Source of the DNA: Wenzhouxiangella marina
Lineage (GTDB): Bacteria; Pseudomonadota; Gammaproteobacteria; Xanthomonadales; Wenzhouxiangellaceae
Length of the DNA: 64,000 bases
NCBI RefSeq assembly: GCF_001187785.1
Contig: NZ_CP012154.1
Coordinates: 1,420,501 to 1,484,500, forward strand
Reading direction: 5' to 3'
Both the position numbers and the translations under genes were made by a program. Shown piece by piece: positions 1 through 64,000 of the stretch. Within the stretch, counting starts at the first letter, position 1, and each line of letters begins with the position of its first letter. A model generated the notes under the pieces. The model was not told the DNA's origin. It worked only from the letters and a program-made list of their open reading frames with translations, and made no database searches.

Positions 1-204
1 CCGCAAGCCAGAAGAGGCCTGCAACAAGGATTGAAAATCTGATCGGCGTCATGTTCGCTCTTGATCTTGCTTCTGGGGTATCCATGGTCTCAGAGCATTC
101 CTGGGTCCACCAGGGTCGAAGGTCATGTCGGATTCCGGATCCATCGATCTGCGGAGACGGCTTTCTGTGCATCCATGCGGCCAAGGCGTGGCCGAATCAG
201 TCGC

Positions 205-233
205 TGGAAATCAGGGGTTTACGGGCCTATACT
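205..233 (+). promoter_or_regulatory. Candidate sigma70 promoter of the P-domain/ASPIC/TPR operon
   Basis: A -10-like TATACT (228-233) lies 17 bp downstream of a weak -35-like TGGAAA (205-210). It sits about 34 bp before the ATG at 267, which has a strong AGGAGGAG ribosome site at 253-260. The rest of positions 1-204 holds no gene I can support. The hexamers are seen; promoter activity is inferred. Confidence 0.4.
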
Positions 234-266
234 CGGTCGGCAGGGGTTCGACAGGAGGAGGCTTTT

Positions 267-935
267 ATGAGGAATTTGATGGTCAGCTCGCTGGGCGCGT
301 TCGCCCTTGCCGCGCTGTCGTCGCTGGCGGTTGGCCAGACGGTAAGCTTCCCTGGCGCTGGTGTCGGGCCGATCCCTGATCGTGGCGCGGCCGGCTGCGG
401 TCCACCGGCGGGCCTTTCCCTCAACGTGGTTTTCGCTGCCTCGGGATTGGTCGCCTCCGGCAATGAGCTTGAGGGCATCGAGGTCGATCTGGACATGACC
501 CACACCTGGGTCGGTGACGTGACGGCCGAGCTCTATGCCCCGGACGGCGTGACCTCGCATGTTCTTTTCGGGCGCGTCGGTACGACCACGGCGACTGGCT
601 GCGGGGACTCGTCGAACCTCGATGGGGTCTATACCTTCAGCACCAGCAGCTTCGGTGATCTATGGGCCGCGGCGACAAGTGTCGGCGGCGCGGACATCGT
701 CCCCGATGGCCTGTTCGGAACCAGCGAGCCGGGTGGTTCGGAAGCTGGCGGCAGCTTTACCGACATGCTGGCCAGCTTTGCCAGCGTGGGGGATCTGAAT
801 GGTAACTGGATCCTCAGTGTCACCGACCAGGGTGGCGGTGATACGGGTGAGGTGCGGGCAGCGACGCTGCGATTCATTCAACCGCCGTCCGATCTGCTCT
901 TCGACGACAGCTTCGAAGTCCTGCCGCCGCCCTGA
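267..935 (+). CDS. Secreted P-domain (proprotein-convertase-like) protein with FxDxFE tail
   Basis: A 222-residue protein. The reading frame stays open upstream, but the ATG at 267 is chosen because AGGAGGAG sits 6 bp before it and it opens a clean signal peptide ending near SSLAVGQ. The mature part looks like a P/homoB beta-sandwich: THTWVGDVTAELYAPDG near residues 80-95 and LNGNWILSVTDQGGGDTGEV near 180-198 are the usual landmarks. No protease domain is attached, so it is probably an adhesive or structural secreted protein. It ends LLFDDSFEVLPPP, a short tail shared with two other secreted proteins in this window. The next gene starts 1 bp after its stop, so it leads an operon. The P-domain call is recognition of the family pattern; the role is unknown. 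Confidence 0.8.
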   Translation: MRNLMVSSLGAFALAALSSLAVGQTVSFPGAGVGPIPDRGAAGCGPPAGLSLNVVFAASGLVASGNELEGIEVDLDMTHTWVGDVTAELYAPDGVTSHVLFGRVGTTTATGCGDSSNLDGVYTFSTSSFGDLWAAATSVGGADIVPDGLFGTSEPGGSEAGGSFTDMLASFASVGDLNGNWILSVTDQGGGDTGEVRAATLRFIQPPSDLLFDDSFEVLPPP

Positions 936-936
936 T

Positions 937-2595
937 ATGGATCGATTGGCCGCTTCCCTGGCGGCAGCGGTGCTTTGCGTGCTCGCCGGAGGCTGCGCGC
1001 GTGAAGAGCCTGCGGGGGCGGCGCTCGAGGAGCTGCTGCCCGGCGATTCGGGCGTGATCTTCGAGCACCGCAACGGATCCGACGGCACTCTGTCCATCGT
1101 TTCGATCATGGGGTCCGGCGGTGCGCTTGTCGATCTGGACCGGGACGGCGATCTCGATCTCTTCCTGCGCCAGGGCGCCGTCGAGGACGGTGCTGGTGAT
1201 CAGCTCTTCCGTAATCTGCTGCGCGAGACCGGGCAGCTGCGTTTCGAGCGGGCCCAGACCTTGCCTCTCGGCCCAAGCGCGCGACACGGGATGGGCGTTG
1301 CCGTCGGGGATCCGAACGGCGATGGCTGGCCGGATCTGTTTCTCACTAACGCAGGTGAGGATGTGCTGCTGATCAACGAGGAGGGCTTCCTGCGGGAGGT
1401 CGACGGTCCGTGGAAGGAGGCGCGCTGGTCGACGGCCGCGTCCTTCTTCGACGCCGATGGTGACGGTGATGAGGATCTGTTCGTGGCGCGCTACGTCGAC
1501 TACAGCGACGAGGCGCCGGTCCGCTGCACCACGCCCGATTCCAGACCCGATTACTGCGGCCCCCAGAGCTATCCCTCAGCACCGGACGCGTTCTATGAAA
1601 ACCGGAATGGCACGTTCCTGGATCGGAGCGTCGCGTCCGGGATCGGCGCATCACGCCGCGCCGGCCTGGGTGCCGTCGTCCTCGACATCGATCGGGACGG
1701 ACGTCCGGACCTGCTGGTCGCCAATGACGCTGACGAGAACCAGGTCTGGATCAACCAGGGCGGGTTGCGCTTCGTCGATGAGGGCGTGATCCGCGGGCTG
1801 GCCGTGAACGCCGATGGCAAGCGTGAGGCAAGCATGGGCATCGCGGTGGCCGACGTGGTGGATGAAGGCGAATTCCGTATTCTGATGACGCACCTCGAAT
1901 CGGAATCGAACACGCTCTATGTCGCGGATCGACCCGGGATGTTCCGAGATCGGACGAACGGCAGCGGCCTGGCGATTCCCTCGCTGCCCTACACGGGCTT
2001 CGGCACCGCGTGGCTGCACCTCGATGAGGATTCGCTTCTGGACCTGCTGGTGATCAATGGTGCCGTGTCGATCGACCGCGCCCAGCAGACGGCAGGAATC
2101 GATCCGCCCCTGCGAGAAGTCAGCCAGGCCTTTCTACAGCAGCCATCGGGTGGCTTCATCGAGCTCGAGCCGCAGCGGGCGCCGGCGCTCGCCCAGCCCA
2201 TGGTCGGTCGCGGCCTCATCGTCGGGGATCTGGATGACGATGGTGATCTGGATGCGGTGGTGACGCGCAACAATGCATCGCCGATCGTGCTGGTCAACCG
2301 TCACCACTCGACGCTGCCCTGGTTCGGTCTGCGTCTTCAGCGATGGACCGGCCGGGGATGGAGCGAAGCGCTAGGTGCGGAGCTGTTGCTGAGTTTCGCC
2401 GACGGACGCCAGGCCCGGCACCGCTACCACGTCGATGGCAGTTATCTGGCCTCTGGCGATGGAAGAATCCGCGTCCGCCTCGGTCCGCAGGACCGGGTCG
2501 AGTCCATGGCGATTCGCTGGCCGTCGGGACGAACACAGACCCTCGCGCCGCCGCCCACGGGGGCCTACACGACGATCAGAGAGCCCTCGCCATGA
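937..2595 (+). CDS. CRTAC1-type FG-GAP/VCBS lipoprotein with C-terminal ASPIC/UnbV domain
   Basis: A 552-residue lipoprotein. The ATG at 937 is 1 bp after the previous stop, and the lipobox LAGGC follows a short hydrophobic stretch at about residues 4-18. Repeated calcium-binding loops (DLDRDGDLDLF, DPNGDGWPDLF, DADGDGDEDLF, DIDRDGRPDLL, DLDDDGDLDAV) mark an integrin-like FG-GAP beta-propeller. The last ~90 residues match the ASPIC/UnbV pattern (GAELLLSFADGRQ, then IRWPSGRTQTL). It should be anchored in the outer membrane facing the periplasm or outside. Members often sit beside TPR proteins, as here: its TGA overlaps the ATG of the next gene. Ligand and function are unknown; the family assignment is firm. 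Confidence 0.88.
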   Translation: MDRLAASLAAAVLCVLAGGCAREEPAGAALEELLPGDSGVIFEHRNGSDGTLSIVSIMGSGGALVDLDRDGDLDLFLRQGAVEDGAGDQLFRNLLRETGQLRFERAQTLPLGPSARHGMGVAVGDPNGDGWPDLFLTNAGEDVLLINEEGFLREVDGPWKEARWSTAASFFDADGDGDEDLFVARYVDYSDEAPVRCTTPDSRPDYCGPQSYPSAPDAFYENRNGTFLDRSVASGIGASRRAGLGAVVLDIDRDGRPDLLVANDADENQVWINQGGLRFVDEGVIRGLAVNADGKREASMGIAVADVVDEGEFRILMTHLESESNTLYVADRPGMFRDRTNGSGLAIPSLPYTGFGTAWLHLDEDSLLDLLVINGAVSIDRAQQTAGIDPPLREVSQAFLQQPSGGFIELEPQRAPALAQPMVGRGLIVGDLDDDGDLDAVVTRNNASPIVLVNRHHSTLPWFGLRLQRWTGRGWSEALGAELLLSFADGRQARHRYHVDGSYLASGDGRIRVRLGPQDRVESMAIRWPSGRTQTLAPPPTGAYTTIREPSP

Positions 2596-4145
2596 TGCGC
2601 CTGGTCACGCTCGCCTGCGTTCTGCTGCTGGTTGCCTGCGGGCAGGAGGATACGGCGACGCCATTGGCGGCCATCCCGGAGCTCGACCCGGCCGGGCTCG
2701 AGGCCGAAGTGGCAGCACACCTGGAGGAGGTCCGGGGCGCGGTCGCAACCGCCGGCCCCGATCGCGAGCAAGGAGCGGAGGCCTGGTACGAGTTCGCTCG
2801 CGTCCATCACGCCTACGGGCAGTTTCGCGCCGCTCGCGAGGGCTATCGCAATGCACTGCTGCTGCAACCGGACCTGGTCGAGGCGCGCTATCTTCTTGGC
2901 GTGACGGAGAACCGGCTTCACCGGGCTGACGCCGCCTACACAGCGTTCCTGGCCGTCGCGGGGGCCTGTGCCTCTCCGACGATCGCTTGCGGCGTCGACG
3001 CCGCCACCGTCGAACTGGCGCTCGCGGAGACGGCCTTCTCGCTGGCCGATGTCGATGCTTCCTTGGGCCATGCGCAGGAAGCGGTCGCCCTCCGCCCCGA
3101 CGATGCCGCCGCCTGGGTGGTGCTGGCCAGGATCGAGCGTGAGCAGGGGCGAGTCACTTCGGCGATCGAGGCGCTGGAACGGGCGCGTTCGCTGGCGCCG
3201 GAGGCCAACAGCTTCTACGCCACCCTGGCCAATCTCTACGAACTGGTCGGGGACGAAGCGCGGGCGACGGCCGTGGCTGCCCGCCGGGGCGACCGCGCAC
3301 CACTCCGCCACGATACGCTGCAGGCCTCCCTCGAAGACCTCAAGCGCGGGAGCGCCTGGGCCATCCGGCAGGCGGAGCGCGCCTTCACCAGCGGGCGGTT
3401 CGAAGAGGCCGCAGGCTTCTATGGCGAGGCCTTGGCCGTGGTGCCGGACAACACCACGGCACTCCTTGGCCTGGCGGCGGCTCGGCTTCGCCTGAACGAG
3501 GCCGAGGCGGCGATCGAAGTGCTCGGCCGCCTGCTCGCGGTCGAGCCCGCCAATGCCAAGGCCTGGTTGAACCTCGGTTCGGCCCATACGCTTGCGGGCA
3601 ACGACGACGCGGCGCGCGCCGCGCTCGAGACGGCCCTGGAACGCTCGCCCAACTACCTGCTGGCGCGCATCCAGCTGGCCAGGCTGCACTGCGCATTCGA
3701 TCGGCCGGACGCGGCCATCGCCGAACTGGAATGGCTATGGGCGCAGGCCGACGATCGGGCCCGCTACGCCAGGCTGGCCGCGCGCTGTCTGCTGGATCAT
3801 CGGCGCTTCGAGGCGGCCGCCGCCTGGGTGACCCGCGGACTGGCGGCCCAGCCCGACGAGATCCAGCTTCTCGGCCTTCAGGTCCTGATCCAGGCCGCTG
3901 CGCCGGAGGAGGGCTTACGCGATGGTGCATCGGCGCTCGCTACCGTGCGAGCGCTGATGGAGCGCCTGCCGAGCCTGGAGCTCAAGCACCTCGAGGCCCT
4001 CGCTCTCGCCGAGAGTGGTGCGACGGAGGATGCCCGGGCGATCATCGATGCGCTTCTGCGCGTCCCCGCCATCCCCCTGGACCTGCGGGAGGAGCTCATC
4101 GTCCAGCGGGAGGCGTTTGCCAGTGGCAGGGCCTGGCGGCTCTGA
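2592..4145 (+). CDS. TPR-repeat lipoprotein
   Basis: A 517-residue protein starting at the ATG that overlaps the previous stop (ATGATG), which implies translational coupling. The N-terminus reads as a lipoprotein signal ending in LLLVACG. Helical tetratricopeptide units follow nearly to the end (for example LAETAFSLADVDASLGHAQE, ALALRPDD-like turns, LGSAHTLAGNDDAARAALET), so it is a scaffold for protein-protein contacts. Its most likely partner is the ASPIC lipoprotein encoded just upstream. There is no catalytic motif. The repeat class is clear; the partner is inferred from the operon. Confidence 0.85.
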   Translation: MMRLVTLACVLLLVACGQEDTATPLAAIPELDPAGLEAEVAAHLEEVRGAVATAGPDREQGAEAWYEFARVHHAYGQFRAAREGYRNALLLQPDLVEARYLLGVTENRLHRADAAYTAFLAVAGACASPTIACGVDAATVELALAETAFSLADVDASLGHAQEAVALRPDDAAAWVVLARIEREQGRVTSAIEALERARSLAPEANSFYATLANLYELVGDEARATAVAARRGDRAPLRHDTLQASLEDLKRGSAWAIRQAERAFTSGRFEEAAGFYGEALAVVPDNTTALLGLAAARLRLNEAEAAIEVLGRLLAVEPANAKAWLNLGSAHTLAGNDDAARAALETALERSPNYLLARIQLARLHCAFDRPDAAIAELEWLWAQADDRARYARLAARCLLDHRRFEAAAAWVTRGLAAQPDEIQLLGLQVLIQAAAPEEGLRDGASALATVRALMERLPSLELKHLEALALAESGATEDARAIIDALLRVPAIPLDLREELIVQREAFASGRAWRL

Positions 4146-4172
4146 TATCGGGCTTGCTGGGAGTCATGATCA

Positions 4173-5015
4173 TTGTCGATGAATACTGAAAGAACCGTTC
4201 CCAGTCTGGCGGTCTTTCCTTTTCTGGCCCTGAGTTTCTTGCTTACCTGGGGCGTGATCGGGACCTACATCTTGGCGCCACAAACCGCTCTGGACTGGTT
4301 CGGCGAGATCCATGGGGCTCACCCGCTCTTCTTTCTCGCGACCTGGTCGCCCGCCATCGCCGCTTTTCTGATTGTCTATCGGTATTCCGGCCTGTCCGGG
4401 CTTCGTGCCTTCCTCTCGCGCGTTCTGATGTGGCGCGGTTCCTGGGGTTGGGCGGCCTTCATCCTGCTTGTGCTGCCGCTGGTGTTCCTTGTCGGATCGA
4501 TGATCAAGAGCGGGCCGATGTTCGCGCCTCTGCCATCGGAAGGAGCAGGAAGGGTGATCGTGGTGATGTTCATGATGCTGTTTCTCGGGCCGGTCGAAGA
4601 ATTCGGCTGGCGCGGGGTCATGCAGCCGCTTCTGCAGCGTCACATGGCACCCATCTGGGCAGGCCTGATCGTCGGCGCGACCTGGGGGATCTGGCATCTG
4701 CCCGCGTTCTTCCTGGCAGGCGTGGTTTTCGTCGACTGGAGCTTCCTGCCTTTCTTCATCGGAAACATCACCCTGGCCGTGCTGGTGACGCCCATTTTCA
4801 ACAGCTCGCGCGGCAGTCTGCTCTGGCCAATGCTGTTCCACTGGCAGTTGATCAATCCCTTCTGGGCCGATGCACAGCCCTGGGATACCTGGATTCTCGT
4901 CGGCGTCGCCGCGGTGGTGGTTGGGGTCCAGCGCAAGTCGATGTTCGGACGCGCCGATGCGGTGACGACTGTCATACCGGCAGCACGGACTGTCGATCGA
5001 GCGATGAAGGGCTGA
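4173..5015 (+). CDS. CPBP-family (CAAX/ABI) intramembrane metalloprotease
   Basis: A polytopic membrane protein of about 280 residues. The hallmark is EEFGWRG (the EExxxR motif) after a hydrophobic stretch near residue 137, followed by WHLP and then FHWQLIN, which together supply the glutamate, arginine and histidine residues of CPBP intramembrane endopeptidases. Eight or so membrane helices are visible. GGGAG-like GGGAG/GGAG sequence at 4159-4163 favours the TTG at 4173; the in-frame ATG at 4179 is the alternative. In bacteria such proteins serve in bacteriocin self-immunity or prenyl-protein processing, but no bacteriocin gene is adjacent, so the substrate is unknown. It converges on the next leftward gene. 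Confidence 0.87.
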   Translation: MSMNTERTVPSLAVFPFLALSFLLTWGVIGTYILAPQTALDWFGEIHGAHPLFFLATWSPAIAAFLIVYRYSGLSGLRAFLSRVLMWRGSWGWAAFILLVLPLVFLVGSMIKSGPMFAPLPSEGAGRVIVVMFMMLFLGPVEEFGWRGVMQPLLQRHMAPIWAGLIVGATWGIWHLPAFFLAGVVFVDWSFLPFFIGNITLAVLVTPIFNSSRGSLLWPMLFHWQLINPFWADAQPWDTWILVGVAAVVVGVQRKSMFGRADAVTTVIPAARTVDRAMKG

Positions 5016-5050
5016 GCTGATGTCGGTGGGGCTGGCGCAGGGATCGCTTA

Positions 5051-5887
5051 TCAGCTGACTTGGGGAAAACGGATCGCCGTGACCTCGGCAAGGAAGAAGG
5101 GGAAGTAGTCGTCGGTCCCGAAGAAGTTGCCGGCCTCGACCCGGAACGGCAGACGATAGCCCTCCACTTCGCGGAAATCCGACATCCGGCCGCCGAAGGG
5201 CTGGAGCCGGTGCGTCCTGTCCGGGTTGGCGTTGCTCCAGCGCTGGAACAGCACCTGCACCGGCCGCCCTTCGGAATCCACGGTCACGTCGACGGACTGC
5301 TCCAGTGACCCATGCCGGATCGTCACGCGGGCCGTGTCCTGGTCAACGGCTTGCCAGTCCACACCCGGGCTCGGAAGCAGAGCGGCGGGGGTCCAGAAGA
5401 CCGCTTCGGCCACGTACCGCCCGAACGCCGACCGCGTGTGATCCGGGTCACCGCCGAGCCGCGCCACGGGAATCACGCCGAGAATGCGAAACCTCGTCCA
5501 TCGCCCCGAATCGGACCCCGAGATCGGCATTCCTCCCCGGGTGCGCATGGCCCACACGAAGCCATGCGGGCTCGCGAGTATCTGACGCGCTTCCATCGGC
5601 AGGTAGTTCGGAGCCTCCTTCGTTCCCAGGCTGAATTGCCCGCGCATCTGGATTTCGGCCACAGGCAGGAGCGGCGTGCCGGGCTGAATGGTGTAGGCAA
5701 AGTAACGGCGCGCTGGCTCGGGCAGTGCCGCCAGGCACGCCGGTTCGAAGGCGGCCGGTGCTTGGGGCTGAAACAGCGCCAGCCTGCGCCACTCGCCATC
5801 GTCGGCTCGCTGGTCCTTGATCCTGAGCAGGACCATTGCCATGGCCCCGAGGAACAGGATGATCGAGGCAACCGAAAGCATGGTCAT
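5051..5887 (-). CDS. Membrane-anchored DUF6544-like protein
   Basis: A 278-residue protein with a single N-terminal membrane segment (IILFLGAMAMVLLRI) and then a soluble domain. The ATG at 5887 has a good GGAGGT site 8 bp before it. The pattern AALPEPARRYFAYTI, followed by a predicted beta-rich lipid-binding-like domain (FGRYVAEAVFWTPAALLP, RLPFRVEAGNFFG), resembles the DUF6544/DUF6920 family of uncharacterised proteins. It lies 61 bp after the YfcC-like transporter gene on the same strand, so it is probably cotranscribed. The function is unknown, and the family name is from memory of its pattern. Confidence 0.65.
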   Translation of the reverse strand: MTMLSVASIILFLGAMAMVLLRIKDQRADDGEWRRLALFQPQAPAAFEPACLAALPEPARRYFAYTIQPGTPLLPVAEIQMRGQFSLGTKEAPNYLPMEARQILASPHGFVWAMRTRGGMPISGSDSGRWTRFRILGVIPVARLGGDPDHTRSAFGRYVAEAVFWTPAALLPSPGVDWQAVDQDTARVTIRHGSLEQSVDVTVDSEGRPVQVLFQRWSNANPDRTHRLQPFGGRMSDFREVEGYRLPFRVEAGNFFGTDDYFPFFLAEVTAIRFPQVS

Positions 5888-5948
5888 GCGACAGGACCTC
5901 CAGCGTTCTGCGAATTCAGGCGCCGATTTCCTCGTTCAGGCAGCGGCG

Positions 5949-7325
5949 TCAACTGAACCCGAACATCACCGCCAGTACCAGCACCACGGCCCCCGCCGCG
6001 TACAGCTTGATGATCAGTGGCAGGCAGAAGCGGAACCAGCTGGCGTAGGAAATGCCCGCAACGCCGAGAATGCCCATCAGGATGGCGTTGGTGGGGATGA
6101 TCATGTTGGTGAAGCCATCGCCCATCTGATAGGCCAGGACCGCGACCTGGCGCGGGATCTCGACCAGGTCGGCCAGTGGCGTCATCAGCGGCATGGTCAC
6201 GTAGGCCTGTCCGGAGCCGGAGGGGATGAACAGGTTGAGCACGGCCTGGATCAGCATCATGCCGACGGCTGACAGTTCGGCGCCCACCATCGACAGCGGC
6301 AGGCTCAGGTAGTGCACGATCGTGTGCAGGATCTGGCCGTCTTCCATGATCAGGGCGATGCCGCGGGCGATGCCGACGAGGATGGCCGTTTCCGTGAGGT
6401 CGCGAGCGCCGTCGATGAACTTCTCCGAGGCCCGGGACGGCCCCAGGCGGCCGATGGCCGCGGCCACCAGGCCAAGCACGAGGAAGCAGGCGCCGAGTTC
6501 GTTCAGGTACCAGCCGCGCGTGGCGATGCCCCAGACGCCGACGCCGAGGGCCGCGAAGAAGGCGAGGACGATGGTGATGTGGCGGACGTCGAGCGGCGGA
6601 TAGTGTTCCGGTGTCTCGGCGCCGGCCGGCGGGCCGCCCAGGGCGAGGCTGGTCGAGGGATCGCGCCGCACGCCTTCGGCATAGCGCCAGACGTGATGGA
6701 CCGCGATCAGCACGAACAGCACCAGCAGACCCAGCCGCACGGGCCAGCCCGAATAGGTCGGCAGGCCGGCGATGTCCTGCGCCACGACCACCGTGTACTG
6801 GTTGAAGGCCGCGACCCCGTAGCCGACGCCGTAGCCGGCCACGACCATGCCGACGGCGGTCATGGCGTCGAGGCGCATCGCGCGACACAAGGCGACCAGG
6901 ATCAGCACGAAGGGGACGTATTCGCCCGATGAGCCCACCGCGCTGGAGGCCAGGGCGAACACGAAAACCACCGCCAGGATCAGCATGCCGGGTCGATCAC
7001 TGAAGCGATCCAGCAGCCGGCCGAGGAGGGCGTCGATGGTGCCGGTGGCGCGAACGATCGCCAGCACGCCGCCGATGATGAACAGGAAGAAGATGATCGG
7101 CCCGGCTTCGACGAAGGCGCGCGGAATCGCCGTAAACAACTCCAGCGGTGACAGGACCTCGCGCTCGGCGACGACCTCGTAGGAACCGGGCAGGATGCGC
7201 CCGGTCTCCGGGTCTTCGGCAAAGAAGCCCTGTGGCACCAGCCAGGTGGCGATCAGGGCGGCGACCATCAGGAAAAGCAGCAGCGCCAGCGTATGAGGAA
7301 TGCGCAGGGTGGAGGTCTGGGTCAT
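5949..7325 (-). CDS. YfcC/DcuC-superfamily membrane transporter
   Basis: A 458-residue polytopic protein. The ATG at 7325 (MTQTSTLRIPHTLALLL) is chosen over an upstream TTG because it opens the first transmembrane segment, as in the family. Signatures are the WLVPQGFF opening after helix 1, ALASSAVGSSGEYVPF, the GYGVGYGVAAFNQYTV loop, and FIPSGSGQAYVTMPLM near the C-terminus, typical of the YfcC branch of anaerobic C4-dicarboxylate/basic amino-acid carriers. It should import or exchange a small carboxylate or amino acid across the inner membrane. It lies between a PLP enzyme and a DUF6544-like gene on the same strand. The substrate cannot be told from sequence. Confidence 0.85.
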   Translation of the reverse strand: MTQTSTLRIPHTLALLLFLMVAALIATWLVPQGFFAEDPETGRILPGSYEVVAEREVLSPLELFTAIPRAFVEAGPIIFFLFIIGGVLAIVRATGTIDALLGRLLDRFSDRPGMLILAVVFVFALASSAVGSSGEYVPFVLILVALCRAMRLDAMTAVGMVVAGYGVGYGVAAFNQYTVVVAQDIAGLPTYSGWPVRLGLLVLFVLIAVHHVWRYAEGVRRDPSTSLALGGPPAGAETPEHYPPLDVRHITIVLAFFAALGVGVWGIATRGWYLNELGACFLVLGLVAAAIGRLGPSRASEKFIDGARDLTETAILVGIARGIALIMEDGQILHTIVHYLSLPLSMVGAELSAVGMMLIQAVLNLFIPSGSGQAYVTMPLMTPLADLVEIPRQVAVLAYQMGDGFTNMIIPTNAILMGILGVAGISYASWFRFCLPLIIKLYAAGAVVLVLAVMFGFS

Positions 7326-7410
7326 CAGGGGCGACAATGGCTGGGGACTGCCGATGATTCTACCCAGCCCGGCGCGATTTCGCCGGGTCGCCAAGCAACC
7401 ACTGAGTCAT

Positions 7411-8628
7411 TCAGGGGTTTCCTAGACCCTTCGCCATGATCTCGTCGACGGCCGCGAGCACGATCGGCACTTCCTCGATCGAATTGGGCCAGCTCGGTGA
7501 CAGGCGTAGCCAGCCGTCCGGGCTGGCGCAGCTGATGCCGCGTCTGGCCAGCTGACGAGCCCAGTCCGGCGCCGGCCCTGGCGGGTGCAGGCTGAGCGTG
7601 CCCGAGCGGCCGTCGGCGTCCGGCATGCGTGCCGACTCGAAGCCTCGCTGGATCAGTTCGGGCTCGATCGCGTCGTGCCAGGCCTGCACATGCTCGAGAA
7701 TCCTCGCGACCCCCAGCTGCTCGATCAGGCCGATGCTGGCTTCCAGACCGCAGGCCCCCAGGGTGTTGAAGGTGCCCGATTCGACCATGCGAGCCCCGTG
7801 CTGGAAGGGTCGATCGTAGCGGAGATGGCCAGCACCCTCGGTCAGGAAGGCAAAGGCGTCCGTATGGCTCAGCCAGCCGGCCACGTTCGGCTCCAGACGT
7901 TCGGCCGCATCCGGGTGGACGTAGAGACAGCCCAGGCCCTCCGGCCCCATCAGCCATTTGTGCGAGCCGGCGCTCAGGTAATGGATACCCATCGCCTCGA
8001 CGTCGATCGGCACGATGCCCAGGGCCTGGATGGCATCGACGAAGAATTCTGCGCCGTGTTGACGGCACAGGGCGCCGACGGTCTCCAGGGGCATGCGCTG
8101 GCCGGTGGTGAACTGCACCGCGCTCATCGCGACCAGACGAATCCCGAGCCGCAACTCGGTCTCCAGGCGCTCCAGCGCGCGTTCCCGGTCGAGGCGGAAG
8201 TCTTCGGCCTGCATCCAGAGCAGCTCCAGGCCGTGGCGGCGCGCCGCCTGCTGCCAGGGTGTGATGTTGGTCGGGAACTCGCCTTCGAGCAACAGAACGC
8301 GATCGCCGCGACGCCAGGGCAGGCTCAGGGCCACGTCGAGAATGCCTGCCGTCGTGTTGGCGATCAGGGCCAGATCCTCCACCGGCGCGGACATCAGTCT
8401 GGCCAGTTGGGCACGCAGGCGATCACGGCTCTCCATCGCCTCGACGTACCAGGCCATGCCCTTGTGCGCGTAGCCGTCCATGGCGCGCAGTACGGCCTCG
8501 CGGACGGCGGAGCTCGGCGGTGAGAGCGAGGCGTGGTTGAGATAGACGCGGGTTTCCAGATCGGGAAACAGGGCTCGGCTGCCCAGCTCGGCCTGGAAGC
8601 TCTGGCCGGAGAATGCGGTCTCGTTCAT
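7411..8628 (-). CDS. Class V aminotransferase-fold PLP enzyme
   Basis: A 405-residue enzyme of the SufS/isopenicillin-N-epimerase superfamily. The internal aldimine lysine is in SAGSHKWLMGPEG, and VDAIQALGIVPIDV carries the aspartate that contacts the PLP ring nitrogen. The N-terminal YLNHASLSPPS is the usual substrate-loop start of this group. ATG 8628 is selected because residues upstream in the frame look non-coding and overlap the divergent gene's leader. It could be a cysteine desulfurase-like lyase, kynureninase-like or an epimerase. The adjacent YfcC carrier hints at amino-acid catabolism. The fold is certain; the reaction is not. Confidence 0.83.
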   Translation of the reverse strand: MNETAFSGQSFQAELGSRALFPDLETRVYLNHASLSPPSSAVREAVLRAMDGYAHKGMAWYVEAMESRDRLRAQLARLMSAPVEDLALIANTTAGILDVALSLPWRRGDRVLLLEGEFPTNITPWQQAARRHGLELLWMQAEDFRLDRERALERLETELRLGIRLVAMSAVQFTTGQRMPLETVGALCRQHGAEFFVDAIQALGIVPIDVEAMGIHYLSAGSHKWLMGPEGLGCLYVHPDAAERLEPNVAGWLSHTDAFAFLTEGAGHLRYDRPFQHGARMVESGTFNTLGACGLEASIGLIEQLGVARILEHVQAWHDAIEPELIQRGFESARMPDADGRSGTLSLHPPGPAPDWARQLARRGISCASPDGWLRLSPSWPNSIEEVPIVLAAVDEIMAKGLGNP

Positions 8629-8755
8629 CGGTCTGGAGGCGGTGGATGTCGGTCCATTGTGCCGCGGGCCGGGCGCCGGATGTTTGCCATTGATCAAATG
8701 CACCCCTCCCGACTGGCATACTCCGGAAATCAAACAACCGAAGGAGAACCGTCCG

Positions 8756-9679
8756 ATGCATCCGAAGCGCACCCTGCTGGCAATGACCCTGCTGCTCGCC
8801 AGCCCTCTGACCTTCGCTCAGGGCATGGACGAAGTCGAGATCGGCGTCGTCGAACTGCGAGAGTCGGTGTTCATGCTCACCGGCCGCGGCGGCAACATCG
8901 GTCTCGTGGTCACGGAGGATGGTGCCTTCCTGGTCGACGATCAGTACGCACCCCTGACCGATCGGATCGTCGCAGCCGTCGAGTCCGTGACCGACCAGCC
9001 GATCCGTTTCGTACTCAACACGCATTGGCATGGCGATCATACCGGCGGCAACGAGAACCTGGCCGAGCGCGGCACCCTGGTCGTGGCCCACGACAATGTT
9101 CGCGAGCGCATGTCGAGCGAACAGGTCATGGAGTTCTTCGACCGCACGGTCCCGGCCTCCCCAGACGCGGCCCTGCCCGTCGTCACCTTCAACGATGCGA
9201 TCACCTTTCACCTGGGCGAACACACGATCGAGGCGTTTCATGTGGCCCACGCCCATACGGACGGCGATTCGATTGTGCGTCTGCCTGAAGTCAACGTGAT
9301 CCACGCCGGGGACGTGATCTTCTACGGCCTCTATCCCTTCATCGATGGGGAGTCCGGTGGCTCCCTGCCCGGTCTGATTGCTGCGGTGGACCGGATTGCC
9401 GAAGCGGTTGATGAAGACACCATCATCATCCCGGGCCACGGGCCGCTGATGGGGCAGCGCCAGCTCGGCCAGTACCGCGACATGCTCGCCACCGTCCACG
9501 AGCGTCTGCGCGCCCGCGTCGATGCCGGTGAGGATCTCGAGACCATCCTGGCCGCCGATATCACGGCCGAGTACGATAACTTCTGGGGTGCGGGCTTCCT
9601 GCCACCGGAGCGTTGGGTGGAGTTGCTCTACACGAACATGACCCGCGAGGCCTCGGCCGGCCACGGTCACGCGCACTGA
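8756..9679 (+). CDS. Secreted metallo-beta-lactamase-fold hydrolase with His-rich tail
   Basis: A 307-residue protein with a signal peptide (LLLASPLTFAQ). The start has AAGGAG 9 bp upstream. Zinc ligands are visible: HWHGDHTGG (HxHxDH), then AHAHTDGD, an aspartate in HAGDVIF and the late histidine in IIPGHGPL. The layout matches periplasmic MBL-fold proteins of the cyclase/glyoxalase-like group rather than classical carbapenemases. The C-terminus ends in alternating histidines (GHGHAH), which could help zinc capture in the periplasm. An extended -10-like TGGCATACT lies at 8714-8722. Its substrate is not predictable; I would not call it an antibiotic-resistance gene. Confidence 0.87.
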   Translation: MHPKRTLLAMTLLLASPLTFAQGMDEVEIGVVELRESVFMLTGRGGNIGLVVTEDGAFLVDDQYAPLTDRIVAAVESVTDQPIRFVLNTHWHGDHTGGNENLAERGTLVVAHDNVRERMSSEQVMEFFDRTVPASPDAALPVVTFNDAITFHLGEHTIEAFHVAHAHTDGDSIVRLPEVNVIHAGDVIFYGLYPFIDGESGGSLPGLIAAVDRIAEAVDEDTIIIPGHGPLMGQRQLGQYRDMLATVHERLRARVDAGEDLETILAADITAEYDNFWGAGFLPPERWVELLYTNMTREASAGHGHAH

Positions 9680-9698
9680 CCATCGACAACGATGCCAG

Positions 9699-10133
9699 AT
9701 GACTGAGCGGTCGAGCCTTCCTGCGGCGCTGGACCGAGTCTATCGTTCGGCCATCTACCGGGTGTTCGGCGAATCGTACTTCGCCTTTCGGATCGACCGG
9801 TTCTCTCCAGAACTCGCGGCCTGGCAGGTAGAGCAGGGGGTTGAACAAAGCGCGTTCCTGACCGCCTGCAATCCGGCCAGCCGGCAACTGGGCGAAGGCG
9901 AGAATCGCACGCGCCAGGCCCTGCTGCTCGATGCTCTGGGCCACCTCCCCTGCATGCCGGGGCAGGGCGAAGATCCGTCCGGCCGCTGGCCCGCCGAAGC
10001 GAGTGTGCTGGTCGCCGGCCTCGATCCGGATGAGGCTCGAGCGCTGGGTCTGAAATTCGGGCAAGCCGCCGTTGTACATATCGGCCATGATGCGATTCCG
10101 CGCCTGTTGGCCATTCCGGAGACGCTAGACTGA
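9699..10133 (+). CDS. DUF3293 protein
   Basis: A 144-residue cytoplasmic protein with the DUF3293 pattern: a near-N-terminal Y-x-A-x-Y stretch, SAFLTACNPASRQL and GENRTRQALLLDAL in the middle, and LAGL/ARALGLKFGQAAVVHI near the end. It starts 19 bp after the MBL gene and is followed after 4 bp by the next gene, so the three may be cotranscribed. The family is widespread in proteobacteria and has no known function. Nothing is missing or truncated. Confidence 0.85.
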   Translation: MTERSSLPAALDRVYRSAIYRVFGESYFAFRIDRFSPELAAWQVEQGVEQSAFLTACNPASRQLGEGENRTRQALLLDALGHLPCMPGQGEDPSGRWPAEASVLVAGLDPDEARALGLKFGQAAVVHIGHDAIPRLLAIPETLD

Positions 10134-10137
10134 AGCC

Positions 10138-10713
10138 ATGGCTGAGAATCAGAACCCCGCCGGAAAGCCCTGGCACCGGCATTTCGAAACGGTCGGATCG
10201 ATCACCGCAATCGTCGTCGGCGTGGCCGCGCTCTACGTCAGCTGGGACCAGGGCCGGGTGATGCGTGAAGAAGTCCGCGCCTCGGTCTGGCCCGCAGTCC
10301 AGCTCGATGGCTTCGTGTCCCGGGACGAATCGACGATCAGCGCCGGGCTCAATATCGCCAATGCGGGCGTCGGTCCGGCCTTGATCCGGCGAATTTCGGT
10401 CTTCCATGACGGCAGGCTCCTGAGCGATTTCGACGAGGTGGCGTCCAGGATGCCGGCCAATGCGGATCCGTCCAGGCAATCGGTGGCTGGCCGTATTCTC
10501 GGTGCGGGAGATCGGGTCGAGGCCTTTTCCTTTCGTTATCCGCTCGGTGAGGACCCGGCCGATGCCGTCGAACTCGAACGCGCAATGAGCCAGTCCTGGA
10601 ACGTCGAGGTCTGCTACTGCTCTTCCCTGGGCCAATGCTGGATCGCCAGAACCGATGGTTCGATTCCCCTCGACGCCGAAGGCTGCGAGCAGACGCCCGG
10701 CAGCCGTCTTTAG
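10138..10713 (+). CDS. Unknown single-pass membrane protein
   Basis: A 191-residue protein I do not recognise. One membrane helix (ITAIVVGVAALYVSWDQG, about residues 21-38) follows a short cytoplasmic N-terminus. The remaining ~150 residues would be periplasmic and read as a beta-rich domain (ISAGLNIANAGVGPALIRRI), with CYCSSLGQC near residues 158-166 providing three close cysteines. Proteins with this arrangement (helix plus beta-sandwich) are scattered in proteobacteria without a function. It lies 4 bp after the DUF3293 gene. It ends just before a strong hairpin at 10768-10793. Confidence 0.7.
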   Translation: MAENQNPAGKPWHRHFETVGSITAIVVGVAALYVSWDQGRVMREEVRASVWPAVQLDGFVSRDESTISAGLNIANAGVGPALIRRISVFHDGRLLSDFDEVASRMPANADPSRQSVAGRILGAGDRVEAFSFRYPLGEDPADAVELERAMSQSWNVEVCYCSSLGQCWIARTDGSIPLDAEGCEQTPGSRL

Positions 10714-10767
10714 GCCCCGTGCCAAGGACTCGAATCCCACTTTTGCCGGTTCTCGCTCCTGAATGAC

Positions 10768-10793
10768 GGCCTGGCGGATCACTCCGCCAGGCC
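10768..10793. terminator. Hairpin between convergent genes, probable bidirectional terminator
   Basis: A perfect 11-bp stem (GGCCTGGCGGA with TCCGCCAGGCC) and a 4-base loop sit in the 92-bp gap between the rightward gene ending at 10713 and the giant leftward gene ending at 10806. There is no T-tract on either side, so termination by this stem alone is inferred from position. Confidence 0.5.
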
Positions 10794-10805
10794 GCTCGAG
10801 CGATG

Positions 10806-13800
10806 TCAGGGGACGACCGTACAGCTGCCCGGTGTGACCAGCGCGGCCGTGGAGAAGGCGTCGGTGATCGTGTTGGTGGCCAGCAGATGGGCCTCGGAGT
10901 TCGCGCAGGCGCCGCCACAGTCGGTCACTCCGCTCTCCAGCAGCATGGCGCCTCCGGGATCGGTGAAGTCATCGAGCAGGATGTCATCACGAGTTCCCGA
11001 GGCCACGCCCGTATTGCCCCGAACGTTCATGCAGGTCACGGTGTCGCGGTCTCCGAGCCAGCCGATGGCCTCGTTGTTGGGGTTGGCGGCCGTGCCGCTC
11101 ACGGTCAGCGAATTGTTGGTAATGGTCAGGTCGGCCGTGGCCGCGTCGCCCAGGGCATCGCCGATGATTCCGTCGATCGCCTGTCGGGTGGTGTTGGCCG
11201 TGTTGCCGTCGATCTCCAGCACCATCGCCCCGTCGCCGCGACCATCGATGCCGATCGCGCCGCCGGAGTTGATGAAGGTGTTGTTGTTGATCCGACCCGA
11301 CAGGAGCGCGCTGTTCGTCGAGGTCGACACCAGGGTGAGGTTGATCGCTTCTTCGCCGACGTTGGGCGAGAAGTTCTCGAACAGGTTCGGCAGGGTCGTG
11401 CCGATATCGAAGCTGATGCGGGCACTGGTGGCCGCAGAAAGGACGATGCCCCGTGCGGCGACGCTGCCGCCGGGCGAGGCATCCAGCGTCGAGAGGAAGT
11501 CCGTGTCGTCGACGGTCAGGCTGGCCTCGGAGTTGTCCAGGGCATTGATCTGGATGCCGTCACTGCGGTTGTCGAGGAAGGTCGATCCGGTGACGATCAC
11601 ATCGGCCGATGCCGAGTTGCGGGTCTCGAGCAGCAATCCGTCCGCGCCAAGCACCGCACTGTTGGTGGAGAGCGTGCTGTTCGAGATCGTCAGCGGCGAC
11701 AGCGTGCCCGAGACGTTGGTGATCTCGATGTTGTGCTCGGCCGAGCCGCTGATCGTCGTGTTCGAAATCGTGGCTGCCCCCAGCAGGTCCTCGAAGCGCA
11801 GTCCGCCTTCGTCCACCGCATCCCCATTGTTCGTGATCAGCGAGTTGCTGAGCGTGAAGTTGGTGACGGTCTGACCGAAGATGCCGTTGACGTCACTGCC
11901 CGAGATCTCGAAAGAGTTGAGCGTGACGTTCTCCGCGCTGGTCAGGCGGACCGCATCGCCCGTGCTGTTCGGGATCTGACCGTCGAGCACGTTCAGGCCG
12001 ACGCCCGTCGTGTTGGTCAAGCGAATGCCGTTGACCGAATTGAAGGCCTGGAGATTCGAGCTTCGGATATTGATCACTCCACCGGTCAGATCGAGGGCAG
12101 GCCCGGCGTCCACCGTGAACGGGCCCGGATTGGGCGCGCCGGGGCTGGTCGGGCTGTTGACGGTTCCGATGTTCAGGGTGCCGAAATTGTTGCCGAAGAC
12201 CAGCGGTCCGTTGCGGCCGTTCAAGCCGTTCGAGACGTCCTCGATGGTCCACACGCCCGGGGTGTTGGTCAGGGAGATGGCGCCGCCCGATTCGCCCGCA
12301 TCGCCGTGGCGCGTGTACAGGGACTCGACGGTAAATCCGCTCGAGGTCGTGTCACTGATGTCGATGCAGTGGTTGTCGGGGCCCAGGTCGCCGTCGCAGA
12401 GGACGCGGAAGCGATTCATCGCCACGTTGCCGCTGACCCGACTGGCGATGGCCGGCACGCCGAGCGTAGTGCTGTCGACGTAGTTGAAGGCAATGACATT
12501 CGCCGTGCCCGTGTTCTCCAGGTAGATCGTCTCGGCCGTCGCCAGCTGGCCTGCCGGGTTGGCGCCGGTGATGATGGCGCCGCCGAAGGTGATCGGCCCC
12601 GAGCCGCCGACGATCTCGATCGTGCGGAAGGCAATGTTCGAACCCGACGCCACGGTGTGCGTGATGTTGCCGGCGTAGTTGATGGCCATCGTGCTGCTGT
12701 TGACGCGGAAGGGAACGCCCTGGATGCTCCGGATCGAGGAGCCTGCGTCACTGATGGTCAGGCTGCCGTCGCTGCCGTTCTCGATGCTGATGCCGGCGGT
12801 GCCGCTCGTGAGCTCGAAGGTGGCTCCGAAGCTGATGGTGCCGTCGGCGTTGCTCAGGAACAGGCCGGCTCCGCTGCCGGTGCCCCGGATCACGGGCGAA
12901 GACACGGTCAGCGATGCGGTGGAGTTGCGGATATCGAAGACATTGCCGTTGGCGTTGTAGATGATGCCGCCCGGCGTGGTGTCGGTGATGGTCCCGCTGA
13001 TGCCGTTCAGGGCAATGACCGACACGCCGTCGCTGCTGACACTCGAGCTCATGCGACCCAGCGTGGCGTTGATCGTGCCGCCGTTCTGGAGGTTGAACAC
13101 GCCGCCGTTGTTGAAGGTGGACACATCGCTGATGGTGGTCGTACCGATGTTGACGCCGCTGTCGGCGAAGGCGTAGCCAGCGGTCGAGTCGACCCAGAAG
13201 CCGCGCACGGTGTTGTTGCTGGCAATGTCGAAGGCGTCGTCGCCGGTGGTTCGGATCTGCGTCGGGTTGCCTTCCGCGCTGGCGGCGAAGCTGTTGTAGG
13301 CCGCACTGGTGCTGCCGGTGGCGGTGTAGACCGTGTCGAACTGCACCGTGCCGCCGTAGATCGACTGGCCGCTGCGGAGATTGAATCCGTCGGCCTCGTT
13401 GTAGAAGCCGGGGAAGTCATTGAAGACGTAGATCACGTCGCCATCGGCGGGGTTGTTGCCCGTCCCGTCATTGACCGCATTGAACGCGGCAATGCTGAGG
13501 AACGGATCGGCGAAGGTCCCGAGGTTGTTGCCGACACCTCCGCGATCGATGAACCAGGCGATGGTGCCGCCATCGGTGTTCAGACTGACGGTCGCCGTGC
13601 AGTTGGCCGTGACCTGGCCGAAGCCGTTCGAGATCGCGTAGCTGAAGCTGTCGGCGCTGGCGCCGGCCACGCCGGCGGGCGGACTGTAGTTGAAGCTGCC
13701 GTTGGCGTTCAGCGTGACGAAGCCACCGTTGGTCGTGGCCACCCGGCTCCCTACGTTGGCCGCGCTGCCCATGGACTGGGTGACGGTGATGTTGCTGCCG

Positions 13801-16800
13801 CTGTCGTTGGCCAGGACGCCGGCGACCGAGTTGATGTCGAAGTCGATGTTGGCGGTGCCCGTGAAGGTATCCGCGGTGCAGGACGGTCGATTGCCCACGG
13901 CCAGGGTGACCAGGGCATCGCTCGAGCCGACGCTGTTGCTCAGGCGGTACTCGAAGGCGAACAGGCCGACGTAGCCGGTCGGCGGCGTGAAGTTGTAGGT
14001 CCCGTTGGCATTCACCACCAGGCTGCCACTGGCGTAGTTGGGCAGCGGGCTGACCGTGGTGCCCTGGGCATTGCTCGTGACCGTGCCGAAGGGCGGGTTG
14101 AAGCCACCGCTGCCGTCGTTGGTCTGGATGGTACCGAAGCTGGCGATGGTCGCTGCCGGAGTCCCCAGGACGTCGTTGCTGTCGAGGTCTTCCGGCGAGC
14201 CGTCGGCCGGTGCCAGTGCGACGTCAAGGGCCGTGTGGAAGGCATCGCCCGGCGTGCTTCCGGCAGCCGCGAGATCATCGTTGGCGGTGGGGGCCTGTTC
14301 GACAACGATCGTGATGGTCGCGTCACTCGATCCGGCCGCGTTGGCCAGGCGGTAATCGAAGCTGTAGCTGCCGGCCGTGCTCGTTCCCGACAGGGTCAGC
14401 GAGCCATCGGCAAAGACCGAGAGCGCGCCGCCGGCAAGACCGGTGCTGCTGCCCGCCGGATTGCTGGTGACCGTGCCACCCAGATCGCCGCCACCGAAGC
14501 TCTGGACATTGGCCAGTGGTGAGCCGCGATCATCGGCGCCGAAGCCGTTGTCGGCGAACAGGGCGCCCGCGGGGAGCGTCAGCGGGTCGCCGACCGCCAC
14601 GTTGAAGCTGTCCGCATTGGCGACCGGGATCGCCTGGACCTGAATGGTCACGGTGGCGATGCCGCTGCCGACGCTGTTGCTGAGCTGGTACTGGAAGCTG
14701 TAGTCGCCGGTCGTCGTCGCACCGGTCAAGTCGAGCGTGCCGAGGCTGTCGATGTTCAGGGTCCCGCCCGCCAGGCCGATGGTGCTGCCTGCCGGATTGT
14801 CCGTGACCGAGCCACCGAGGTCGCCGGCACCGAAGCTCAGCGAGGTGAACGGCGGGGTGCCGATGTTGTCGACGCCGCTGCCGTTGTCCGCGGTCAGGTC
14901 CACGTTCAGGACGTTGCCGATGACGACCGCCAGATCATCGTCCCGGGGCGCCGGTGCCTCGACGATGTCGATCGTCACGGTGGCGACGCTGCTACCGCTG
15001 GCATTGGTGATCTGATAGTCGAAGGCATAGCTGCCCGCGCTGACGCCACCGGCCGTTGCATCGACCGTGAGCGAGCCGCCAGCCTGAATGCTGACCGTGA
15101 AGCCGCCAATCGGATGGGTGTAGAGGCCAGGCGCTACCACCTGCGAGGCGCCCCCGATGTCGCCGCTGTCGGCATAGACATCGACGACGGCCGCGGGTGC
15201 GCCGGGGTCATCGTTGCTCAGCACCGACAGGCTCGAATCGACGCTGCCCAGGGCGACGTCCAGGGTGTCGGCCACCGCGACGGGGGCACGGTCGATGTTG
15301 ATGATCTGCGCCGCACTGCCGGTGGCATTGTCGTCGTCGGCGACGCTCACCTGCGCGATGCGTGCCGTAGTGTCGCCCGAACTGGTGGTGAACTGGAGGG
15401 CGCGCAGCAGGGCTTCGGTCGCGATCTGATCGGCGTTCGTGTCGAGATCGACCCGGAACGGGGTCTGGGTGCCGGTGCCCGCATCCAGGCAGGCCCAGGC
15501 CTGGACCAGCGTGCTGATCGGCGTGCCTTCGAAGCTCACGGTCGAGCCGTCGAAGCCGATCTGACCGGCCCCGCCGCCCTGATTTTCGATCGTCAAAGTA
15601 TCGAGGGGATCACAGGTCCCGCCGATGTCCAGCGTGGCTTCGACCCGGTTGAACTGGTTGGAATCGATGTCCGTCAGCGTCGCTGCCGGATCGAGGGTCA
15701 CCGGTCCGACCCCGGCATCGAAGCTTGCGCCGGCAGTCGGGAAGCTCACGGTGGGCGGGTCGTTGACGCAGACCACCGTCACGGCCACGGTCGCGGTCGA
15801 GCCACCCGGCGCCAGGGTGTAGCTGAAGTCGTCGGTCGGGCTGCCGTCGTTGCAGGCATCCGGGTCGGGCTGGTAGGTCAGCCCACTGCCGCCACCGATG
15901 ATCACCACGGTGCCGTTGGCGGGCTGGGTGGCCATGGCGATGCTGATCGGGCCGCCGTCGATATCGACATCATTGGCCAGCACATCGATGGCCTGGGCCG
16001 AATCGTCTTCGTTGACCGTGGCCGTGTCGTCCACGGCCAGCGGCGCATCGTCCAGCGGGTTCACGGTGATCGTGAAGGTCTGCACGGGGCTGGTGTCGGT
16101 GCCGCCGTTGGCCGTGCCGCCATCGTCCTGGACCGCGACGTCGAAGGTCGAAGTACCAGAGGCGTTCGGGGCCGGCGTGTAGCTCAGGTTTCCGGCCACA
16201 TCGACGCTGGGTGCAGCGCTGAACAGGCTCGGGTCGGAGACGCCGGTGACGAGGTAGGCCAGTACGGATTGTCCACCCTCGTTCGGACCCGGGTCGAAAT
16301 TCGTCACCCAGCCATTGACCGTCTGGGCGCCCGCGTCCTCGTTCACGGCGGGTGGGTTGCTGGCGGTGAATGACGGTGCGTCGTTGACGGCCACGATGGT
16401 GATCGCGACATTGGCCGTGGCACAGGCGGCCGGCGTCGGTGTGCCGTCGTCGCAGACCTCGTAGCTCAGGGAATCACTGCCGTTGAAGTCCGCGGCCGGC
16501 GTGTAGGTGATGGCACCCGTGATCGGATCGACGCTGGTGCTGCCATTGCCTGGTGCTGCCGTGATGGTGACCGTGGCCGGGTCCGGATTGCCATCGATGT
16601 CGCTGTCGTTAGCCAATACGTCGATCACGACCTGCGTGTTTTCGTCGGTCGACGCGAGGTCATCGCTGGCCACGGGAGGATCGTTGACGGGATTGATCGT
16701 CAGCGTGACCGTGGCCGGGTTCGAATCGCTCTGGCCGTCGTTGGCCAGGTAGCTGAAGCTGTCGCTGCCGTTGAAGTCCGGGCCGGGCAGGTAGTCGAAG

Positions 16801-17774
16801 CTGCCATCCGGGTTCAGGGTGAAGCTCTGGGCATTGGACGGGCCGGTGGCCAGGATGGCGTTCAGCGGATCCGCCTCGGGATCGCTGTCGTTGGCGAGCA
16901 CCCCCGGGGCGGCCACGTTCAGGGCCGTGTCCTCGTCGGTCGAATAGGCATCGGCGGCGGCCGTCGGTGCCAGGTTCTCGACATCGACGACATCGATGCG
17001 GAAGAACACCTCGTCGCCCGCGGTGGATGCGAAGGCGGCCACGAGATCGATGGCCGAACTGGAGTCGGTGGCATCACCGGTTGGGTCCTGCGCGATCGCC
17101 GACAGACCGTTCCAGTCCGAGACGTCGCCATCGAGCAGGAAACTCATGGCCCAGGCGCTGCCGGCGACCAGCATGACCGCCATCAGAGTGCCCGTCCGAC
17201 CCAGGCGCCGCTGGGCCAGGGTCGCCATGCCGAGCAGGATCAGTGCCATCAGGGCGAGGCCGAGCACCGTCAGGGTGGGGATGGCCACCGGCTCGAAGGG
17301 CAGGCCAAACAGGATCGGGCCGCCTGGGCCGCCGTCGATCGTCTCGAGTACATCGGAACCCGTGCCGTTGTCGCCGATGAAGGCCAGACGGACCTGCACG
17401 GCATTGGTCGACACCAGGGCCGACCGAGCTACCGCCAGTTCGATGGCATCGGCGCCGCCGAGGCCCGCGTTCAACGCCAGCGGATAGGGTGTCGGGAATC
17501 CGGGCACCGGGGCTGCGGTACCGAAGCCCGATCCGGCGCAGGCGGCTCGCTCCAATGCGACCACCTCGAGCGTCACGGGGTTGACCGAGGCCTGGAGTCG
17601 CTGCTCGAAGCCGCCCAGTGGGCCTCCGCCCGTGGGCACTACCGCGCAGCCCGTGGCGGCATCGTTATCGGTGTCGATCAGTACCTCGAAGTCCAGGGTC
17701 TGGGCACTGGCGGCTCCGAACGACAGGAGCGCGAAAAGGACGAACAGGATCCGGAAACGGACGGACGTGGACAT
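10806..17774 (-). CDS. Giant Ig-like/beta-helix surface protein with internal IPTL-CTERM-like segment
   Basis: A 2,322-residue protein. The ATG at 17774 follows AGAGGGG and opens a signal peptide (LFVLFALLSFGAASA). Residues ~25-160 form a small domain. Residues 165-193 are an IPTL-CTERM-like unit (EPVAIPTLTV, hydrophobic helix, then AQRRLGR), followed by a second hydrophobic helix (~196-213). From ~270 to ~1400 come tandem cadherin/Ig-like units (VNDPPVASDD, ADFNGSDSLSYEV); three of about 100 residues share the FGGGDLGGTVTSNPAGS pattern. From ~1400 to the end the sequence is a right-handed beta-helix with short G/N/T-rich turns, ending TPGSCTVVP. It is a probable adhesin or matrix protein. 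The internal sorting-like segment is odd because it normally ends a protein. The opposite strand is long and open but that is compositional. Confidence 0.85.
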   Translation of the reverse strand: MSTSVRFRILFVLFALLSFGAASAQTLDFEVLIDTDNDAATGCAVVPTGGGPLGGFEQRLQASVNPVTLEVVALERAACAGSGFGTAAPVPGFPTPYPLALNAGLGGADAIELAVARSALVSTNAVQVRLAFIGDNGTGSDVLETIDGGPGGPILFGLPFEPVAIPTLTVLGLALMALILLGMATLAQRRLGRTGTLMAVMLVAGSAWAMSFLLDGDVSDWNGLSAIAQDPTGDATDSSSAIDLVAAFASTAGDEVFFRIDVVDVENLAPTAAADAYSTDEDTALNVAAPGVLANDSDPEADPLNAILATGPSNAQSFTLNPDGSFDYLPGPDFNGSDSFSYLANDGQSDSNPATVTLTINPVNDPPVASDDLASTDENTQVVIDVLANDSDIDGNPDPATVTITAAPGNGSTSVDPITGAITYTPAADFNGSDSLSYEVCDDGTPTPAACATANVAITIVAVNDAPSFTASNPPAVNEDAGAQTVNGWVTNFDPGPNEGGQSVLAYLVTGVSDPSLFSAAPSVDVAGNLSYTPAPNASGTSTFDVAVQDDGGTANGGTDTSPVQTFTITVNPLDDAPLAVDDTATVNEDDSAQAIDVLANDVDIDGGPISIAMATQPANGTVVIIGGGSGLTYQPDPDACNDGSPTDDFSYTLAPGGSTATVAVTVVCVNDPPTVSFPTAGASFDAGVGPVTLDPAATLTDIDSNQFNRVEATLDIGGTCDPLDTLTIENQGGGAGQIGFDGSTVSFEGTPISTLVQAWACLDAGTGTQTPFRVDLDTNADQIATEALLRALQFTTSSGDTTARIAQVSVADDDNATGSAAQIINIDRAPVAVADTLDVALGSVDSSLSVLSNDDPGAPAAVVDVYADSGDIGGASQVVAPGLYTHPIGGFTVSIQAGGSLTVDATAGGVSAGSYAFDYQITNASGSSVATVTIDIVEAPAPRDDDLAVVIGNVLNVDLTADNGSGVDNIGTPPFTSLSFGAGDLGGSVTDNPAGSTIGLAGGTLNIDSLGTLDLTGATTTGDYSFQYQLSNSVGSGIATVTIQVQAIPVANADSFNVAVGDPLTLPAGALFADNGFGADDRGSPLANVQSFGGGDLGGTVTSNPAGSSTGLAGGALSVFADGSLTLSGTSTAGSYSFDYRLANAAGSSDATITIVVEQAPTANDDLAAAGSTPGDAFHTALDVALAPADGSPEDLDSNDVLGTPAATIASFGTIQTNDGSGGFNPPFGTVTSNAQGTTVSPLPNYASGSLVVNANGTYNFTPPTGYVGLFAFEYRLSNSVGSSDALVTLAVGNRPSCTADTFTGTANIDFDINSVAGVLANDSGSNITVTQSMGSAANVGSRVATTNGGFVTLNANGSFNYSPPAGVAGASADSFSYAISNGFGQVTANCTATVSLNTDGGTIAWFIDRGGVGNNLGTFADPFLSIAAFNAVNDGTGNNPADGDVIYVFNDFPGFYNEADGFNLRSGQSIYGGTVQFDTVYTATGSTSAAYNSFAASAEGNPTQIRTTGDDAFDIASNNTVRGFWVDSTAGYAFADSGVNIGTTTISDVSTFNNGGVFNLQNGGTINATLGRMSSSVSSDGVSVIALNGISGTITDTTPGGIIYNANGNVFDIRNSTASLTVSSPVIRGTGSGAGLFLSNADGTISFGATFELTSGTAGISIENGSDGSLTISDAGSSIRSIQGVPFRVNSSTMAINYAGNITHTVASGSNIAFRTIEIVGGSGPITFGGAIITGANPAGQLATAETIYLENTGTANVIAFNYVDSTTLGVPAIASRVSGNVAMNRFRVLCDGDLGPDNHCIDISDTTSSGFTVESLYTRHGDAGESGGAISLTNTPGVWTIEDVSNGLNGRNGPLVFGNNFGTLNIGTVNSPTSPGAPNPGPFTVDAGPALDLTGGVINIRSSNLQAFNSVNGIRLTNTTGVGLNVLDGQIPNSTGDAVRLTSAENVTLNSFEISGSDVNGIFGQTVTNFTLSNSLITNNGDAVDEGGLRFEDLLGAATISNTTISGSAEHNIEITNVSGTLSPLTISNSTLSTNSAVLGADGLLLETRNSASADVIVTGSTFLDNRSDGIQINALDNSEASLTVDDTDFLSTLDASPGGSVAARGIVLSAATSARISFDIGTTLPNLFENFSPNVGEEAINLTLVSTSTNSALLSGRINNNTFINSGGAIGIDGRGDGAMVLEIDGNTANTTRQAIDGIIGDALGDAATADLTITNNSLTVSGTAANPNNEAIGWLGDRDTVTCMNVRGNTGVASGTRDDILLDDFTDPGGAMLLESGVTDCGGACANSEAHLLATNTITDAFSTAALVTPGSCTVVP

Positions 17775-17992
17775 TTGGTCATACCCCTCTGAATTGCCAA
17801 TACGGACGCAACACCGCCAAGTGTATCCAGTATCGAGGTCTGGCGAGTGACATTCACGCCGTGCGACGGCATCCAGCCGGTGCTCCAGAGCAGGCGGTCG
17901 AATCCGGCTGGAGCGGTATTTGGTCCAGATCAATTCAGCTGTCTTGTGCGGATGAAACAATCCGGCTTCAGTCCCTGATCACAAGGAGCGTG

Positions 17993-18349
17993 ATGGCCAT
18001 GGCCGACAAGACCTTTCCCGAACGTTATGCCGCGCTGGGCGCGATGATGGAGCGCCTGGGTGGCGAGATTCCGGCGACGATGGGTGCCTTCGGGCAGCTG
18101 CACGAGGCGGCCGCCGCCGATGGAGCGCTGAGCGCGAAGACCAAGGAATTGATCGCGCTGGGCATCGCCATCACCGTGCGCTGTGACGGCTGCATCGCCT
18201 ACCACGTGCACGATGCCATGCAGGCGGGGGCGAGCCATGCGGAAATCGTAGAGACCATCGGTGTGGCGATTCTGATGGGTGGTGGCCCGTCCGTGGTCTA
18301 CGGTACCGAAGCCCTTCGGGCCCTGGAGCAGTTCGAAGCCGCGGCCTGA
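17993..18349 (+). CDS. AhpD/carboxymuconolactone-decarboxylase-family protein
   Basis: A 118-residue protein with AAGGAG 4 bp before the ATG at 17993. The motif CDGCIAYHVHDAMQAG gives the CxxC redox pair and the downstream histidine of AhpD-like proteins. The pattern KTKELIALGIAITVRC precedes it, as in the family. Such proteins are small peroxidase-like or disulfide-handling enzymes in the cytoplasm. The gene is monocistronic and its 3' end overlaps, in the opposite direction, the small cysteine-rich gene at 18298-18627 by about 52 bp. The catalytic fold is clear; the substrate is not. Confidence 0.88.
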   Translation: MAMADKTFPERYAALGAMMERLGGEIPATMGAFGQLHEAAAADGALSAKTKELIALGIAITVRCDGCIAYHVHDAMQAGASHAEIVETIGVAILMGGGPSVVYGTEALRALEQFEAAA

Positions 18350-18627
18350 GACCGACCTGCATCGCCGCTCCGGTCGTAGGAACACTGCGTCCAGCCTCGG
18401 GCGCAGGGGTTCATGCACTGCAGGTGATGACGTAGTGCCGAGCTCACCTGCGCCGTTCGGTTCTGATCCAGCTGTCTCTCGAACAAGGCGACTTCCGTCT
18501 CCAGCTGGGCGAAGGCCAAGCAGCTGCAGTCGCAGTCCTTCGCCTGAACGGTTGCAGCGAAGAGGCCGAGGGTGATGAACGCGAGCGCGGTTCTGAGGGT
18601 CATGACGGCGAATCGTTGAAGGCTCAC
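18298..18627 (-). CDS. Small secreted cysteine-rich protein
   Basis: A 109-residue protein I cannot name. GTG 18627 has an AGGA-type site before it; ATG 18603 is the alternative. A good signal peptide (LAFITLGLFAATVQA) is followed directly by KDCDCSC, and further on LQCMNPCARGWTQCSY gives four more cysteines. This spacing suggests a disulfide-rich or metal-binding periplasmic protein. The final third overlaps the 3' end of the convergent AhpD-like gene, so the last ~17 codons may be a read-through extension or an accident of overlap. Real gene status is supported by the signal peptide and cysteine pattern only. Confidence 0.55.
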   Translation of the reverse strand: MSLQRFAVMTLRTALAFITLGLFAATVQAKDCDCSCLAFAQLETEVALFERQLDQNRTAQVSSALRHHLQCMNPCARGWTQCSYDRSGDAGRSQAAASNCSRARRASVP

Positions 18628-18713
18628 CTGTTCCTACGCAGCTTTGCCAGGAAAGCTGCCAGCGAGCGTCTGTGTCGAAAGGCCCGACTTCGAGGTGACG
18701 ATCGTCAGTGCAT

Positions 18714-19094
18714 TCAGCCGCGTCGTTCGACGCGCCAAGGCGGGTGCAGACGGTTGCTGCCGGCGTGATAGAGCTTGATTCGATTGCCGGACGGGTCGTG
18801 GAGTACGGCCTCGCGCCAGAGATAGGGCTGAGCGGTCGGCGCTTGATCGAAGGCGATGCCCCTGGCCTCCAGTTCCTGAACCCTCGCGTCGAGATCGTCG
18901 TCCTCGAAGTAGATGACTGCTCCGTTGTGATATTCCCCTTCCTCCAGAGCCAGAGAGAAGCTGGCCTCGCCGTCCGGGCATTCGAAGCGGGCGTAATGGG
19001 GCGTGTCGACGATCTGCACGAAACCGAGCAGCCGGTAGAAGGCGGTGGCTTCATCCATGTCCTTGACCGGCAGGGTGATCTGATTGAGATTCAT
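18714..19094 (-). CDS. VOC-superfamily (glyoxalase/bleomycin-resistance fold) protein
   Basis: A 126-residue protein of one glyoxalase-type module pair. It begins MNLNQITLPVKDMDEATAFY, continues with YFEDDDLDARVQELEARGI, and ends with WREAVLHDPSGNRIKLYHAG, which carries the terminal metal-ligand region of the VOC fold. The ATG at 19094 overlaps the stop of the upstream glycosyltransferase gene (ATGA), so translation is coupled. The metal and substrate are unknown. The long upstream extension of this reading frame is not coding. Confidence 0.88.
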   Translation of the reverse strand: MNLNQITLPVKDMDEATAFYRLLGFVQIVDTPHYARFECPDGEASFSLALEEGEYHNGAVIYFEDDDLDARVQELEARGIAFDQAPTAQPYLWREAVLHDPSGNRIKLYHAGSNRLHPPWRVERRG

Positions 19095-20749
19095 TGGCTT
19101 GCCCGGTCCACAGTGTCGGCAGGCTCCAGGCGTCCCTCCGAATCCAGTTCCCAGCGTGGCAGTCGCGCACGTGCCTCGGCGTCGAGAGCGTCGAGCTGCT
19201 GCAGATGAACGATCGTCAGGCCGCCGATGGTCCGACGTTGCAGTGGCCGACCGTTCTGGATCAGGGCCGGGACCGGGGCCGAGTCGGCGTCGGCATGCTC
19301 GCTGGACAGGAAATGGTAGAAGGTCGGGTAGTTGGCGTGGATGAAGCAGTGATCCAGCGCATCGAGATCCGGGTGCAGGGCCTTGATGACCGAGTCCATC
19401 GAGACGTAGATGCCCCATTCGGGCGGTGGCTGGATGCCCTCGAAGACCAGATGGCAGGGCGGCGGTGGCCAGTCGATGTCACGAACGGCCGCGACGGCAG
19501 CATGCGCGAGCAGGGCGTTGGCGCGGCTGATCTCGGCCAAGCCGCGGGAATGATCCCGGGAGGCCGAACCCATGGCACCGATCAGCAGCACAGAGGCCAG
19601 CAGCAGGCCGACGTTGACGGGACGATGCAGGGGCCCGAGTGATCGCTGGATGCACAGGCCCAGGAGCAGTGCGAGCCCCGCAAGGCTCATGTAGAACAGC
19701 CGTGACTGCATGGCCGCCTCGACCGCGCCCAGTTCGGCGCCCATGGGCAGGGCATTCAAGCGCACGATGGGCGCTTGCAGGAGTGCGGGACCGAGCAGCA
19801 GCACGCCCGCGGCCAGCCACAGCGGCAGGCGCTGATCGCCCCTCTTCTTCATGCGTGCCGGGCCGATAAGGAGCAGGAACAGGGCGACGCTCGAGAGCAG
19901 GGCCAGCAGGAACAGGCCGCGTTCCATACCGTGCTCGAAGCCCAGGTAACCCGGTGCCAGCTCCATCCAGCGCAGGCTGCCCTCGAACAGGACCGTGGCC
20001 AGCCCCTCCTCGCCGACGATCGTCGACCCCCCGGTACCCAGAACCAGAAAACGCCACAGCAGAAAGACAGCCAGTGTGAGCAGGCACAGCGCGCTGGCCA
20101 GCCAGGCGCCTCGCTTGGCGGCGTCGCCGGTCCAGGCACGGTACTGCCAGAGAAGCAAGACGGCAGGAACCCCCAGCAGGCCCGTTTCCTTGGAGAGCAT
20201 GGCGGCAAGCAGGCAGGCCAGACTGCCGATCAAGGGCCACTTGCCTTGCCGCGAGTCAGCCTGCCAGGCCAGGTTCATCGACAGCAGGATGAACAGCAGG
20301 GCCAGCAGGTCGAAGCGGGCCGACCACCACAGGGCGGTGCCGATGGCCACCGGATGGAGGGCGAAGAACAGGCAGGCGAGGAGGGCGGGGATGCGGTCCA
20401 CCGCGAAGCGACGCAGCAGTGCGAACAGGGCGATGACGATGCCGATATGCAGGATCAGGGAATGCAGCGCATGCGAGCGGAATTCGGTCCCGCCGAGGAG
20501 CTGCCCGAACCAGAAACTGGCGTAGCCCACCGGGCGGAACACGCCCCCGGGCAGGACGAAGTGATCGTGGACGAAGAAGGCCAGGGGGTTGCCCACGAGA
20601 CGGGCCATGGCCAGCTGCATGTAGTCGTCGCGCCCCCAGTCGCCGGCCAGACCGGGCCAGAAAGCCAGGGTACTCAGGCCGACGATCACGAGCAGCGCCA
20701 ACCAGCCGGCCGCGCGGCAGGTCAAGGGCTTGTCCGGATTCGGAATCAT
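19091..20749 (-). CDS. GT-C-type polytopic membrane glycosyltransferase-like protein
   Basis: A 552-residue membrane protein with about ten to twelve helices and a short C-terminal soluble domain (~residues 440-552). The first extracytoplasmic loop contains WGRDDYMQLA, an acidic DDY motif like the catalytic loop of GT-C enzymes that use polyprenyl-phosphate sugars, followed by PVGYASFWFGQLL. ATG 20749 (MIPNPDKPLTC) is preferred because the upstream residues run into the divergent DUF423 leader. Likely role: transfer of a lipid-linked sugar to a cell-envelope acceptor. It could also be an O-antigen-ligase-like protein. No glycan cluster is adjacent. Confidence 0.65.
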   Translation of the reverse strand: MIPNPDKPLTCRAAGWLALLVIVGLSTLAFWPGLAGDWGRDDYMQLAMARLVGNPLAFFVHDHFVLPGGVFRPVGYASFWFGQLLGGTEFRSHALHSLILHIGIVIALFALLRRFAVDRIPALLACLFFALHPVAIGTALWWSARFDLLALLFILLSMNLAWQADSRQGKWPLIGSLACLLAAMLSKETGLLGVPAVLLLWQYRAWTGDAAKRGAWLASALCLLTLAVFLLWRFLVLGTGGSTIVGEEGLATVLFEGSLRWMELAPGYLGFEHGMERGLFLLALLSSVALFLLLIGPARMKKRGDQRLPLWLAAGVLLLGPALLQAPIVRLNALPMGAELGAVEAAMQSRLFYMSLAGLALLLGLCIQRSLGPLHRPVNVGLLLASVLLIGAMGSASRDHSRGLAEISRANALLAHAAVAAVRDIDWPPPPCHLVFEGIQPPPEWGIYVSMDSVIKALHPDLDALDHCFIHANYPTFYHFLSSEHADADSAPVPALIQNGRPLQRRTIGGLTIVHLQQLDALDAEARARLPRWELDSEGRLEPADTVDRASQ

Positions 20750-20849
20750 CGCCCCAAGCTTAACCGCTCTGGATTGTCGGGATCGGATGATGCCATCGGC
20801 TTCATGCCGTTTCCGGGACAATGATCGCTGGTCAACCGGAGCGCTGCTG

Positions 20850-21251
20850 ATGAACCCCGTCCTGTTTGCCGGAGCCTTGCTGGGCCTGCTGTCGGTGATG
20901 ATCGGCGCCTCGGCCGAGCATCTGCTCAAGCCGAACGTCGATGCGGAGGTCTGGCGCTGGACCCTGACCGCGATTCGCTACCACCAGATCGGCGCCCTGG
21001 CGGTGCTGGCCTTGGGCCTGGCCTGGGCCGCCCCGCTTCGCCCGCTGTTCCGGCGCTGGCTGGGCGTGTCGGCCACCCTGTTCGTCCTCGGCACGGTGTT
21101 GTTCAGCTTTAGTATCTATGCCGCAGCGGTAACGGGCATGGAGTCCCTGACCCTGATCACACCGATCGGTGGCACGGTGCTGATGGCCGCCTGGGCAAGC
21201 TTGATCTGGGCGGCGCTCAGGCATGGTCGAGTGCCCGATTCCGATGCCTGA
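20850..21251 (+). CDS. DUF423 membrane protein
   Basis: A 133-residue protein with four membrane helices. It matches the DUF423 (YgdD-like) pattern: ASAEHLLKP after the first helix, IRYHQIGALAVL, FVLGTVLFSFSIYAAAVTG and ITPIGGTVLMAAWASLIWAA. The start at 20850 follows CCGGAG. It diverges from the glycosyltransferase gene with a 100-bp shared promoter gap. Its 3' end overlaps the start of nei by 8 bp. The family is small, conserved and of unknown function. Confidence 0.88.
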   Translation: MNPVLFAGALLGLLSVMIGASAEHLLKPNVDAEVWRWTLTAIRYHQIGALAVLALGLAWAAPLRPLFRRWLGVSATLFVLGTVLFSFSIYAAAVTGMESLTLITPIGGTVLMAAWASLIWAALRHGRVPDSDA

Positions 21252-22074
21252 AGGACCGGAGATGTATCGCGTGGCCCGCCGCGTCGAGCAGGCGCTGGGT
21301 CAGGCGCCGCTCGAGGAGGTCTGGTTTGCCTTCGAGCGCCTGCAGTGCGAGTCGCCACGGCTGCAAGGCCAGCGCCTCAAGGGCGTTCGCACGCTCGGCA
21401 AGGCCCTGCTGATCGAATTCGAGGGCGGTGAAACGATCTATACGCACAACCAGCTCTACGGGCGCTGGATGTTCTCGGATCCTGATCGGCGTCCGGACAC
21501 GGGGCGTCAGCTCCGTCTGGCCCTGAGCACCGAGAAATGCTCGGCCCTCCTGTACAGTGCCAGCGAGATCGAATTGATCGAACCGGGGGAACTGGAAGCT
21601 CATCCCTTTATTCGCCGAGTGGGCCTGGACGTGCTGTCCGACGAGGCCGATGTCGATGCCATCGAGCGCTGGATCGGCCGCCCCGAGTTCGCTGGTCGTC
21701 GCCTCGGCCATCTGCTCCTCGATCAGCGCTTTCTGGCCGGCGTCGGGAACTACCTTCGTTCTGAAATCCTGCATCAGGCCGGCCTGGACTGGCGTCTTCG
21801 TCCTGTCGATCTCGATCCGGTTCAGCGGCAGGCGCTGGCGAGCAGCGTGTATGGTCTGATGTGGCGTTCAGTGGACACGGGCGGCATCACCAATGCCCCC
21901 GAGCGCGTGGCAGAGCTGAAGCGGGCGGGCTGGAAGCGTCGGGATTACCGACATTTCGTATTTTCGAGGGCTGGACAGGCCTGCTTTCTCTGCGGCGGTG
22001 AGATCGAAAAGCTCACGGTCAGCGGTCGACGCCTGTATCGTTGCGCCCAGTGCCAGCCGGAGCCGTCATCATGA
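21244..22074 (+). CDS. nei: Endonuclease VIII, oxidised-pyrimidine DNA glycosylase/AP lyase
   Basis: A 276-residue protein starting MPEGPEMYRVARRVEQAL, whose Pro2-Glu3 supply the catalytic amine and acid of the Fpg/Nei family. The conserved lysine is in LGKALLIEF, LYTHNQLYGRW-like YTHNQLYGRWMF follows, then the helix-two-turn-helix LLLDQRFLAGVGNYLRSE. The C-terminal zinc finger is CFLCGG and CAQC. The LYSASEIELI and YTHNQLYG stretches match Nei rather than MutM. It removes oxidised pyrimidines and cuts the strand. The start overlaps the DUF423 stop, and its own TGA overlaps the next ATG (ATGA), so all three are one transcript. Confidence 0.95.
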   Translation: MPEGPEMYRVARRVEQALGQAPLEEVWFAFERLQCESPRLQGQRLKGVRTLGKALLIEFEGGETIYTHNQLYGRWMFSDPDRRPDTGRQLRLALSTEKCSALLYSASEIELIEPGELEAHPFIRRVGLDVLSDEADVDAIERWIGRPEFAGRRLGHLLLDQRFLAGVGNYLRSEILHQAGLDWRLRPVDLDPVQRQALASSVYGLMWRSVDTGGITNAPERVAELKRAGWKRRDYRHFVFSRAGQACFLCGGEIEKLTVSGRRLYRCAQCQPEPSS

Positions 22075-22424
22075 AGTTGCTCGAACGCTATGAATTCGCC
22101 GAGGAAGCGCAGGAGCGCGCTGCATTCCTGCGCTCGCGCGGCATTGCCGCCCACGTGGAGTCCTTGACTGCCCTGCGGCCGGCAGCAGCCCATCGCAACC
22201 TCTACCACGCCGCGCTCTGGGCGATCCTCGACCATCAGGCTGACGATGCCGAGGCCCTCTTGAAGGATCCCGATCACCTCGTCCGCGACCCGCTCGACGA
22301 GCGCGAGATGAACGAACTGATCGAAGTCGGCGGCGACCAGGCCCGACGCACCATGATCAAATGGGGCCTGATCGCCCTGGCCGGCCTGCTCGCCCTGGCG
22401 ATGGCACTTCCGCTCTTGTTTTGA
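22071..22424 (+). CDS. Small DUF2007-like protein with C-terminal membrane helix
   Basis: A 117-residue protein coupled to nei by an ATGA overlap. The N-terminal half (YEFAEEAQERAAFLRSRGI) resembles the start of DUF2007 'signal transducing' proteins, which handle exposed protein surfaces. The end is a single membrane helix (WGLIALAGLLALAMALPLLF). The family match is tentative. The last 45 bp (22380-22424) have been copied twice downstream inside the tandem array (23037-23081 and 23372-23416), so this gene is one source of the duplication. Confidence 0.6.
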   Translation: MKLLERYEFAEEAQERAAFLRSRGIAAHVESLTALRPAAAHRNLYHAALWAILDHQADDAEALLKDPDHLVRDPLDEREMNELIEVGGDQARRTMIKWGLIALAGLLALAMALPLLF

Positions 22425-22436
22425 AGGCTTTTGGGG

Positions 22437-22543
22437 AACCGCAGATTACGCAGATGCACACAGATTGGAAAGGCACAGAGCAAGAGAGAACTGTTTCGAT
22501 CCAGCCTTTCTTGGATCTGCGCGAATCTGCGTAATCTGTGGTT
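22437..22543. repeat. Palindromic repeat element, copy 1
   Basis: The ends AACCGCAGATTACGCAGAT and ATCTGCGTAATCTGTGGTT are inverted copies with one mismatch; about 69 bp lies between. The core also carries near-inverted ACAGATTGGAAAGG and CCTTTCTTGGATCTG. It starts 12 bp after the stop at 22424. Such dispersed 'CAGATTACGCAGAT' elements occur in many bacterial genomes; I cannot name the family. Confidence 0.88.
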
Positions 22544-22570
22544 GAAAAATTTCCTCGAACCAAGGGCAGC

Positions 22571-22736
22571 CTAGAACATGCCGGTGGCCTTTAGCTTGCG
22601 GTACTGGCTGACCAGGGCGCCGGCGAGCTGGTCGGGGCGCAGGTCGAGGTGGATGATGCCGAGCTGGCGCAGCTTGCGCGTGGCGGCCTGGCGTTGTGCG
22701 CGATACAGGGAGTTGCCGGCCTGGAGCAGGGCCGAT
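22571..22736 (-). pseudogene. Partial copy 1 of the DUF58 gene 3' end
   Basis: 166 bp match the real gene end 23563-23728 and would encode its last residues ending KATGMF (the intact gene ends KATGVF). It lacks a start and most of the gene. It joins the next unit abruptly after GGGCCGAT, with no long homology at the junction. Confidence 0.88.
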
Positions 22737-22758
22737 CTTGTTTTGAAGGCTTTTTGGG

Positions 22759-22865
22759 AACCGCAGATTACGCAGATGTACACAGATTGGAAAAGCACAG
22801 AGCAAGAGAGAAGTGTTTCGATCCAGCCTTTCTTGAATCTGCGCGAATCTGCGTAATCTGTGGTT
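22759..22865. repeat. Palindromic repeat element, copy 2
   Basis: Same inverted ends as copy 1, with small differences in the core (for example TGTACAC in place of TGCACAC and AAGTGTTTC in place of AACTGTTTC). Units 1 and 2 share the KATGMF version of the neighbouring gene fragment. Confidence 0.88.
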
Positions 22866-22892
22866 GAAAAATTTCCTCGAACCAAGGGCAGC

Positions 22893-23045
22893 CTAGAACA
22901 TGCCGGTGGCCTTTAGCTTGCGGTACTGGCTGACCAGGGCGCCGGCGAGCTGGTCGGGGCGCAGGTCGAGGTGGATGATGCCGAGCTGGCGCAGCTTGCG
23001 CGTGGCGGCCTGGCGTTGTGCGCGATACAGGGAGTTGCCGGCCTG
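22893..23045 (-). pseudogene. Partial copy 2 of the DUF58 gene 3' end
   Basis: 153 bp of the DUF58 gene end, finishing in GCCGGCCTG, where the sequence switches to the end of the nei-linked gene. Like copy 1 it encodes KATGMF. Confidence 0.88.
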
Positions 23046-23081
23046 CTCGCCCTGGCGATGGCACTTCCGCTCTTGTTTTGA
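23037..23081 (+). repeat. Copy of the 3' end of the gene at 22071-22424 (first)
   Basis: Matches 22380-22424, including the stop codon. It begins in the 9-bp GCCGGCCTG shared with the DUF58 fragment, which points to a microhomology joint. Confidence 0.88.
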
Positions 23082-23093
23082 AGGCTTTTGGGG

Positions 23094-23200
23094 AACCGCA
23101 GATTACGCAGATGTACACAGATTGGAAAGGCAAAGAGCAAGAGAGAAGTGTTTCGATCCAGCCTTTCTTGAATCTGCGCGAATCTGCGTAATCTGTGGTT
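23094..23200. repeat. Palindromic repeat element, copy 3
   Basis: Same inverted ends. It is followed by GAAAAAATTCC rather than the GAAAAATTTCC of copies 1 and 2, a shared variant with copy 4. Confidence 0.88.
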
Positions 23201-23227
23201 GAAAAAATTCCTCGAACCAAGGGCAGC

Positions 23228-23380
23228 CTAGAACACGCCGGTGGCCTTTAGCTTGCGGTACTGGCTGACCAGGGCGCCGGCGAGTTGGTCGGGGCGCAGG
23301 TCCAGGTGGATGAAGCCGAGCTGGCGCAGCTTGCGCGTGGCGGCCTGGCGTTGTGCGCGATACAGGGAGTTGCCGGCCTG
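23228..23380 (-). pseudogene. Partial copy 3 of the DUF58 gene 3' end
   Basis: 153 bp of the DUF58 end, here in the KATGVF version of the intact gene but with extra substitutions (for example ATGAAGCCG for ATGATGCCG). It ends in the same GCCGGCCTG joint. Confidence 0.88.
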
Positions 23381-23416
23381 CTCGCCCTGGCGATGGCACT
23401 TTCGCTCTTGTTTTGA
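23372..23416 (+). repeat. Copy of the 3' end of the gene at 22071-22424 (second)
   Basis: Second copy of 22380-22424, with the same 9-bp joint and two substitutions (TTTCGC for TTCCGC; TGAGGG for TGAAGG). Confidence 0.86.
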
Positions 23417-23428
23417 GGGCTTTTTGGG

Positions 23429-23535
23429 AACCGCAGATTACGCAGATGTACACAGATTGGAAAGGCAAAGAGCAAGAGAGAACTGTTTCGATCCAGCCTT
23501 TCTTGAATCTGCGCGAATCTGCGTAATCTGTGGTT
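23429..23535. repeat. Palindromic repeat element, copy 4
   Basis: The last copy, 27 bp from the stop codon of the intact DUF58 gene. On the leftward transcript it can fold into a long imperfect stem, so it may protect or end the operon's mRNA; that role is inferred. Confidence 0.86.
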
Positions 23536-23562
23536 GAAAAAATTCCTCGAACCAAGGGCAGC

Positions 23563-24938
23563 CTAGAACACGCCGGTGGCCTTTAGCTTGCGGTACTGGC
23601 TGACCAGGGCGCCGGCGAGCTGGTCGGGGCGCAGGTCCAGGTGGATGATGCCGAGCTGGCGCAGCTTGCGCGTGGCGGCCTGGCGTTGTGCGCGATACAG
23701 GGAGTTGCCGGCCTGGAGCAGGGCCGATTCGAGCTTGAGTGGGCGTCCATCGGCCGGGCCTTCGAGCTCGTCCAGGGACTCGCGGAGATCGGCCAGCACG
23801 ACCAGATGACGCTGCCGCATCAGGGACAGGGCCGGGTCCAGGTCCTCATGGTCTTCGTCGCGCAGATTGGTCAGCAAGACGACCAGACTGCGTCGGCGCT
23901 CGCTGCGCATCAGGTCGCCCGCGGCGCCGAGAAAGTCCGGATGGCCCAGGCCGGCGTCCAGATCGTAGACCGTCTCGAGCAGGGCGCCGAACTGGCGCTG
24001 ACCGCGCCCGGCCGGCAGGCGGCGCTCGCGGCCATCGGCGGCCGCCAGGGTCTGGAGACTGACCTCGTCACCCTGTTTCAGCGCCACATGGGCCAAGAGC
24101 AGCATGGCGTTGAGGCAGCGATCGAAGTGGCTCAGGCCGTCATCCTGGATGCGCATGCGGCGAGAACAGTCGAGCAGGAAGACCACGCGCTGGTTGCGTT
24201 CTTCCTGGTAGTCCTTGGCGATCAGCTTGCGCATGCGTGAGGTGGCGTGCCAATCGACCTGGCGGAGGCTGTCGCCTTCCCGATAGTCGCGCAATTGATG
24301 GAAATCGGAACCGCTGCCGCGACGCTGCTGCTGGTGAATGCCCAGCGCCTGCAGGCGCCGGTCACCCGCGAGGCGGCCGTACTGCACGACCAGGTTGAAG
24401 TTGGGGTAGACGCGGATCGGATCGCGTCGCTCCAGGTGGATTCGTCGGGACCAGAACCCTAGCGGGCTCTGCCAGGCCAGGTGGATGCCATCCAGCGCCA
24501 TGGCGCCCCGATGCCGGGCCGTGGCGCGCCAGAACAGCCGGTGACGCTGGCCCGGCTGCAGGGTCTGGACCTTCGGCAGGCCCTCGCTGCGAATGGAGCC
24601 GGGGTGCAGGTCGTGGATCATGGCCTCGATGCTGCGTGTGCCTCGATGGGCAATTTCGGTCTGGACGGTGACGGGTGCGTCGACGGGCCAGCGCTCGGGC
24701 AGGTGGCGGGTCACTTCGAAGCCCGGGCGCTCCCTGAGCAGTCGAAGCGCATCGATCAGCGCGATGATCGCGATCAGGACGCCGATGCCCATCCAGGTGC
24801 TGATCACGCCGCTCGCGGCCCCGAACCAGTAGCACAGGGCGCCGATCAGCCACCAGGCCAGCAGCAGTCCGAGCAGACGCCCGGCCGGTCGAACGAGGCC
24901 GCGGGGCATTCTCGAGTCGGCGATGTCGGGATGCTCGC

Positions 24939-24942
<4 letters not shown>
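23563..24942 (-). CDS. DUF58 (vWA-like) protein of the MoxR operon
   Basis: A 459-residue protein. GTG 24942 overlaps the MoxR stop (GTGA); ATG 24909 is the alternative. Two membrane helices lie at the N-terminus ([35 protein letters not shown]). The DUF58 signature [21 protein letters not shown] is followed by an [12 protein letters not shown] segment, the metal-site-like DxS strand of a von Willebrand A fold. Partner of the MoxR ATPase coded just upstream; such pairs act as metal or cofactor insertion and folding machines. Its last 55 codons occur in three extra partial copies downstream. Confidence 0.9.
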
Positions 24943-25925
<983 letters not shown>

Positions 25926-25941
25926 GGGGTTTCCTTGGGCT

Positions 25942-27120
25942 TTAGAGCGCATGAATCAGTCGTTGCTGGATCGTGACCAGTTCGATCAGGCGATCCGCGT
26001 CAGGCATGGGGTCCCGCCTCAGCAGGGCGGCGATGGCGGTCTCGGAAAGCTCGGGACAGAGGCGAGCCAGGCGCTGGCCGCGCGCGTTCAGATCCAGATC
26101 GTTCCAGTCGGGGAAGCGATAGCGAGCGCGGCCGGCGAGCTCTTCGTCGAGCGCGGCTACCAGTCTTCGTGCACGGTTGTGGCGCCAGTCGAAACGCGCC
26201 GTCGCCAGCAGATGGGCCCGGATCTGGCTGCCTCTCAGATCCGGATCGGCGAGGATCGGTCCGAGTCGAGGCAGCTTCGACCAGAGCCAGAGCGCCAGCA
26301 GCATGATGAGCGCCGTCCACAGGGCCGGTGCCTGGCGCCAGAGCCAGCCCAGCAATCCTCCGGGAATGCTGTAGTGCTGGAGGTAGACCTCCTCGGGCTG
26401 GCCATCGACCAGGGCGAGCAGCAGGCGGGCGTGATCGGCTTCGATCATCCGATCGTTGACCAGCCAGTCGCGGTCGGCCAGCAGGGTGATGCGGCCGGCG
26501 CCGTAGCTGTAGTTGGCGATCAGCGGGACGCCGTTGCTGGATTTTCGCAGGTCCAGCTTGGGGCCGGTCCGCTGAATCCTGAGCCCGGCCTGCGTCCACA
26601 GCTGGAGTGGCTGATCGCTCATGCCGGGCAGCAGTTGTCGACGCTCGTTCGTGACCGGTGAGACGGGCAAGGGCTTGTCGGACGGCGTGCCTTCATGGTC
26701 GCCCTGGAGACAGTCGAAGCAGGCCTCGATCTCGAAGGGGTTGAGGTCGGATGCGGGCTCGCCGATCATCGCATTGAACGGGGCGATGGCGATCAGGTGC
26801 CCGCCACGCTGCAGCCACTGCCGGATCTGGTTGCTTTCCAGGCGCGTCTGTCGGCCGAGGGGATCGGCCAGGATCAGGACGCGATTCAGGGCCGGCAGGC
26901 CGTCGAGCCCCTGCAGATGGTTCAAGGACTGGGTCGTCAGGCCCTGCCGCTCGAGCCAGCGTTGCGCGATGTGCAGCTTCTCGACGCGCAGCCGGCCATT
27001 GGTCGGGTCGTAGACGCGTTGCTCCCGATACTCGCCGGTGGCGACGTAGATCCCGATCAGAGCGGCGACCACGGCCACGCCGAGGATCAGCAGCCATTGA
27101 CCGCGGCTGGGCATCCTCAT
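25942..27120 (-). CDS. DUF4350 membrane protein
   Basis: A 392-residue protein with an N-terminal helix (WLLILGVAVVAALIGIYVA) and one or two near residue 280 (LWTALIMLLALWLW). Between them is a DUF4350-type periplasmic domain (LNRVLILADPLGRQT, IRQWLQRGGHLIAIAP), a glutamine-amidotransferase-like fold without its nucleophile. ATG 27120 overlaps the stop of the preceding gene. DUF4350 is a standing member of MoxR/DUF58 operons, and its role is unknown beyond that association. Confidence 0.88.
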   Translation of the reverse strand: MRMPSRGQWLLILGVAVVAALIGIYVATGEYREQRVYDPTNGRLRVEKLHIAQRWLERQGLTTQSLNHLQGLDGLPALNRVLILADPLGRQTRLESNQIRQWLQRGGHLIAIAPFNAMIGEPASDLNPFEIEACFDCLQGDHEGTPSDKPLPVSPVTNERRQLLPGMSDQPLQLWTQAGLRIQRTGPKLDLRKSSNGVPLIANYSYGAGRITLLADRDWLVNDRMIEADHARLLLALVDGQPEEVYLQHYSIPGGLLGWLWRQAPALWTALIMLLALWLWSKLPRLGPILADPDLRGSQIRAHLLATARFDWRHNRARRLVAALDEELAGRARYRFPDWNDLDLNARGQRLARLCPELSETAIAALLRRDPMPDADRLIELVTIQQRLIHAL

Positions 27121-27893
27121 GACTGGCCTCCACGAAAGGCGGCGAAGCGCGCGCGCCAATCCCGGCCCAGCGCTTCGAAGTCATCGCCGTCGGGCGCTCG
27201 ATGGGCCCAGGCCACCGATTGCCATTGGGCCGTCAAGCGCCGCATGAAGGCAAGCAGTTCATCGGGCGCCTGCGCGGCCCGGAGCTCACCGAGCACTTCC
27301 ATTTCCGTGCGCCCCCGAATCTCCGGCCGATCGGGCCACAGGCGCTGCAGCGCGCCGCGATAGAGCAGGCTGAGGGCCAGGCGGGGCTGGCCGTCTCGCC
27401 AGGCGGCCTCGGCGGCGCCGACGATGTCGTCGGGCAAGGGGGCATCCTCGTCTACGATGCGCTCGCTGCGGCTCGCCGGCAGGACGCGCTCGGAGCGCTT
27501 GCGCCGCCAGGCACCGAAGACTTCCGGGCGCCAGCGCATCAACAGCCAGAGGGTGAGGCCGATGAGCAGCAGGATCATGAGCAGACGCAGCACGATGGCA
27601 ATGGGTTCGAAATCGAAGTCGAGCCCGCCGTCCAGGTCCGGAGCCTCAGGCGCCCGGACCCGAACGTTCTGGGTCTGACAGAAGCGCAGCTCGGGTTGCT
27701 GGAGCATTTCACCGAGCTCGCGGCTGACCGGGTCCTCCGCCTCGCTGAGAATCTCGACCTGCGCCTCCCATTTGTCGCACTGGCGGGCCGTGATCGGGTT
27801 GGTCGGTCGCGGTACCGGGTCGTCGGCCAGCGCCGAATCGACGAGCAGCACGGCCAGCAGGCCAGCGAGGAGGATCCGAAGAAGCCTGCTCAT
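27117..27893 (-). CDS. DUF4129-like membrane protein with signal peptide
   Basis: A 258-residue protein: a signal peptide (LLAGLLAVLLVDSALA), a periplasmic segment, one helix (~residues 103-122, LRLLMILLLIGLTLWLLMRW), then a cytoplasmic tail of DUF4129 character (AAWRDGQPRLALSLLYRGAL, and TEMEVLGELRA). ATG 27893 overlaps the upstream stop. DUF4129 tails are common in MoxR operons. Family assignment rests on the tail. Confidence 0.75.
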   Translation of the reverse strand: MSRLLRILLAGLLAVLLVDSALADDPVPRPTNPITARQCDKWEAQVEILSEAEDPVSRELGEMLQQPELRFCQTQNVRVRAPEAPDLDGGLDFDFEPIAIVLRLLMILLLIGLTLWLLMRWRPEVFGAWRRKRSERVLPASRSERIVDEDAPLPDDIVGAAEAAWRDGQPRLALSLLYRGALQRLWPDRPEIRGRTEMEVLGELRAAQAPDELLAFMRRLTAQWQSVAWAHRAPDGDDFEALGRDWRARFAAFRGGQS

Positions 27894-28648
27894 GCGGCAC
27901 CCCGCTGGCGGTGGCGAGCGACCAGCGCCTCCAACTCGGGCTCCAGATCCCAGCATTCGAGGCGGCAGCGCTGGTTCAGGTAGAGGCCGAAGCCGGCGCC
28001 GACGTAGAAGGGTTCCACCAGCACCACCGCGGGCAGATAGATCAGTGCCGCGATCAGCCAGAAGCGATCCAGTTCGGCCTGCAGAACCAGCCAGTCGAAC
28101 AGCTCCATGCCCTCGGTCCAGCTCTCGGGCGCGAACTGTCCGAGGATCATCAGCACGGAACAGACCACGCCGAGCTCGATGATGGCGGCACTGAGGGACA
28201 GGCCGCTGGCCGCGCCGCGATCGTTCCAGGCCAGCAGGCGTGCCCGGCGCGCCCGTGCCCGGCCCTTCAGTCCTTCGAGTTGCCAGAGCGGCAGGCTCGC
28301 GCTGCGCGCGAAGTTGAATCGCTGCAGCAGCAGGGTCGCCAGGTGGCCGCCGCGCCACCAGCGAGGCCATTGCTTCAGGACCTGGCCCACCCCGGCCGGC
28401 TGATCGAGCAGATCATTGCTCAATTGGTGCAGCAGGGCGCGGTCGAGGGTGGGCTTGAACCACCACAGACCCAGCAGATAGAGCGGTGCCCAGAGCTGGC
28501 CGAGCAACAGCGCCGCCCCGATCAGCAGCGGCAGCATGGCCAGGGTGAGGCCGAGCTGCCGCGGCCAGTTGGCGCGCGTCAGCTGCAGGCCGAGGTCGAT
28601 GGCTTCGCCAGGTCCGCGGGGACGAAGCACGATTCGATCAGTCTGCAC
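27890..28648 (-). CDS. Polytopic membrane protein of the MoxR operon
   Basis: A 252-residue protein I cannot name, with about five hydrophobic helices (LTLAMLPLLIGAALLLG, LYLLGLWWFKP, a pair near residues 160-215). GTG 28648 is chosen: a strong GGAGG lies 8 bp before it, and the frame upstream overlaps the SpoIIM gene. The end (LYLNQRCRLECWDLEPEL) is cytoplasmic. It sits in a fixed operon position between SpoIIM and the DUF4129-like gene, so it probably belongs to the same envelope complex. Confidence 0.72.
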   Translation of the reverse strand: MQTDRIVLRPRGPGEAIDLGLQLTRANWPRQLGLTLAMLPLLIGAALLLGQLWAPLYLLGLWWFKPTLDRALLHQLSNDLLDQPAGVGQVLKQWPRWWRGGHLATLLLQRFNFARSASLPLWQLEGLKGRARARRARLLAWNDRGAASGLSLSAAIIELGVVCSVLMILGQFAPESWTEGMELFDWLVLQAELDRFWLIAALIYLPAVVLVEPFYVGAGFGLYLNQRCRLECWDLEPELEALVARHRQRGAA

Positions 28649-29606
28649 GGGGCGGGCCTCCGGCACGTCCTGCAAACAGGAAGTAGGCCAGCACGAGCAG
28701 CCACAGGGCGCCGCCGACCAGGTACTTGATCTGACTGGGGAGGGCGCTGGCCGACCAGAAGGCTTCCAGTCCGGCGGCCAGCAGCAGCATCGCCATGACG
28801 CCGTAGAGCATGCGGACGGCCCGGCGTGCGCCCAGCCGAAGGGCCGCCATGCGGCCATAGGGTCCGGGGAAGAGCAGGCTCAGACCCATGCGCCCGCCGG
28901 CAGCCCCGGCCAGGGCGATGGCCGGGAGTTCGAAGGCGCCGTGGCCGATCACGAAGGTGGTGAAGTTCTCCTGATAGCCGCTCAGGCTGAGGTGGGCCGC
29001 CACGGCGCCGATCTGGACGCCATTGAACAGCAGGATCAGCGCCGAGCCGATGCCGAAGACCAGGCCGGCGCCGAAGGTGCGCAGGGCCACGCCGACGTTG
29101 TTCATGATGTAGAAGGCGAACATGACCACATCGTCTTCGGCCGAACGCTGGATGCCCTTGGCGCCGCCGTACATGGACTCGTATTGTTCGACCGTGCCGG
29201 CGCTCAATACGCGGTAGACGAACTCCGGCGATTGTGCGATCTGCCAGCTCAGCCAGATCATCGGTCCGAAAAGCAGCAGACAGGCCAGCAGGACCAGGCG
29301 CCACTCGGCACGGATCATGGCAGGGAAATCCCGTGCGAAGAAGCGACCGATGGAGCGGCCGAGATGGCTCTTCGGCCGATACAGATAGGCGTGACCGAGA
29401 CGGACACGATGCTCGAGTTCATCGACCAGGCTCAGGCTGTAGCCGCGGGTGCGGGCCAGCGCCAGGTCGTTGCAGAGGGCTCGATAGCGTGCCGGGAAAT
29501 CGCTCAGGTCGGCATCGCTGCCACGCTTCCTGCGCAGGCGTTCGAGCTGAGCGTCGTACTGGGCCCAGCGCGCCTCGCGGCTTTGTACGAAACGGCCCTG
29601 CTTCAT
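28638..29606 (-). CDS. SpoIIM-family membrane protein
   Basis: A 322-residue protein. The N-terminal ~110 residues are soluble (FPARYRALCNDLALARTRGYS), then come six or so helices. The pattern MNNVGVALRTFGAGLVFGIGS followed by FVIGHGAFELPAIALAGAAG is the stage II sporulation protein M signature. In non-sporulating bacteria SpoIIM homologues occur with RDD and MoxR genes, as here. ATG 29606 overlaps the RDD stop. No sporulation role is implied. Confidence 0.92.
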   Translation of the reverse strand: MKQGRFVQSREARWAQYDAQLERLRRKRGSDADLSDFPARYRALCNDLALARTRGYSLSLVDELEHRVRLGHAYLYRPKSHLGRSIGRFFARDFPAMIRAEWRLVLLACLLLFGPMIWLSWQIAQSPEFVYRVLSAGTVEQYESMYGGAKGIQRSAEDDVVMFAFYIMNNVGVALRTFGAGLVFGIGSALILLFNGVQIGAVAAHLSLSGYQENFTTFVIGHGAFELPAIALAGAAGGRMGLSLLFPGPYGRMAALRLGARRAVRMLYGVMAMLLLAAGLEAFWSASALPSQIKYLVGGALWLLVLAYFLFAGRAGGPPRAD

Positions 29607-30316
29607 GGCTGGCCTCCTCGCAGCGCGCGCGCCCAGGCCTGGACCCGGGCCACGCCGGCGGACCCGTCGAGTCCGGTCAGTGGGCTGAGCTGGTTGCACA
29701 GATCGGCGGCGCGCTCGGGGTTGAGGCGCACACTGCGCTCGGCCAGATCCAGGATCGTTCGTTGTTCATCGGCATTGAGCGCGATGGGCACGGGTTCCGC
29801 AGGCCCCTCGGGCAGGCTGCCGCGACCATTGGCTTCCCGGCCGGTCCGAATCACGACCGTGCCGGCCGCCAGATCACCGAGGCGCTGGAAGCGAGCGTTG
29901 GACAGCATCGCGATCAGCCCCGTGGTGTAGAACAGCGGCAGAAAATCGACCTGGCGCACCAGGTTCCGCACGATCGAGGCGCCCCAGCTGATCGGCGTAC
30001 CGTCCTGCATCATCACTTTCAACCTTGCAACGCGTTTGCCGGGCGTGGCGCCGTGGCTCAGGACTTCGAACAGCACCGGGTACCACCAGTTGATCAGAAA
30101 CCAGGCCAGTAGCATCACGGCCAGGCCGACCGCCTGCAGCCATGCGAGCAGCCAGCCCAGGGCAAAGAGCAGGGCCGCGCGAATGACGAGGTCCAGCAGC
30201 CAGGCGCCGCCACGAGGGATCGGGCCGGCCGGATTCAGGGGCAGTTCGATCCCGTCCGGTGTCTCCACCGGCGCCAGGGTGTCGATCGTCCTGCGCGGTC
30301 GATCAGTCCACGTCAC
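29603..30316 (-). CDS. RDD-family membrane protein
   Basis: A 237-residue protein with the RDD signature: PIPRGGAWLLDLVIRAALLF (the Arg and Asp-Asp-like acidic positions), LSHGATPGKRVARLKV and FQRLGDLAAGTVVIR. A cytoplasmic tail of ~70 residues follows. GTG 30316 overlaps the previous gene by 14 bp. RDD proteins are small membrane proteins; some work as transporters. It is the second gene of the eight-gene operon. Confidence 0.9.
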   Translation of the reverse strand: MTWTDRPRRTIDTLAPVETPDGIELPLNPAGPIPRGGAWLLDLVIRAALLFALGWLLAWLQAVGLAVMLLAWFLINWWYPVLFEVLSHGATPGKRVARLKVMMQDGTPISWGASIVRNLVRQVDFLPLFYTTGLIAMLSNARFQRLGDLAAGTVVIRTGREANGRGSLPEGPAEPVPIALNADEQRTILDLAERSVRLNPERAADLCNQLSPLTGLDGSAGVARVQAWARALRGGQP

Positions 30317-31112
30317 CGATGTAGATTTCCCGGTAAGCGATGTAGTTGGCGCAGGTCAGCCAGGGGATGACGATCAACAGCCCGAGTCCCAGCGGAATCA
30401 GACCGAAGAGGAACAGACCGATCGCGATCACGCTGTAGACCAGGAAGGGGATGATGTTGCGAAGGCAGCCCTGAAAGCTCATCTTCATGGCGTCGATCGG
30501 GGCCTGGTCGTGCAGGACGATCAGATGCGGTGCGAACCAGATCAGCATCATCACCGGCAGGGTGATGGCGAAGTAGATCAGCATGCCGAGCAGCAAGCTC
30601 AGCATGAACTGGACGGGCGGACCATTGACGGCGTTGGGATCGAAGCCGCCGGTGATGACTGCTGCGCTTCCAATCATCACGGACATCACCAGAATCGCGA
30701 TCAGGGTGGCCACCACGTTCGCGGCCAGGTAGATCAAGGCGGCGATGGCCAGTGGGGCGAAATGGGAACTGAAGCCGGCGAACAGGTCCTCGAAGCGGGC
30801 GTTGCCTTCCGTTCGCACGCGTTCGCAGGCCACGACCCAGCCGGCGAAGAAGAAGGGCATGAGCAGGCCCGAGGCCATCCCCAGCAGGGGGATCATGCCG
30901 ATCGCCATCAGGATCAGGCCCGAGATCAGGAACATGCCGATGAACGGCCCCATGCCGGCCTGCAGCAGGCCCCAGCCTCGGGCGATCCAGCTACCGCCCC
31001 GGGCAGCGCTGCAGGCGTTGGGCGGATCGAGCAATTGCCCGGCGGCGCCCTCCGGCCGGGGCGGCTCGATGTCGGCTTCGGGCGGCTGATACGGGTTGGA
31101 CGTCTCGGTCAT
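30303..31112 (-). CDS. BPSS1780-like multi-pass membrane protein
   Basis: A 269-residue protein beginning MTETSNPYQPPEADIEPP, a typical proline-rich cytoplasmic start, then WIARGWGLLQAGMGPFIGMF and six helices arranged as three pairs. GMIPLLGMASGLLMPFFFAG matches the pattern of BPSS1780-type membrane proteins. It is the first gene of the leftward MoxR operon. Its start lies about 60 bp from the purT stop on the same strand, so purT transcription may run into it. Confidence 0.72.
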   Translation of the reverse strand: MTETSNPYQPPEADIEPPRPEGAAGQLLDPPNACSAARGGSWIARGWGLLQAGMGPFIGMFLISGLILMAIGMIPLLGMASGLLMPFFFAGWVVACERVRTEGNARFEDLFAGFSSHFAPLAIAALIYLAANVVATLIAILVMSVMIGSAAVITGGFDPNAVNGPPVQFMLSLLLGMLIYFAITLPVMMLIWFAPHLIVLHDQAPIDAMKMSFQGCLRNIIPFLVYSVIAIGLFLFGLIPLGLGLLIVIPWLTCANYIAYREIYIGDVD

Positions 31113-31172
31113 TCGTGCTGGCCCCTACGGAATGCGGCTGATGCTGTGAACCGTACCACAGCCCGGCGCGGC

Positions 31173-32354
31173 TTACTGCTCGACCTCGATGGCGTCGCGG
31201 ACCCTGCAGGCCTTGCGGCGAGCGTCGTCGATCGAGCTTCCCAGGGCCAGGCCCACGCCCATGCGCCGGCGGCCGCCGACCTCGGGTTTTCCGAACAGGC
31301 GAAGATCGGTTTCGGGTTCGGCCAGGGCGCGATCGAGTCCACCGAAAGCGACCTGCGACGAGCGCCCCTCGACCAGCAGGGCGGCCGAGGCCGCGGGCCC
31401 GTACTGGGTGATGTGCGGAATCGGTAGGCCGAGGATCGCGCGGGCGTGCAGCTCGAACTGAGACAGGTTCTGGGAGATCAGGGTCACCATGCCGGTGTCG
31501 TGCGGCCGAGGTGAGACCTCGCTGAACCAGACCCGGTCGCCCTTGATGAACAATTCGACCCCGAACAGGCCGTGGCCACCGAGGGCGTCGGTCACCGCGC
31601 CGGCGATGCGCTCGGCTTCCAGGCGGGCGGTTTCGCTCATCGGCTGCGGCTGCCATGACTCGCGGTAGTCGCCGTCCTCCTGGACGTGGCCGATGGGGTC
31701 ACAGAAGCGAGTGCCGGCGGTGTGGCGGACGGTCAGCAGGGTGATTTCGTAGTCGAAATCGATGAAACCCTCGACGATGACCCGGCCCTCACCGGCCCGG
31801 CCGCCATGCTGGGCGTATTCCCAGGCCGCGTCGATGTCGCCTGCTGACCGGATCAGGCTCTGACCCTTGCCGGACGAGGACATGATCGGCTTGACCAGGC
31901 AGGGCAGGCCGATGTCGGCGACGGCCTGGTCGAACTCTTCTCGGCTGCCGGCGAAGCGATAGGGCGAGGTCGGCAGCTCCAGCTCCTCGGCGGCCAGGCG
32001 GCGGATGCCTTCTCGGTTCATGGTCAGGTGCGCGGCGCGTGCCGTCGGGATGACACGGTGGCCCTCGCTTTCGAGTAGCTGGAGGGTCTCGGTGGCGATG
32101 GCTTCGATCTCGGGCACGATCAGATGCGGTTGCACGAGTTCGACCAGGCCGTGCAGCGCCTGGCCGTCGAGCATGTCGATGACATGATGATGGTGCGCAA
32201 CCTGCATGGCCGGGGCGTTCGGGTAGCGGTCCACGGCGGTGACTTCGACGCCCAGGCGCTGCAGGGCAATGGCGACTTCCTTGCCGAGCTCACCGCTGCC
32301 GAGCAGCATGGCGCGAGTGGCGGTGGGGGACAGGGGCGTTCCGATCCGGGTCAT
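31173..32354 (-). CDS. purT: Formate-dependent phosphoribosylglycinamide formyltransferase
   Basis: A 393-residue ATP-grasp enzyme, close to the E. coli length. It uses ATP and formate to make formyl-GAR in purine synthesis, without folate. Landmarks: [20 protein letters not shown] at the N-terminal nucleotide fold, [15 protein letters not shown]-like [14 protein letters not shown] at the ATP loop, [35 protein letters not shown] near the active site. Start ATG 32354 gives the usual N-terminus. It diverges from the XRE cassette; the 200-bp gap between them holds the tandem repeats at 32427-32449. Confidence 0.96.
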
Positions 32355-32426
32355 GGAAATCTCTGCAGCGATGGTCGAAGCGCAAGAGTCTACCCGGATC
32401 GGGTCAGAAAGGGCGCCGCCTCGATC

Positions 32427-32449
32427 CTGTCGCATGACTGTCGCATGCG
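32427..32449. promoter_or_regulatory. Tandem 11-bp repeat with embedded inverted CGCATG
   Basis: CTGTCGCATG occurs at 32427-32436 and again at 32438-32447, one helical turn apart. CGCATG (32431-32436) and CATGCG (32444-32449) also form an inverted pair. It lies in the divergent gap between purT (start 32354) and the XRE cassette (start 32555). A regulator site is inferred; the protein is unknown, but the XRE product of the cassette is an obvious candidate. Confidence 0.35.
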
Positions 32450-32554
32450 TCGCTGTGACAGTTCTGTGCCATGGCGCTCGCCTGACGTTGGTGTCGAGGC
32501 ATACAGGCTCTGAAATGGGTTCCGCGCAGCATCGCGCTGATACGAGGAACCGAA

Positions 32555-33040
32555 ATGACACACAATATCGAACATGGACGTCACCAGGACGGGCACCAGG
32601 AAGTACGCATGAAACTCAGTCTGAGCAAGGGAATCCAGGGCTGGTTCGACGTCGATGGAAAGACCATCAGCATCTGGGCATCCAGCTGGACCGGGCGCGA
32701 GATTGTTCGCGTAGATGACGCAGCGGGAGAGCGCGTGGTCTCCGACAAGCGCAGCTTCCGCTTCACCACGCCGCATGAATTCAAGTTGGGTGATTCGGAG
32801 TACCGGATCGAGGTCAATGTGAACTTCGGTCGGGCCGAGTTCCGCCTCTACAAGGACGGCGTGCTGATCGATTCCGACTGCATCAGCCAGCAGCCGCTTC
32901 GCTTCGACCCGGTGACCGGCAAGCTGGATTGGGGTCATTTGCTCAAGAAGGCCGTGCTCCCGATCCTCGCTGGCCTCGTGGCCGGTCTGGCCTTCGGCTA
33001 CCTGATCGGCAGCCTGGTCAAGGGCTGGGGAGGCGCGTGA
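32555..33040 (+). CDS. Unknown tail-anchored protein, first gene of XRE cassette
   Basis: A 161-residue protein I do not recognise. ATG 32555 has GAGGA before it; the in-frame ATG 32609 ([13 protein letters not shown]) also has an AGGAAG site, and both may be used. Residues ~19-125 read as a beta-rich soluble domain ([48 protein letters not shown]). The end is a membrane helix ([20 protein letters not shown]). Topology suggests a cytoplasmic domain anchored by its tail. Its stop overlaps the next ATG (TGATG). Confidence 0.72.
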
Positions 33041-33162
33041 TGGTCAAGTGTCTGCACTGGCTCTGGAGCCGATTGTTCGTCCGTCTTCCCGCGCTGAGCT
33101 TCCTGCTGGCCTGGTTCGCCGCCATGCAGGAGCAGCTGGGCCTGTTCGGAGGCCCGGGCTGA
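33040..33162 (+). CDS. 40-residue membrane microprotein
   Basis: A tiny gene with ATG 33040 in a TGATG overlap with the gene before, and TGA overlapping the ATG of the gene after. The product has one basic/aromatic start ([16 protein letters not shown]), one hydrophobic helix (PALSFLLAWFAAMQ) and a short G-rich end. Tight coupling on both sides is the main support. Function is unknown; it may sit with its two neighbours in the membrane. Confidence 0.6.
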   Translation: MVKCLHWLWSRLFVRLPALSFLLAWFAAMQEQLGLFGGPG

Positions 33163-33482
33163 TGGAGGTCAACAGCGAACTGGTTCGAGTGGCGCGCACC
33201 GAGCGTGGCTGGACCCAGCAGCAGCTGGCCGAAATCGCGGACCTGAGTCTGAGAACGGTCCAACGCGTGGAGAACCAGTCGGCGGCCTCGCAGGAAACGA
33301 TCTCGTCCCTGTGTGCCGTGCTGGAACTCGATCGCCGGCGATTGCTGGCGATCGATCTCGAGCGGCCCGAGCACCTTCGGGCCGTTCGGCGTGCTCAGTG
33401 GCTGATGCCCGTCGCGGTGGCTTTCGGCGCCCTGCTGGGTTCGGGGGCGACCCTGACCGTCATGTGGTGGCTCGGGTCCTGA
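33162..33482 (+). CDS. Membrane-tethered XRE-family transcription regulator
   Basis: A 106-residue protein. Residues ~6-62 are a helix-turn-helix of the Cro/C1 type (VARTERGWTQQQLAEIADLS, LRTVQRVENQ). After a short linker come one or two membrane helices (WLMPVAVAFGALLGSG, ATLTVMWWLG). A DNA-binding domain fixed to the inner membrane by its C-terminus is typical of stress- or signal-sensing regulators. It is the third gene of the stop/start-coupled cassette, which suggests that the two upstream membrane products set its activity. It ends 12 bp before the convergent oxidoreductase gene. Confidence 0.82.
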   Translation: MEVNSELVRVARTERGWTQQQLAEIADLSLRTVQRVENQSAASQETISSLCAVLELDRRRLLAIDLERPEHLRAVRRAQWLMPVAVAFGALLGSGATLTVMWWLGS

Positions 33483-33494
33483 ATCGGGCCCGGG

Positions 33495-34469
33495 TCAAGG
33501 CGTGATCACCAGGCTGCCGCTGGAGCGACGCTCGAACAGTTCGGCGAAGGCCGTGCCGGCCTGGTCCAGGGTGAAGACCCGGGTTGGTGCCGTGTCGATC
33601 CGGCCCTTCAGGGTCCACTCGGCCAGGGTCTGGATCACCGGTGGGACCACCGACGGGTCGGCCATGACCGTGCCACCCCAGTTGACGCCGTGGATGGAGC
33701 AGCGCTTGAGCAGCGGCAGGTTCATCGGGATGCGGCCGATGCCGGTGACGAAGCCGACGACGAGAAAGCGACCGCCCGGGGCGATGACCCGCAGCGCGGC
33801 CTCGGACAGCTCGCCGCCGACCGGATCGTAGATCAGATCCACGCCGCGGCCCCCGGTGGCCGCTTTGACCTGCTCGCGCCAGTCTTCGGCCGTGTAGTCG
33901 ATGGCCAGTTCCGCGCCATGCTTCAGGCAGTGCTTGCGCTTGGCCTCGCTCGAGGCGCAGGCGATGACTCTGGCACCCAGGGCCTTCGCGCATTCGATGG
34001 CGGTGGTGCCGGTGCTGCCCGACGCCCCGAGCACCAGCACGGTCTCTCCGGGTCGGGTCTGGCCGATCTCGCGCAGGCCGTACAGGCTGGTGGCCCAGGA
34101 AATGAAGAAATTGGCCGCATCGACCGGATCGATGCCGGACGGCAGCGGGGCGCAGTTTGCGGCCGGCAGGATCAGCTGCTCGGCCAGGCCCCCATGCAGG
34201 GTGAAGGCGGCCACTGGCATGCCAGGCTTCAGGTGCTCCACACCCTCGCCGACTGCCTTGACGGTGCCGGCCAGGGAACTGCCGGGCACGAAGGGCAGGT
34301 CGGGGCGGATCTGATAGTCGCCGCGAATCAGCAGGCCGTCGAAGTAACCCACGCCCACGCCGTCGACCTTCAGGCGGACCTGCCCCTTGGCTGGTGCGCC
34401 GGGTGCGGGCAGTTCGCTGGGCTCGATCCGAGCGGGGTCGCAGAATTCGGTGATCTGGATGGCGCGCAT
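33495..34469 (-). CDS. Zinc-free NAD(P)H:quinone oxidoreductase-type MDR enzyme
   Basis: A 324-residue medium-chain dehydrogenase/reductase. The GroES-like start has GYFDGLLIRGDYQ in place of the zinc-binding cysteine and histidine, and FVPGSSLAGTVKAVG follows. The Rossmann loop is VLGASGSTGTTAIECAKALGA. YDPVGGELSEAALRVIAPGG and a final FTLDQAGTAFAELFER are typical of quinone oxidoreductases that use NADPH. It should reduce quinones or enones. Start ATG 34469. It is isolated between two convergent/divergent genes. Confidence 0.9.
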   Translation of the reverse strand: MRAIQITEFCDPARIEPSELPAPGAPAKGQVRLKVDGVGVGYFDGLLIRGDYQIRPDLPFVPGSSLAGTVKAVGEGVEHLKPGMPVAAFTLHGGLAEQLILPAANCAPLPSGIDPVDAANFFISWATSLYGLREIGQTRPGETVLVLGASGSTGTTAIECAKALGARVIACASSEAKRKHCLKHGAELAIDYTAEDWREQVKAATGGRGVDLIYDPVGGELSEAALRVIAPGGRFLVVGFVTGIGRIPMNLPLLKRCSIHGVNWGGTVMADPSVVPPVIQTLAEWTLKGRIDTAPTRVFTLDQAGTAFAELFERRSSGSLVITP

Positions 34470-34603
34470 GGGGATGGGGTCTCCTGGTCGGGTTTGTGGT
34501 CCGGGTGATTATCCCCGATCGATTTCGGCTTCGTTGTCACCGCCTGATCGATCAGGAATTAGACTCTCGTGAGCGTTCATCATCTTCAGAGGCCGTGATC
34601 CGG

Positions 34604-35539
34604 ATGTCACGCGATGCCCATGCACCGCCCGAGCTCACCTACACCGGGCTGAAACTGGACCGAAGCCCCGCCCTCAGGGAGAGGGAGGACTGGCTGGAGG
34701 CCAGCCTTGCGCATCCCGACGCGCGCGTTCTGCCGGTCTGGCAGGCCCGGAATCTGGTCGAACATCGGGATGGACGGCCCGTGCCGGCGGCTCGGCTGGA
34801 TGATCTCGAGCGGGCCAGCGAAGTGCTGTTGCTGGGCATGGCGGGCGAGGCGCCGGTGCTCGCTGCCGATCTTTCGGACCTGGAGCGCGAGGACGCCGAC
34901 GCACTGACCGGTTCCTATGATTTTGTCGATCTGCGCAAGATCGGCGCGACGCTGGGTCGTGAAGACGCGGCCTTGCTCAGCTATGCCAGGGGACTGGTCC
35001 ACTGGCATCGAGCCCATCGGCACTGCGGGGTCTGCGGTCAGCCCACGGTCAGTGGACGCGCTGGCATGGTCAGGACGTGCTCGGACCCCGCCTGCGCTCA
35101 GCCGACCTTCCCGCGTATCGACCCGGCCATCATCGTTCTTGTCGAAGACCCGGAGACGGACCGCTGCCTGCTGGGCCGCGCCGCCGGCTGGCCGGGCGGC
35201 GTGTACTCGACCCTGGCTGGCTTCGTCGAGCCGGGTGAGTCACTGGAAGAAGCCGTGGCGCGTGAAGTGAAAGAGGAATCGGGGATCGACGTGGACTCGG
35301 TGCGCTACCTCGCCTCCCAGCCCTGGCCCTTTCCCTCGTCCATGATGCTCGGCTTCCAGGCCCGCGCCCGAAGCACGGCGATTACCCGCCACGACGAAGA
35401 GCTGGAGGACGCGCGCTGGTTCAGCCGCGAGGAGCTGCAATCAGCCGGCACCTGGGGCGAAGACGCCGAAATCTGTCTGCCACGCGAGGACTCGATCGCC
35501 CGCTATCTGATCGAGCAATGGCTAAATTCGCAGGGCTGA
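34604..35539 (+). CDS. nudC: NAD+ (NADH) pyrophosphatase / RNA decapping Nudix hydrolase
   Basis: A 311-residue enzyme that cuts NADH or NAD caps. Start ATG 34604 (MSRDAHAPPELTYTG) is favoured; GTG 34595 and an ATG at 34496 are in frame. A zinc ribbon has HCGVCGQPT and CSDPACAQPTFPR. The Nudix box is GFVEPGESLEEA followed by REVKEESG. SQPWPFPSSMML is the NudC signature just after it. The last 72 bp (35468-35539) have a partial copy at 37007-37078, beyond the HEAT gene. This is covered in the repeat entries. Confidence 0.95.
   Translation: MSRDAHAPPELTYTGLKLDRSPALREREDWLEASLAHPDARVLPVWQARNLVEHRDGRPVPAARLDDLERASEVLLLGMAGEAPVLAADLSDLEREDADALTGSYDFVDLRKIGATLGREDAALLSYARGLVHWHRAHRHCGVCGQPTVSGRAGMVRTCSDPACAQPTFPRIDPAIIVLVEDPETDRCLLGRAAGWPGGVYSTLAGFVEPGESLEEAVAREVKEESGIDVDSVRYLASQPWPFPSSMMLGFQARARSTAITRHDEELEDARWFSREELQSAGTWGEDAEICLPREDSIARYLIEQWLNSQG
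35468..35539. repeat. Direct repeat, left copy: 3' end of nudC
   Basis: 72 bp, coding ICLPREDSIARYLIEQWLNSQG and stop (22 residues, given here only as its start ICLPRED and end WLNSQG in the functional sense). It matches 37007-37078 at 62 of 72 positions. The last ~20 bp differ most: this copy is A/T-richer (GCTAAATTCG) than the right copy (GTTGGCGGGG). Confidence 0.88.
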
Positions 35540-35551
35540 GCCGGGCAAGCG

Positions 35552-36880
35552 CTATTCCTCACAGTTGGCCATCCGCATCCGTCCTGCCTCGTCGAGACCG
35601 ATCCGGCCGGCACTGGTGTGAATGATCAGGTCGCCTGAATCCTCTTGCCAGGACCACCGGGGACGTCCCGGGAGGCCTCGCCAGAAGCGGGCGACCCAGT
35701 GCCCACGCGAGTTGCGACTAAGCCGGAAAACCGCGCCGTGGTCGCTGTACTCCTGAACAAGAGCAATAAAAGCGCTGCCGAAGCGATGGATGAATCTCAC
35801 GCCGGCCCATAGCAGAATCTTCTGGTCTCCGTTCTCATCGAAATAAACCAGCTCCCCGCCCCATTCGCCGCGGTCACTCCCTCCCAGCCATCCACCTTCG
35901 ACGGGGACGACGAAACGCGGAGCGACAGGCCGCTCTAGCTGATCTTCAGGATGGTTCCTGATCTCGAGATGGAGCCCAGGAACCTTGACGATGTCATGGG
36001 GATCCTTCGCGATAAATGGCGTCTTGATGATGGCAGTCTCTGAATCGGGCCAAAGATCGCAGGGTTCTATTTCCGATCCGATTGCTTCATTACTGTTGAA
36101 GTCGATAGCCCAGTCATAAACATCGCGGCGTAGAGGTACGTAGACCGAGGCCCCGTTCAGGCTCTGAATCGCCTGAGCTGCAGCTTGTCGCACGGGTGGA
36201 TACCAATGGTCAGTTGCCGCTGCTTCGAGTGCGTTCAGTGCTCCAAGGTCGGCGATTCGTCCCAACGCATGCGCCGCGTTCCAGTTCAATACGACATCGC
36301 TCGGAGAATCAAGCGCCTCCAGAAGCGCGGACAGGGATGCGGGGCTGCCGATAAATCCAAGCGTGCGTGCGGCGAGAAGCCGGGACTCACGATGAACCGA
36401 CCGGCGTAATACCTCGATCAGGGCTGGCTCGGCAGCGACGGCTTCCCGTCCAATCGCTGATAAGGATCGTGCCGTGAAGAAACCAAAAGGCAGGTGTTCC
36501 TGACTCGCATCGCTCTCCAGGGCTTGCAAGATCTCTTCGTTGACGAGCTGGGCGGCGAGCGGCGAACGGATCGCCAGCAGGACGCGGAGCATATCCTGCA
36601 TGATGTCCGGCCTGCGCTCTGCGATTTCCATCAGTCGCTTGTCGGCCTGCTTCGCCGAGGGGCCTAGGCGCAGAAAGCCTGCGAGGGTCGGCCAGGCATT
36701 CCCTTGCTCCGTCTCTTCGAGCCTTTCAAGAAGATCAAGTGCCCTGGCAAGACCATCGGCCGGAGGTTCAGCCGACCGAAATTTTCGGCCAATTTGCTTG
36801 CTGGTCGCCTCAATGGTGCCACTCGATACGAGCGCCAGTGTCAAAACGAAAGCGATCAGACGACCAAGCGTCCCAGCCAT
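35552..36880 (-). CDS. Secreted HEAT-repeat protein, probably inserted at the nudC end
   Basis: A 442-residue protein. ATG 36880 has GGAG 8 bp before it. It begins with a signal peptide (LIAFVLTLALVSSGTIEA). Residues ~40-250 contain HEAT repeats (LAARTLGFIGSPASLSALLEAL, NWNAAHALGRIADLGALNAL). From ~255 to the end the sequence is beta-rich without a family I recognise (GGWLGGSDRGEWGGELVY, VARFWRGLPGRPRW). Its base composition is visibly more A/T-rich than its neighbours. It is bracketed by two copies of the nudC 3' end, so it looks acquired. Confidence 0.72.
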   Translation of the reverse strand: MAGTLGRLIAFVLTLALVSSGTIEATSKQIGRKFRSAEPPADGLARALDLLERLEETEQGNAWPTLAGFLRLGPSAKQADKRLMEIAERRPDIMQDMLRVLLAIRSPLAAQLVNEEILQALESDASQEHLPFGFFTARSLSAIGREAVAAEPALIEVLRRSVHRESRLLAARTLGFIGSPASLSALLEALDSPSDVVLNWNAAHALGRIADLGALNALEAAATDHWYPPVRQAAAQAIQSLNGASVYVPLRRDVYDWAIDFNSNEAIGSEIEPCDLWPDSETAIIKTPFIAKDPHDIVKVPGLHLEIRNHPEDQLERPVAPRFVVPVEGGWLGGSDRGEWGGELVYFDENGDQKILLWAGVRFIHRFGSAFIALVQEYSDHGAVFRLSRNSRGHWVARFWRGLPGRPRWSWQEDSGDLIIHTSAGRIGLDEAGRMRMANCEE

Positions 36881-37006
36881 GCAAGTGCTCCAGATTCCCC
36901 GAGCCTCACTCTAGCGTTTCAAGGCAACTTCCGTCCATTTTGCCAGCCAGCGATACTTGATCCCGATTCAGACAAACTCTGGCGCCAGGTACCGAGGCGC
37001 GGGCAC

Positions 37007-37078
37007 GAAATCTGTCTACCACGCGAGGACTCGATCGCCCGCTATCTGATCGAGCAGTGGTTGGCGGGGCAGGGTTGA
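37007..37078. repeat. Direct repeat, right copy: orphan 3' end of nudC
   Basis: 72 bp in the gap between the HEAT gene and the desaturase gene, matching nudC codons from EICLPRED to IEQWLAGQG and the stop. No nudC coding sequence precedes it, so it is a remnant. The remainder of the 211-bp gap (36881-37006) holds no gene I can support. Confidence 0.88.
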
Positions 37079-37091
37079 CGCAGCATCCTGG

Positions 37092-38174
37092 TCACGCGGG
37101 AGCCAGCGGTCGATTTCTGGTGGGCCAGGCGTGGACCACGATGCGCTTCAACACCGAGAAATACTGGCGCCAGAAACCGGCGGTGTTGTAGTGAATGCGG
37201 TAGCGCTCGCAGATGGCGCGTACCCGGGGTGCGATTTCAGGGTAGCGTGAGGCCGGCATGTCGGGAAACAGGTGGTGCTCGATCTGATGGCTCAGATGGC
37301 CGCTCAGCACGTGGAACCAGCGCCCGCCCTCCAGGTTGCTCGAGCCCAGAATCTGGCGCAGGTACCACTGACCCCGGGTTTCGTTTTCCGTTTCCTTTCG
37401 GGTGAAGGTCTGGGCGTTTTCCGTGAAGTGGCCGCAGAAGATGATGGCGTTGGTCCAGAGATTCCGAATCCCGTTGGCGGCCAGGTTGCCGAGCAGCACG
37501 CGCGGCCACTGCCAGAACGCCAGGGCCGGGAAAAAGACGTAGTCCTTGAAGAGCTGGCGGGCGGCCTTCCTGAGAAACGGTCTGGATCGTCTCCCCAGTT
37601 CGGTGCGACTCATGCGGCCCTTGAAGAAGCGGCCGAGCTTGATGTCGTGAATGGCCACGCCCCACTGGAACAGCAGCGCGAGCAGCAGGTACCAGATCGG
37701 CTGGAGCAGGGTGGCTGGTCGCCAACGCTGTTCGGGTGTCAGGCGAAGCATGCCGTAGCCGTAGTCGTGGTCCTTGCCGAGGATATTGGTGTGGACATGA
37801 TGCTCGACGTTGTGCGAATTGAGCCAGTGCTCGCGGGCGCAGACGATGTCCCAGTCGTAGGTCTGCGAGTGCAGCGACGGGTCGTTCATCCAGTCGTACT
37901 GGCCGTGCAGGACGTTGTGCCCGATCTCCATGTTCTCGAGGATCTTGGCATGGGCCAGGGCGATCACGCCGAGCAGCCAGCTGATCGGCCCCCAGCCGAA
38001 CATCAGTAGTCCCCGCCCAGCCACAGCACTGCCTTGAGCGCGGCGAACGATTCTCCGGATGTGATCGGCATCGCGGGCCCCGAGGTCGTCGGAAATTTCA
38101 GCGCGCAGCGCATCGAGTTCGCCGGCGAGTTCGTCGAGTCTGGCCCTGGATGGGCGACTTTGAGCATCGTTCAT
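37092..38174 (-). CDS. Membrane fatty-acid (acyl-CoA) desaturase, DesB-like
   Basis: A 360-residue di-iron desaturase. ATG 38174 has AAGGAA before it. Histidine boxes are GHNVLHGQYDW, SHNVEHHVHTN and SHQIEHHLFPDMP, in the order and spacing of membrane desaturases (HxxxH, HxxHH, HxxHH). Membrane segments lie near residues 55-80 and 185-215. It should introduce a double bond into acyl-CoA or acyl-lipid chains. The reductase that feeds it electrons is coded just upstream in the same direction, and the TetR-type repressor diverges from that. The desB-reductase-desT arrangement in Pseudomonas aeruginosa is a close parallel. Confidence 0.88.
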   Translation of the reverse strand: MNDAQSRPSRARLDELAGELDALRAEISDDLGARDADHIRRIVRRAQGSAVAGRGLLMFGWGPISWLLGVIALAHAKILENMEIGHNVLHGQYDWMNDPSLHSQTYDWDIVCAREHWLNSHNVEHHVHTNILGKDHDYGYGMLRLTPEQRWRPATLLQPIWYLLLALLFQWGVAIHDIKLGRFFKGRMSRTELGRRSRPFLRKAARQLFKDYVFFPALAFWQWPRVLLGNLAANGIRNLWTNAIIFCGHFTENAQTFTRKETENETRGQWYLRQILGSSNLEGGRWFHVLSGHLSHQIEHHLFPDMPASRYPEIAPRVRAICERYRIHYNTAGFWRQYFSVLKRIVVHAWPTRNRPLAPA

Positions 38175-38230
38175 GGATGGGGTTCCTTGGTGGCGTTTCT
38201 TGCCGGGGCGCTGGGCGCTCGGCGGGGGAA

Positions 38231-39319
38231 TCAGAGGTCCAGCGCGACGTCGGACTCGGCCGAGCAGATGCAGAGTTGAATCCATTCCTCGTCGCCTGAC
38301 GACACCTGGCCCGTGACCTGGTTGCGTATCCGCCCCGAGGTCTTCCTGCACAGGCAGCTGCGACAGACGCCGGCGCGGCAACCCGATGGTGGCTTCAGAC
38401 CGGCTTGCTCGGCGGCGTCCATCAGGGTCTGATTCGGCTGTTGAGTGAACACTCGATTCGATCCGGCGGCTGACACCTGACTGGGCCCAGCGTCGCCCTG
38501 GCTCGATCGACGAAGTCCGAAGCATTCGAGGCTCAGCTGTTCGCTCAGGCCATGTTCAGCCCAGCTTGCCTCGACGTCTCGCATCAGGGCATCGGGCCCG
38601 CAGAGCAGCGTTTGCCATTCGGATGGCGACGGCGTGTCTTCGATGATCGATCTCGGGTCAAGGCGCCCATGCTCCTCGCTGCAGTGAAGCTGAATGCTCA
38701 GTCGGGGCAGGCGGCGTGTCAGTCGATCGAGTTCCTCGGCGAACAGGCGCTGGTCCCGGCGGCGGATCAGCTGGAGCAGCTTGATCTCGCGTTCGTCGCC
38801 GGTTTCGGCCAGCGTCTGCAGCATGGCGATCAAGGGCGTGATGCCGGTGCCTCCGGCAATCATCAGAATCCGGCGGTGGCTTCGCGCGGGCAGTACGAAT
38901 TCGCCATTGGCCTGACCGAGTTCGACGATCTGTCCGACCGAGGCCCGATCGTGGAGCCATGCGGTGACGCCGTCGCCCGGCCGGCGCTGGATCGTCACGC
39001 GAATCAGGCGGCCAAGGGCCCTGGCACCCGAGATACTGAAGGGGCGACGCTGCCTGACGCCGTCGATCTCGACGCCCAGGCTGATGTGCTGGCCGGCGCG
39101 GTGCCCTCGCCAGTGACGATTGGGCTGCAACCAGAGACTGAAATGGTCTTCGGTCTCCTCGATCCTGCGGACGATCCGGGCGCGGCAGGTGCTGGCCGAC
39201 CACAGGGGATTGACCGCCGCGAGCGCCCTGTCCCAGGCGTTGCGATCGCCGAGCGGCCGGGCCAGCTCGCGCAGCCAGGGTGAGCGGATCAGGCGTTCTG
39301 ATGTGGGTTTGTGTTGCAT
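38231..39319 (-). CDS. Flavin/2Fe-2S oxidoreductase, electron donor of the desaturase
   Basis: A 362-residue protein. ATG 39319 has AAGAGG before it. Order: an FAD-binding barrel (HISLGVEIDG, RPFSISGARALGR), an NAD-binding Rossmann part (RILMIAGGTGITPLIAMLQT), then a C-terminal plant-type ferredoxin with CRAGVCRSCLC and a final LCIC, i.e. the four cysteines of the 2Fe-2S cluster. It passes electrons from NAD(P)H to the desaturase coded 56 bp downstream. The operator at 39332-39349 lies directly before its start codon. Confidence 0.9.
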   Translation of the reverse strand: MQHKPTSERLIRSPWLRELARPLGDRNAWDRALAAVNPLWSASTCRARIVRRIEETEDHFSLWLQPNRHWRGHRAGQHISLGVEIDGVRQRRPFSISGARALGRLIRVTIQRRPGDGVTAWLHDRASVGQIVELGQANGEFVLPARSHRRILMIAGGTGITPLIAMLQTLAETGDEREIKLLQLIRRRDQRLFAEELDRLTRRLPRLSIQLHCSEEHGRLDPRSIIEDTPSPSEWQTLLCGPDALMRDVEASWAEHGLSEQLSLECFGLRRSSQGDAGPSQVSAAGSNRVFTQQPNQTLMDAAEQAGLKPPSGCRAGVCRSCLCRKTSGRIRNQVTGQVSSGDEEWIQLCICSAESDVALDL

Positions 39320-39331
39320 GGCCGCCTCTTG

Positions 39332-39349
39332 AGTAAACAACTGTTTACT
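39332..39349. promoter_or_regulatory. Palindromic operator of the desaturase operon (DesT/FabR-type)
   Basis: AGTAAACAACTGTTTACT: two perfect 8-bp arms around a 2-bp centre. It lies 13 bp upstream of the reductase ATG and 100 bp before the repressor ATG. A TTGACT -35-like hexamer for the leftward operon is at 39373-39378, so the palindrome overlaps the expected -10/start region, where binding would repress. A TATACT for the rightward repressor gene is at 39418-39423. The palindrome resembles known FabR/DesT sites in form; binding is inferred. Confidence 0.7.
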
Positions 39350-39449
39350 AGATTGGCGGGTGGGGTTCCCCAAGTCAAGCACTTTCGAGCTTCCTCGGCG
39401 ATCTGGGCTTCACCGGATATACTGGGAAGATGCAGAAGGAAACACCGGC

Positions 39450-40103
39450 ATGACCGTAACGCGTCGTGCTCAGAAACAACGAACCCGCGAACTGTTGCTG
39501 GATGCCGCGCTGGGGCTGATGGATGCAGGGCGGGGCTTTTCGTCACTGAGCCTGCGCGAGATCACGCGCGAAGCGGGTGTGGTCCCGGCCGCTTTCTATC
39601 GACACTTCGCCGATCTCGATGAACTGGGGTTGGCCCTGGTCGATGCCTGCGGCCTGACCCTGCGTCGACTGCTGAGGGAGGCGCGGCGGGAAGGATTGCC
39701 GCCGACCCAGATTCTCAGAAGCTCGGTACTGATCTACAAGAACTACGTCAGCGATCACCACCGGCATTTCCGGTTTGCCGTGGGTGCCCGGGGCGGCGGG
39801 TCGCCGAGCATCCGTCGAGCCATTAGAAACGAGGAGACCCACTTCGCGCGTGAAATGGCGCAGGACATGCGCGAACTCGGTCTGATGCCCCAGCTGCCGA
39901 TGGAAACCCTGGAGATGATCTGCGCACTGGTGGTGACCACCATGATGAATGCAGCCACCGATATCCTCGATCTTCCCCCGGGGCAGCCCCAGGCCGAGCA
40001 GGAGATGACCGAGAATTTCGTGCGTCAGCTCCGTGTCATATTCCTCGGGGCCCGTGCCTGGGACCCGCAGCAGGAGCAAGGCCGAAGTCGAGCCGATCGA
40101 TGA
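39450..40103 (+). CDS. TetR-family repressor, DesT/FabR-like
   Basis: A 217-residue regulator. ATG 39450 has AAGGA before it. It starts MTVTRRAQKQRTRELLLDAA, and the helix-turn-helix region is SLREITREAGVVPAAFYRHF followed by ADLDELGLALVDACG. This is the FabR/DesT subfamily that senses the saturated/unsaturated acyl-CoA ratio. It diverges from the reductase-desaturase operon, with a shared operator at 39332-39349. It should repress that operon and perhaps itself. The call of subfamily is from pattern and context. Confidence 0.87.
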   Translation: MTVTRRAQKQRTRELLLDAALGLMDAGRGFSSLSLREITREAGVVPAAFYRHFADLDELGLALVDACGLTLRRLLREARREGLPPTQILRSSVLIYKNYVSDHHRHFRFAVGARGGGSPSIRRAIRNEETHFAREMAQDMRELGLMPQLPMETLEMICALVVTTMMNAATDILDLPPGQPQAEQEMTENFVRQLRVIFLGARAWDPQQEQGRSRADR

Positions 40104-40123
40104 TGCACTGACGGGGTGCGCCG

Positions 40124-40157
40124 AAAGAAAAAACCCGGCCTCGTGAGAGACCGGGTT
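40124..40157 (-). terminator. Rho-independent terminator of katG
   Basis: A stem of AACCCGG and CCGGGTT with inner CTC/GAG pairing around GTGA, followed on the leftward strand by a run of T (A-tract 40128-40133 on the plus strand). It lies 27 bp after the katG stop. It may also end the rightward repressor transcript, which stops at 40103. Confidence 0.78.
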
Positions 40158-40183
40158 CATGGGGCCCTGTTTCAGGCTTCGTC

Positions 40184-42484
<2,301 letters not shown>

Positions 42485-42510
42485 TCAAATGAATTGTTTG
42501 TATCTATGGG

Positions 42511-42525
42511 ATAGTGTTCGCCTAT
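42511..42525. promoter_or_regulatory. Possible OxyR half-site upstream of katG
   Basis: ATAG-N7-CTAT, the outer frame of one OxyR half-site, at about 135 bp before the katG ATG. The inner t/a positions of the consensus are not matched, and no second half-site at the right spacing is seen. CTAT-N3-ATAG overlaps it on the left. Weak on its own; katG is a standard OxyR target. Confidence 0.25.
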
Positions 42526-44954
42526 AGCTGAGGCTCATCTGCGAGGTCGGCTTCGAAGCGATCCCGAAACAAGCCGGTTTCGTCGTCCTCGATGAGAATC
42601 AGTAGCTGCTGAGGAACGCCGGGCAGGGCATCGCCATCGAGAATGGTCAGCCTCAGGCCGAACTGCTCAATGCCTTCCGCTTGCGAGTCATTGATCAGGA
42701 CGATCGGAATCTCTTGGGCCTGACTTTCGCCATCTGCCCAGGTCATGACCTGATCGATCGCGATGAAATCCATGCCGGCGCTGGCCGAGTCATCGATGGA
42801 CTGCACACGGACCTCCACTGACCCGGCAAAACCGACCGTTCGCTGCAGGGTCGCGGCCAGCGGGCCGGTGTCCTCACCGGCGAAGATCACCGCGCTGGCG
42901 AAAGCGATCTCGCCGCCCAGGGCCTGGGGCGGCTGGCAGCTGACCTCTACATTGTCCACGTCGCCGCCACTGACCGGACCACTGGCATTGTTGATCAGGC
43001 AGGTCTGGGCCGGCGCGGTCGGGGGCGTCTGAACGCTGACCGAGTAATTGCTGTTGTCGGCCACGGGTTCGGGAAACTGGAAGCTGCCATCGGCGGCAAT
43101 CGCAAGGCTCTGTTCACCATTGAGCTCGAGCACCAGGCCCTGGCCGACGAGGCCGGTGACCGTGCCGCCGATGCGTCGGGCGAGGCGGCACTGGACCTGC
43201 ACGTCGTCGACGTCGGCGCCGTTGATGCTGCCGCTTTCGTTGAGTACTCGGCAGACCTGCGCCGGGCTGTCCGGGCGAGTGTCGATGCTGACCAGATAAT
43301 CGCTGCCATTGAAGAGGGGGCGTGGAAAGACGAAGGGGCCGTTGCTGGCGATGGAAAGGAGATCGCCAGCGTTGTTGGCGAGCACCAGCCCTTGTCCGCT
43401 GAGGCCGCTGACGCTTCCTCCGAGCGCATGTCGAACGAGAGCGTAGCTGTAGGCGGCGCCGGCGGAATCGGCCGAGTTGTCGTTGGCGTTCCCGTTGATG
43501 CCCGTGGCGGCCGAGTCTTCGTTACCGGTCGATACCACCACGTAGCCGTCGCCGATCGTCGTGCCGAGGCCGAAGGTGTCGCTTGGGTCGGTGTTGATGG
43601 CCTTGAAGTAGTTGAGCTGGCGCCAGCCCTGGGCGTCGCGTTCGAACAGGTAGGCGGCGCCGGCGCCTTCGGCGCTGTCATCGGACTGATTGCCACCCGG
43701 GCCGGCCGAAGCGCTGTCCTCGGACAGAGCGGACACCAGCAGGACCTGGTCTTCGAGATCGAGGTGTTCACCGAAGCGATCGCCGGCGCCGGGGTTGGAG
43801 GCCTTGATGTAGGCCGTCTGTGTCCAGAGCGAGCCGAGGCGGTCGAAGATGTAGACGGCGCCGGCAGAAGGGGCGCTGTTGTCGAGTTGGTCTCCGTTGA
43901 TGCCGGTGGCGGCGCTGTTCTCACCGCGGGCACCGACGACGACGGTGAGGCCATCGATGGCCACATCGAAACCGAAAAAGTCCAGAAAGCCCGTGTTCGA
44001 AGCTTTCAGGTAGGCCACCTGGGACCAGAGTCCCTGATTGCGCTCGAACAGGTAGGCGGCACCGGCCCCGGAGGTGCTGTTGTCGCTCTCGTCGCCATTG
44101 ACGCCGGTGGCGCTGCTCGACTCGTCGTAGGCGCCGACCACGATGAGATCGCCATCGATGTCCACCGAATACCCGAAGCGATCATCGGCGTCCGTGTTCG
44201 AGGCTTTCAGATAGGCTTGCTGGGACCAGCTCGTGCCCTGGCGTACGAACACGTAGGCCGCACCGGCGTCCTCGGCCGTATTGTCGAAGGGGTTGCCGTT
44301 GACGCCGGATGAGAAGCTGTCTTCCTCGGGCATTCCCACCACCAGGGTGTCTCCGTCGAGCGCCAGGCGATGGCCGAATTCGTCGTTCTCGTTGACCGCC
44401 GCAGCCTTGAGATAGGCCTGCTGCGACCAGGTTCCGCTGCCATCCCGGACGAAGATGTATACGGCACCGGCTGCGGAGCTGTCGTTGCTCTGTTGATCGC
44501 CACCGACACCCGTTGCCGAACTGTCTTCCTGGATGGCGCTGACCGCGATCGTGTCGCCAGAAATCGCGACGGCATGGCCGAACCAGTCGCTGGTCTCGAT
44601 GTTGCTCCCTTCGAGCTTGCTGTCGAAGCTCCACTGGCCATTGGCATCGCGTTCGTATACGTAGGCTGCGCCCGAGGCCGGGGCAGCAGCGCTGTCCGCG
44701 AAGGCGGCGCCGACCACCAGCCAGTCACCGTCGCTGTCCACCGCATTTCCGAAGCGGTCGCCGGCCTGGGCATCGCTGGCCTTGATGTAGGCATCGAAGC
44801 TCAGGGGCAGGGCGGCGCCGCGTTGCTCGGCCGTGGCGGGGCTTGTCGCCAGCATCAGGGCGGCGATCAGGAGGGCAATGTCGGCGCTCGCCCGGATCGG
44901 GCGGGACGCAAACTGATGGGCGGGTTCTGCCGATTGACTTCGTGTCTGGCGCAT
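42522..44954 (-). CDS. Secreted FG-GAP/Calx-beta protein with FxDxFE tail
   Basis: An 810-residue protein with a long signal region (ADIALLIAALMLATSPATA). Seven FG-GAP-like units of ~57-65 residues follow, each with a K-A-S-N-x-x-x-x-D-x-F-G core and an EDSxATGxNG-like loop (e.g. AYLKASNTDADDRFG, VVGAYDESSSATGVNGDESD). Two ~70-residue units start GGSVSGLSGQGLVLAN and GGTVTGLVGQGLVLEL, each ending in a cysteine-containing VQVQCRL/VEVSCQP strand. A Calx-beta domain (FAGEDTGPLAATLQRT, AGMDFIAIDQVMTWADGE) comes next, then the tail LFRDRFEADLADEPQL. It is extracellular. It diverges from the beta-helix gene at 45113. Confidence 0.87.
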   Translation of the reverse strand: MRQTRSQSAEPAHQFASRPIRASADIALLIAALMLATSPATAEQRGAALPLSFDAYIKASDAQAGDRFGNAVDSDGDWLVVGAAFADSAAAPASGAAYVYERDANGQWSFDSKLEGSNIETSDWFGHAVAISGDTIAVSAIQEDSSATGVGGDQQSNDSSAAGAVYIFVRDGSGTWSQQAYLKAAAVNENDEFGHRLALDGDTLVVGMPEEDSFSSGVNGNPFDNTAEDAGAAYVFVRQGTSWSQQAYLKASNTDADDRFGYSVDIDGDLIVVGAYDESSSATGVNGDESDNSTSGAGAAYLFERNQGLWSQVAYLKASNTGFLDFFGFDVAIDGLTVVVGARGENSAATGINGDQLDNSAPSAGAVYIFDRLGSLWTQTAYIKASNPGAGDRFGEHLDLEDQVLLVSALSEDSASAGPGGNQSDDSAEGAGAAYLFERDAQGWRQLNYFKAINTDPSDTFGLGTTIGDGYVVVSTGNEDSAATGINGNANDNSADSAGAAYSYALVRHALGGSVSGLSGQGLVLANNAGDLLSIASNGPFVFPRPLFNGSDYLVSIDTRPDSPAQVCRVLNESGSINGADVDDVQVQCRLARRIGGTVTGLVGQGLVLELNGEQSLAIAADGSFQFPEPVADNSNYSVSVQTPPTAPAQTCLINNASGPVSGGDVDNVEVSCQPPQALGGEIAFASAVIFAGEDTGPLAATLQRTVGFAGSVEVRVQSIDDSASAGMDFIAIDQVMTWADGESQAQEIPIVLINDSQAEGIEQFGLRLTILDGDALPGVPQQLLILIEDDETGLFRDRFEADLADEPQL

Positions 44955-45019
44955 GACTCTCGAGGGTGGATTGCTTGTTCAGGTCATACGCAGGCGCCCC
45001 TGTTTTCCCCTCACGCGTC

Positions 45020-45048
45020 TTGACGCTTCTGGCAGGGGCATCGATACT
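45020..45048 (+). promoter_or_regulatory. Candidate sigma70 promoter of the beta-helix gene
   Basis: TTGACG (45020-45025), 17-bp spacer, GATACT (45043-45048). It lies about 65 bp upstream of the ATG at 45113, in the divergent gap with the FG-GAP gene. Confidence 0.45.
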
Positions 45049-45112
45049 CGGCGGCGCAAGGGGCTTCCGGAATGCGCGGCAGGATGACCGCGTGGAACAG
45101 GAAATGACTCCA

Positions 45113-46609
45113 ATGCGATGCCACCTCCTGATGAAGTGTCTACTGGTCGGACTGCTCCTCCTGCGGGTGTCTGCCGCGAACTCGGCGACCTGGTGGGTGG
45201 CGACCGACGGCAGCGATGCCACTGGCGATGGCAGTCAGGGCAGTCCCTGGGCATCGATCACCCATGCGGTGGATCAGGCCTCGGGTGGCGATGAAGTCAT
45301 CGTCCGTCCCGGCACCTACAACGGGCGACAATCCCTGCGTGTGGAGTTCGAAACGCCGGTGCTCGTGCGATCGGAAATCCCTTATGCCGCCCGTCTTCGC
45401 CATGACAGCGGGGCGGCACTGATCGCCTACACGGGGCGCAATGTGATCGTCGAGGGTTTCGACATCGCGCACGCACCGAACAATACGGGCGCATTGGTCA
45501 TCCAGATTCAGGATCTGTTGGGCGCGGAGAACGGGAGCGGGGATGGCAGCGACCCCGTGGTCTCGGACATCGTGCTTCGCAACAACATCATCCACTCCAG
45601 CACGAACAACGACCTGCTCAAGATCAACAACGGCGCCGAGCGGATCCGGGTCGAGGGCAATCTGTTCTTCAATCAGTCCGGCTCGGATGAGCACATCGAC
45701 ATCAACAGTGTCATCGACGTGGTGGTCGAGGACAACGTGTTCATGAACACCTCGGCCCGACCGAGCACCAGTTCCTTCGTCGTGATCAAGGACTCCAACG
45801 GCAGCGAAGACAGCGTGCTGGGCGCGCAGCAGATCATCGTTCGCCGCAACGTCTTCCTGAACTGGTACGGCAACGGTGGGCAGGGCTTCCTGAGGCTGGG
45901 GGAGGACGGTACGCCCAATTTCGAGGTGATCGACGCCCTGATCGAAAACAACCTGATGCTCGGCAATTCACCCCACCTCATGCGCAGTCCCCTGACCATC
46001 CAGGGCTCCCGTGACGTCGTGTTCCGAAACAACACCCTGCACGGTGACATGCCGTCGCGCAGTTTCGCCGGACGTCTGATCGCCGGCCCGGACAATCCCC
46101 GCAACCAGAACCTGCTGTTCATCAACAACGTCTATGCCGACCCCACGGGCAGCATGGGCAGCGAGGCCTTCGCCGGCGTCGATCTGTTCGATGCGCCGGC
46201 GGATCAGACCGACTCCGCCACCCTGGACCGCAACCTGTACTACAACGGCGGTCTGGCCATTCCGGTCGACGCCGGACAGTTTCTCGATTTCAACGATGAT
46301 GCCCGTGCCATCGTGGCCGATCCCGGCCTGGCCGATCCGGCAGCCCTGGTCCCGCCAGTCTGGGACGGAACCGACTTCGCCGATGGCTCGAACAGCATTC
46401 GGGGGGTCTTTGTTCGTTTGGTCGAGAGGTTTGCGACACCGGCCGACGGCAGTCCATTGATCGATGCGGCGGACCCGGCCGCCAGCCCCACCGAGGACAT
46501 TCTCGGCTCACCGCGGGACGCGGCGCCGGATCTCGGTGCGCTGGAATGGGGTGCAGCGGAAGGGCTGCTGTTCAGGGATCGCTTCGAGGCCTCGGCTCTT
46601 CGCCCCTGA
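45113..46609 (+). CDS. Secreted right-handed beta-helix protein (DUF1565-like) with FxDxFE tail
   Basis: A 498-residue protein. ATG 45113 has AGGAA 9 bp upstream; ATG 45104 is the alternative. The signal peptide (CLLVGLLLLRVSAANSA) is followed by TWWVATDGSDATGDGSQGSP, the DUF1565/PbH1 N-cap found in polysaccharide lyases and related proteins. The body is a right-handed helix of short strands (IVLRNNIIHSS, IRVEGNLFFNQSG, VVVEDNVFMNTS, IIVRRNVFLNW). No catalytic triad can be seen. It ends LLFRDRFEASALRP. It may bind or cut a glycan; that is inferred from fold only. Confidence 0.86.
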   Translation: MRCHLLMKCLLVGLLLLRVSAANSATWWVATDGSDATGDGSQGSPWASITHAVDQASGGDEVIVRPGTYNGRQSLRVEFETPVLVRSEIPYAARLRHDSGAALIAYTGRNVIVEGFDIAHAPNNTGALVIQIQDLLGAENGSGDGSDPVVSDIVLRNNIIHSSTNNDLLKINNGAERIRVEGNLFFNQSGSDEHIDINSVIDVVVEDNVFMNTSARPSTSSFVVIKDSNGSEDSVLGAQQIIVRRNVFLNWYGNGGQGFLRLGEDGTPNFEVIDALIENNLMLGNSPHLMRSPLTIQGSRDVVFRNNTLHGDMPSRSFAGRLIAGPDNPRNQNLLFINNVYADPTGSMGSEAFAGVDLFDAPADQTDSATLDRNLYYNGGLAIPVDAGQFLDFNDDARAIVADPGLADPAALVPPVWDGTDFADGSNSIRGVFVRLVERFATPADGSPLIDAADPAASPTEDILGSPRDAAPDLGALEWGAAEGLLFRDRFEASALRP

Positions 46610-46776
46610 ACGTCCCGGACGCTTTCAGTCCAGGCACGGATCCGTGGCCTTTGCAGGATTGATGGGAGGTGCATGGCCGGGCCGAGGCGGGCTCCATTGG
46701 ACAAGCCTTCGAGCTTGCTGCTAACTTTGCCCGTAGCTGCATGCTGCCAACCATCCACTACAGGGGACCATCGACC

Positions 46777-47778
46777 ATGCGCCAATTCATCGCTGGAACG
46801 ACCAGCGTCTGCTTCTTCTTCGCGGCCTCGATGGCCGTCTCCATGTCCGCGCAAGCGCAGGATTTCACCGCGCCGGCATCCTTCGGCTCGGTCACCCTCG
46901 ATGCCGGATTCACGCCGGACCCGCACGCCCGCCAGCTCACGGCCGGTGGCAGCATCCGCGCCTCCGATCGCTTCACGAACTGCCGTGGCTACATCGCCGA
47001 AGCGCCCGACTACTCGGTCCGCTATCGGGCCGGCTCGATGCCGCTGATCTTTTCCGTCGATTCCTCGGCCGACACCACCCTGGTCATCAATGACCCGAAC
47101 GGCAACTGGTGGTGTGACGATGACGGGGCCGATTCGCCCCTCAACCCGCTGGTGCGCTTCGATGACCCGCCGTCGGGCCGCTACGACGTCTGGGTCGGCA
47201 CCTATTCGGCGGGCTCGGGTGTGCAGGCGACCCTGTTCGTCTCCGAAATCGGTGAGTACACCGTTGAAACGGCCGGGGCCAATCGAACGACCGGCTACAC
47301 GGGTGGCAGCAACCGAATCACCGCCAACACCGGCGGAGACAATCGCATCACCGCCAACCAGGTCGGCACCCGCTTGGAGATTTCCCTGGCCGCCATTGCA
47401 GGTGATGTGACCCTGGACGGCGGCTTCATGCCCGATCCCTGGACCACCTGGGTCAATGCCGGCGGCAACGTGAGCATCAGCCAGGCACTGCCCAATGTCA
47501 GTGGCTGCACCGGCAACACGACCGCGGCACCCACGGTGCAGCTCCGCTACAACGGTTCGCGCAATCTGCACATCTACACCGATGGTTCCGTCGATACGGT
47601 GCTGGCGATCAACGCGCCGGACGGCAGCTGGTACTGCAATGACGATGGTTCGGGCCTGGGTCTGGATGCCGGCATCTCCCTGCGGGGGTCGGGGGTCTAC
47701 GACATCTACGTGGGCAAGTTCTCCAGCGGTTCCGAACGCACCCAACTGAAGATCTCCGAGATCGCGCTGGGTCACTGA
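46777..47778 (+). CDS. Secreted protein with two PPC-like beta-sandwich repeats
   Basis: A 333-residue protein. AGGGGA lies 9 bp before ATG 46777, and the signal peptide is VCFFFAASMAVSMSAQA. Two homologous ~125-residue units follow: SFGSVTLDAGFTPDPHARQL through GRYDVWVGTYSAGSGV, and DVTLDGGFMPDPWTTW through GVYDIYVGKFSSGSER. Each has a central TTLVINDPNGNWWCDDDG or TVLAINAPDGSWYCNDDG. The linker holds an imperfect repeat (TGGSNRITANTGGDNRITAN). The unit resembles bacterial pre-peptidase C-terminal domains, here without a peptidase. Confidence 0.78.
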   Translation: MRQFIAGTTSVCFFFAASMAVSMSAQAQDFTAPASFGSVTLDAGFTPDPHARQLTAGGSIRASDRFTNCRGYIAEAPDYSVRYRAGSMPLIFSVDSSADTTLVINDPNGNWWCDDDGADSPLNPLVRFDDPPSGRYDVWVGTYSAGSGVQATLFVSEIGEYTVETAGANRTTGYTGGSNRITANTGGDNRITANQVGTRLEISLAAIAGDVTLDGGFMPDPWTTWVNAGGNVSISQALPNVSGCTGNTTAAPTVQLRYNGSRNLHIYTDGSVDTVLAINAPDGSWYCNDDGSGLGLDAGISLRGSGVYDIYVGKFSSGSERTQLKISEIALGH

Positions 47779-47789
47779 TCGAGCGTCTC

Positions 47790-47826
47790 GGCGAAGTCGG
47801 GCGCCCTGTCCGACTTCGCCCTGTTT
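47790..47826 (+). terminator. Hairpin after the PPC-like gene, probable terminator
   Basis: An 11-bp perfect stem (GGCGAAGTCGG with CCGACTTCGCC) around a 9-base loop, starting 12 bp after the stop at 47778 and followed by CTGTTTCT. The T-run is short, so efficiency is uncertain. The rest of the gap to 47987 shows nothing else I can support. Confidence 0.6.
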
Positions 47827-47987
47827 CTCCCCGGCCTCGCCACGGGCCGGCCGGAGAGTCCGCTCTTGCCCGGGGGATTGCGTCTGCCTTCGCAGAACTT
47901 CTTCCTGTCCCGATGAAGGACATCGACGGGCGCTTGCGTATCCATCCATAGGCGCCGCTTTTGTCGGCACAGGATGGTGTGCAAGCG

Positions 47988-50900
47988 ATGGTTTCCAACA
48001 AAGGATGCCCGGAACCCGGGTGGATCGAGAACAGCGGCCGGACGCTGGCGGCGCTTCTGCTGCTGATCGTTGCCGGGTCGACCTCAGGCTCGGATGAGCT
48101 CGCCGGTCCGGCCGACGTCGTCCGGACCGAGCCGAGTGGAGCCGGCACCCTGGCGCCCGCGTTCCAGCGAGTCGAGCAGGACGCGGTCGATTGGATCTAC
48201 GCGGGCAGCTGGTCGACGCAGACCTCGGGCCAGCCCAGCGGCGGCAGCTTCGCTCAGAGCGCGAGCGCCGGTGACTCCGCGCAATTCGCGTTCAACGGCA
48301 GCTGGCTCAGTCTGGGCTTCATGGCGGACCGCTTCAGCGGTGAAGTCGAGGTCTCGATCGACGGCATCGTCCAGGGCATCTACGACCTCTACCGGCGCGA
48401 TGATGCGTTGATCCGGCTTCGCTTCGACGGCCTGGCCAACGCCGCGCACACGGTCAGCCTGACCGTGACCGGCACCTCGAATCCACTGGCGTCCGCGACT
48501 CGGGTCAAGCTCGACTACGTCGATTTCGGCGATGGTTCCTTGCTCCCCGACGGAGATTTCGAGGAGACCGATCCGCGCTTGCTCTACACCGACGGCTGGA
48601 CCTCGACGAGCCATGTCGATGCCAGCGGCGGCAGCTACCTGCAGACCGGCGTCGGCACCGCCTGGTTCCCGTTCTCCGGCGATTCCTTCAGCCTGCACAC
48701 GCTGGCCTACGGGAGCGCCGGACGGATCAGACTCTTCGTCGATGGCCAGCCGCTGGACATCATCGACCTGTACGAGCCGGTGTTCTCCGCATCCGCCGAG
48801 CCGCGCGTGTTTTCCTACCAGGGCTTCGGTCCGGGACACCATGTGTTGCAGATCAGCAGCTACCAGGCCAGCGTCGTGATCGATCGCCTGTCAACCCCAG
48901 GCAGCGCGCCCTTCACCGACCCGGATTCATCGGGTCCGGGTGTGGCTCGAATCGAGGCCGACGACCCGGCGCTGCGTTTCAATGGGCTGCCCTTGACCCA
49001 GGCCAGCACCGACTGGGTGAATGTGGCCAGCATCAGCACCACCCGGGCCAGTGCCGGGGAGGTCGTCTACTCGGCCGCCGCCGGCGATGTCATCGAATTC
49101 GATTTCGAGGGCGAGTGGCTGGGTGTGGGCTTCCTGACCGACCGCTTCGGCGGGCAGCTCGAGCTGGCGATCGACGGTGTGGTCGTGGAGACCCTGGACC
49201 TCTACAGCCGCTACACGAACACGCTGAGCCGCTACTACCGCGACCTGGGGGCGGGCCCGCATACGCTGACCCTGACGGCTCTGGGGACGGCCTCCCCGGC
49301 CTCGAGCAGTGCCCGGATGACCCTGGACTATCTCGAGGTCTGGGACGGGCTGCCGCTGGCCGAGGGTGTTTTCGAAGATGACAGTGATCGGGTGCTCCAC
49401 AGCCGGGGCTGGTCCCGGCGCAGCCTGGTCGATGCCAGTGGTGGCAGCTACCTGGAAACGGGCATCGCGGATGGCACGACCGCCTGGTTGGCCTTCACGG
49501 GAGACTCGGTGAGCTGGCAGAGCTGGAGCCGCTTCAGCTACCAGGACGTGGACGTCCGTATCGACGGCGTCTCCGTCGGCCTGAAGGACACCTATGCCCA
49601 GAACGAGGCGCCCCGGGTGTTTTCCTTCGATGGCCTCGGTCCCGGCCCGCACGTCCTCGAGATCAGTCAGTTCCGCGACGATGCCGCGACGGTCGATCGG
49701 ATCGCCACGCCAGCGCTGGGCCCGGCCGAGCCCCCGCCGGCGTTGCCACCGATCGTTCGATACGAAGAGAATCACCCGGAGCTTCGCTACAACGACCAGC
49801 CCTATCGGAGCATGCCGCAGAGCTGGTCGGAGGGCTTTCGGCCCCAGGCCAGTCGCGGCTACCATGCCAGCAGCAGCACGCCCGGAGACCGTTGGGCACT
49901 CGACTTCGACGGCGGGTGGCTCGCGCTCGGATTTCGCAGTTCCGACACCAGCGGCAGCGTGGAGATCCTGATCGATGGCGTCTCTCAGGGCATCTTCGAT
50001 ACCTCCGGTGGAGTCAATCAGGTCAGGACCTTCGTTTTCGACGCTCTGGCGCCTGGCGCGCACACGGTCGAGGCGGAAGTGATCAGTGGCCCGGTCATGC
50101 CGGACTTCATCGACGTCTGGGCCGGGGAGGCGGTCGCCGATGGCTGGTACGAATTGGAGCTGGATGCTTCGCCGCCCGGGCTGGTGCAGTTGAGTCAGCG
50201 CAGTGGCTGGCGCGAATTCGATAACGAGTACGCCCGGGACGACGACCTTCTGTCCCCCTTCGTCAGCTTCGATACCAATGCCTGGTTCAACTTTGTCGGC
50301 ACCGGCCTGACCGTGCTGGCCTTCGAGCGCGAAAACACCTTCCTGCAGGTGGTCATCGACGGCGTCGACCAGGGCATCGTCGACCTGGCGCCGACGGCAC
50401 CGTTCCGGGCCCAACCGCGCGCGGTGCATTTCAGCGGCCTGGCCGAAGGCGCGCACAGCGTCCAGGTTGCGCTGGACTCGACCACCGTCAACACGGCCTA
50501 TCTGGACGCCTTCAACGTCAATCCGGCCGATGCTCTGAATCACACGCCAGCGGTCGAGTGGTTCGACACGACGGCCACGGAGAGCCTGCCGGGCAGCAGC
50601 GGTTCGGGTTTTGTTTCGACGATCGCGATCGGTGATCTCGACGGCAATGGCCTGGTCGAACTCGTGGCACCCAGTTCGAACGGTCGCTTGTACGTCTACC
50701 GGGGCGACGGGCAGGATGCGGGTGGTGGTTCGCCGATCCTCTGGTCCAGCGATCTGGTCGGGCCGGCGGCCGAGCCTGCCCTGGCGGATCTGGATGGCGA
50801 TGGCGACGCCGAGATCGTCGTTGTCGGTCGTGAAGGCAGCTTCGCGTTCCAGCACGATGGTCAGCTGCTGTGGAGCAACCCCGGAGTGGCCTCCTACATC

Positions 50901-53900
50901 GCGTCGGAGGACATCGGTTGGGGCGGGCCGAGCATCGGCAACCTGGATCTGGATCCCGAGCCCGAGATCGTGATCGCCGCTCAGGACGACGCCCTGTACG
51001 TGCTCGATCATCTCGGCAACGTGGTCTGGAGCGATCCGCTGCCGGGCCCGACGCCGACGGTGCCGGTGCTTGCCGACCTGACGGGGGATGGCGTGCTCGA
51101 TATCGTCGTGGCGCAGGGCCTGACCCTCAAGGTCATCGACTATTTCGGCGGCGGGACCGTGGCGTGGAGTCGCGAGCTGCCGGACCCGATCGCCATCCTC
51201 GGCGGCAGTCGGGTCTTCGGCGCGCCGGCCATCGCGGACCTCGATGGTGACGGTGGTGCCGAAGTCATCGTCAACTGGGGGCATGTGGTCGAAGCACTGG
51301 AGGACGATGGCACGCTGCTGTGGCGCTATCCGACCGGGCGCACCGACCTGTATCGGCCCAGCCCGGTGACCGTGGCCGATGTCACCGGTGACGGCCAGCC
51401 CAATCTGGTCACGGCCTCGGCGATCCTGTCGGGCCTGTTCGTCCAGAATCATCTGCTGATGGTGCTCGACCACGCTGGCGGCCTGGTCTGGGAGCAGGTG
51501 GTCGCCGACAATTCCGCGTCTGCCTCGGGCGTGGCCGCCCAGGATCTGACCGGCAATGGCGCCTGGGAGATCATCTGGAACGGGGCCATCGATGGCTTGC
51601 TGCTGTTCAACGGCCCGGACGGCGAGCGGCTCTACAACGAGCCCTACACGGGTTCCGGCACGGTGCTCGACTACCCGAGCCTGGGCGATGTCGACGGCGA
51701 CGGACAGGCCGAAATCGTGGTCGCCGGGCGCAACGGTCTGTTCGTCTACGGTCACGGCAGTCGCTGGGTCGATGCGCGCCCGGTCTGGAATCAGCACAAC
51801 TACCACATCAACAACATCAACGGCGACTGGAGCGTCCCGTTCACCGAAGCGAACAGCTGGGAACTGCACAACACCTACCGCACCCAGACGCCGGATCGGG
51901 ATCCGAGCTGCGCGCTGGACATCGACGGCGAGCCGGTGCCGCCGGGTTTCCTGGAACTCTCCCCCGGTCCGGACTCGCTGCTGCCCACGGCGGTCCCGCT
52001 GGTGATCAGCGGTCGCGTGCTTCCCGTCGCGGCGGGCCAGCCTCTGTTGAGCGTCGAGATCGATGGCGAAGCGGTCGATCTGCTCGATGCCTCCGGCGCC
52101 TTCTTCGTCGAGGTGGAACTGCTCCAGGGGCCGAACGCCTTCGAGCTGCGTGCCGTCGATCGCTGCGCAGAGGCCAGCACGACGCTGGTGCTGCAGGGCG
52201 GGGGCGATGACGCCAACCCCTGGACCGACATGGCCGACGCCTCGGTGCTGCTCGAGGCCCGCTTCTCGGGCACGACGCACGATCGAGGCAGGGACCGCCT
52301 GCTCGTCGATGTGCAGGCCTTCAACGGCGGCGGCTCGCTGCCCGGGCCGGTGCTGATGACGATCGGCAACGACGCCGACCCGGCTGTCGGCCTGCTCGCC
52401 GCCGATGGTCTCACCCCGTCCGGCGAGCCCTACGTGATCCTCGTGCCCGAAGGACAGGAGCTGGCGGCCAGTGGCCTGTCGGCGCCGAGATCCCTGGCGT
52501 TCTCGAATCCGGACTGGCGGTCGATCGAATTCACGCCACGCTTCATTGCGCCGGTGAATCAGCCGCCGTACTTCACGAGCATCCCGGACGCCCGGGCCAC
52601 CGTCGGGCAGGCCTGGCGCTACGAGCTGGCCGCCGGCGATGGCAATGGGGATGCGGTTCAGTTGGTCCTCATCGCCGGTCCGACCGGCATGACCCTGGTG
52701 GGCGATGTCCTGAACTGGACACCCACCGGCGTCGGCAATGTCGATGTGCTGATCGAAGCCAGGGATGGTCGTGGTGCCAGCGCGCGCCAGGGCTTCGTGG
52801 TTCGGGTCGAGGACGCCAGCTTCAACCGACCGCCCGTATTCACCTCCGCGCCTTCGACGCAGCGACCGATCGGTGCCGAGTACCAGTACGATGCGGAGGT
52901 CCAGGATCTGGACGGTGACGTCCTGAGCTTCAGCCTGCAGGCGGCCCCTGCTGGAGTCACGGTGGATCCCGCGACGGGACGGGTGGAATGGGCCTTCAGC
53001 GCGCCGGGTCAGCACAGCCTGGTCCTGCTCGTCGACGATGGTCGTGGCGGTCAGGCGAGCCAGGCCTGGACCCTGTTCGTCGGCGAGCCGGCCGGCAGTG
53101 TCCCGGGGCCCGCTTTTGCCAGCGTGCCGCAGACCTTTGCCGCCATCGGTGTGCAGTATCGCTACGCCTGGGCCGCGACCAGCTTCGATGGCGCTCCGCC
53201 CTCGGTCAGCCTGCTGCAGGCACCACCGGCGATGGTCCTGGATCCTGGCACCCGGACCTTGAGCTGGGTGCCTTCCGGCGCTGACCTCGGGCCGCATGTC
53301 GTCGAACTCCAGGCCGTCGATTCGGAAGGGCAGATCGCCCTGCAGCGATTCGATCTCGAAGTGCTCGCCGAACTGCCGAATCAAGCGCCCTATCTGGTGA
53401 GCACGCCGCCGACCGCCGCCCGCATCGGCACCCCTTACAGCTACCTCGCCCAGGCCGTCGACCCTGAATTCGAAACCCTGAGTTGGTCCCTGGCAAGCGC
53501 ACCGGCCGGCATGGCGATCGATCCGGCCACCGGTCAGCTCGATTGGGTGCCCGACGGATCGCAGTCAGGGGACTGGCCGGTCATCGTGCAGGCCACCGAT
53601 CCGCATGGGGGTACGGGCGTCCAGGCGTTCACCGTGCGCGTTCGCGCGGCCAACGTCGACCCGATCATCGTGACCGGGCCGCCGTCTTCGATCACGGTCG
53701 GCGCCTTCTACAGCGTGCGCATGCTGGCCAGTGACGGCGACGGCGATGCGCCGATCTGGCGATTGCTCGAAGCTCCGGCCGGCATGACCCTCCACCAGGG
53801 GCTTGGATGGCTTCATTGGACCACCACCGGCGCGGCACCCGGCAGCTATCCGGTTTCCCTGGAAGTCACCGACGGCTGGGGTGGGCGCGATACGCTGGAC

Positions 53901-56900
53901 TTCAGCATCGAGCTGCTGGCCGACACGCAGGTGCCGCAGGTGGGGATTCGCATGCTGGCGGACCCGGCCTGCCGTGGCGAAGCGGTTTCCGTGTGCGTGG
54001 ATGCCTCGGACAACGTCGGCCTGGCCAGCCTCGGTCTGACGATCCAGGGTCAGGCGCGCCCGCTCGACTCCGCGCGCTGCTACCGGTGGACCCCGGCAGA
54101 GGCGGGTGCCTTCCCGGCCATTGCCCTGGCCATCGACCCCAGTGCCCAGTTCGCGCAGGCCGACGAGTCCTTGATCGTGGCCGACTGCAACGACGAACAG
54201 GCGCCGGTGGTCACCCTGGTCTCGCCGCAGGCGGGCGAGCGCTTCGATGCGCCGGTGCCGATCGTGGTCGATATCGAGGACAACACGCCGGCCGTGCTGA
54301 GTTGGGAGGTCACCCTGCGTCGCAAGGAAGGCGAGGGTGCTCCTGTCGTGCTGGCCAGCGGTACCGGGCCCGTCACCGCCGGCGAGATCGCGGTGTTCGA
54401 TCCAACCGTGCTGCAGGCCGGTGACTACGAGCTCGATATCGTGGCCGGTGATGGCGCGCAGACCGGCGGGCTTCGCGTGCCCCTGGCGGCCGGCACCGGA
54501 GCCAAGCCCGGTCGCGTGGCCTTCACCGTTCGCGATCTGGTCTGGCAGTTGGGTGCCTTCCCGCTGGTGATCGGTCGTTCCTACGACAGCCTCGATGCGG
54601 GACCGCTGGGTAGCACCCCCGGTGACTTCGGTCCCGGCTGGCGTCTGGCCCTGTCCGCCAGCGTCGAGGACTCGCCCGATGATCCACCGACGGCGGGCCT
54701 GCAGCTGGGCGCCGAGCCCTACACGGACCAGACCCGCGTGACGGTCACCAAGCCGAACGGTGAGCGGGTGGGCTTCACCTTCGCTCCGCAGGGCAGGTCC
54801 TGGCCCTCGGTGCTCCAGTTCGACGTGGTCTACGAGCCGGACCCGGGTGTGACCGATGAACTCCGGGCGCTCGACTGGCCGGACATCGTCTTCGCCCTGG
54901 GCAATGGCTATGCCAACTACGTGATCCCCTACAACCCCTCGCTGTTCGAGCTGGAAACGGCCGAAGGCATGGTCTACGTGATCGACGAGGAGCTTGGTCT
55001 GCTCGAGGTCCGCGATCCGCAGGGCGGGGTGCTCAGCGTGGACGAGAACGGCTGGCAAAGCTCCTGGGGGGCAAGGGTGGACTACCTGCGTGACGGGCAG
55101 GGCCGGATCACCGACATCGTGCTGATCGATGACGATGGCACGAGCGAGCTTGCGCGAGTGCAGTACGGCTATGACGCCCTGGGCAATCTGGTCAGCGTCG
55201 AGGACGTCACCGGCGGCGTGGCCGGCTACGACTACGCCGACCCGGCCTTTCCGCACCATGTCACCGCGACTCGCGACGCCAATGGCCATCCGGTGGCCCA
55301 GATGGTGTTCGATGCCCAGGGGCGCATGGTTGCGCACTGCCCGAGCACCGGAGACCTGGTCACCCTGGACGGCTGCAGTCTGTTCGACTACGACAGCCAG
55401 GCCGGTGTCGAGACCCTGTTCGATCCGCGTGGTTTCCGCAGCGACCTGTTCTTCGATGGCGATGGCCTGCTGATCGAGCGGCACGACTACATCGACGCCA
55501 GCCAGTTCCTCGAACAGCGCTGGACCTATGACGAGGCCGGGCGGGAGATCGAGTACCGGGATCGCGATGGCGGCCTGACCCTGCGCGAGCGCGATGCCGA
55601 CGGCAATGAACTGCGTCGGGTGCTGCCGGATGGCAGCCAATGGACCTGGACCTACGGCGATTGCGGTAGCGACTGGCTGGAGCAGTGCGACCCCCTCGGC
55701 AATTGCACGACGCGTCGTTACGATGCCGAGTGCCGGCTGATCGAGGAACGTGATCCGCTCGGGCAGGTTCGGCAGTTCGGCTTCACGCCCGAGGGTTTCC
55801 TGAACCAGGTCATCGACGCCGAATTGCAGGGCCGCAGCTTCGTCTACAACGCGGCCGGACTGGTCGAGCAGGAGATCGATTCGCTCGGCCAGACGACGAC
55901 GTTCGAGTACAACGCCCTGGGGCAGATTCGCCGTTCCATCGACCGTGATGGCAATGAACGGGAGTTCGTCTTCGACAGCGACAACCGCCTGATCGAAGAG
56001 CGTCGGCCGGGTCAGGGGACGGTCGCGACCTGGACCTACAACGCGCTCAACCAGGTGGCCGGTGTGTCGAATGCCGACAGTCAGCTGGCCTTCGAGTACG
56101 ATCTGGCCGGGCGCCTGGACCGCGTCGAACACAGTGCAGTCGGCGCGCCGGGCTGGTGGCTGGCCTACCAGTACGACGGCAGCGGCAATGTGGTGCAGAT
56201 CGAGGACTCGGCCGGGGGGCTCACGATCTACGAGTACGACGGCGTCAATCGCCTGAGTTCGATCCGCCAGAGCGGCGCGGGGCTGCTCGAGAAGCGCGTC
56301 GATATCGAGTCCAACGGCTCGGGCTATCCGCTGGTGATCCGGCGCTATGCCGACCTGGCCGGCACCATCGCCGGGCCGGTCACCACCTATGAATACGACT
56401 GTGCCAGCTGTCCGGCCGGGCTGAGTGCGATCACCCACCGGCGGCCGAACGACGAGCTGTTGTTCCGGATCGACTTCACCCGCAACGCACTGGGTCAGAT
56501 CACCGGCCTGCTCGACACGGATGGCCTGCATCACTACACCTGGGACGGTGCGGGTCGCCTCGTCGATGAGCAGCATCCGGCGCCCAGCGGCCTGCCGAGT
56601 GGCTCCACTGCCTGGGACGGCGTGGGCAACTGGCTGTCCCGGCCGACCGATCCGGGGCCCGTGTCGCTGGCCTACCTGGAAGGCAGCGCCGGACACCGTC
56701 TGCTCGGGGACAGTGTGTACTCCTACGACTACACGGCCTCCGGGCAGCTGGCCAGCCGGGAGCATGTCGTTTCCGGTGAGCGCCTGCTGTTGAGCTACTC
56801 CCCCCTGCAGCGCGTGGACTCGATCACCCTCGAGGATGGCGGGGGAGCGACGATCAGCTCGGCGAGCTATGGGTACGCGATGAACGGCTGGCGGGTCCGG

Positions 56901-57599
56901 GCCGAGCGCGACGGGGTTCGTCGTCACTATGCCTTCGACTTCGACAACCCGACCATGGCCCTGGACGATGCCGGCAACGTGGTCTGGCGTCGCCTGCACG
57001 GCCGCAGCGTCGATCGGCCCTTCGCCATCGAGCGTGGCGGGCAGCTGCGCTGGCTGCTGACCGATCATCTGGGCACGGTTCGAATGGAGACCGACGATCA
57101 GTCGCAGGTGCTGGTCGAATACGTCTACGACGCCTTCGGCCAGCAGGTCGCCGGTCCGCCACCGAGCCTGGATGATTCGCTTCGCTACACGGGACGCGAC
57201 TTCGACCTGCCGGGTGGCCTCGGTCACTACCGGGCGCGCCTGTACGACCCGCGCATCGGTCGTTTCGTGGCCGAGGATCCGCTCAGGCCCTGGCACTACC
57301 GCTACGCGGAGAACAATCCGCTGAGCTTCGTCGATCCGAGTGGCGAGACGGCCGCGATCGAGTACGCGCTGGCCGTCTGTGAAGTGATCGGCCTGGCCAT
57401 CAGCAACACTCAGCTGGGATTGAGCGTCAAGGCCTTCTTCGAGGACGCCGCCAATGCCATCAATGGCGCGGAGACCTCGGGCGCCAGCCCCTACGGCCTG
57501 CTTCCGGGGCCGTCCAGTGATTCGGGCAGTGGCGCCGGTGCCGGTGCGGAAATCGGCGCCAAGCTGGTCATTCCTTGCGGACTGGGGAATCTGTTATGA
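47988..57599 (+). CDS. Giant RHS-repeat surface protein with six N-terminal modules, propeller and Ig domains
   Basis: A 3,203-residue secreted protein. The ATG at 47988 opens a signal sequence (LAALLLLIVAGSTSGS); a TTG at 47961 is the alternative. Residues ~58-850 hold six ~135-residue modules in alternating pairs (e.g. FEGEWLGVGFLTDRFGGQLE and DASGGSYLQTGVGTAWFPFS). Residues ~868-1265 are an FG-GAP/VCBS propeller (DLDGNGLVELVAPSS). Residues ~1520-1980 are five He_PIG-type Ig units (NQPPYFTSIPD, LNWTPT). From ~2180 YD/RHS repeats run to the core end YRARLYDPRIGRFVAEDPLR and NPLSFVDPSGE. About 83 residues follow, G/S-rich, with no toxin domain I recognise. It is coupled to the next gene by ATGA. 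Not a known toxin; an adhesin-like role is inferred. Confidence 0.88.
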   Translation: MVSNKGCPEPGWIENSGRTLAALLLLIVAGSTSGSDELAGPADVVRTEPSGAGTLAPAFQRVEQDAVDWIYAGSWSTQTSGQPSGGSFAQSASAGDSAQFAFNGSWLSLGFMADRFSGEVEVSIDGIVQGIYDLYRRDDALIRLRFDGLANAAHTVSLTVTGTSNPLASATRVKLDYVDFGDGSLLPDGDFEETDPRLLYTDGWTSTSHVDASGGSYLQTGVGTAWFPFSGDSFSLHTLAYGSAGRIRLFVDGQPLDIIDLYEPVFSASAEPRVFSYQGFGPGHHVLQISSYQASVVIDRLSTPGSAPFTDPDSSGPGVARIEADDPALRFNGLPLTQASTDWVNVASISTTRASAGEVVYSAAAGDVIEFDFEGEWLGVGFLTDRFGGQLELAIDGVVVETLDLYSRYTNTLSRYYRDLGAGPHTLTLTALGTASPASSSARMTLDYLEVWDGLPLAEGVFEDDSDRVLHSRGWSRRSLVDASGGSYLETGIADGTTAWLAFTGDSVSWQSWSRFSYQDVDVRIDGVSVGLKDTYAQNEAPRVFSFDGLGPGPHVLEISQFRDDAATVDRIATPALGPAEPPPALPPIVRYEENHPELRYNDQPYRSMPQSWSEGFRPQASRGYHASSSTPGDRWALDFDGGWLALGFRSSDTSGSVEILIDGVSQGIFDTSGGVNQVRTFVFDALAPGAHTVEAEVISGPVMPDFIDVWAGEAVADGWYELELDASPPGLVQLSQRSGWREFDNEYARDDDLLSPFVSFDTNAWFNFVGTGLTVLAFERENTFLQVVIDGVDQGIVDLAPTAPFRAQPRAVHFSGLAEGAHSVQVALDSTTVNTAYLDAFNVNPADALNHTPAVEWFDTTATESLPGSSGSGFVSTIAIGDLDGNGLVELVAPSSNGRLYVYRGDGQDAGGGSPILWSSDLVGPAAEPALADLDGDGDAEIVVVGREGSFAFQHDGQLLWSNPGVASYIASEDIGWGGPSIGNLDLDPEPEIVIAAQDDALYVLDHLGNVVWSDPLPGPTPTVPVLADLTGDGVLDIVVAQGLTLKVIDYFGGGTVAWSRELPDPIAILGGSRVFGAPAIADLDGDGGAEVIVNWGHVVEALEDDGTLLWRYPTGRTDLYRPSPVTVADVTGDGQPNLVTASAILSGLFVQNHLLMVLDHAGGLVWEQVVADNSASASGVAAQDLTGNGAWEIIWNGAIDGLLLFNGPDGERLYNEPYTGSGTVLDYPSLGDVDGDGQAEIVVAGRNGLFVYGHGSRWVDARPVWNQHNYHINNINGDWSVPFTEANSWELHNTYRTQTPDRDPSCALDIDGEPVPPGFLELSPGPDSLLPTAVPLVISGRVLPVAAGQPLLSVEIDGEAVDLLDASGAFFVEVELLQGPNAFELRAVDRCAEASTTLVLQGGGDDANPWTDMADASVLLEARFSGTTHDRGRDRLLVDVQAFNGGGSLPGPVLMTIGNDADPAVGLLAADGLTPSGEPYVILVPEGQELAASGLSAPRSLAFSNPDWRSIEFTPRFIAPVNQPPYFTSIPDARATVGQAWRYELAAGDGNGDAVQLVLIAGPTGMTLVGDVLNWTPTGVGNVDVLIEARDGRGASARQGFVVRVEDASFNRPPVFTSAPSTQRPIGAEYQYDAEVQDLDGDVLSFSLQAAPAGVTVDPATGRVEWAFSAPGQHSLVLLVDDGRGGQASQAWTLFVGEPAGSVPGPAFASVPQTFAAIGVQYRYAWAATSFDGAPPSVSLLQAPPAMVLDPGTRTLSWVPSGADLGPHVVELQAVDSEGQIALQRFDLEVLAELPNQAPYLVSTPPTAARIGTPYSYLAQAVDPEFETLSWSLASAPAGMAIDPATGQLDWVPDGSQSGDWPVIVQATDPHGGTGVQAFTVRVRAANVDPIIVTGPPSSITVGAFYSVRMLASDGDGDAPIWRLLEAPAGMTLHQGLGWLHWTTTGAAPGSYPVSLEVTDGWGGRDTLDFSIELLADTQVPQVGIRMLADPACRGEAVSVCVDASDNVGLASLGLTIQGQARPLDSARCYRWTPAEAGAFPAIALAIDPSAQFAQADESLIVADCNDEQAPVVTLVSPQAGERFDAPVPIVVDIEDNTPAVLSWEVTLRRKEGEGAPVVLASGTGPVTAGEIAVFDPTVLQAGDYELDIVAGDGAQTGGLRVPLAAGTGAKPGRVAFTVRDLVWQLGAFPLVIGRSYDSLDAGPLGSTPGDFGPGWRLALSASVEDSPDDPPTAGLQLGAEPYTDQTRVTVTKPNGERVGFTFAPQGRSWPSVLQFDVVYEPDPGVTDELRALDWPDIVFALGNGYANYVIPYNPSLFELETAEGMVYVIDEELGLLEVRDPQGGVLSVDENGWQSSWGARVDYLRDGQGRITDIVLIDDDGTSELARVQYGYDALGNLVSVEDVTGGVAGYDYADPAFPHHVTATRDANGHPVAQMVFDAQGRMVAHCPSTGDLVTLDGCSLFDYDSQAGVETLFDPRGFRSDLFFDGDGLLIERHDYIDASQFLEQRWTYDEAGREIEYRDRDGGLTLRERDADGNELRRVLPDGSQWTWTYGDCGSDWLEQCDPLGNCTTRRYDAECRLIEERDPLGQVRQFGFTPEGFLNQVIDAELQGRSFVYNAAGLVEQEIDSLGQTTTFEYNALGQIRRSIDRDGNEREFVFDSDNRLIEERRPGQGTVATWTYNALNQVAGVSNADSQLAFEYDLAGRLDRVEHSAVGAPGWWLAYQYDGSGNVVQIEDSAGGLTIYEYDGVNRLSSIRQSGAGLLEKRVDIESNGSGYPLVIRRYADLAGTIAGPVTTYEYDCASCPAGLSAITHRRPNDELLFRIDFTRNALGQITGLLDTDGLHHYTWDGAGRLVDEQHPAPSGLPSGSTAWDGVGNWLSRPTDPGPVSLAYLEGSAGHRLLGDSVYSYDYTASGQLASREHVVSGERLLLSYSPLQRVDSITLEDGGGATISSASYGYAMNGWRVRAERDGVRRHYAFDFDNPTMALDDAGNVVWRRLHGRSVDRPFAIERGGQLRWLLTDHLGTVRMETDDQSQVLVEYVYDAFGQQVAGPPPSLDDSLRYTGRDFDLPGGLGHYRARLYDPRIGRFVAEDPLRPWHYRYAENNPLSFVDPSGETAAIEYALAVCEVIGLAISNTQLGLSVKAFFEDAANAINGAETSGASPYGLLPGPSSDSGSGAGAGAEIGAKLVIPCGLGNLL

Positions 57600-59014
57600 C
57601 TTCCAAGACTTGCGTGAACGAACGAGAGCCCGAGTCGCCGCTCATGGTGGCAGCCTTGATGCTTTCGGCGCTATTGCTGTTGGCGATGGGCCTGATGCTC
57701 CAGAGCCCGGTCCGAGCCGAGGACAACGCGGTCATCGACCAGCCCCTGCCCAATGGCAGTTTCAGCGATGGGCTGGCTCAGTGGCAGGTGGAGCTGGCCG
57801 CAGCGACGGCGCCCGCACCTCGAGTGGAGGTCATCAATGGCGCCGCCCGCATCGAGCGCGGCAGCGCCTTCCTTGCCGGTCTGGCGCAGAGCTTCGAAGC
57901 CCCCGAAGGCCTGGTGGCGCTCAGACTGAAGCTGGTGGAATCCCCGCTGCTGACCGCCGATGGGAGCTTCGTGCCGGATGCCTTCGACGTCCACCTGAGC
58001 AGTGAATCGGGTCTGGCCCGGTCGACGACGATCCGTCCCGGCGCCTCGGCGGCAGCGAACCAGGCGGCCGTGCCGGCCGGCTTCAATCTCGGTGACGGCG
58101 TTACCCTCGTCGGTAACGTGTTGAGGATTCCCGTTGCCGGCGTCACCGAGGGCGAGCGTTTGACCCTGTCGATGGCCCTGGTGGGCGCCGGGCGGGACAC
58201 GGCGAGTTCGGTGACGATCGATGATGTGGTGATGGAGGTCCTGCGCAAGCGACCGCCGGCCAACCCCGACCGCTTCAACGCCTGTGGCCTCCTTCGCGAC
58301 CGCTTCGATGACGAGCGTCTGGCGCCCCGGGTCCCCCGCTGCTGGACGCGCCAGATCGCAGACACGGGCCAGCAGGTCTGCCTGGGTGGTGTGGATGGTG
58401 AATGTCCGGTTCCGGGACGCCCCGGGCAGGATGCGGAATTCGGGGTCGATGCCCTGGCCGCTCTGGGCGAGCTGCCCAAGCTCGGCGCCGGTCCGGCCGG
58501 CTTCGACTACAGCAAGCTCGACGCCAGCGGCGAGCTGCTCCCGGACGATGCGCCGAGCTGGAGGTGCGTGGTCGACAATCGCAGCGGCCTGATCTGGGAG
58601 GTCAAGCTTGACGATCCCGGCCATATTCGCCACTTCGCTCACACCTACTCCTGGCGGCAGGACGACCCGGCGGTCGATGGCGGCAGTGCCGGTCCCAGCG
58701 ATGGCGGCCTGTGCGAGGGAAGTCCCTGCGATACCTCGGGCTTCGTCGACCGGGTCAACCTCGACGGTCTTTGTGGTGCCAGCGACTGGCGCCTGCCCAG
58801 CCGGACCGAGCTGGCGACCCTGATTCACGCCGGTACGAGCTCACCGGCCATGGCGATCGAGTTTTTCCCGAACACCGGTGGGCAGGTCTGGACCTGGACG
58901 CCGGCGGCGGCCAACTCGGGCCTGGCCTGGCGGGTGGACATGGACACGGGTGAAATTGCCCTCGACGACAAGGCCGGCGCGCTGCGAGTGCGACTGGTCC
59001 GGGAGATTCGATGA
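57596..59014 (+). CDS. Membrane-anchored/secreted DUF1566 protein, second gene of RHS operon
   Basis: A 472-residue protein whose ATG overlaps the RHS stop. The N-terminus is a hydrophobic signal/anchor (VAALMLSALLLLAMGLML). Residues ~45-225 form a beta-rich domain (NGSFSDGLAQWQVELAAAT, RLTLSMALVGAGRDT) like a carbohydrate-binding module. At ~231-239 there is LLRDRFDDE, resembling the F-x-D-x-F-E tail. From ~320 the DUF1566/Lcl domain follows: WRCVVDNRSGLIWEVK, then CGASDWRLPSRTELATLIH. DUF1566 is found in adhesins such as Legionella Lcl. ATG of the next gene overlaps its stop. Confidence 0.82.
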   Translation: MTSKTCVNEREPESPLMVAALMLSALLLLAMGLMLQSPVRAEDNAVIDQPLPNGSFSDGLAQWQVELAAATAPAPRVEVINGAARIERGSAFLAGLAQSFEAPEGLVALRLKLVESPLLTADGSFVPDAFDVHLSSESGLARSTTIRPGASAAANQAAVPAGFNLGDGVTLVGNVLRIPVAGVTEGERLTLSMALVGAGRDTASSVTIDDVVMEVLRKRPPANPDRFNACGLLRDRFDDERLAPRVPRCWTRQIADTGQQVCLGGVDGECPVPGRPGQDAEFGVDALAALGELPKLGAGPAGFDYSKLDASGELLPDDAPSWRCVVDNRSGLIWEVKLDDPGHIRHFAHTYSWRQDDPAVDGGSAGPSDGGLCEGSPCDTSGFVDRVNLDGLCGASDWRLPSRTELATLIHAGTSSPAMAIEFFPNTGGQVWTWTPAAANSGLAWRVDMDTGEIALDDKAGALRVRLVREIR

Positions 59015-59550
59015 TGCCGAAGGAGTACGGAGTGATGCTGACGAGCCTGCTGTTGGCGCTTGCGATGACCCCCGACGCGGCCCTGGCCCAGTGCGCGGCT
59101 GGCAATCTGAACCCGGCCGTGCCGGCCAGCGCCCCGCTAACGGAGTTCGACGAGCAGGGCGACGGCAGCCTCCTGCATCGCCGGACGCGCCTGATCTGGC
59201 AGCGCTGCGCCCTGGGTCAGACTTGGGATGGTGCGGCGTGCACGGGAGCGCCGAGCCTGATGGACTGGACGACGGCGCTGCTCGCCGCCGCATCGACGGG
59301 GCAGGGCGGAGATCCGATCTGGCGCTTGCCGAATCGCAACGAGCTGGCGTCGATCGTGGAGCAGCGCTGTTTCAGCCCGGCCCTGGATGCCGACGCCTTT
59401 CCGGCGGCGCCAGCCGTTGCCTACTGGACCAGTACGCCCGTCAGCGATGGAGGCGAACAGGTGTGGATCGTGGAGTTCGGCGACGGGGCGACGTTTGCCG
59501 CCCCCACCGATGCCCTGCAGGCCGTGCGCCTGGTGCGTGATCTGCCCTGA
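59011..59550 (+). CDS. Small secreted DUF1566 protein, third gene of RHS operon
   Basis: A 179-residue protein, ATG 59011 overlapping the previous stop (ATGATG). After a signal peptide (LTSLLLALAMTPDAALA) the whole mature part is one DUF1566 unit: LLHRRTRLIWQRCALGQTWD, WRLPNRNELASIVEQRCF, AVAYWTSTPVSDGGEQVWIV, and the ending LQAVRLVRDLP. Cysteines at QCAAGN, RCALG, ACTGA and RCF could form two disulfides. It converges on the DUF4442 gene with only 9 bp between stops. It probably works with the DUF1566 protein before it, since both come from one transcript. Confidence 0.87.
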   Translation: MMPKEYGVMLTSLLLALAMTPDAALAQCAAGNLNPAVPASAPLTEFDEQGDGSLLHRRTRLIWQRCALGQTWDGAACTGAPSLMDWTTALLAAASTGQGGDPIWRLPNRNELASIVEQRCFSPALDADAFPAAPAVAYWTSTPVSDGGEQVWIVEFGDGATFAAPTDALQAVRLVRDLP

Positions 59551-59559
59551 GAATCGGCC

Positions 59560-60030
59560 TCAGCGCCGCTTCTTCTCGCTGACGTGCAGGAAGATCGTGC
59601 CTTCCACGACCACCGTGTCGTCGGCGCGCAGGGCCTTCACGGTGACCGGGACCTCGCCTTCGACCCAGTCTTCCGCTCGGGTGCTGGCCTGGATGCGGAG
59701 ATCGGTGTCCGCCTTGGCCGGATAGCGCACTTCCATGCCCTTCGGAATCCAGCGCAGATGATCCGGGATCGTGGTTTCGGCCAGGGCGCCCATGGCCATC
59801 TCCAGGCCGTTGCAGATCGCGATGACGTGCACGGTGCCGATGTGGTTCTGCACCTTGCGGCGCTTGCGGATGGTCAGCTCGCAGAAATTGGGCTCGATGC
59901 TCGTGAAGCGCGCGCCGATGGTGCCGAAATAGGGCGCCTTCATGCTGAACAGGCGCGAGAAGAGCCAGCGACCGGCCGGTAGGCCTTCGAGTCGCTGATA
60001 GAGGCGATAGACCTGGGAAGACTTGCTCAT
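59560..60030 (-). CDS. DUF4442 hotdog-fold protein
   Basis: A 156-residue protein with a hotdog thioesterase-like fold: GARFTSIEPNFCELTIRKRR, VQNHIGTVHVIAICNGLEMA on the central helix, and WIPKGMEVRYPAKADTDLRI on the closing strands. The DUF4442 group is close to the YiiD/PaaI-type thioesterases; the substrate is unknown. Its ATG overlaps the stop of the peptidase gene upstream (ATGA), so the two form one transcript. Confidence 0.85.
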   Translation of the reverse strand: MSKSSQVYRLYQRLEGLPAGRWLFSRLFSMKAPYFGTIGARFTSIEPNFCELTIRKRRKVQNHIGTVHVIAICNGLEMAMGALAETTIPDHLRWIPKGMEVRYPAKADTDLRIQASTRAEDWVEGEVPVTVKALRADDTVVVEGTIFLHVSEKKRR

Positions 60031-62294
60031 GGCTGTGGCTCCATGCCGGCGGGCCGAAGATGGCGGTCCAGGAAACGGGTCAGGGTACGGTAGACGTGCA
60101 GGCGCTGACCGGCACCGGAGATGGCGTGCTTTTCTCCCGGGTAGGTCATCAGTTCGAAATCGATGGCCTGTTCCTGTAGCTGCTGCATCAGCATGGTCGA
60201 GTGGGTGAACAGCACATTGTCATCGGCCATGCCGTGGATCAGCAGCAGGGGATCGCGGATCGCATCGGCGTAGCTCAGTACATTGCCGCGCTCGTAGGCT
60301 TCGGGCGCGGCCTGCGGAGTGGACAGATAGCGCTCGGTGTAGTGCGTGTCGTAGAGGGCCCAGTCGGTGACCGGGGCCACGGCCACGCTGGCGGCGAATT
60401 CGCCGGGGTACTGGCTAGCGGCCATCAGCGCCATGTAGCCCCCGTAGCTCCAGCCGAAGATTCCGATCCGTTCGGGGTCGACCCAGGGCTGGGAGCGCAG
60501 CCAGTCGACGCCGACCATCTGGTCGACCATCTCGATCTGGCCGAGCTTCAGATAGGCTTCGTCCTGGAAGGCCTTGCCCTGACGCTCGACGCCGCGATTG
60601 TCCAGGGTGAACACGACGTAGCCACGGCGCGCCATGTACTGTTCGATCATGCTGCGGCGGCCCCAGCTGTTGACGGCCAGGCGGCTCGTGGGGCCCCCGT
60701 AGACGTAGAGGAAGACCGGGTACTGCTCGGCCGGATCGAAGTCGGCGGGTCTGATCAGGCGGTAGAACAGTTTCTGCCCCTCGGGTCCGACCAGGTGGCC
60801 GAATTCACTCGGACGGTGACCGGCTCGATACGGCCCATAGGGGTGGTTGTCGTCCAGGCGGTTCTCGAGCAGCCAGGCCACGCGCTCGCCGTCGGCCGAG
60901 TGCAGGGACAGCTGTGGGGGTTGACTGCTGCTCGAGTAGAGATCGACGTAGACCCGCCCGGCCCGATCCATCCGGACTTCGTGCCAGCCCGAGCGCCGGG
61001 AAATCCTCGAAACGATTTCCGGCGAGCTGGTCATCAGGGACTGGCGGTAGAGGTGCTTTTCCTGGGGCGAGACTTCGGATCCGGTGAAGTAGACCAGACC
61101 CAGTTCCGCATCGACGCCGACGACCTCGTCCACGCCCCAGTCGCCGCCGGTCAGGGGGCGGATCAGACTGCCCTCCAGGTCATACAGGTACAGGTGCTTG
61201 AAGCCAGATCGTTCGGACGCCCAGATGAAGGCATCCATGCGCTCGAGAAAATGCAGGTCATCGTGCAGGTTGATCCAGGTGTCGCTGGTCTCGGTCAGCA
61301 GCACGCGCTGGGTCAGCGTGTCCGTGTCGACCAGGATCAGATCCAGGGTCTGCTGATCGCGACTCTGGCGCTGCAGGCTCAGGTGACGGCCATCGGGGTG
61401 CCATTGCACGCGAGGAATGTAGATGTCCCGATTGTCGCCAGAATCGTTGCCCAGATCGATCCAGCGGCGCTCACCGGAATCCAGGTCGACCAGACCGAGC
61501 CGATAGCTGACGTTCGGGGTGCCGGCATAGGGGTAGCGCTGCTCGATCATGTTGATTTCGCCCGCTTCGATCTCGTAGCGGCGGGTGATGTCGATCGGGC
61601 TCTCGTCGATCTGGAGGAAGGCGATCCGTCGACTGTCGGGTGACCACCAGTAGCCGGTCGAGCGGCCCATTTCTTCCTGGGCGATGAATTCGGCCACACC
61701 GTTTGCCACGGTCTCGCTCGCGTCCTCGGTCAGGGCACGGGCCTCTCCGCTGGCCACTTCCGCGACCCAGAGGTTGCGTTCGCGGATGAAGGCGACATGC
61801 TCGCCGTCCGATGAGACCTTGGGGTCCGTATCGAAAGAGTCGCTGGCCGTGATCTGACGAACCGTACCGCTCTCGTCCTGTAGATCGAGGAGGTAGATGT
61901 CGCCGGCCAGGGGAAAGATCAGGAATCGACCGTCGGCGGACCAGCGGTATTCGACGATGCCGCGCAGATTGGCGATGCGTGCTCGCTCGCGGCGGGCTCG
62001 CTCGGCCTCGGACAGCTCGCCTTCGTCGGCCACGACCGCGTCCGCCGCCACCAGGCGTCGAGTGACTCCATCGGCGAGGTGGTATTCCCACAGATCCATG
62101 AGATCACGATCGTCCTCCCGGGCGCGGACGAAGGTCACGCGATCGCCGGCCGGTGAGAGTTCGGCCTGTCGCAGGCTCGGGCCTGACAGATCCGGTGAAT
62201 CGAAAATGCGCTCGAGCGTCAGCTCTTCGGCGTGAATGGTCATGGGTAGGGTGATCAGAGCAGCCAGGACAAGGGCGGGTCGGGGGAATCGCAT
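60027..62294 (-). CDS. Dipeptidyl-peptidase IV-type (S9B) secreted serine peptidase
   Basis: A 755-residue enzyme with a signal peptide (PALVLAALITLPMTIHA). The N-terminal propeller runs to ~residue 490 and contains AEFIAQEEMGRSTGYWW, the Glu-Glu pair that holds the free N-terminus of substrates in DPP4. The alpha/beta-hydrolase domain has the nucleophile in FGWSYGGYMAL, the aspartate in IHGMADDNVLF and the histidine in GEKHAIS. It should cut X-Pro or X-Ala dipeptides from peptides in the periplasm. The promoter candidate at 62327-62355 precedes it. Coupled to the DUF4442 gene downstream. Confidence 0.94.
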   Translation of the reverse strand: MRFPRPALVLAALITLPMTIHAEELTLERIFDSPDLSGPSLRQAELSPAGDRVTFVRAREDDRDLMDLWEYHLADGVTRRLVAADAVVADEGELSEAERARRERARIANLRGIVEYRWSADGRFLIFPLAGDIYLLDLQDESGTVRQITASDSFDTDPKVSSDGEHVAFIRERNLWVAEVASGEARALTEDASETVANGVAEFIAQEEMGRSTGYWWSPDSRRIAFLQIDESPIDITRRYEIEAGEINMIEQRYPYAGTPNVSYRLGLVDLDSGERRWIDLGNDSGDNRDIYIPRVQWHPDGRHLSLQRQSRDQQTLDLILVDTDTLTQRVLLTETSDTWINLHDDLHFLERMDAFIWASERSGFKHLYLYDLEGSLIRPLTGGDWGVDEVVGVDAELGLVYFTGSEVSPQEKHLYRQSLMTSSPEIVSRISRRSGWHEVRMDRAGRVYVDLYSSSSQPPQLSLHSADGERVAWLLENRLDDNHPYGPYRAGHRPSEFGHLVGPEGQKLFYRLIRPADFDPAEQYPVFLYVYGGPTSRLAVNSWGRRSMIEQYMARRGYVVFTLDNRGVERQGKAFQDEAYLKLGQIEMVDQMVGVDWLRSQPWVDPERIGIFGWSYGGYMALMAASQYPGEFAASVAVAPVTDWALYDTHYTERYLSTPQAAPEAYERGNVLSYADAIRDPLLLIHGMADDNVLFTHSTMLMQQLQEQAIDFELMTYPGEKHAISGAGQRLHVYRTLTRFLDRHLRPAGMEPQP

Positions 62295-62326
62295 GGGAAC
62301 GGTCGGGCGCTGGGTGTAAACCCCGT

Positions 62327-62355
62327 ATTGTCAACGGCTTGCAGGCAGAAGGCAA
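62327..62355 (-). promoter_or_regulatory. Candidate sigma70 promoter of the peptidase gene
   Basis: On the leftward strand, TTGCCT (62350-62355) and GACAAT (62327-62332) are spaced by 17 bp, ending about 33 bp before the ATG at 62294. The 225-bp gap 62295-62519 otherwise holds only a short open frame on the plus strand that I do not call a gene. Confidence 0.35.
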
Positions 62356-62519
62356 ATTCCGCATCCATTGCTGATTCGCGCACGCCGCATGATCAGGACA
62401 TGGAGACCGTGTTCCCTCGGATCGCCCATCTGGTCGAGGCGCTCGGGCGGAGAGAGCCGGGAGCTGCGGCTCGAGCGAGCGACGGATGACTGACTGGCAG
62501 AAACGGATTCGAGCGCCGA

Positions 62520-63854
62520 TCAGGCGGCGCTGCTGCAGCGCTTGTCCGTATCGGCTTTCGGCCCCGTGTCGTGCACGACCACCTGGTTGCGTCCCGAGGC
62601 CTTGGCCTCGTAGACCGCCTGGTCGGCGATCCGGATCAGTTGCTGCAGCTCGATGGCTCGGCCCGGTGGCTTGGCGGCAACCCCCAGACTGGCGCTGATC
62701 GGAATGCCCGCAGGTTTCAGTCGGGCGATGCGCTCGCGCAGCTGCTCGGCGCGATCGGCGGCATCGTTCAGACTGCAGTGCGGCAGGATCAGCAGCATCT
62801 CTTCGCCACCGAAGCGCACGGCAAAGTCTTCCTGCCGGCAGGCGCTGAGCAGGCTGGCGCCGACGGAGGCCAGGACCTGATCGCCGACCAGGTGGCCGTG
62901 GCTGTCATTGACTTCCTTGAAGTGATCCAGATCGATGACGATGACCGACAGGTCCATGTCGTGCCGGTTGGCGGCGGAGCTGATCTTGCTGGCGAATTCG
63001 GCCAGCGAGTTGCGGTTGTAGAGGCCGGTCAGCGGATCGGTCATGGCCATTTCGTAGAGCTGGATTCGCTGCTGCTGGACCTGATCGAAGAGCTGCTTCT
63101 GCACGATCAGATTCCGGATGCGCGAGGCCGCCTCCTCGAAGATCACCGGTTTGGTGATGAAGTCGTTGATGCCCAGGCGGAACAGCTCGACGCGGCGAAT
63201 CGCATCATCCATGCCCGACATCGCGAGGATGGGCGTTCGGATCTTGTCCGGATGCTGCTTGCGCAGCTCGCCGACCAGGGCAATCCCGCTCATGTCGCCC
63301 TCGACCAGGATGTCGGAAATGACCAGGTCATGGCGCTGCACGTCGAAGTGGTTGAAGGCTTCGGCCGCGCTGACGTAGTGGTCCACTTCCAGGCCCATGC
63401 CCTCCAGCAGCCGGGTCATGACCTTGGTGACGGTCTTGCTGTCCTCCACGTACAACACGCGCCCGCTCAACACCTGATTGTCATGGACGGCCATTCGGGA
63501 TGCCCGGTAGAACAGGTCTTCGATGCCGGTCTTCGGACAGATGTCGGTGACGCCGGCTTCGAAGGCCCGCTTTCGCGTCGCATTGTCCTGCGCCGAGGTC
63601 AGCAGCACGATCGGGATCTCGCGGCTGCGGGGCAGGGTACGGACCTGGCGCGTGAAACGAATGCCGTCGATGTCCGGCAGGGACAGGGAAACGCAGATGA
63701 AGTCGATCGCCTGATTCTGGAGAATTTCCAGCCCGGACAGACCGTCGGTCGCGATCAGGGGCTCGTGCCCGGCATGCAGCACCATCCGCTCCCAGACGGA
63801 CCTGAACACCTTGGAATGATCGACAAAAAGTACGCGCAAGTTCGCGATCCTCAT
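62520..63854 (-). CDS. Dual-receiver response regulator with GGDEF (diguanylate cyclase) domain
   Basis: A 444-residue cytoplasmic protein. Receiver 1 (~residues 5-122) starts VLFVDHSKVF and reaches FICVSLSLPDIDG, where the phosphorylated aspartate is serine and the second acid of the pair is histidine; it should not be phosphorylated. Receiver 2 (~131-250) is intact: VLYVEDSKTV, LVISDILVEG, ILAMSGM, FITKP. After a coiled linker, the GGDEF domain (~275-430) has DPLTGLYNRNSLAEF and FGGEEML with an RQED I-site five residues before it, so it should make cyclic di-GMP with product inhibition. ATG 63854 is the start. The last 146 bp of the window hold its leader and no gene. Confidence 0.92.
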   Translation of the reverse strand: MRIANLRVLFVDHSKVFRSVWERMVLHAGHEPLIATDGLSGLEILQNQAIDFICVSLSLPDIDGIRFTRQVRTLPRSREIPIVLLTSAQDNATRKRAFEAGVTDICPKTGIEDLFYRASRMAVHDNQVLSGRVLYVEDSKTVTKVMTRLLEGMGLEVDHYVSAAEAFNHFDVQRHDLVISDILVEGDMSGIALVGELRKQHPDKIRTPILAMSGMDDAIRRVELFRLGINDFITKPVIFEEAASRIRNLIVQKQLFDQVQQQRIQLYEMAMTDPLTGLYNRNSLAEFASKISSAANRHDMDLSVIVIDLDHFKEVNDSHGHLVGDQVLASVGASLLSACRQEDFAVRFGGEEMLLILPHCSLNDAADRAEQLRERIARLKPAGIPISASLGVAAKPPGRAIELQQLIRIADQAVYEAKASGRNQVVVHDTGPKADTDKRCSSAA

Positions 63855-64000
63855 CGCAGAATGAGCCGGGATCAGCCAAGCTCATCACGCAAAACGCCCG
63901 ACTCGGGGCAAAACAGCTTGAACATACCACAAGCCTGGCTAAAACCCCAAGAAATGGCCATCGGGTATTGATAAATAGGGTACGCTTCGCGTTTTTCCAC

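Follow-up and report, generated by a model that had tools for sequence, protein, structure and literature searches.

A duplicated nudC 3′ end around a HEAT-repeat gene in Wenzhouxiangella marina is best explained as an insertion scar of a known kind

The window, i.e. the whole stretch of 64,000 nucleotides of Wenzhouxiangella marina DNA that was analysed, contains an intact nudC gene that is followed by a HEAT-repeat gene, a second copy of the nudC 3′ end and a desaturase-like gene (Table 1). The nudC product matches the PRK00241 profile (242.7 bits, cut-off 158; match given from 34607) and contains the Pfam domains NUDIX, NUDIX-like and zinc ribbon. Its ATG start was taken from the sequence. 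The last gene is one that we take to be desaturase-like; its DesB match is weak (29 of 500 bits, below the cut-off).

Table 1. Features of the nudC locus, and two further duplications in the same genome
Feature	Position	Strand	Remarks
nudC (NAD(+) diphosphatase), intact	34604..35539	+	Last ~22 bases form the tail that differs from the right copy
Left nudC-end copy	35467..35539	+	Reads ...LIEQWLNSQG stop
HEAT-repeat gene, 442 aa	35552..36880	-	Pfam HEAT_2, E 1.8e-14, residues 152-238
HEAT gene leader, 125 bp	36881..37005		G+C 57.6%
Right nudC-end copy	37006..37078	+	Reads ...LIEQWLAGQG stop; without gene body
38-base identity common to both copies	35480..35517 and 37019..37056	+	Longest perfect stretch
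Desaturase-like gene	37092..38174	-	13 bp from the stop of the right copy
L162 gene-end duplication	L162:11854-11951 and 16478-16575		A second copy of the end of a DNDGDGFFDLDDFDC-repeat gene, 4.6 kb downstream
L165 gene-interior duplication	L165:8105-8251 and 12695-12841		147 bases, 95%, 4.6 kb apart

The two nudC ends form a direct repeat in the same orientation, with 63 matches in 73 positions and a spacing of 1539 bp. An earlier note on this DNA had reported a duplication of 62 in 72 positions; this is the same repeat begun one base later, and it is real. The chance of at least 63 matches in 73 is approximately 4e-26 per register (match rate 0.27). A pattern of the 51-base core, with IUPAC letters at two differing sites, has two matches in the window versus none in shuffled sequences. 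A DNA search of the whole genome revealed no third strong copy, and the next-best match to any part of the repeat region covers 30 bases at 90%. Six genome matches touch the right copy (17–32 bases, 81–100%, E 0.04 to 5.8), one of which, in the stretch L035, lies within a long ORF and away from the ORF's end.

The copies differ at 10 positions, of which 1 falls within the first 51 bases and 9 within the remaining 22 (hypergeometric P = 4e-5). The resulting codon changes (left/right) are CTG/CTA, CAA/CAG, CTA/TTG, AAT/GCG, TCG/GGG and GGC/GGT. Given that four of these six are synonymous and that the TGA stop is identical in both copies, each copy seems to have been the end of a functional nudC at one time. 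The left tail had been described as A/T-rich like the insert and the right tail as G/C-rich like the host. Rare codons do occur in the left tail (CAA and CTA; 0.09 and 0.01 of the codons in their families), yet they are also present in the right tail (TTG, GGG and GGT; 0.05, 0.14 and 0.18), which is therefore not host-typical either.

Upstream of the repeat, we detected no similarity between the copies (120 and 125 bases compared; 462 of 500 shuffles score as high). Since the sequence before position 37006 does not resemble nudC, the right copy represents a gene fragment rather than another nudC. A nudC search of the organism's own genome returned a single full-length nudC, besides the 24-residue copy and a weak Nudix match. 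This rules out a complete second nudC, whose presence the earlier note had named as fatal to its interpretation. We propose that the boundary at 37005/37006 is either an end-joining junction or the end of an element.

Between the two copies lie 12 bp, the leftward HEAT gene and its leader. The HEAT gene has a G+C content of 59.4%, compared to 65.6% in the host sample; 564 picked ORFs of at least 200 aa served as the composition reference, of which 2.0% are lower in G+C and 4.6% in GC3. The gene is therefore low in G+C for its host, as had been noted, although it is not A/T-rich in absolute terms. The first 25 residues of the encoded protein resemble a signal peptide by eye. Approximately 130 C-terminal residues are common to the homologues and correspond to an unnamed domain. 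A single-sequence structure model has mostly strands at the C-terminus, with a mean pLDDT of 41 that makes it too poor to use. The protein is probably an exported scaffold protein.

A Pfam scan of the HEAT ORF and of the ORF at 36704–37078 (the opposite-strand ORF at 36540–36914 was left out) recognised no known recombinase in the insert. A BLAST search of the window with the six recombinase-like proteins of this genome gave no match either, in line with the previous statement that no integrase is present. A simple scan found no promoter-like site in the insert.

The HEAT gene is single-copy in its own genome, which is also the only one of 30 genomes of the genus to have a match (half of these, 15, have a completeness of 90% or more and a contamination of 5% or less). 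Matches with E ≤ 1e-6 occur in 21 of 398 genomes of an order sample, own genome included, and the best of the others by E-value has 35% identity over residues 55–441. At E 1e-15, a class sample of 369 genomes contains one match, in the gene's own genome. A Catenovulum plasmid encodes a relative with 31.6% identity that is annotated as a HEAT repeat protein. We found no relative in phages using tblastn, and no close relative in genome contigs or viral contigs using a pattern search, which detects close relatives only. We therefore rejected the idea that the HEAT gene is a phage gene. Its low G+C content, and the fact that none of the other 29 genus genomes has a match, fit the earlier view that the gene was acquired.

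We also inspected the surroundings of eight HEAT homologues in other genomes of the order (L064–L071; 5.8 to 10 kb each). None of them has a repeat that approaches the one at nudC, which spans 73 bases at 86% and includes a perfect stretch of 38, and direct repeats of at least 30 bases are absent at four. At L066 a repeat pair occurs on one side of the homologue, and a tandem lies to one side of that at L071. The homologue at L068 is spanned by a 36-base pair (72%), while L069 has two pairs (33 bases at 73% and 31 bases at 77%), with one copy within the homologue. These eight loci thus lend no support to a mobile HEAT gene.

The nudC gene is patchy in the genus, with matches of E < 1e-30 in 10 of 25 genomes, own included. 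The window's nudC is 50–54% identical to its eight best genus relatives and, in a quick tree of 79 rows, groups with the genus clade (support 93). This clade is an open fork that also contains a Latescibacterota MAG. To see whether the gene end recurs downstream of nudC elsewhere, we took 101 other loci, and tested 99 after dropping L058 (no nudC) and L088 (incomplete match). Counting the window, at least 9 kb of downstream sequence is available at 50 nudC loci, and at least 1.5 kb at 77. No comparable duplication follows any of the 99 other nudC genes; weak downstream matches occur at five (22–67 bases, E 6e-4 to 0.01), versus E 3e-22 in the window. BLAST searches with the six recombinase-like proteins of the own genome revealed no integrase in the 101 loci or the window; their sole match was of one query to its own locus, i.e. 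a control, and distant integrases would escape them. Among the open-licence papers searched, none joins nudC, an integration site and a genomic island.

An empty site, in which nudC would directly precede the desaturase region, had been predicted for relatives, and we did not find it in the genus comparison. The desaturase-like gene is 84–86% identical in two genus members (G020 and G023). In G020, nudC is downstream of the desaturase-like gene, in tandem. In G023 the two genes are on separate contigs, and another ORF occurs after the desaturase-like gene. At three genus loci (L057, L059 and L062), nudC directly precedes a gene that is presumably ThrE-like, and at a fourth (L063) one ORF lies between them; L060 and L061 do not have this arrangement. 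In the own genome, the ThrE-like gene is in L172 (2.62–2.64 Mb), where the nudC search gives no match, so the position of the window's nudC differs from that in the four relatives. The spacer between the desaturase-like gene and nudC in G020 contains, at L057:9444–9722, a 279-bp MITE-like element with terminal inverted repeats of ~26 bases (AAGGAACCTCTGAACAATT...).

Two surveys of the genome addressed how often similar scars occur. The first covered 386 gene ends in 20 stretches plus the window, and found only nudC and L162, besides tandem arrays and matches of 24–38 bases. The second was for dispersed direct repeats in 41 stretches that total 864 kb (23.5% of the genome) and contain 726 picked ORFs; it yielded two-copy pairs at nudC, L162, L165 and L166. 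We set aside by eye the repeats of L163, L172 and L197, which are dispersed or simple, as well as the arrays of L173 and of position 22380 in the window. The L162 duplication comprises 85 bases at 90.6%, with a changed tail and the stop kept. Its copies are separated by an oligopeptidase A-like gene (213.9 bits, below the cut-off) and a gene that appears collagen-like by eye. The 13 bases before its right copy, of which 12 match the left copy's end, hint at an earlier tandem. In L166 the copies are close together. A sample of genome G019 (21 stretches, 420 kb, 396 ORFs) also contains short dispersed pairs (L198, L201, L206, L207, L208 and others). Duplications of this short, dispersed type are thus an ordinary feature, at a few per megabase. 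The nudC-end duplication is not unique, because the L162 case was found within 23.5% of the genome.

Some repeats of other kinds were observed. At 22380–23715 of the window, four tandem copies of 335 bp amplify the convergent 3′ ends of the ORFs 22041–22424 and 23563–25176, and an inverted AATCTGCG/CGCAGATT motif is present in each unit. Arrays with tandem units of 396 and 463 bp, the two unit types being related to each other, occur in L173 (G000:C1:2800001–2820000), in two clusters ~6 kb apart. Several exported-looking proteins (window 42522–44954 on the minus strand, L162 and L165) have in common a tail of FxDRFE plus a few residues, which is perhaps a C-terminal sorting signal.

Our preferred explanation, which we hold tentatively, is a one-off acquisition of the HEAT segment by homologous recombination. 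A donor fragment from a related bacterium would have carried a nudC 3′ end and then the HEAT gene. This fragment would have been trimmed and closed into a circle that kept only ~73 bases of nudC, and the circle could have integrated by one RecA crossover, most likely within the 38-base identical stretch. The product would consist of the host nudC, the donor tail, the HEAT gene, the joint, the 73-base copy and the host tail. Such a crossover would keep the nudC reading frame intact, and would need neither an integrase nor repeated mobility.

The mosaic differences, the kept stop, the composition and the lack of a genus match support the view that the insert brought its own nudC end. Near-identity that gives way sharply to divergence over the last 22 bases, while both copies retain the stop, likewise supports the earlier idea of an incoming segment that restored nudC with its own version of the gene end. 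In favour of a single crossover are the start of the copy inside nudC with no similarity beyond, the direct repeat at both borders with differences of 1/51 and then 9/22, the low G+C of an insert that is matched only by its own genome among 30 of the genus, and the lack of a recognised recombinase in the scanned insert ORFs. RecA needs a perfect stretch of tens of bases, and the 38-base stretch is long enough. On the other hand, a total homology of 73 bases is short for RecA, the right tail has rare codons too, and a site-specific integrase would produce the same picture. No donor with nudC and then this HEAT gene was found in the genus, order and class samples or in the genome-contig pattern search, and no empty site was seen. 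The genome encodes no Ku protein, which also counts against this explanation. It does encode a ComEC-type protein, although this match says little, as most of the controls (10 of 14 genomes, with E. coli included) were positive in the same search. Neither the absence of Ku nor the presence of the ComEC-type protein decides the mechanism.

An experimental precedent is given in sections of PMC3240628. When linearised DNA with a gene end was introduced into E. coli, 56 of 60 selected clones gave a PCR product indicating a duplicated lacZ end, and 109–950 bp were duplicated in the 14 clones that were sequenced. The explanation given there is a circle lacking part of the gene end that integrates by a single crossover.

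The main rival, ranked second and in our judgment unlikely, fits the anatomy equally well. The insert would be a CIME, left over from an integrative element for whose tyrosine integrase the nudC 3′ end had served as attB. In that case the copies would be attL and attR, and the integrase and most cargo would have been lost, or the integrase would act in trans. The attL/attR-like repeats with a restored target gene end agree with this, as does the failure to recognise integrase or transfer genes, the HEAT gene being the only gene recognised (with ORF 36540–36914 left out). The repeat core contains a 7-base inverted repeat with an 11-base spacer, a feature also present in 3% of 5000 random 55-mers from the window. 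Elsewhere, the genome has six tyrosine-recombinase matches, five of them over the family cut-off. The CIME ranks second only because no integrase was encountered at nudC (the six BLAST queries, of limited sensitivity, also covered the nudC loci of 100 other cases) and because a single remaining gene is little for an element. The 99 other nudC ends without a comparable duplication and the lack of an exact match of a 27-base core pattern in viral contigs are further points against it. A clearly less probable order of events is that the nudC end was first duplicated in tandem, that the HEAT segment was then inserted between the copies, and that later drift or partial gene conversion followed. The tandem amplification of convergent gene ends elsewhere in the window (22380–23715) is a parallel, and the 12 of 13 matching bases before the right copy of L162 are what a tandem leaves. 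At nudC itself, the left stop is closely followed, and the right copy closely preceded, by the hexamer CGGGCA. However, this six-base match is weak, Pfam recognised no transposase in the insert and the differences are unevenly spread (P 4e-5). Simple duplication plus drift was rejected on the basis of these uneven differences.

Homology-facilitated illegitimate recombination of a linear fragment would give an identical final structure, if a homologous join at the nudC end were combined with a blind join slightly upstream in the host nudC, so that 73 bases were duplicated. Passages of PMC3240628 describe this process for three transformable species; the four events assigned to it there all deleted host DNA, and the duplications were assigned to single crossovers instead, which makes this route improbable here. 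The least credible reading is that of the earlier note, namely a cassette that needs no recombinase and moves again and again by means of homology to the 3′ ends of genes. The structure itself and the second gene-end duplication in the same genome, with its 4.6-kb interval, could be expected from such a cassette. By contrast, the HEAT gene is single-copy, its eight inspected homologues are not bracketed by a comparable repeat, and the 99 other nudC ends are unused. In addition, there is no phage relative by tblastn and no close one in viral contigs, and the single plasmid relative has 31.6% identity. Since integration by one crossover gives the same structure, according to the parts of PMC3240628 on this point, a moving cassette is not required.

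Two further candidates were rejected. There is no attC after the HEAT gene, whose stop lies just 12 bp from that of nudC, so the insert is not an integron cassette. In a diversity-generating retroelement, differences are confined to the adenines of one copy. Here, A is present at 4 of the 10 differences in the left copy and at 1 of 10 in the right, which is not adenine-specific.

The genome does carry a chromosomal integron, in L218 (G000:C1:3637001–3657000), with an integrase that matches TIGR02249 at 455.8 bits (cut-off 265). Beside the integrase are ~15 attC-like repeats, some of them cut short (L218:3791–16516), and three near-identical transposase-like genes of 363 aa abut such repeats. 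We take these to be attC and IS1111-attC elements. The insert matches this region best in the transposase-like genes, with E 0.094. A second, diverged integron-integrase-like gene (193.5 bits, below the cut-off of 265) occurs in L156:1111–2118 (G000:C1:664991–665998).

Overall, the nudC locus is best explained as a further insertion scar of an already known kind, and not as a new type of moving cassette. It is a clean natural example of a gene gained next to a housekeeping gene that stays intact, perhaps through short homology only, and it warns that a gene-end duplication need not be an integrase-made attachment site. A bolder and very improbable idea is that short coding 3′ ends are portable landing pads in this lineage, where circles with gene ends of 70–85 bases integrate repeatedly by homology. 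If so, the gene would be restored each time, and single genes could be acquired without an integrase, nudC being one case and L162 a second. Should such scars prove frequent and integrase-free across the genus, the capture of circles by short homology would be a measurable route of gene gain.

The locus can be compared to three known systems. Like an integron cassette, the insert has one gene as its unit and no promoter-like site in a simple scan, and the genome carries an integron; the insert differs in that there is no attC at its ends and its borders are coding nudC sequence. The CIME (cis-mobilizable element; PMC5704250), a decayed ICE or IME with attL and attR, has similar borders, restoration of the gene end and no recognised integrase or transfer genes. 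The differences here are the one-gene content and the lack of an integrase at nudC in the tested loci. Campbell-type integration of a circularised fragment, as presented in portions of PMC3240628, likewise leaves a partial direct duplication of a gene end that flanks the insert, and needs no site-specific recombinase. In that precedent 109–950 bp were duplicated, whereas the present case is natural and involves 73 bp, with a presumed donor and a presumed integration event.
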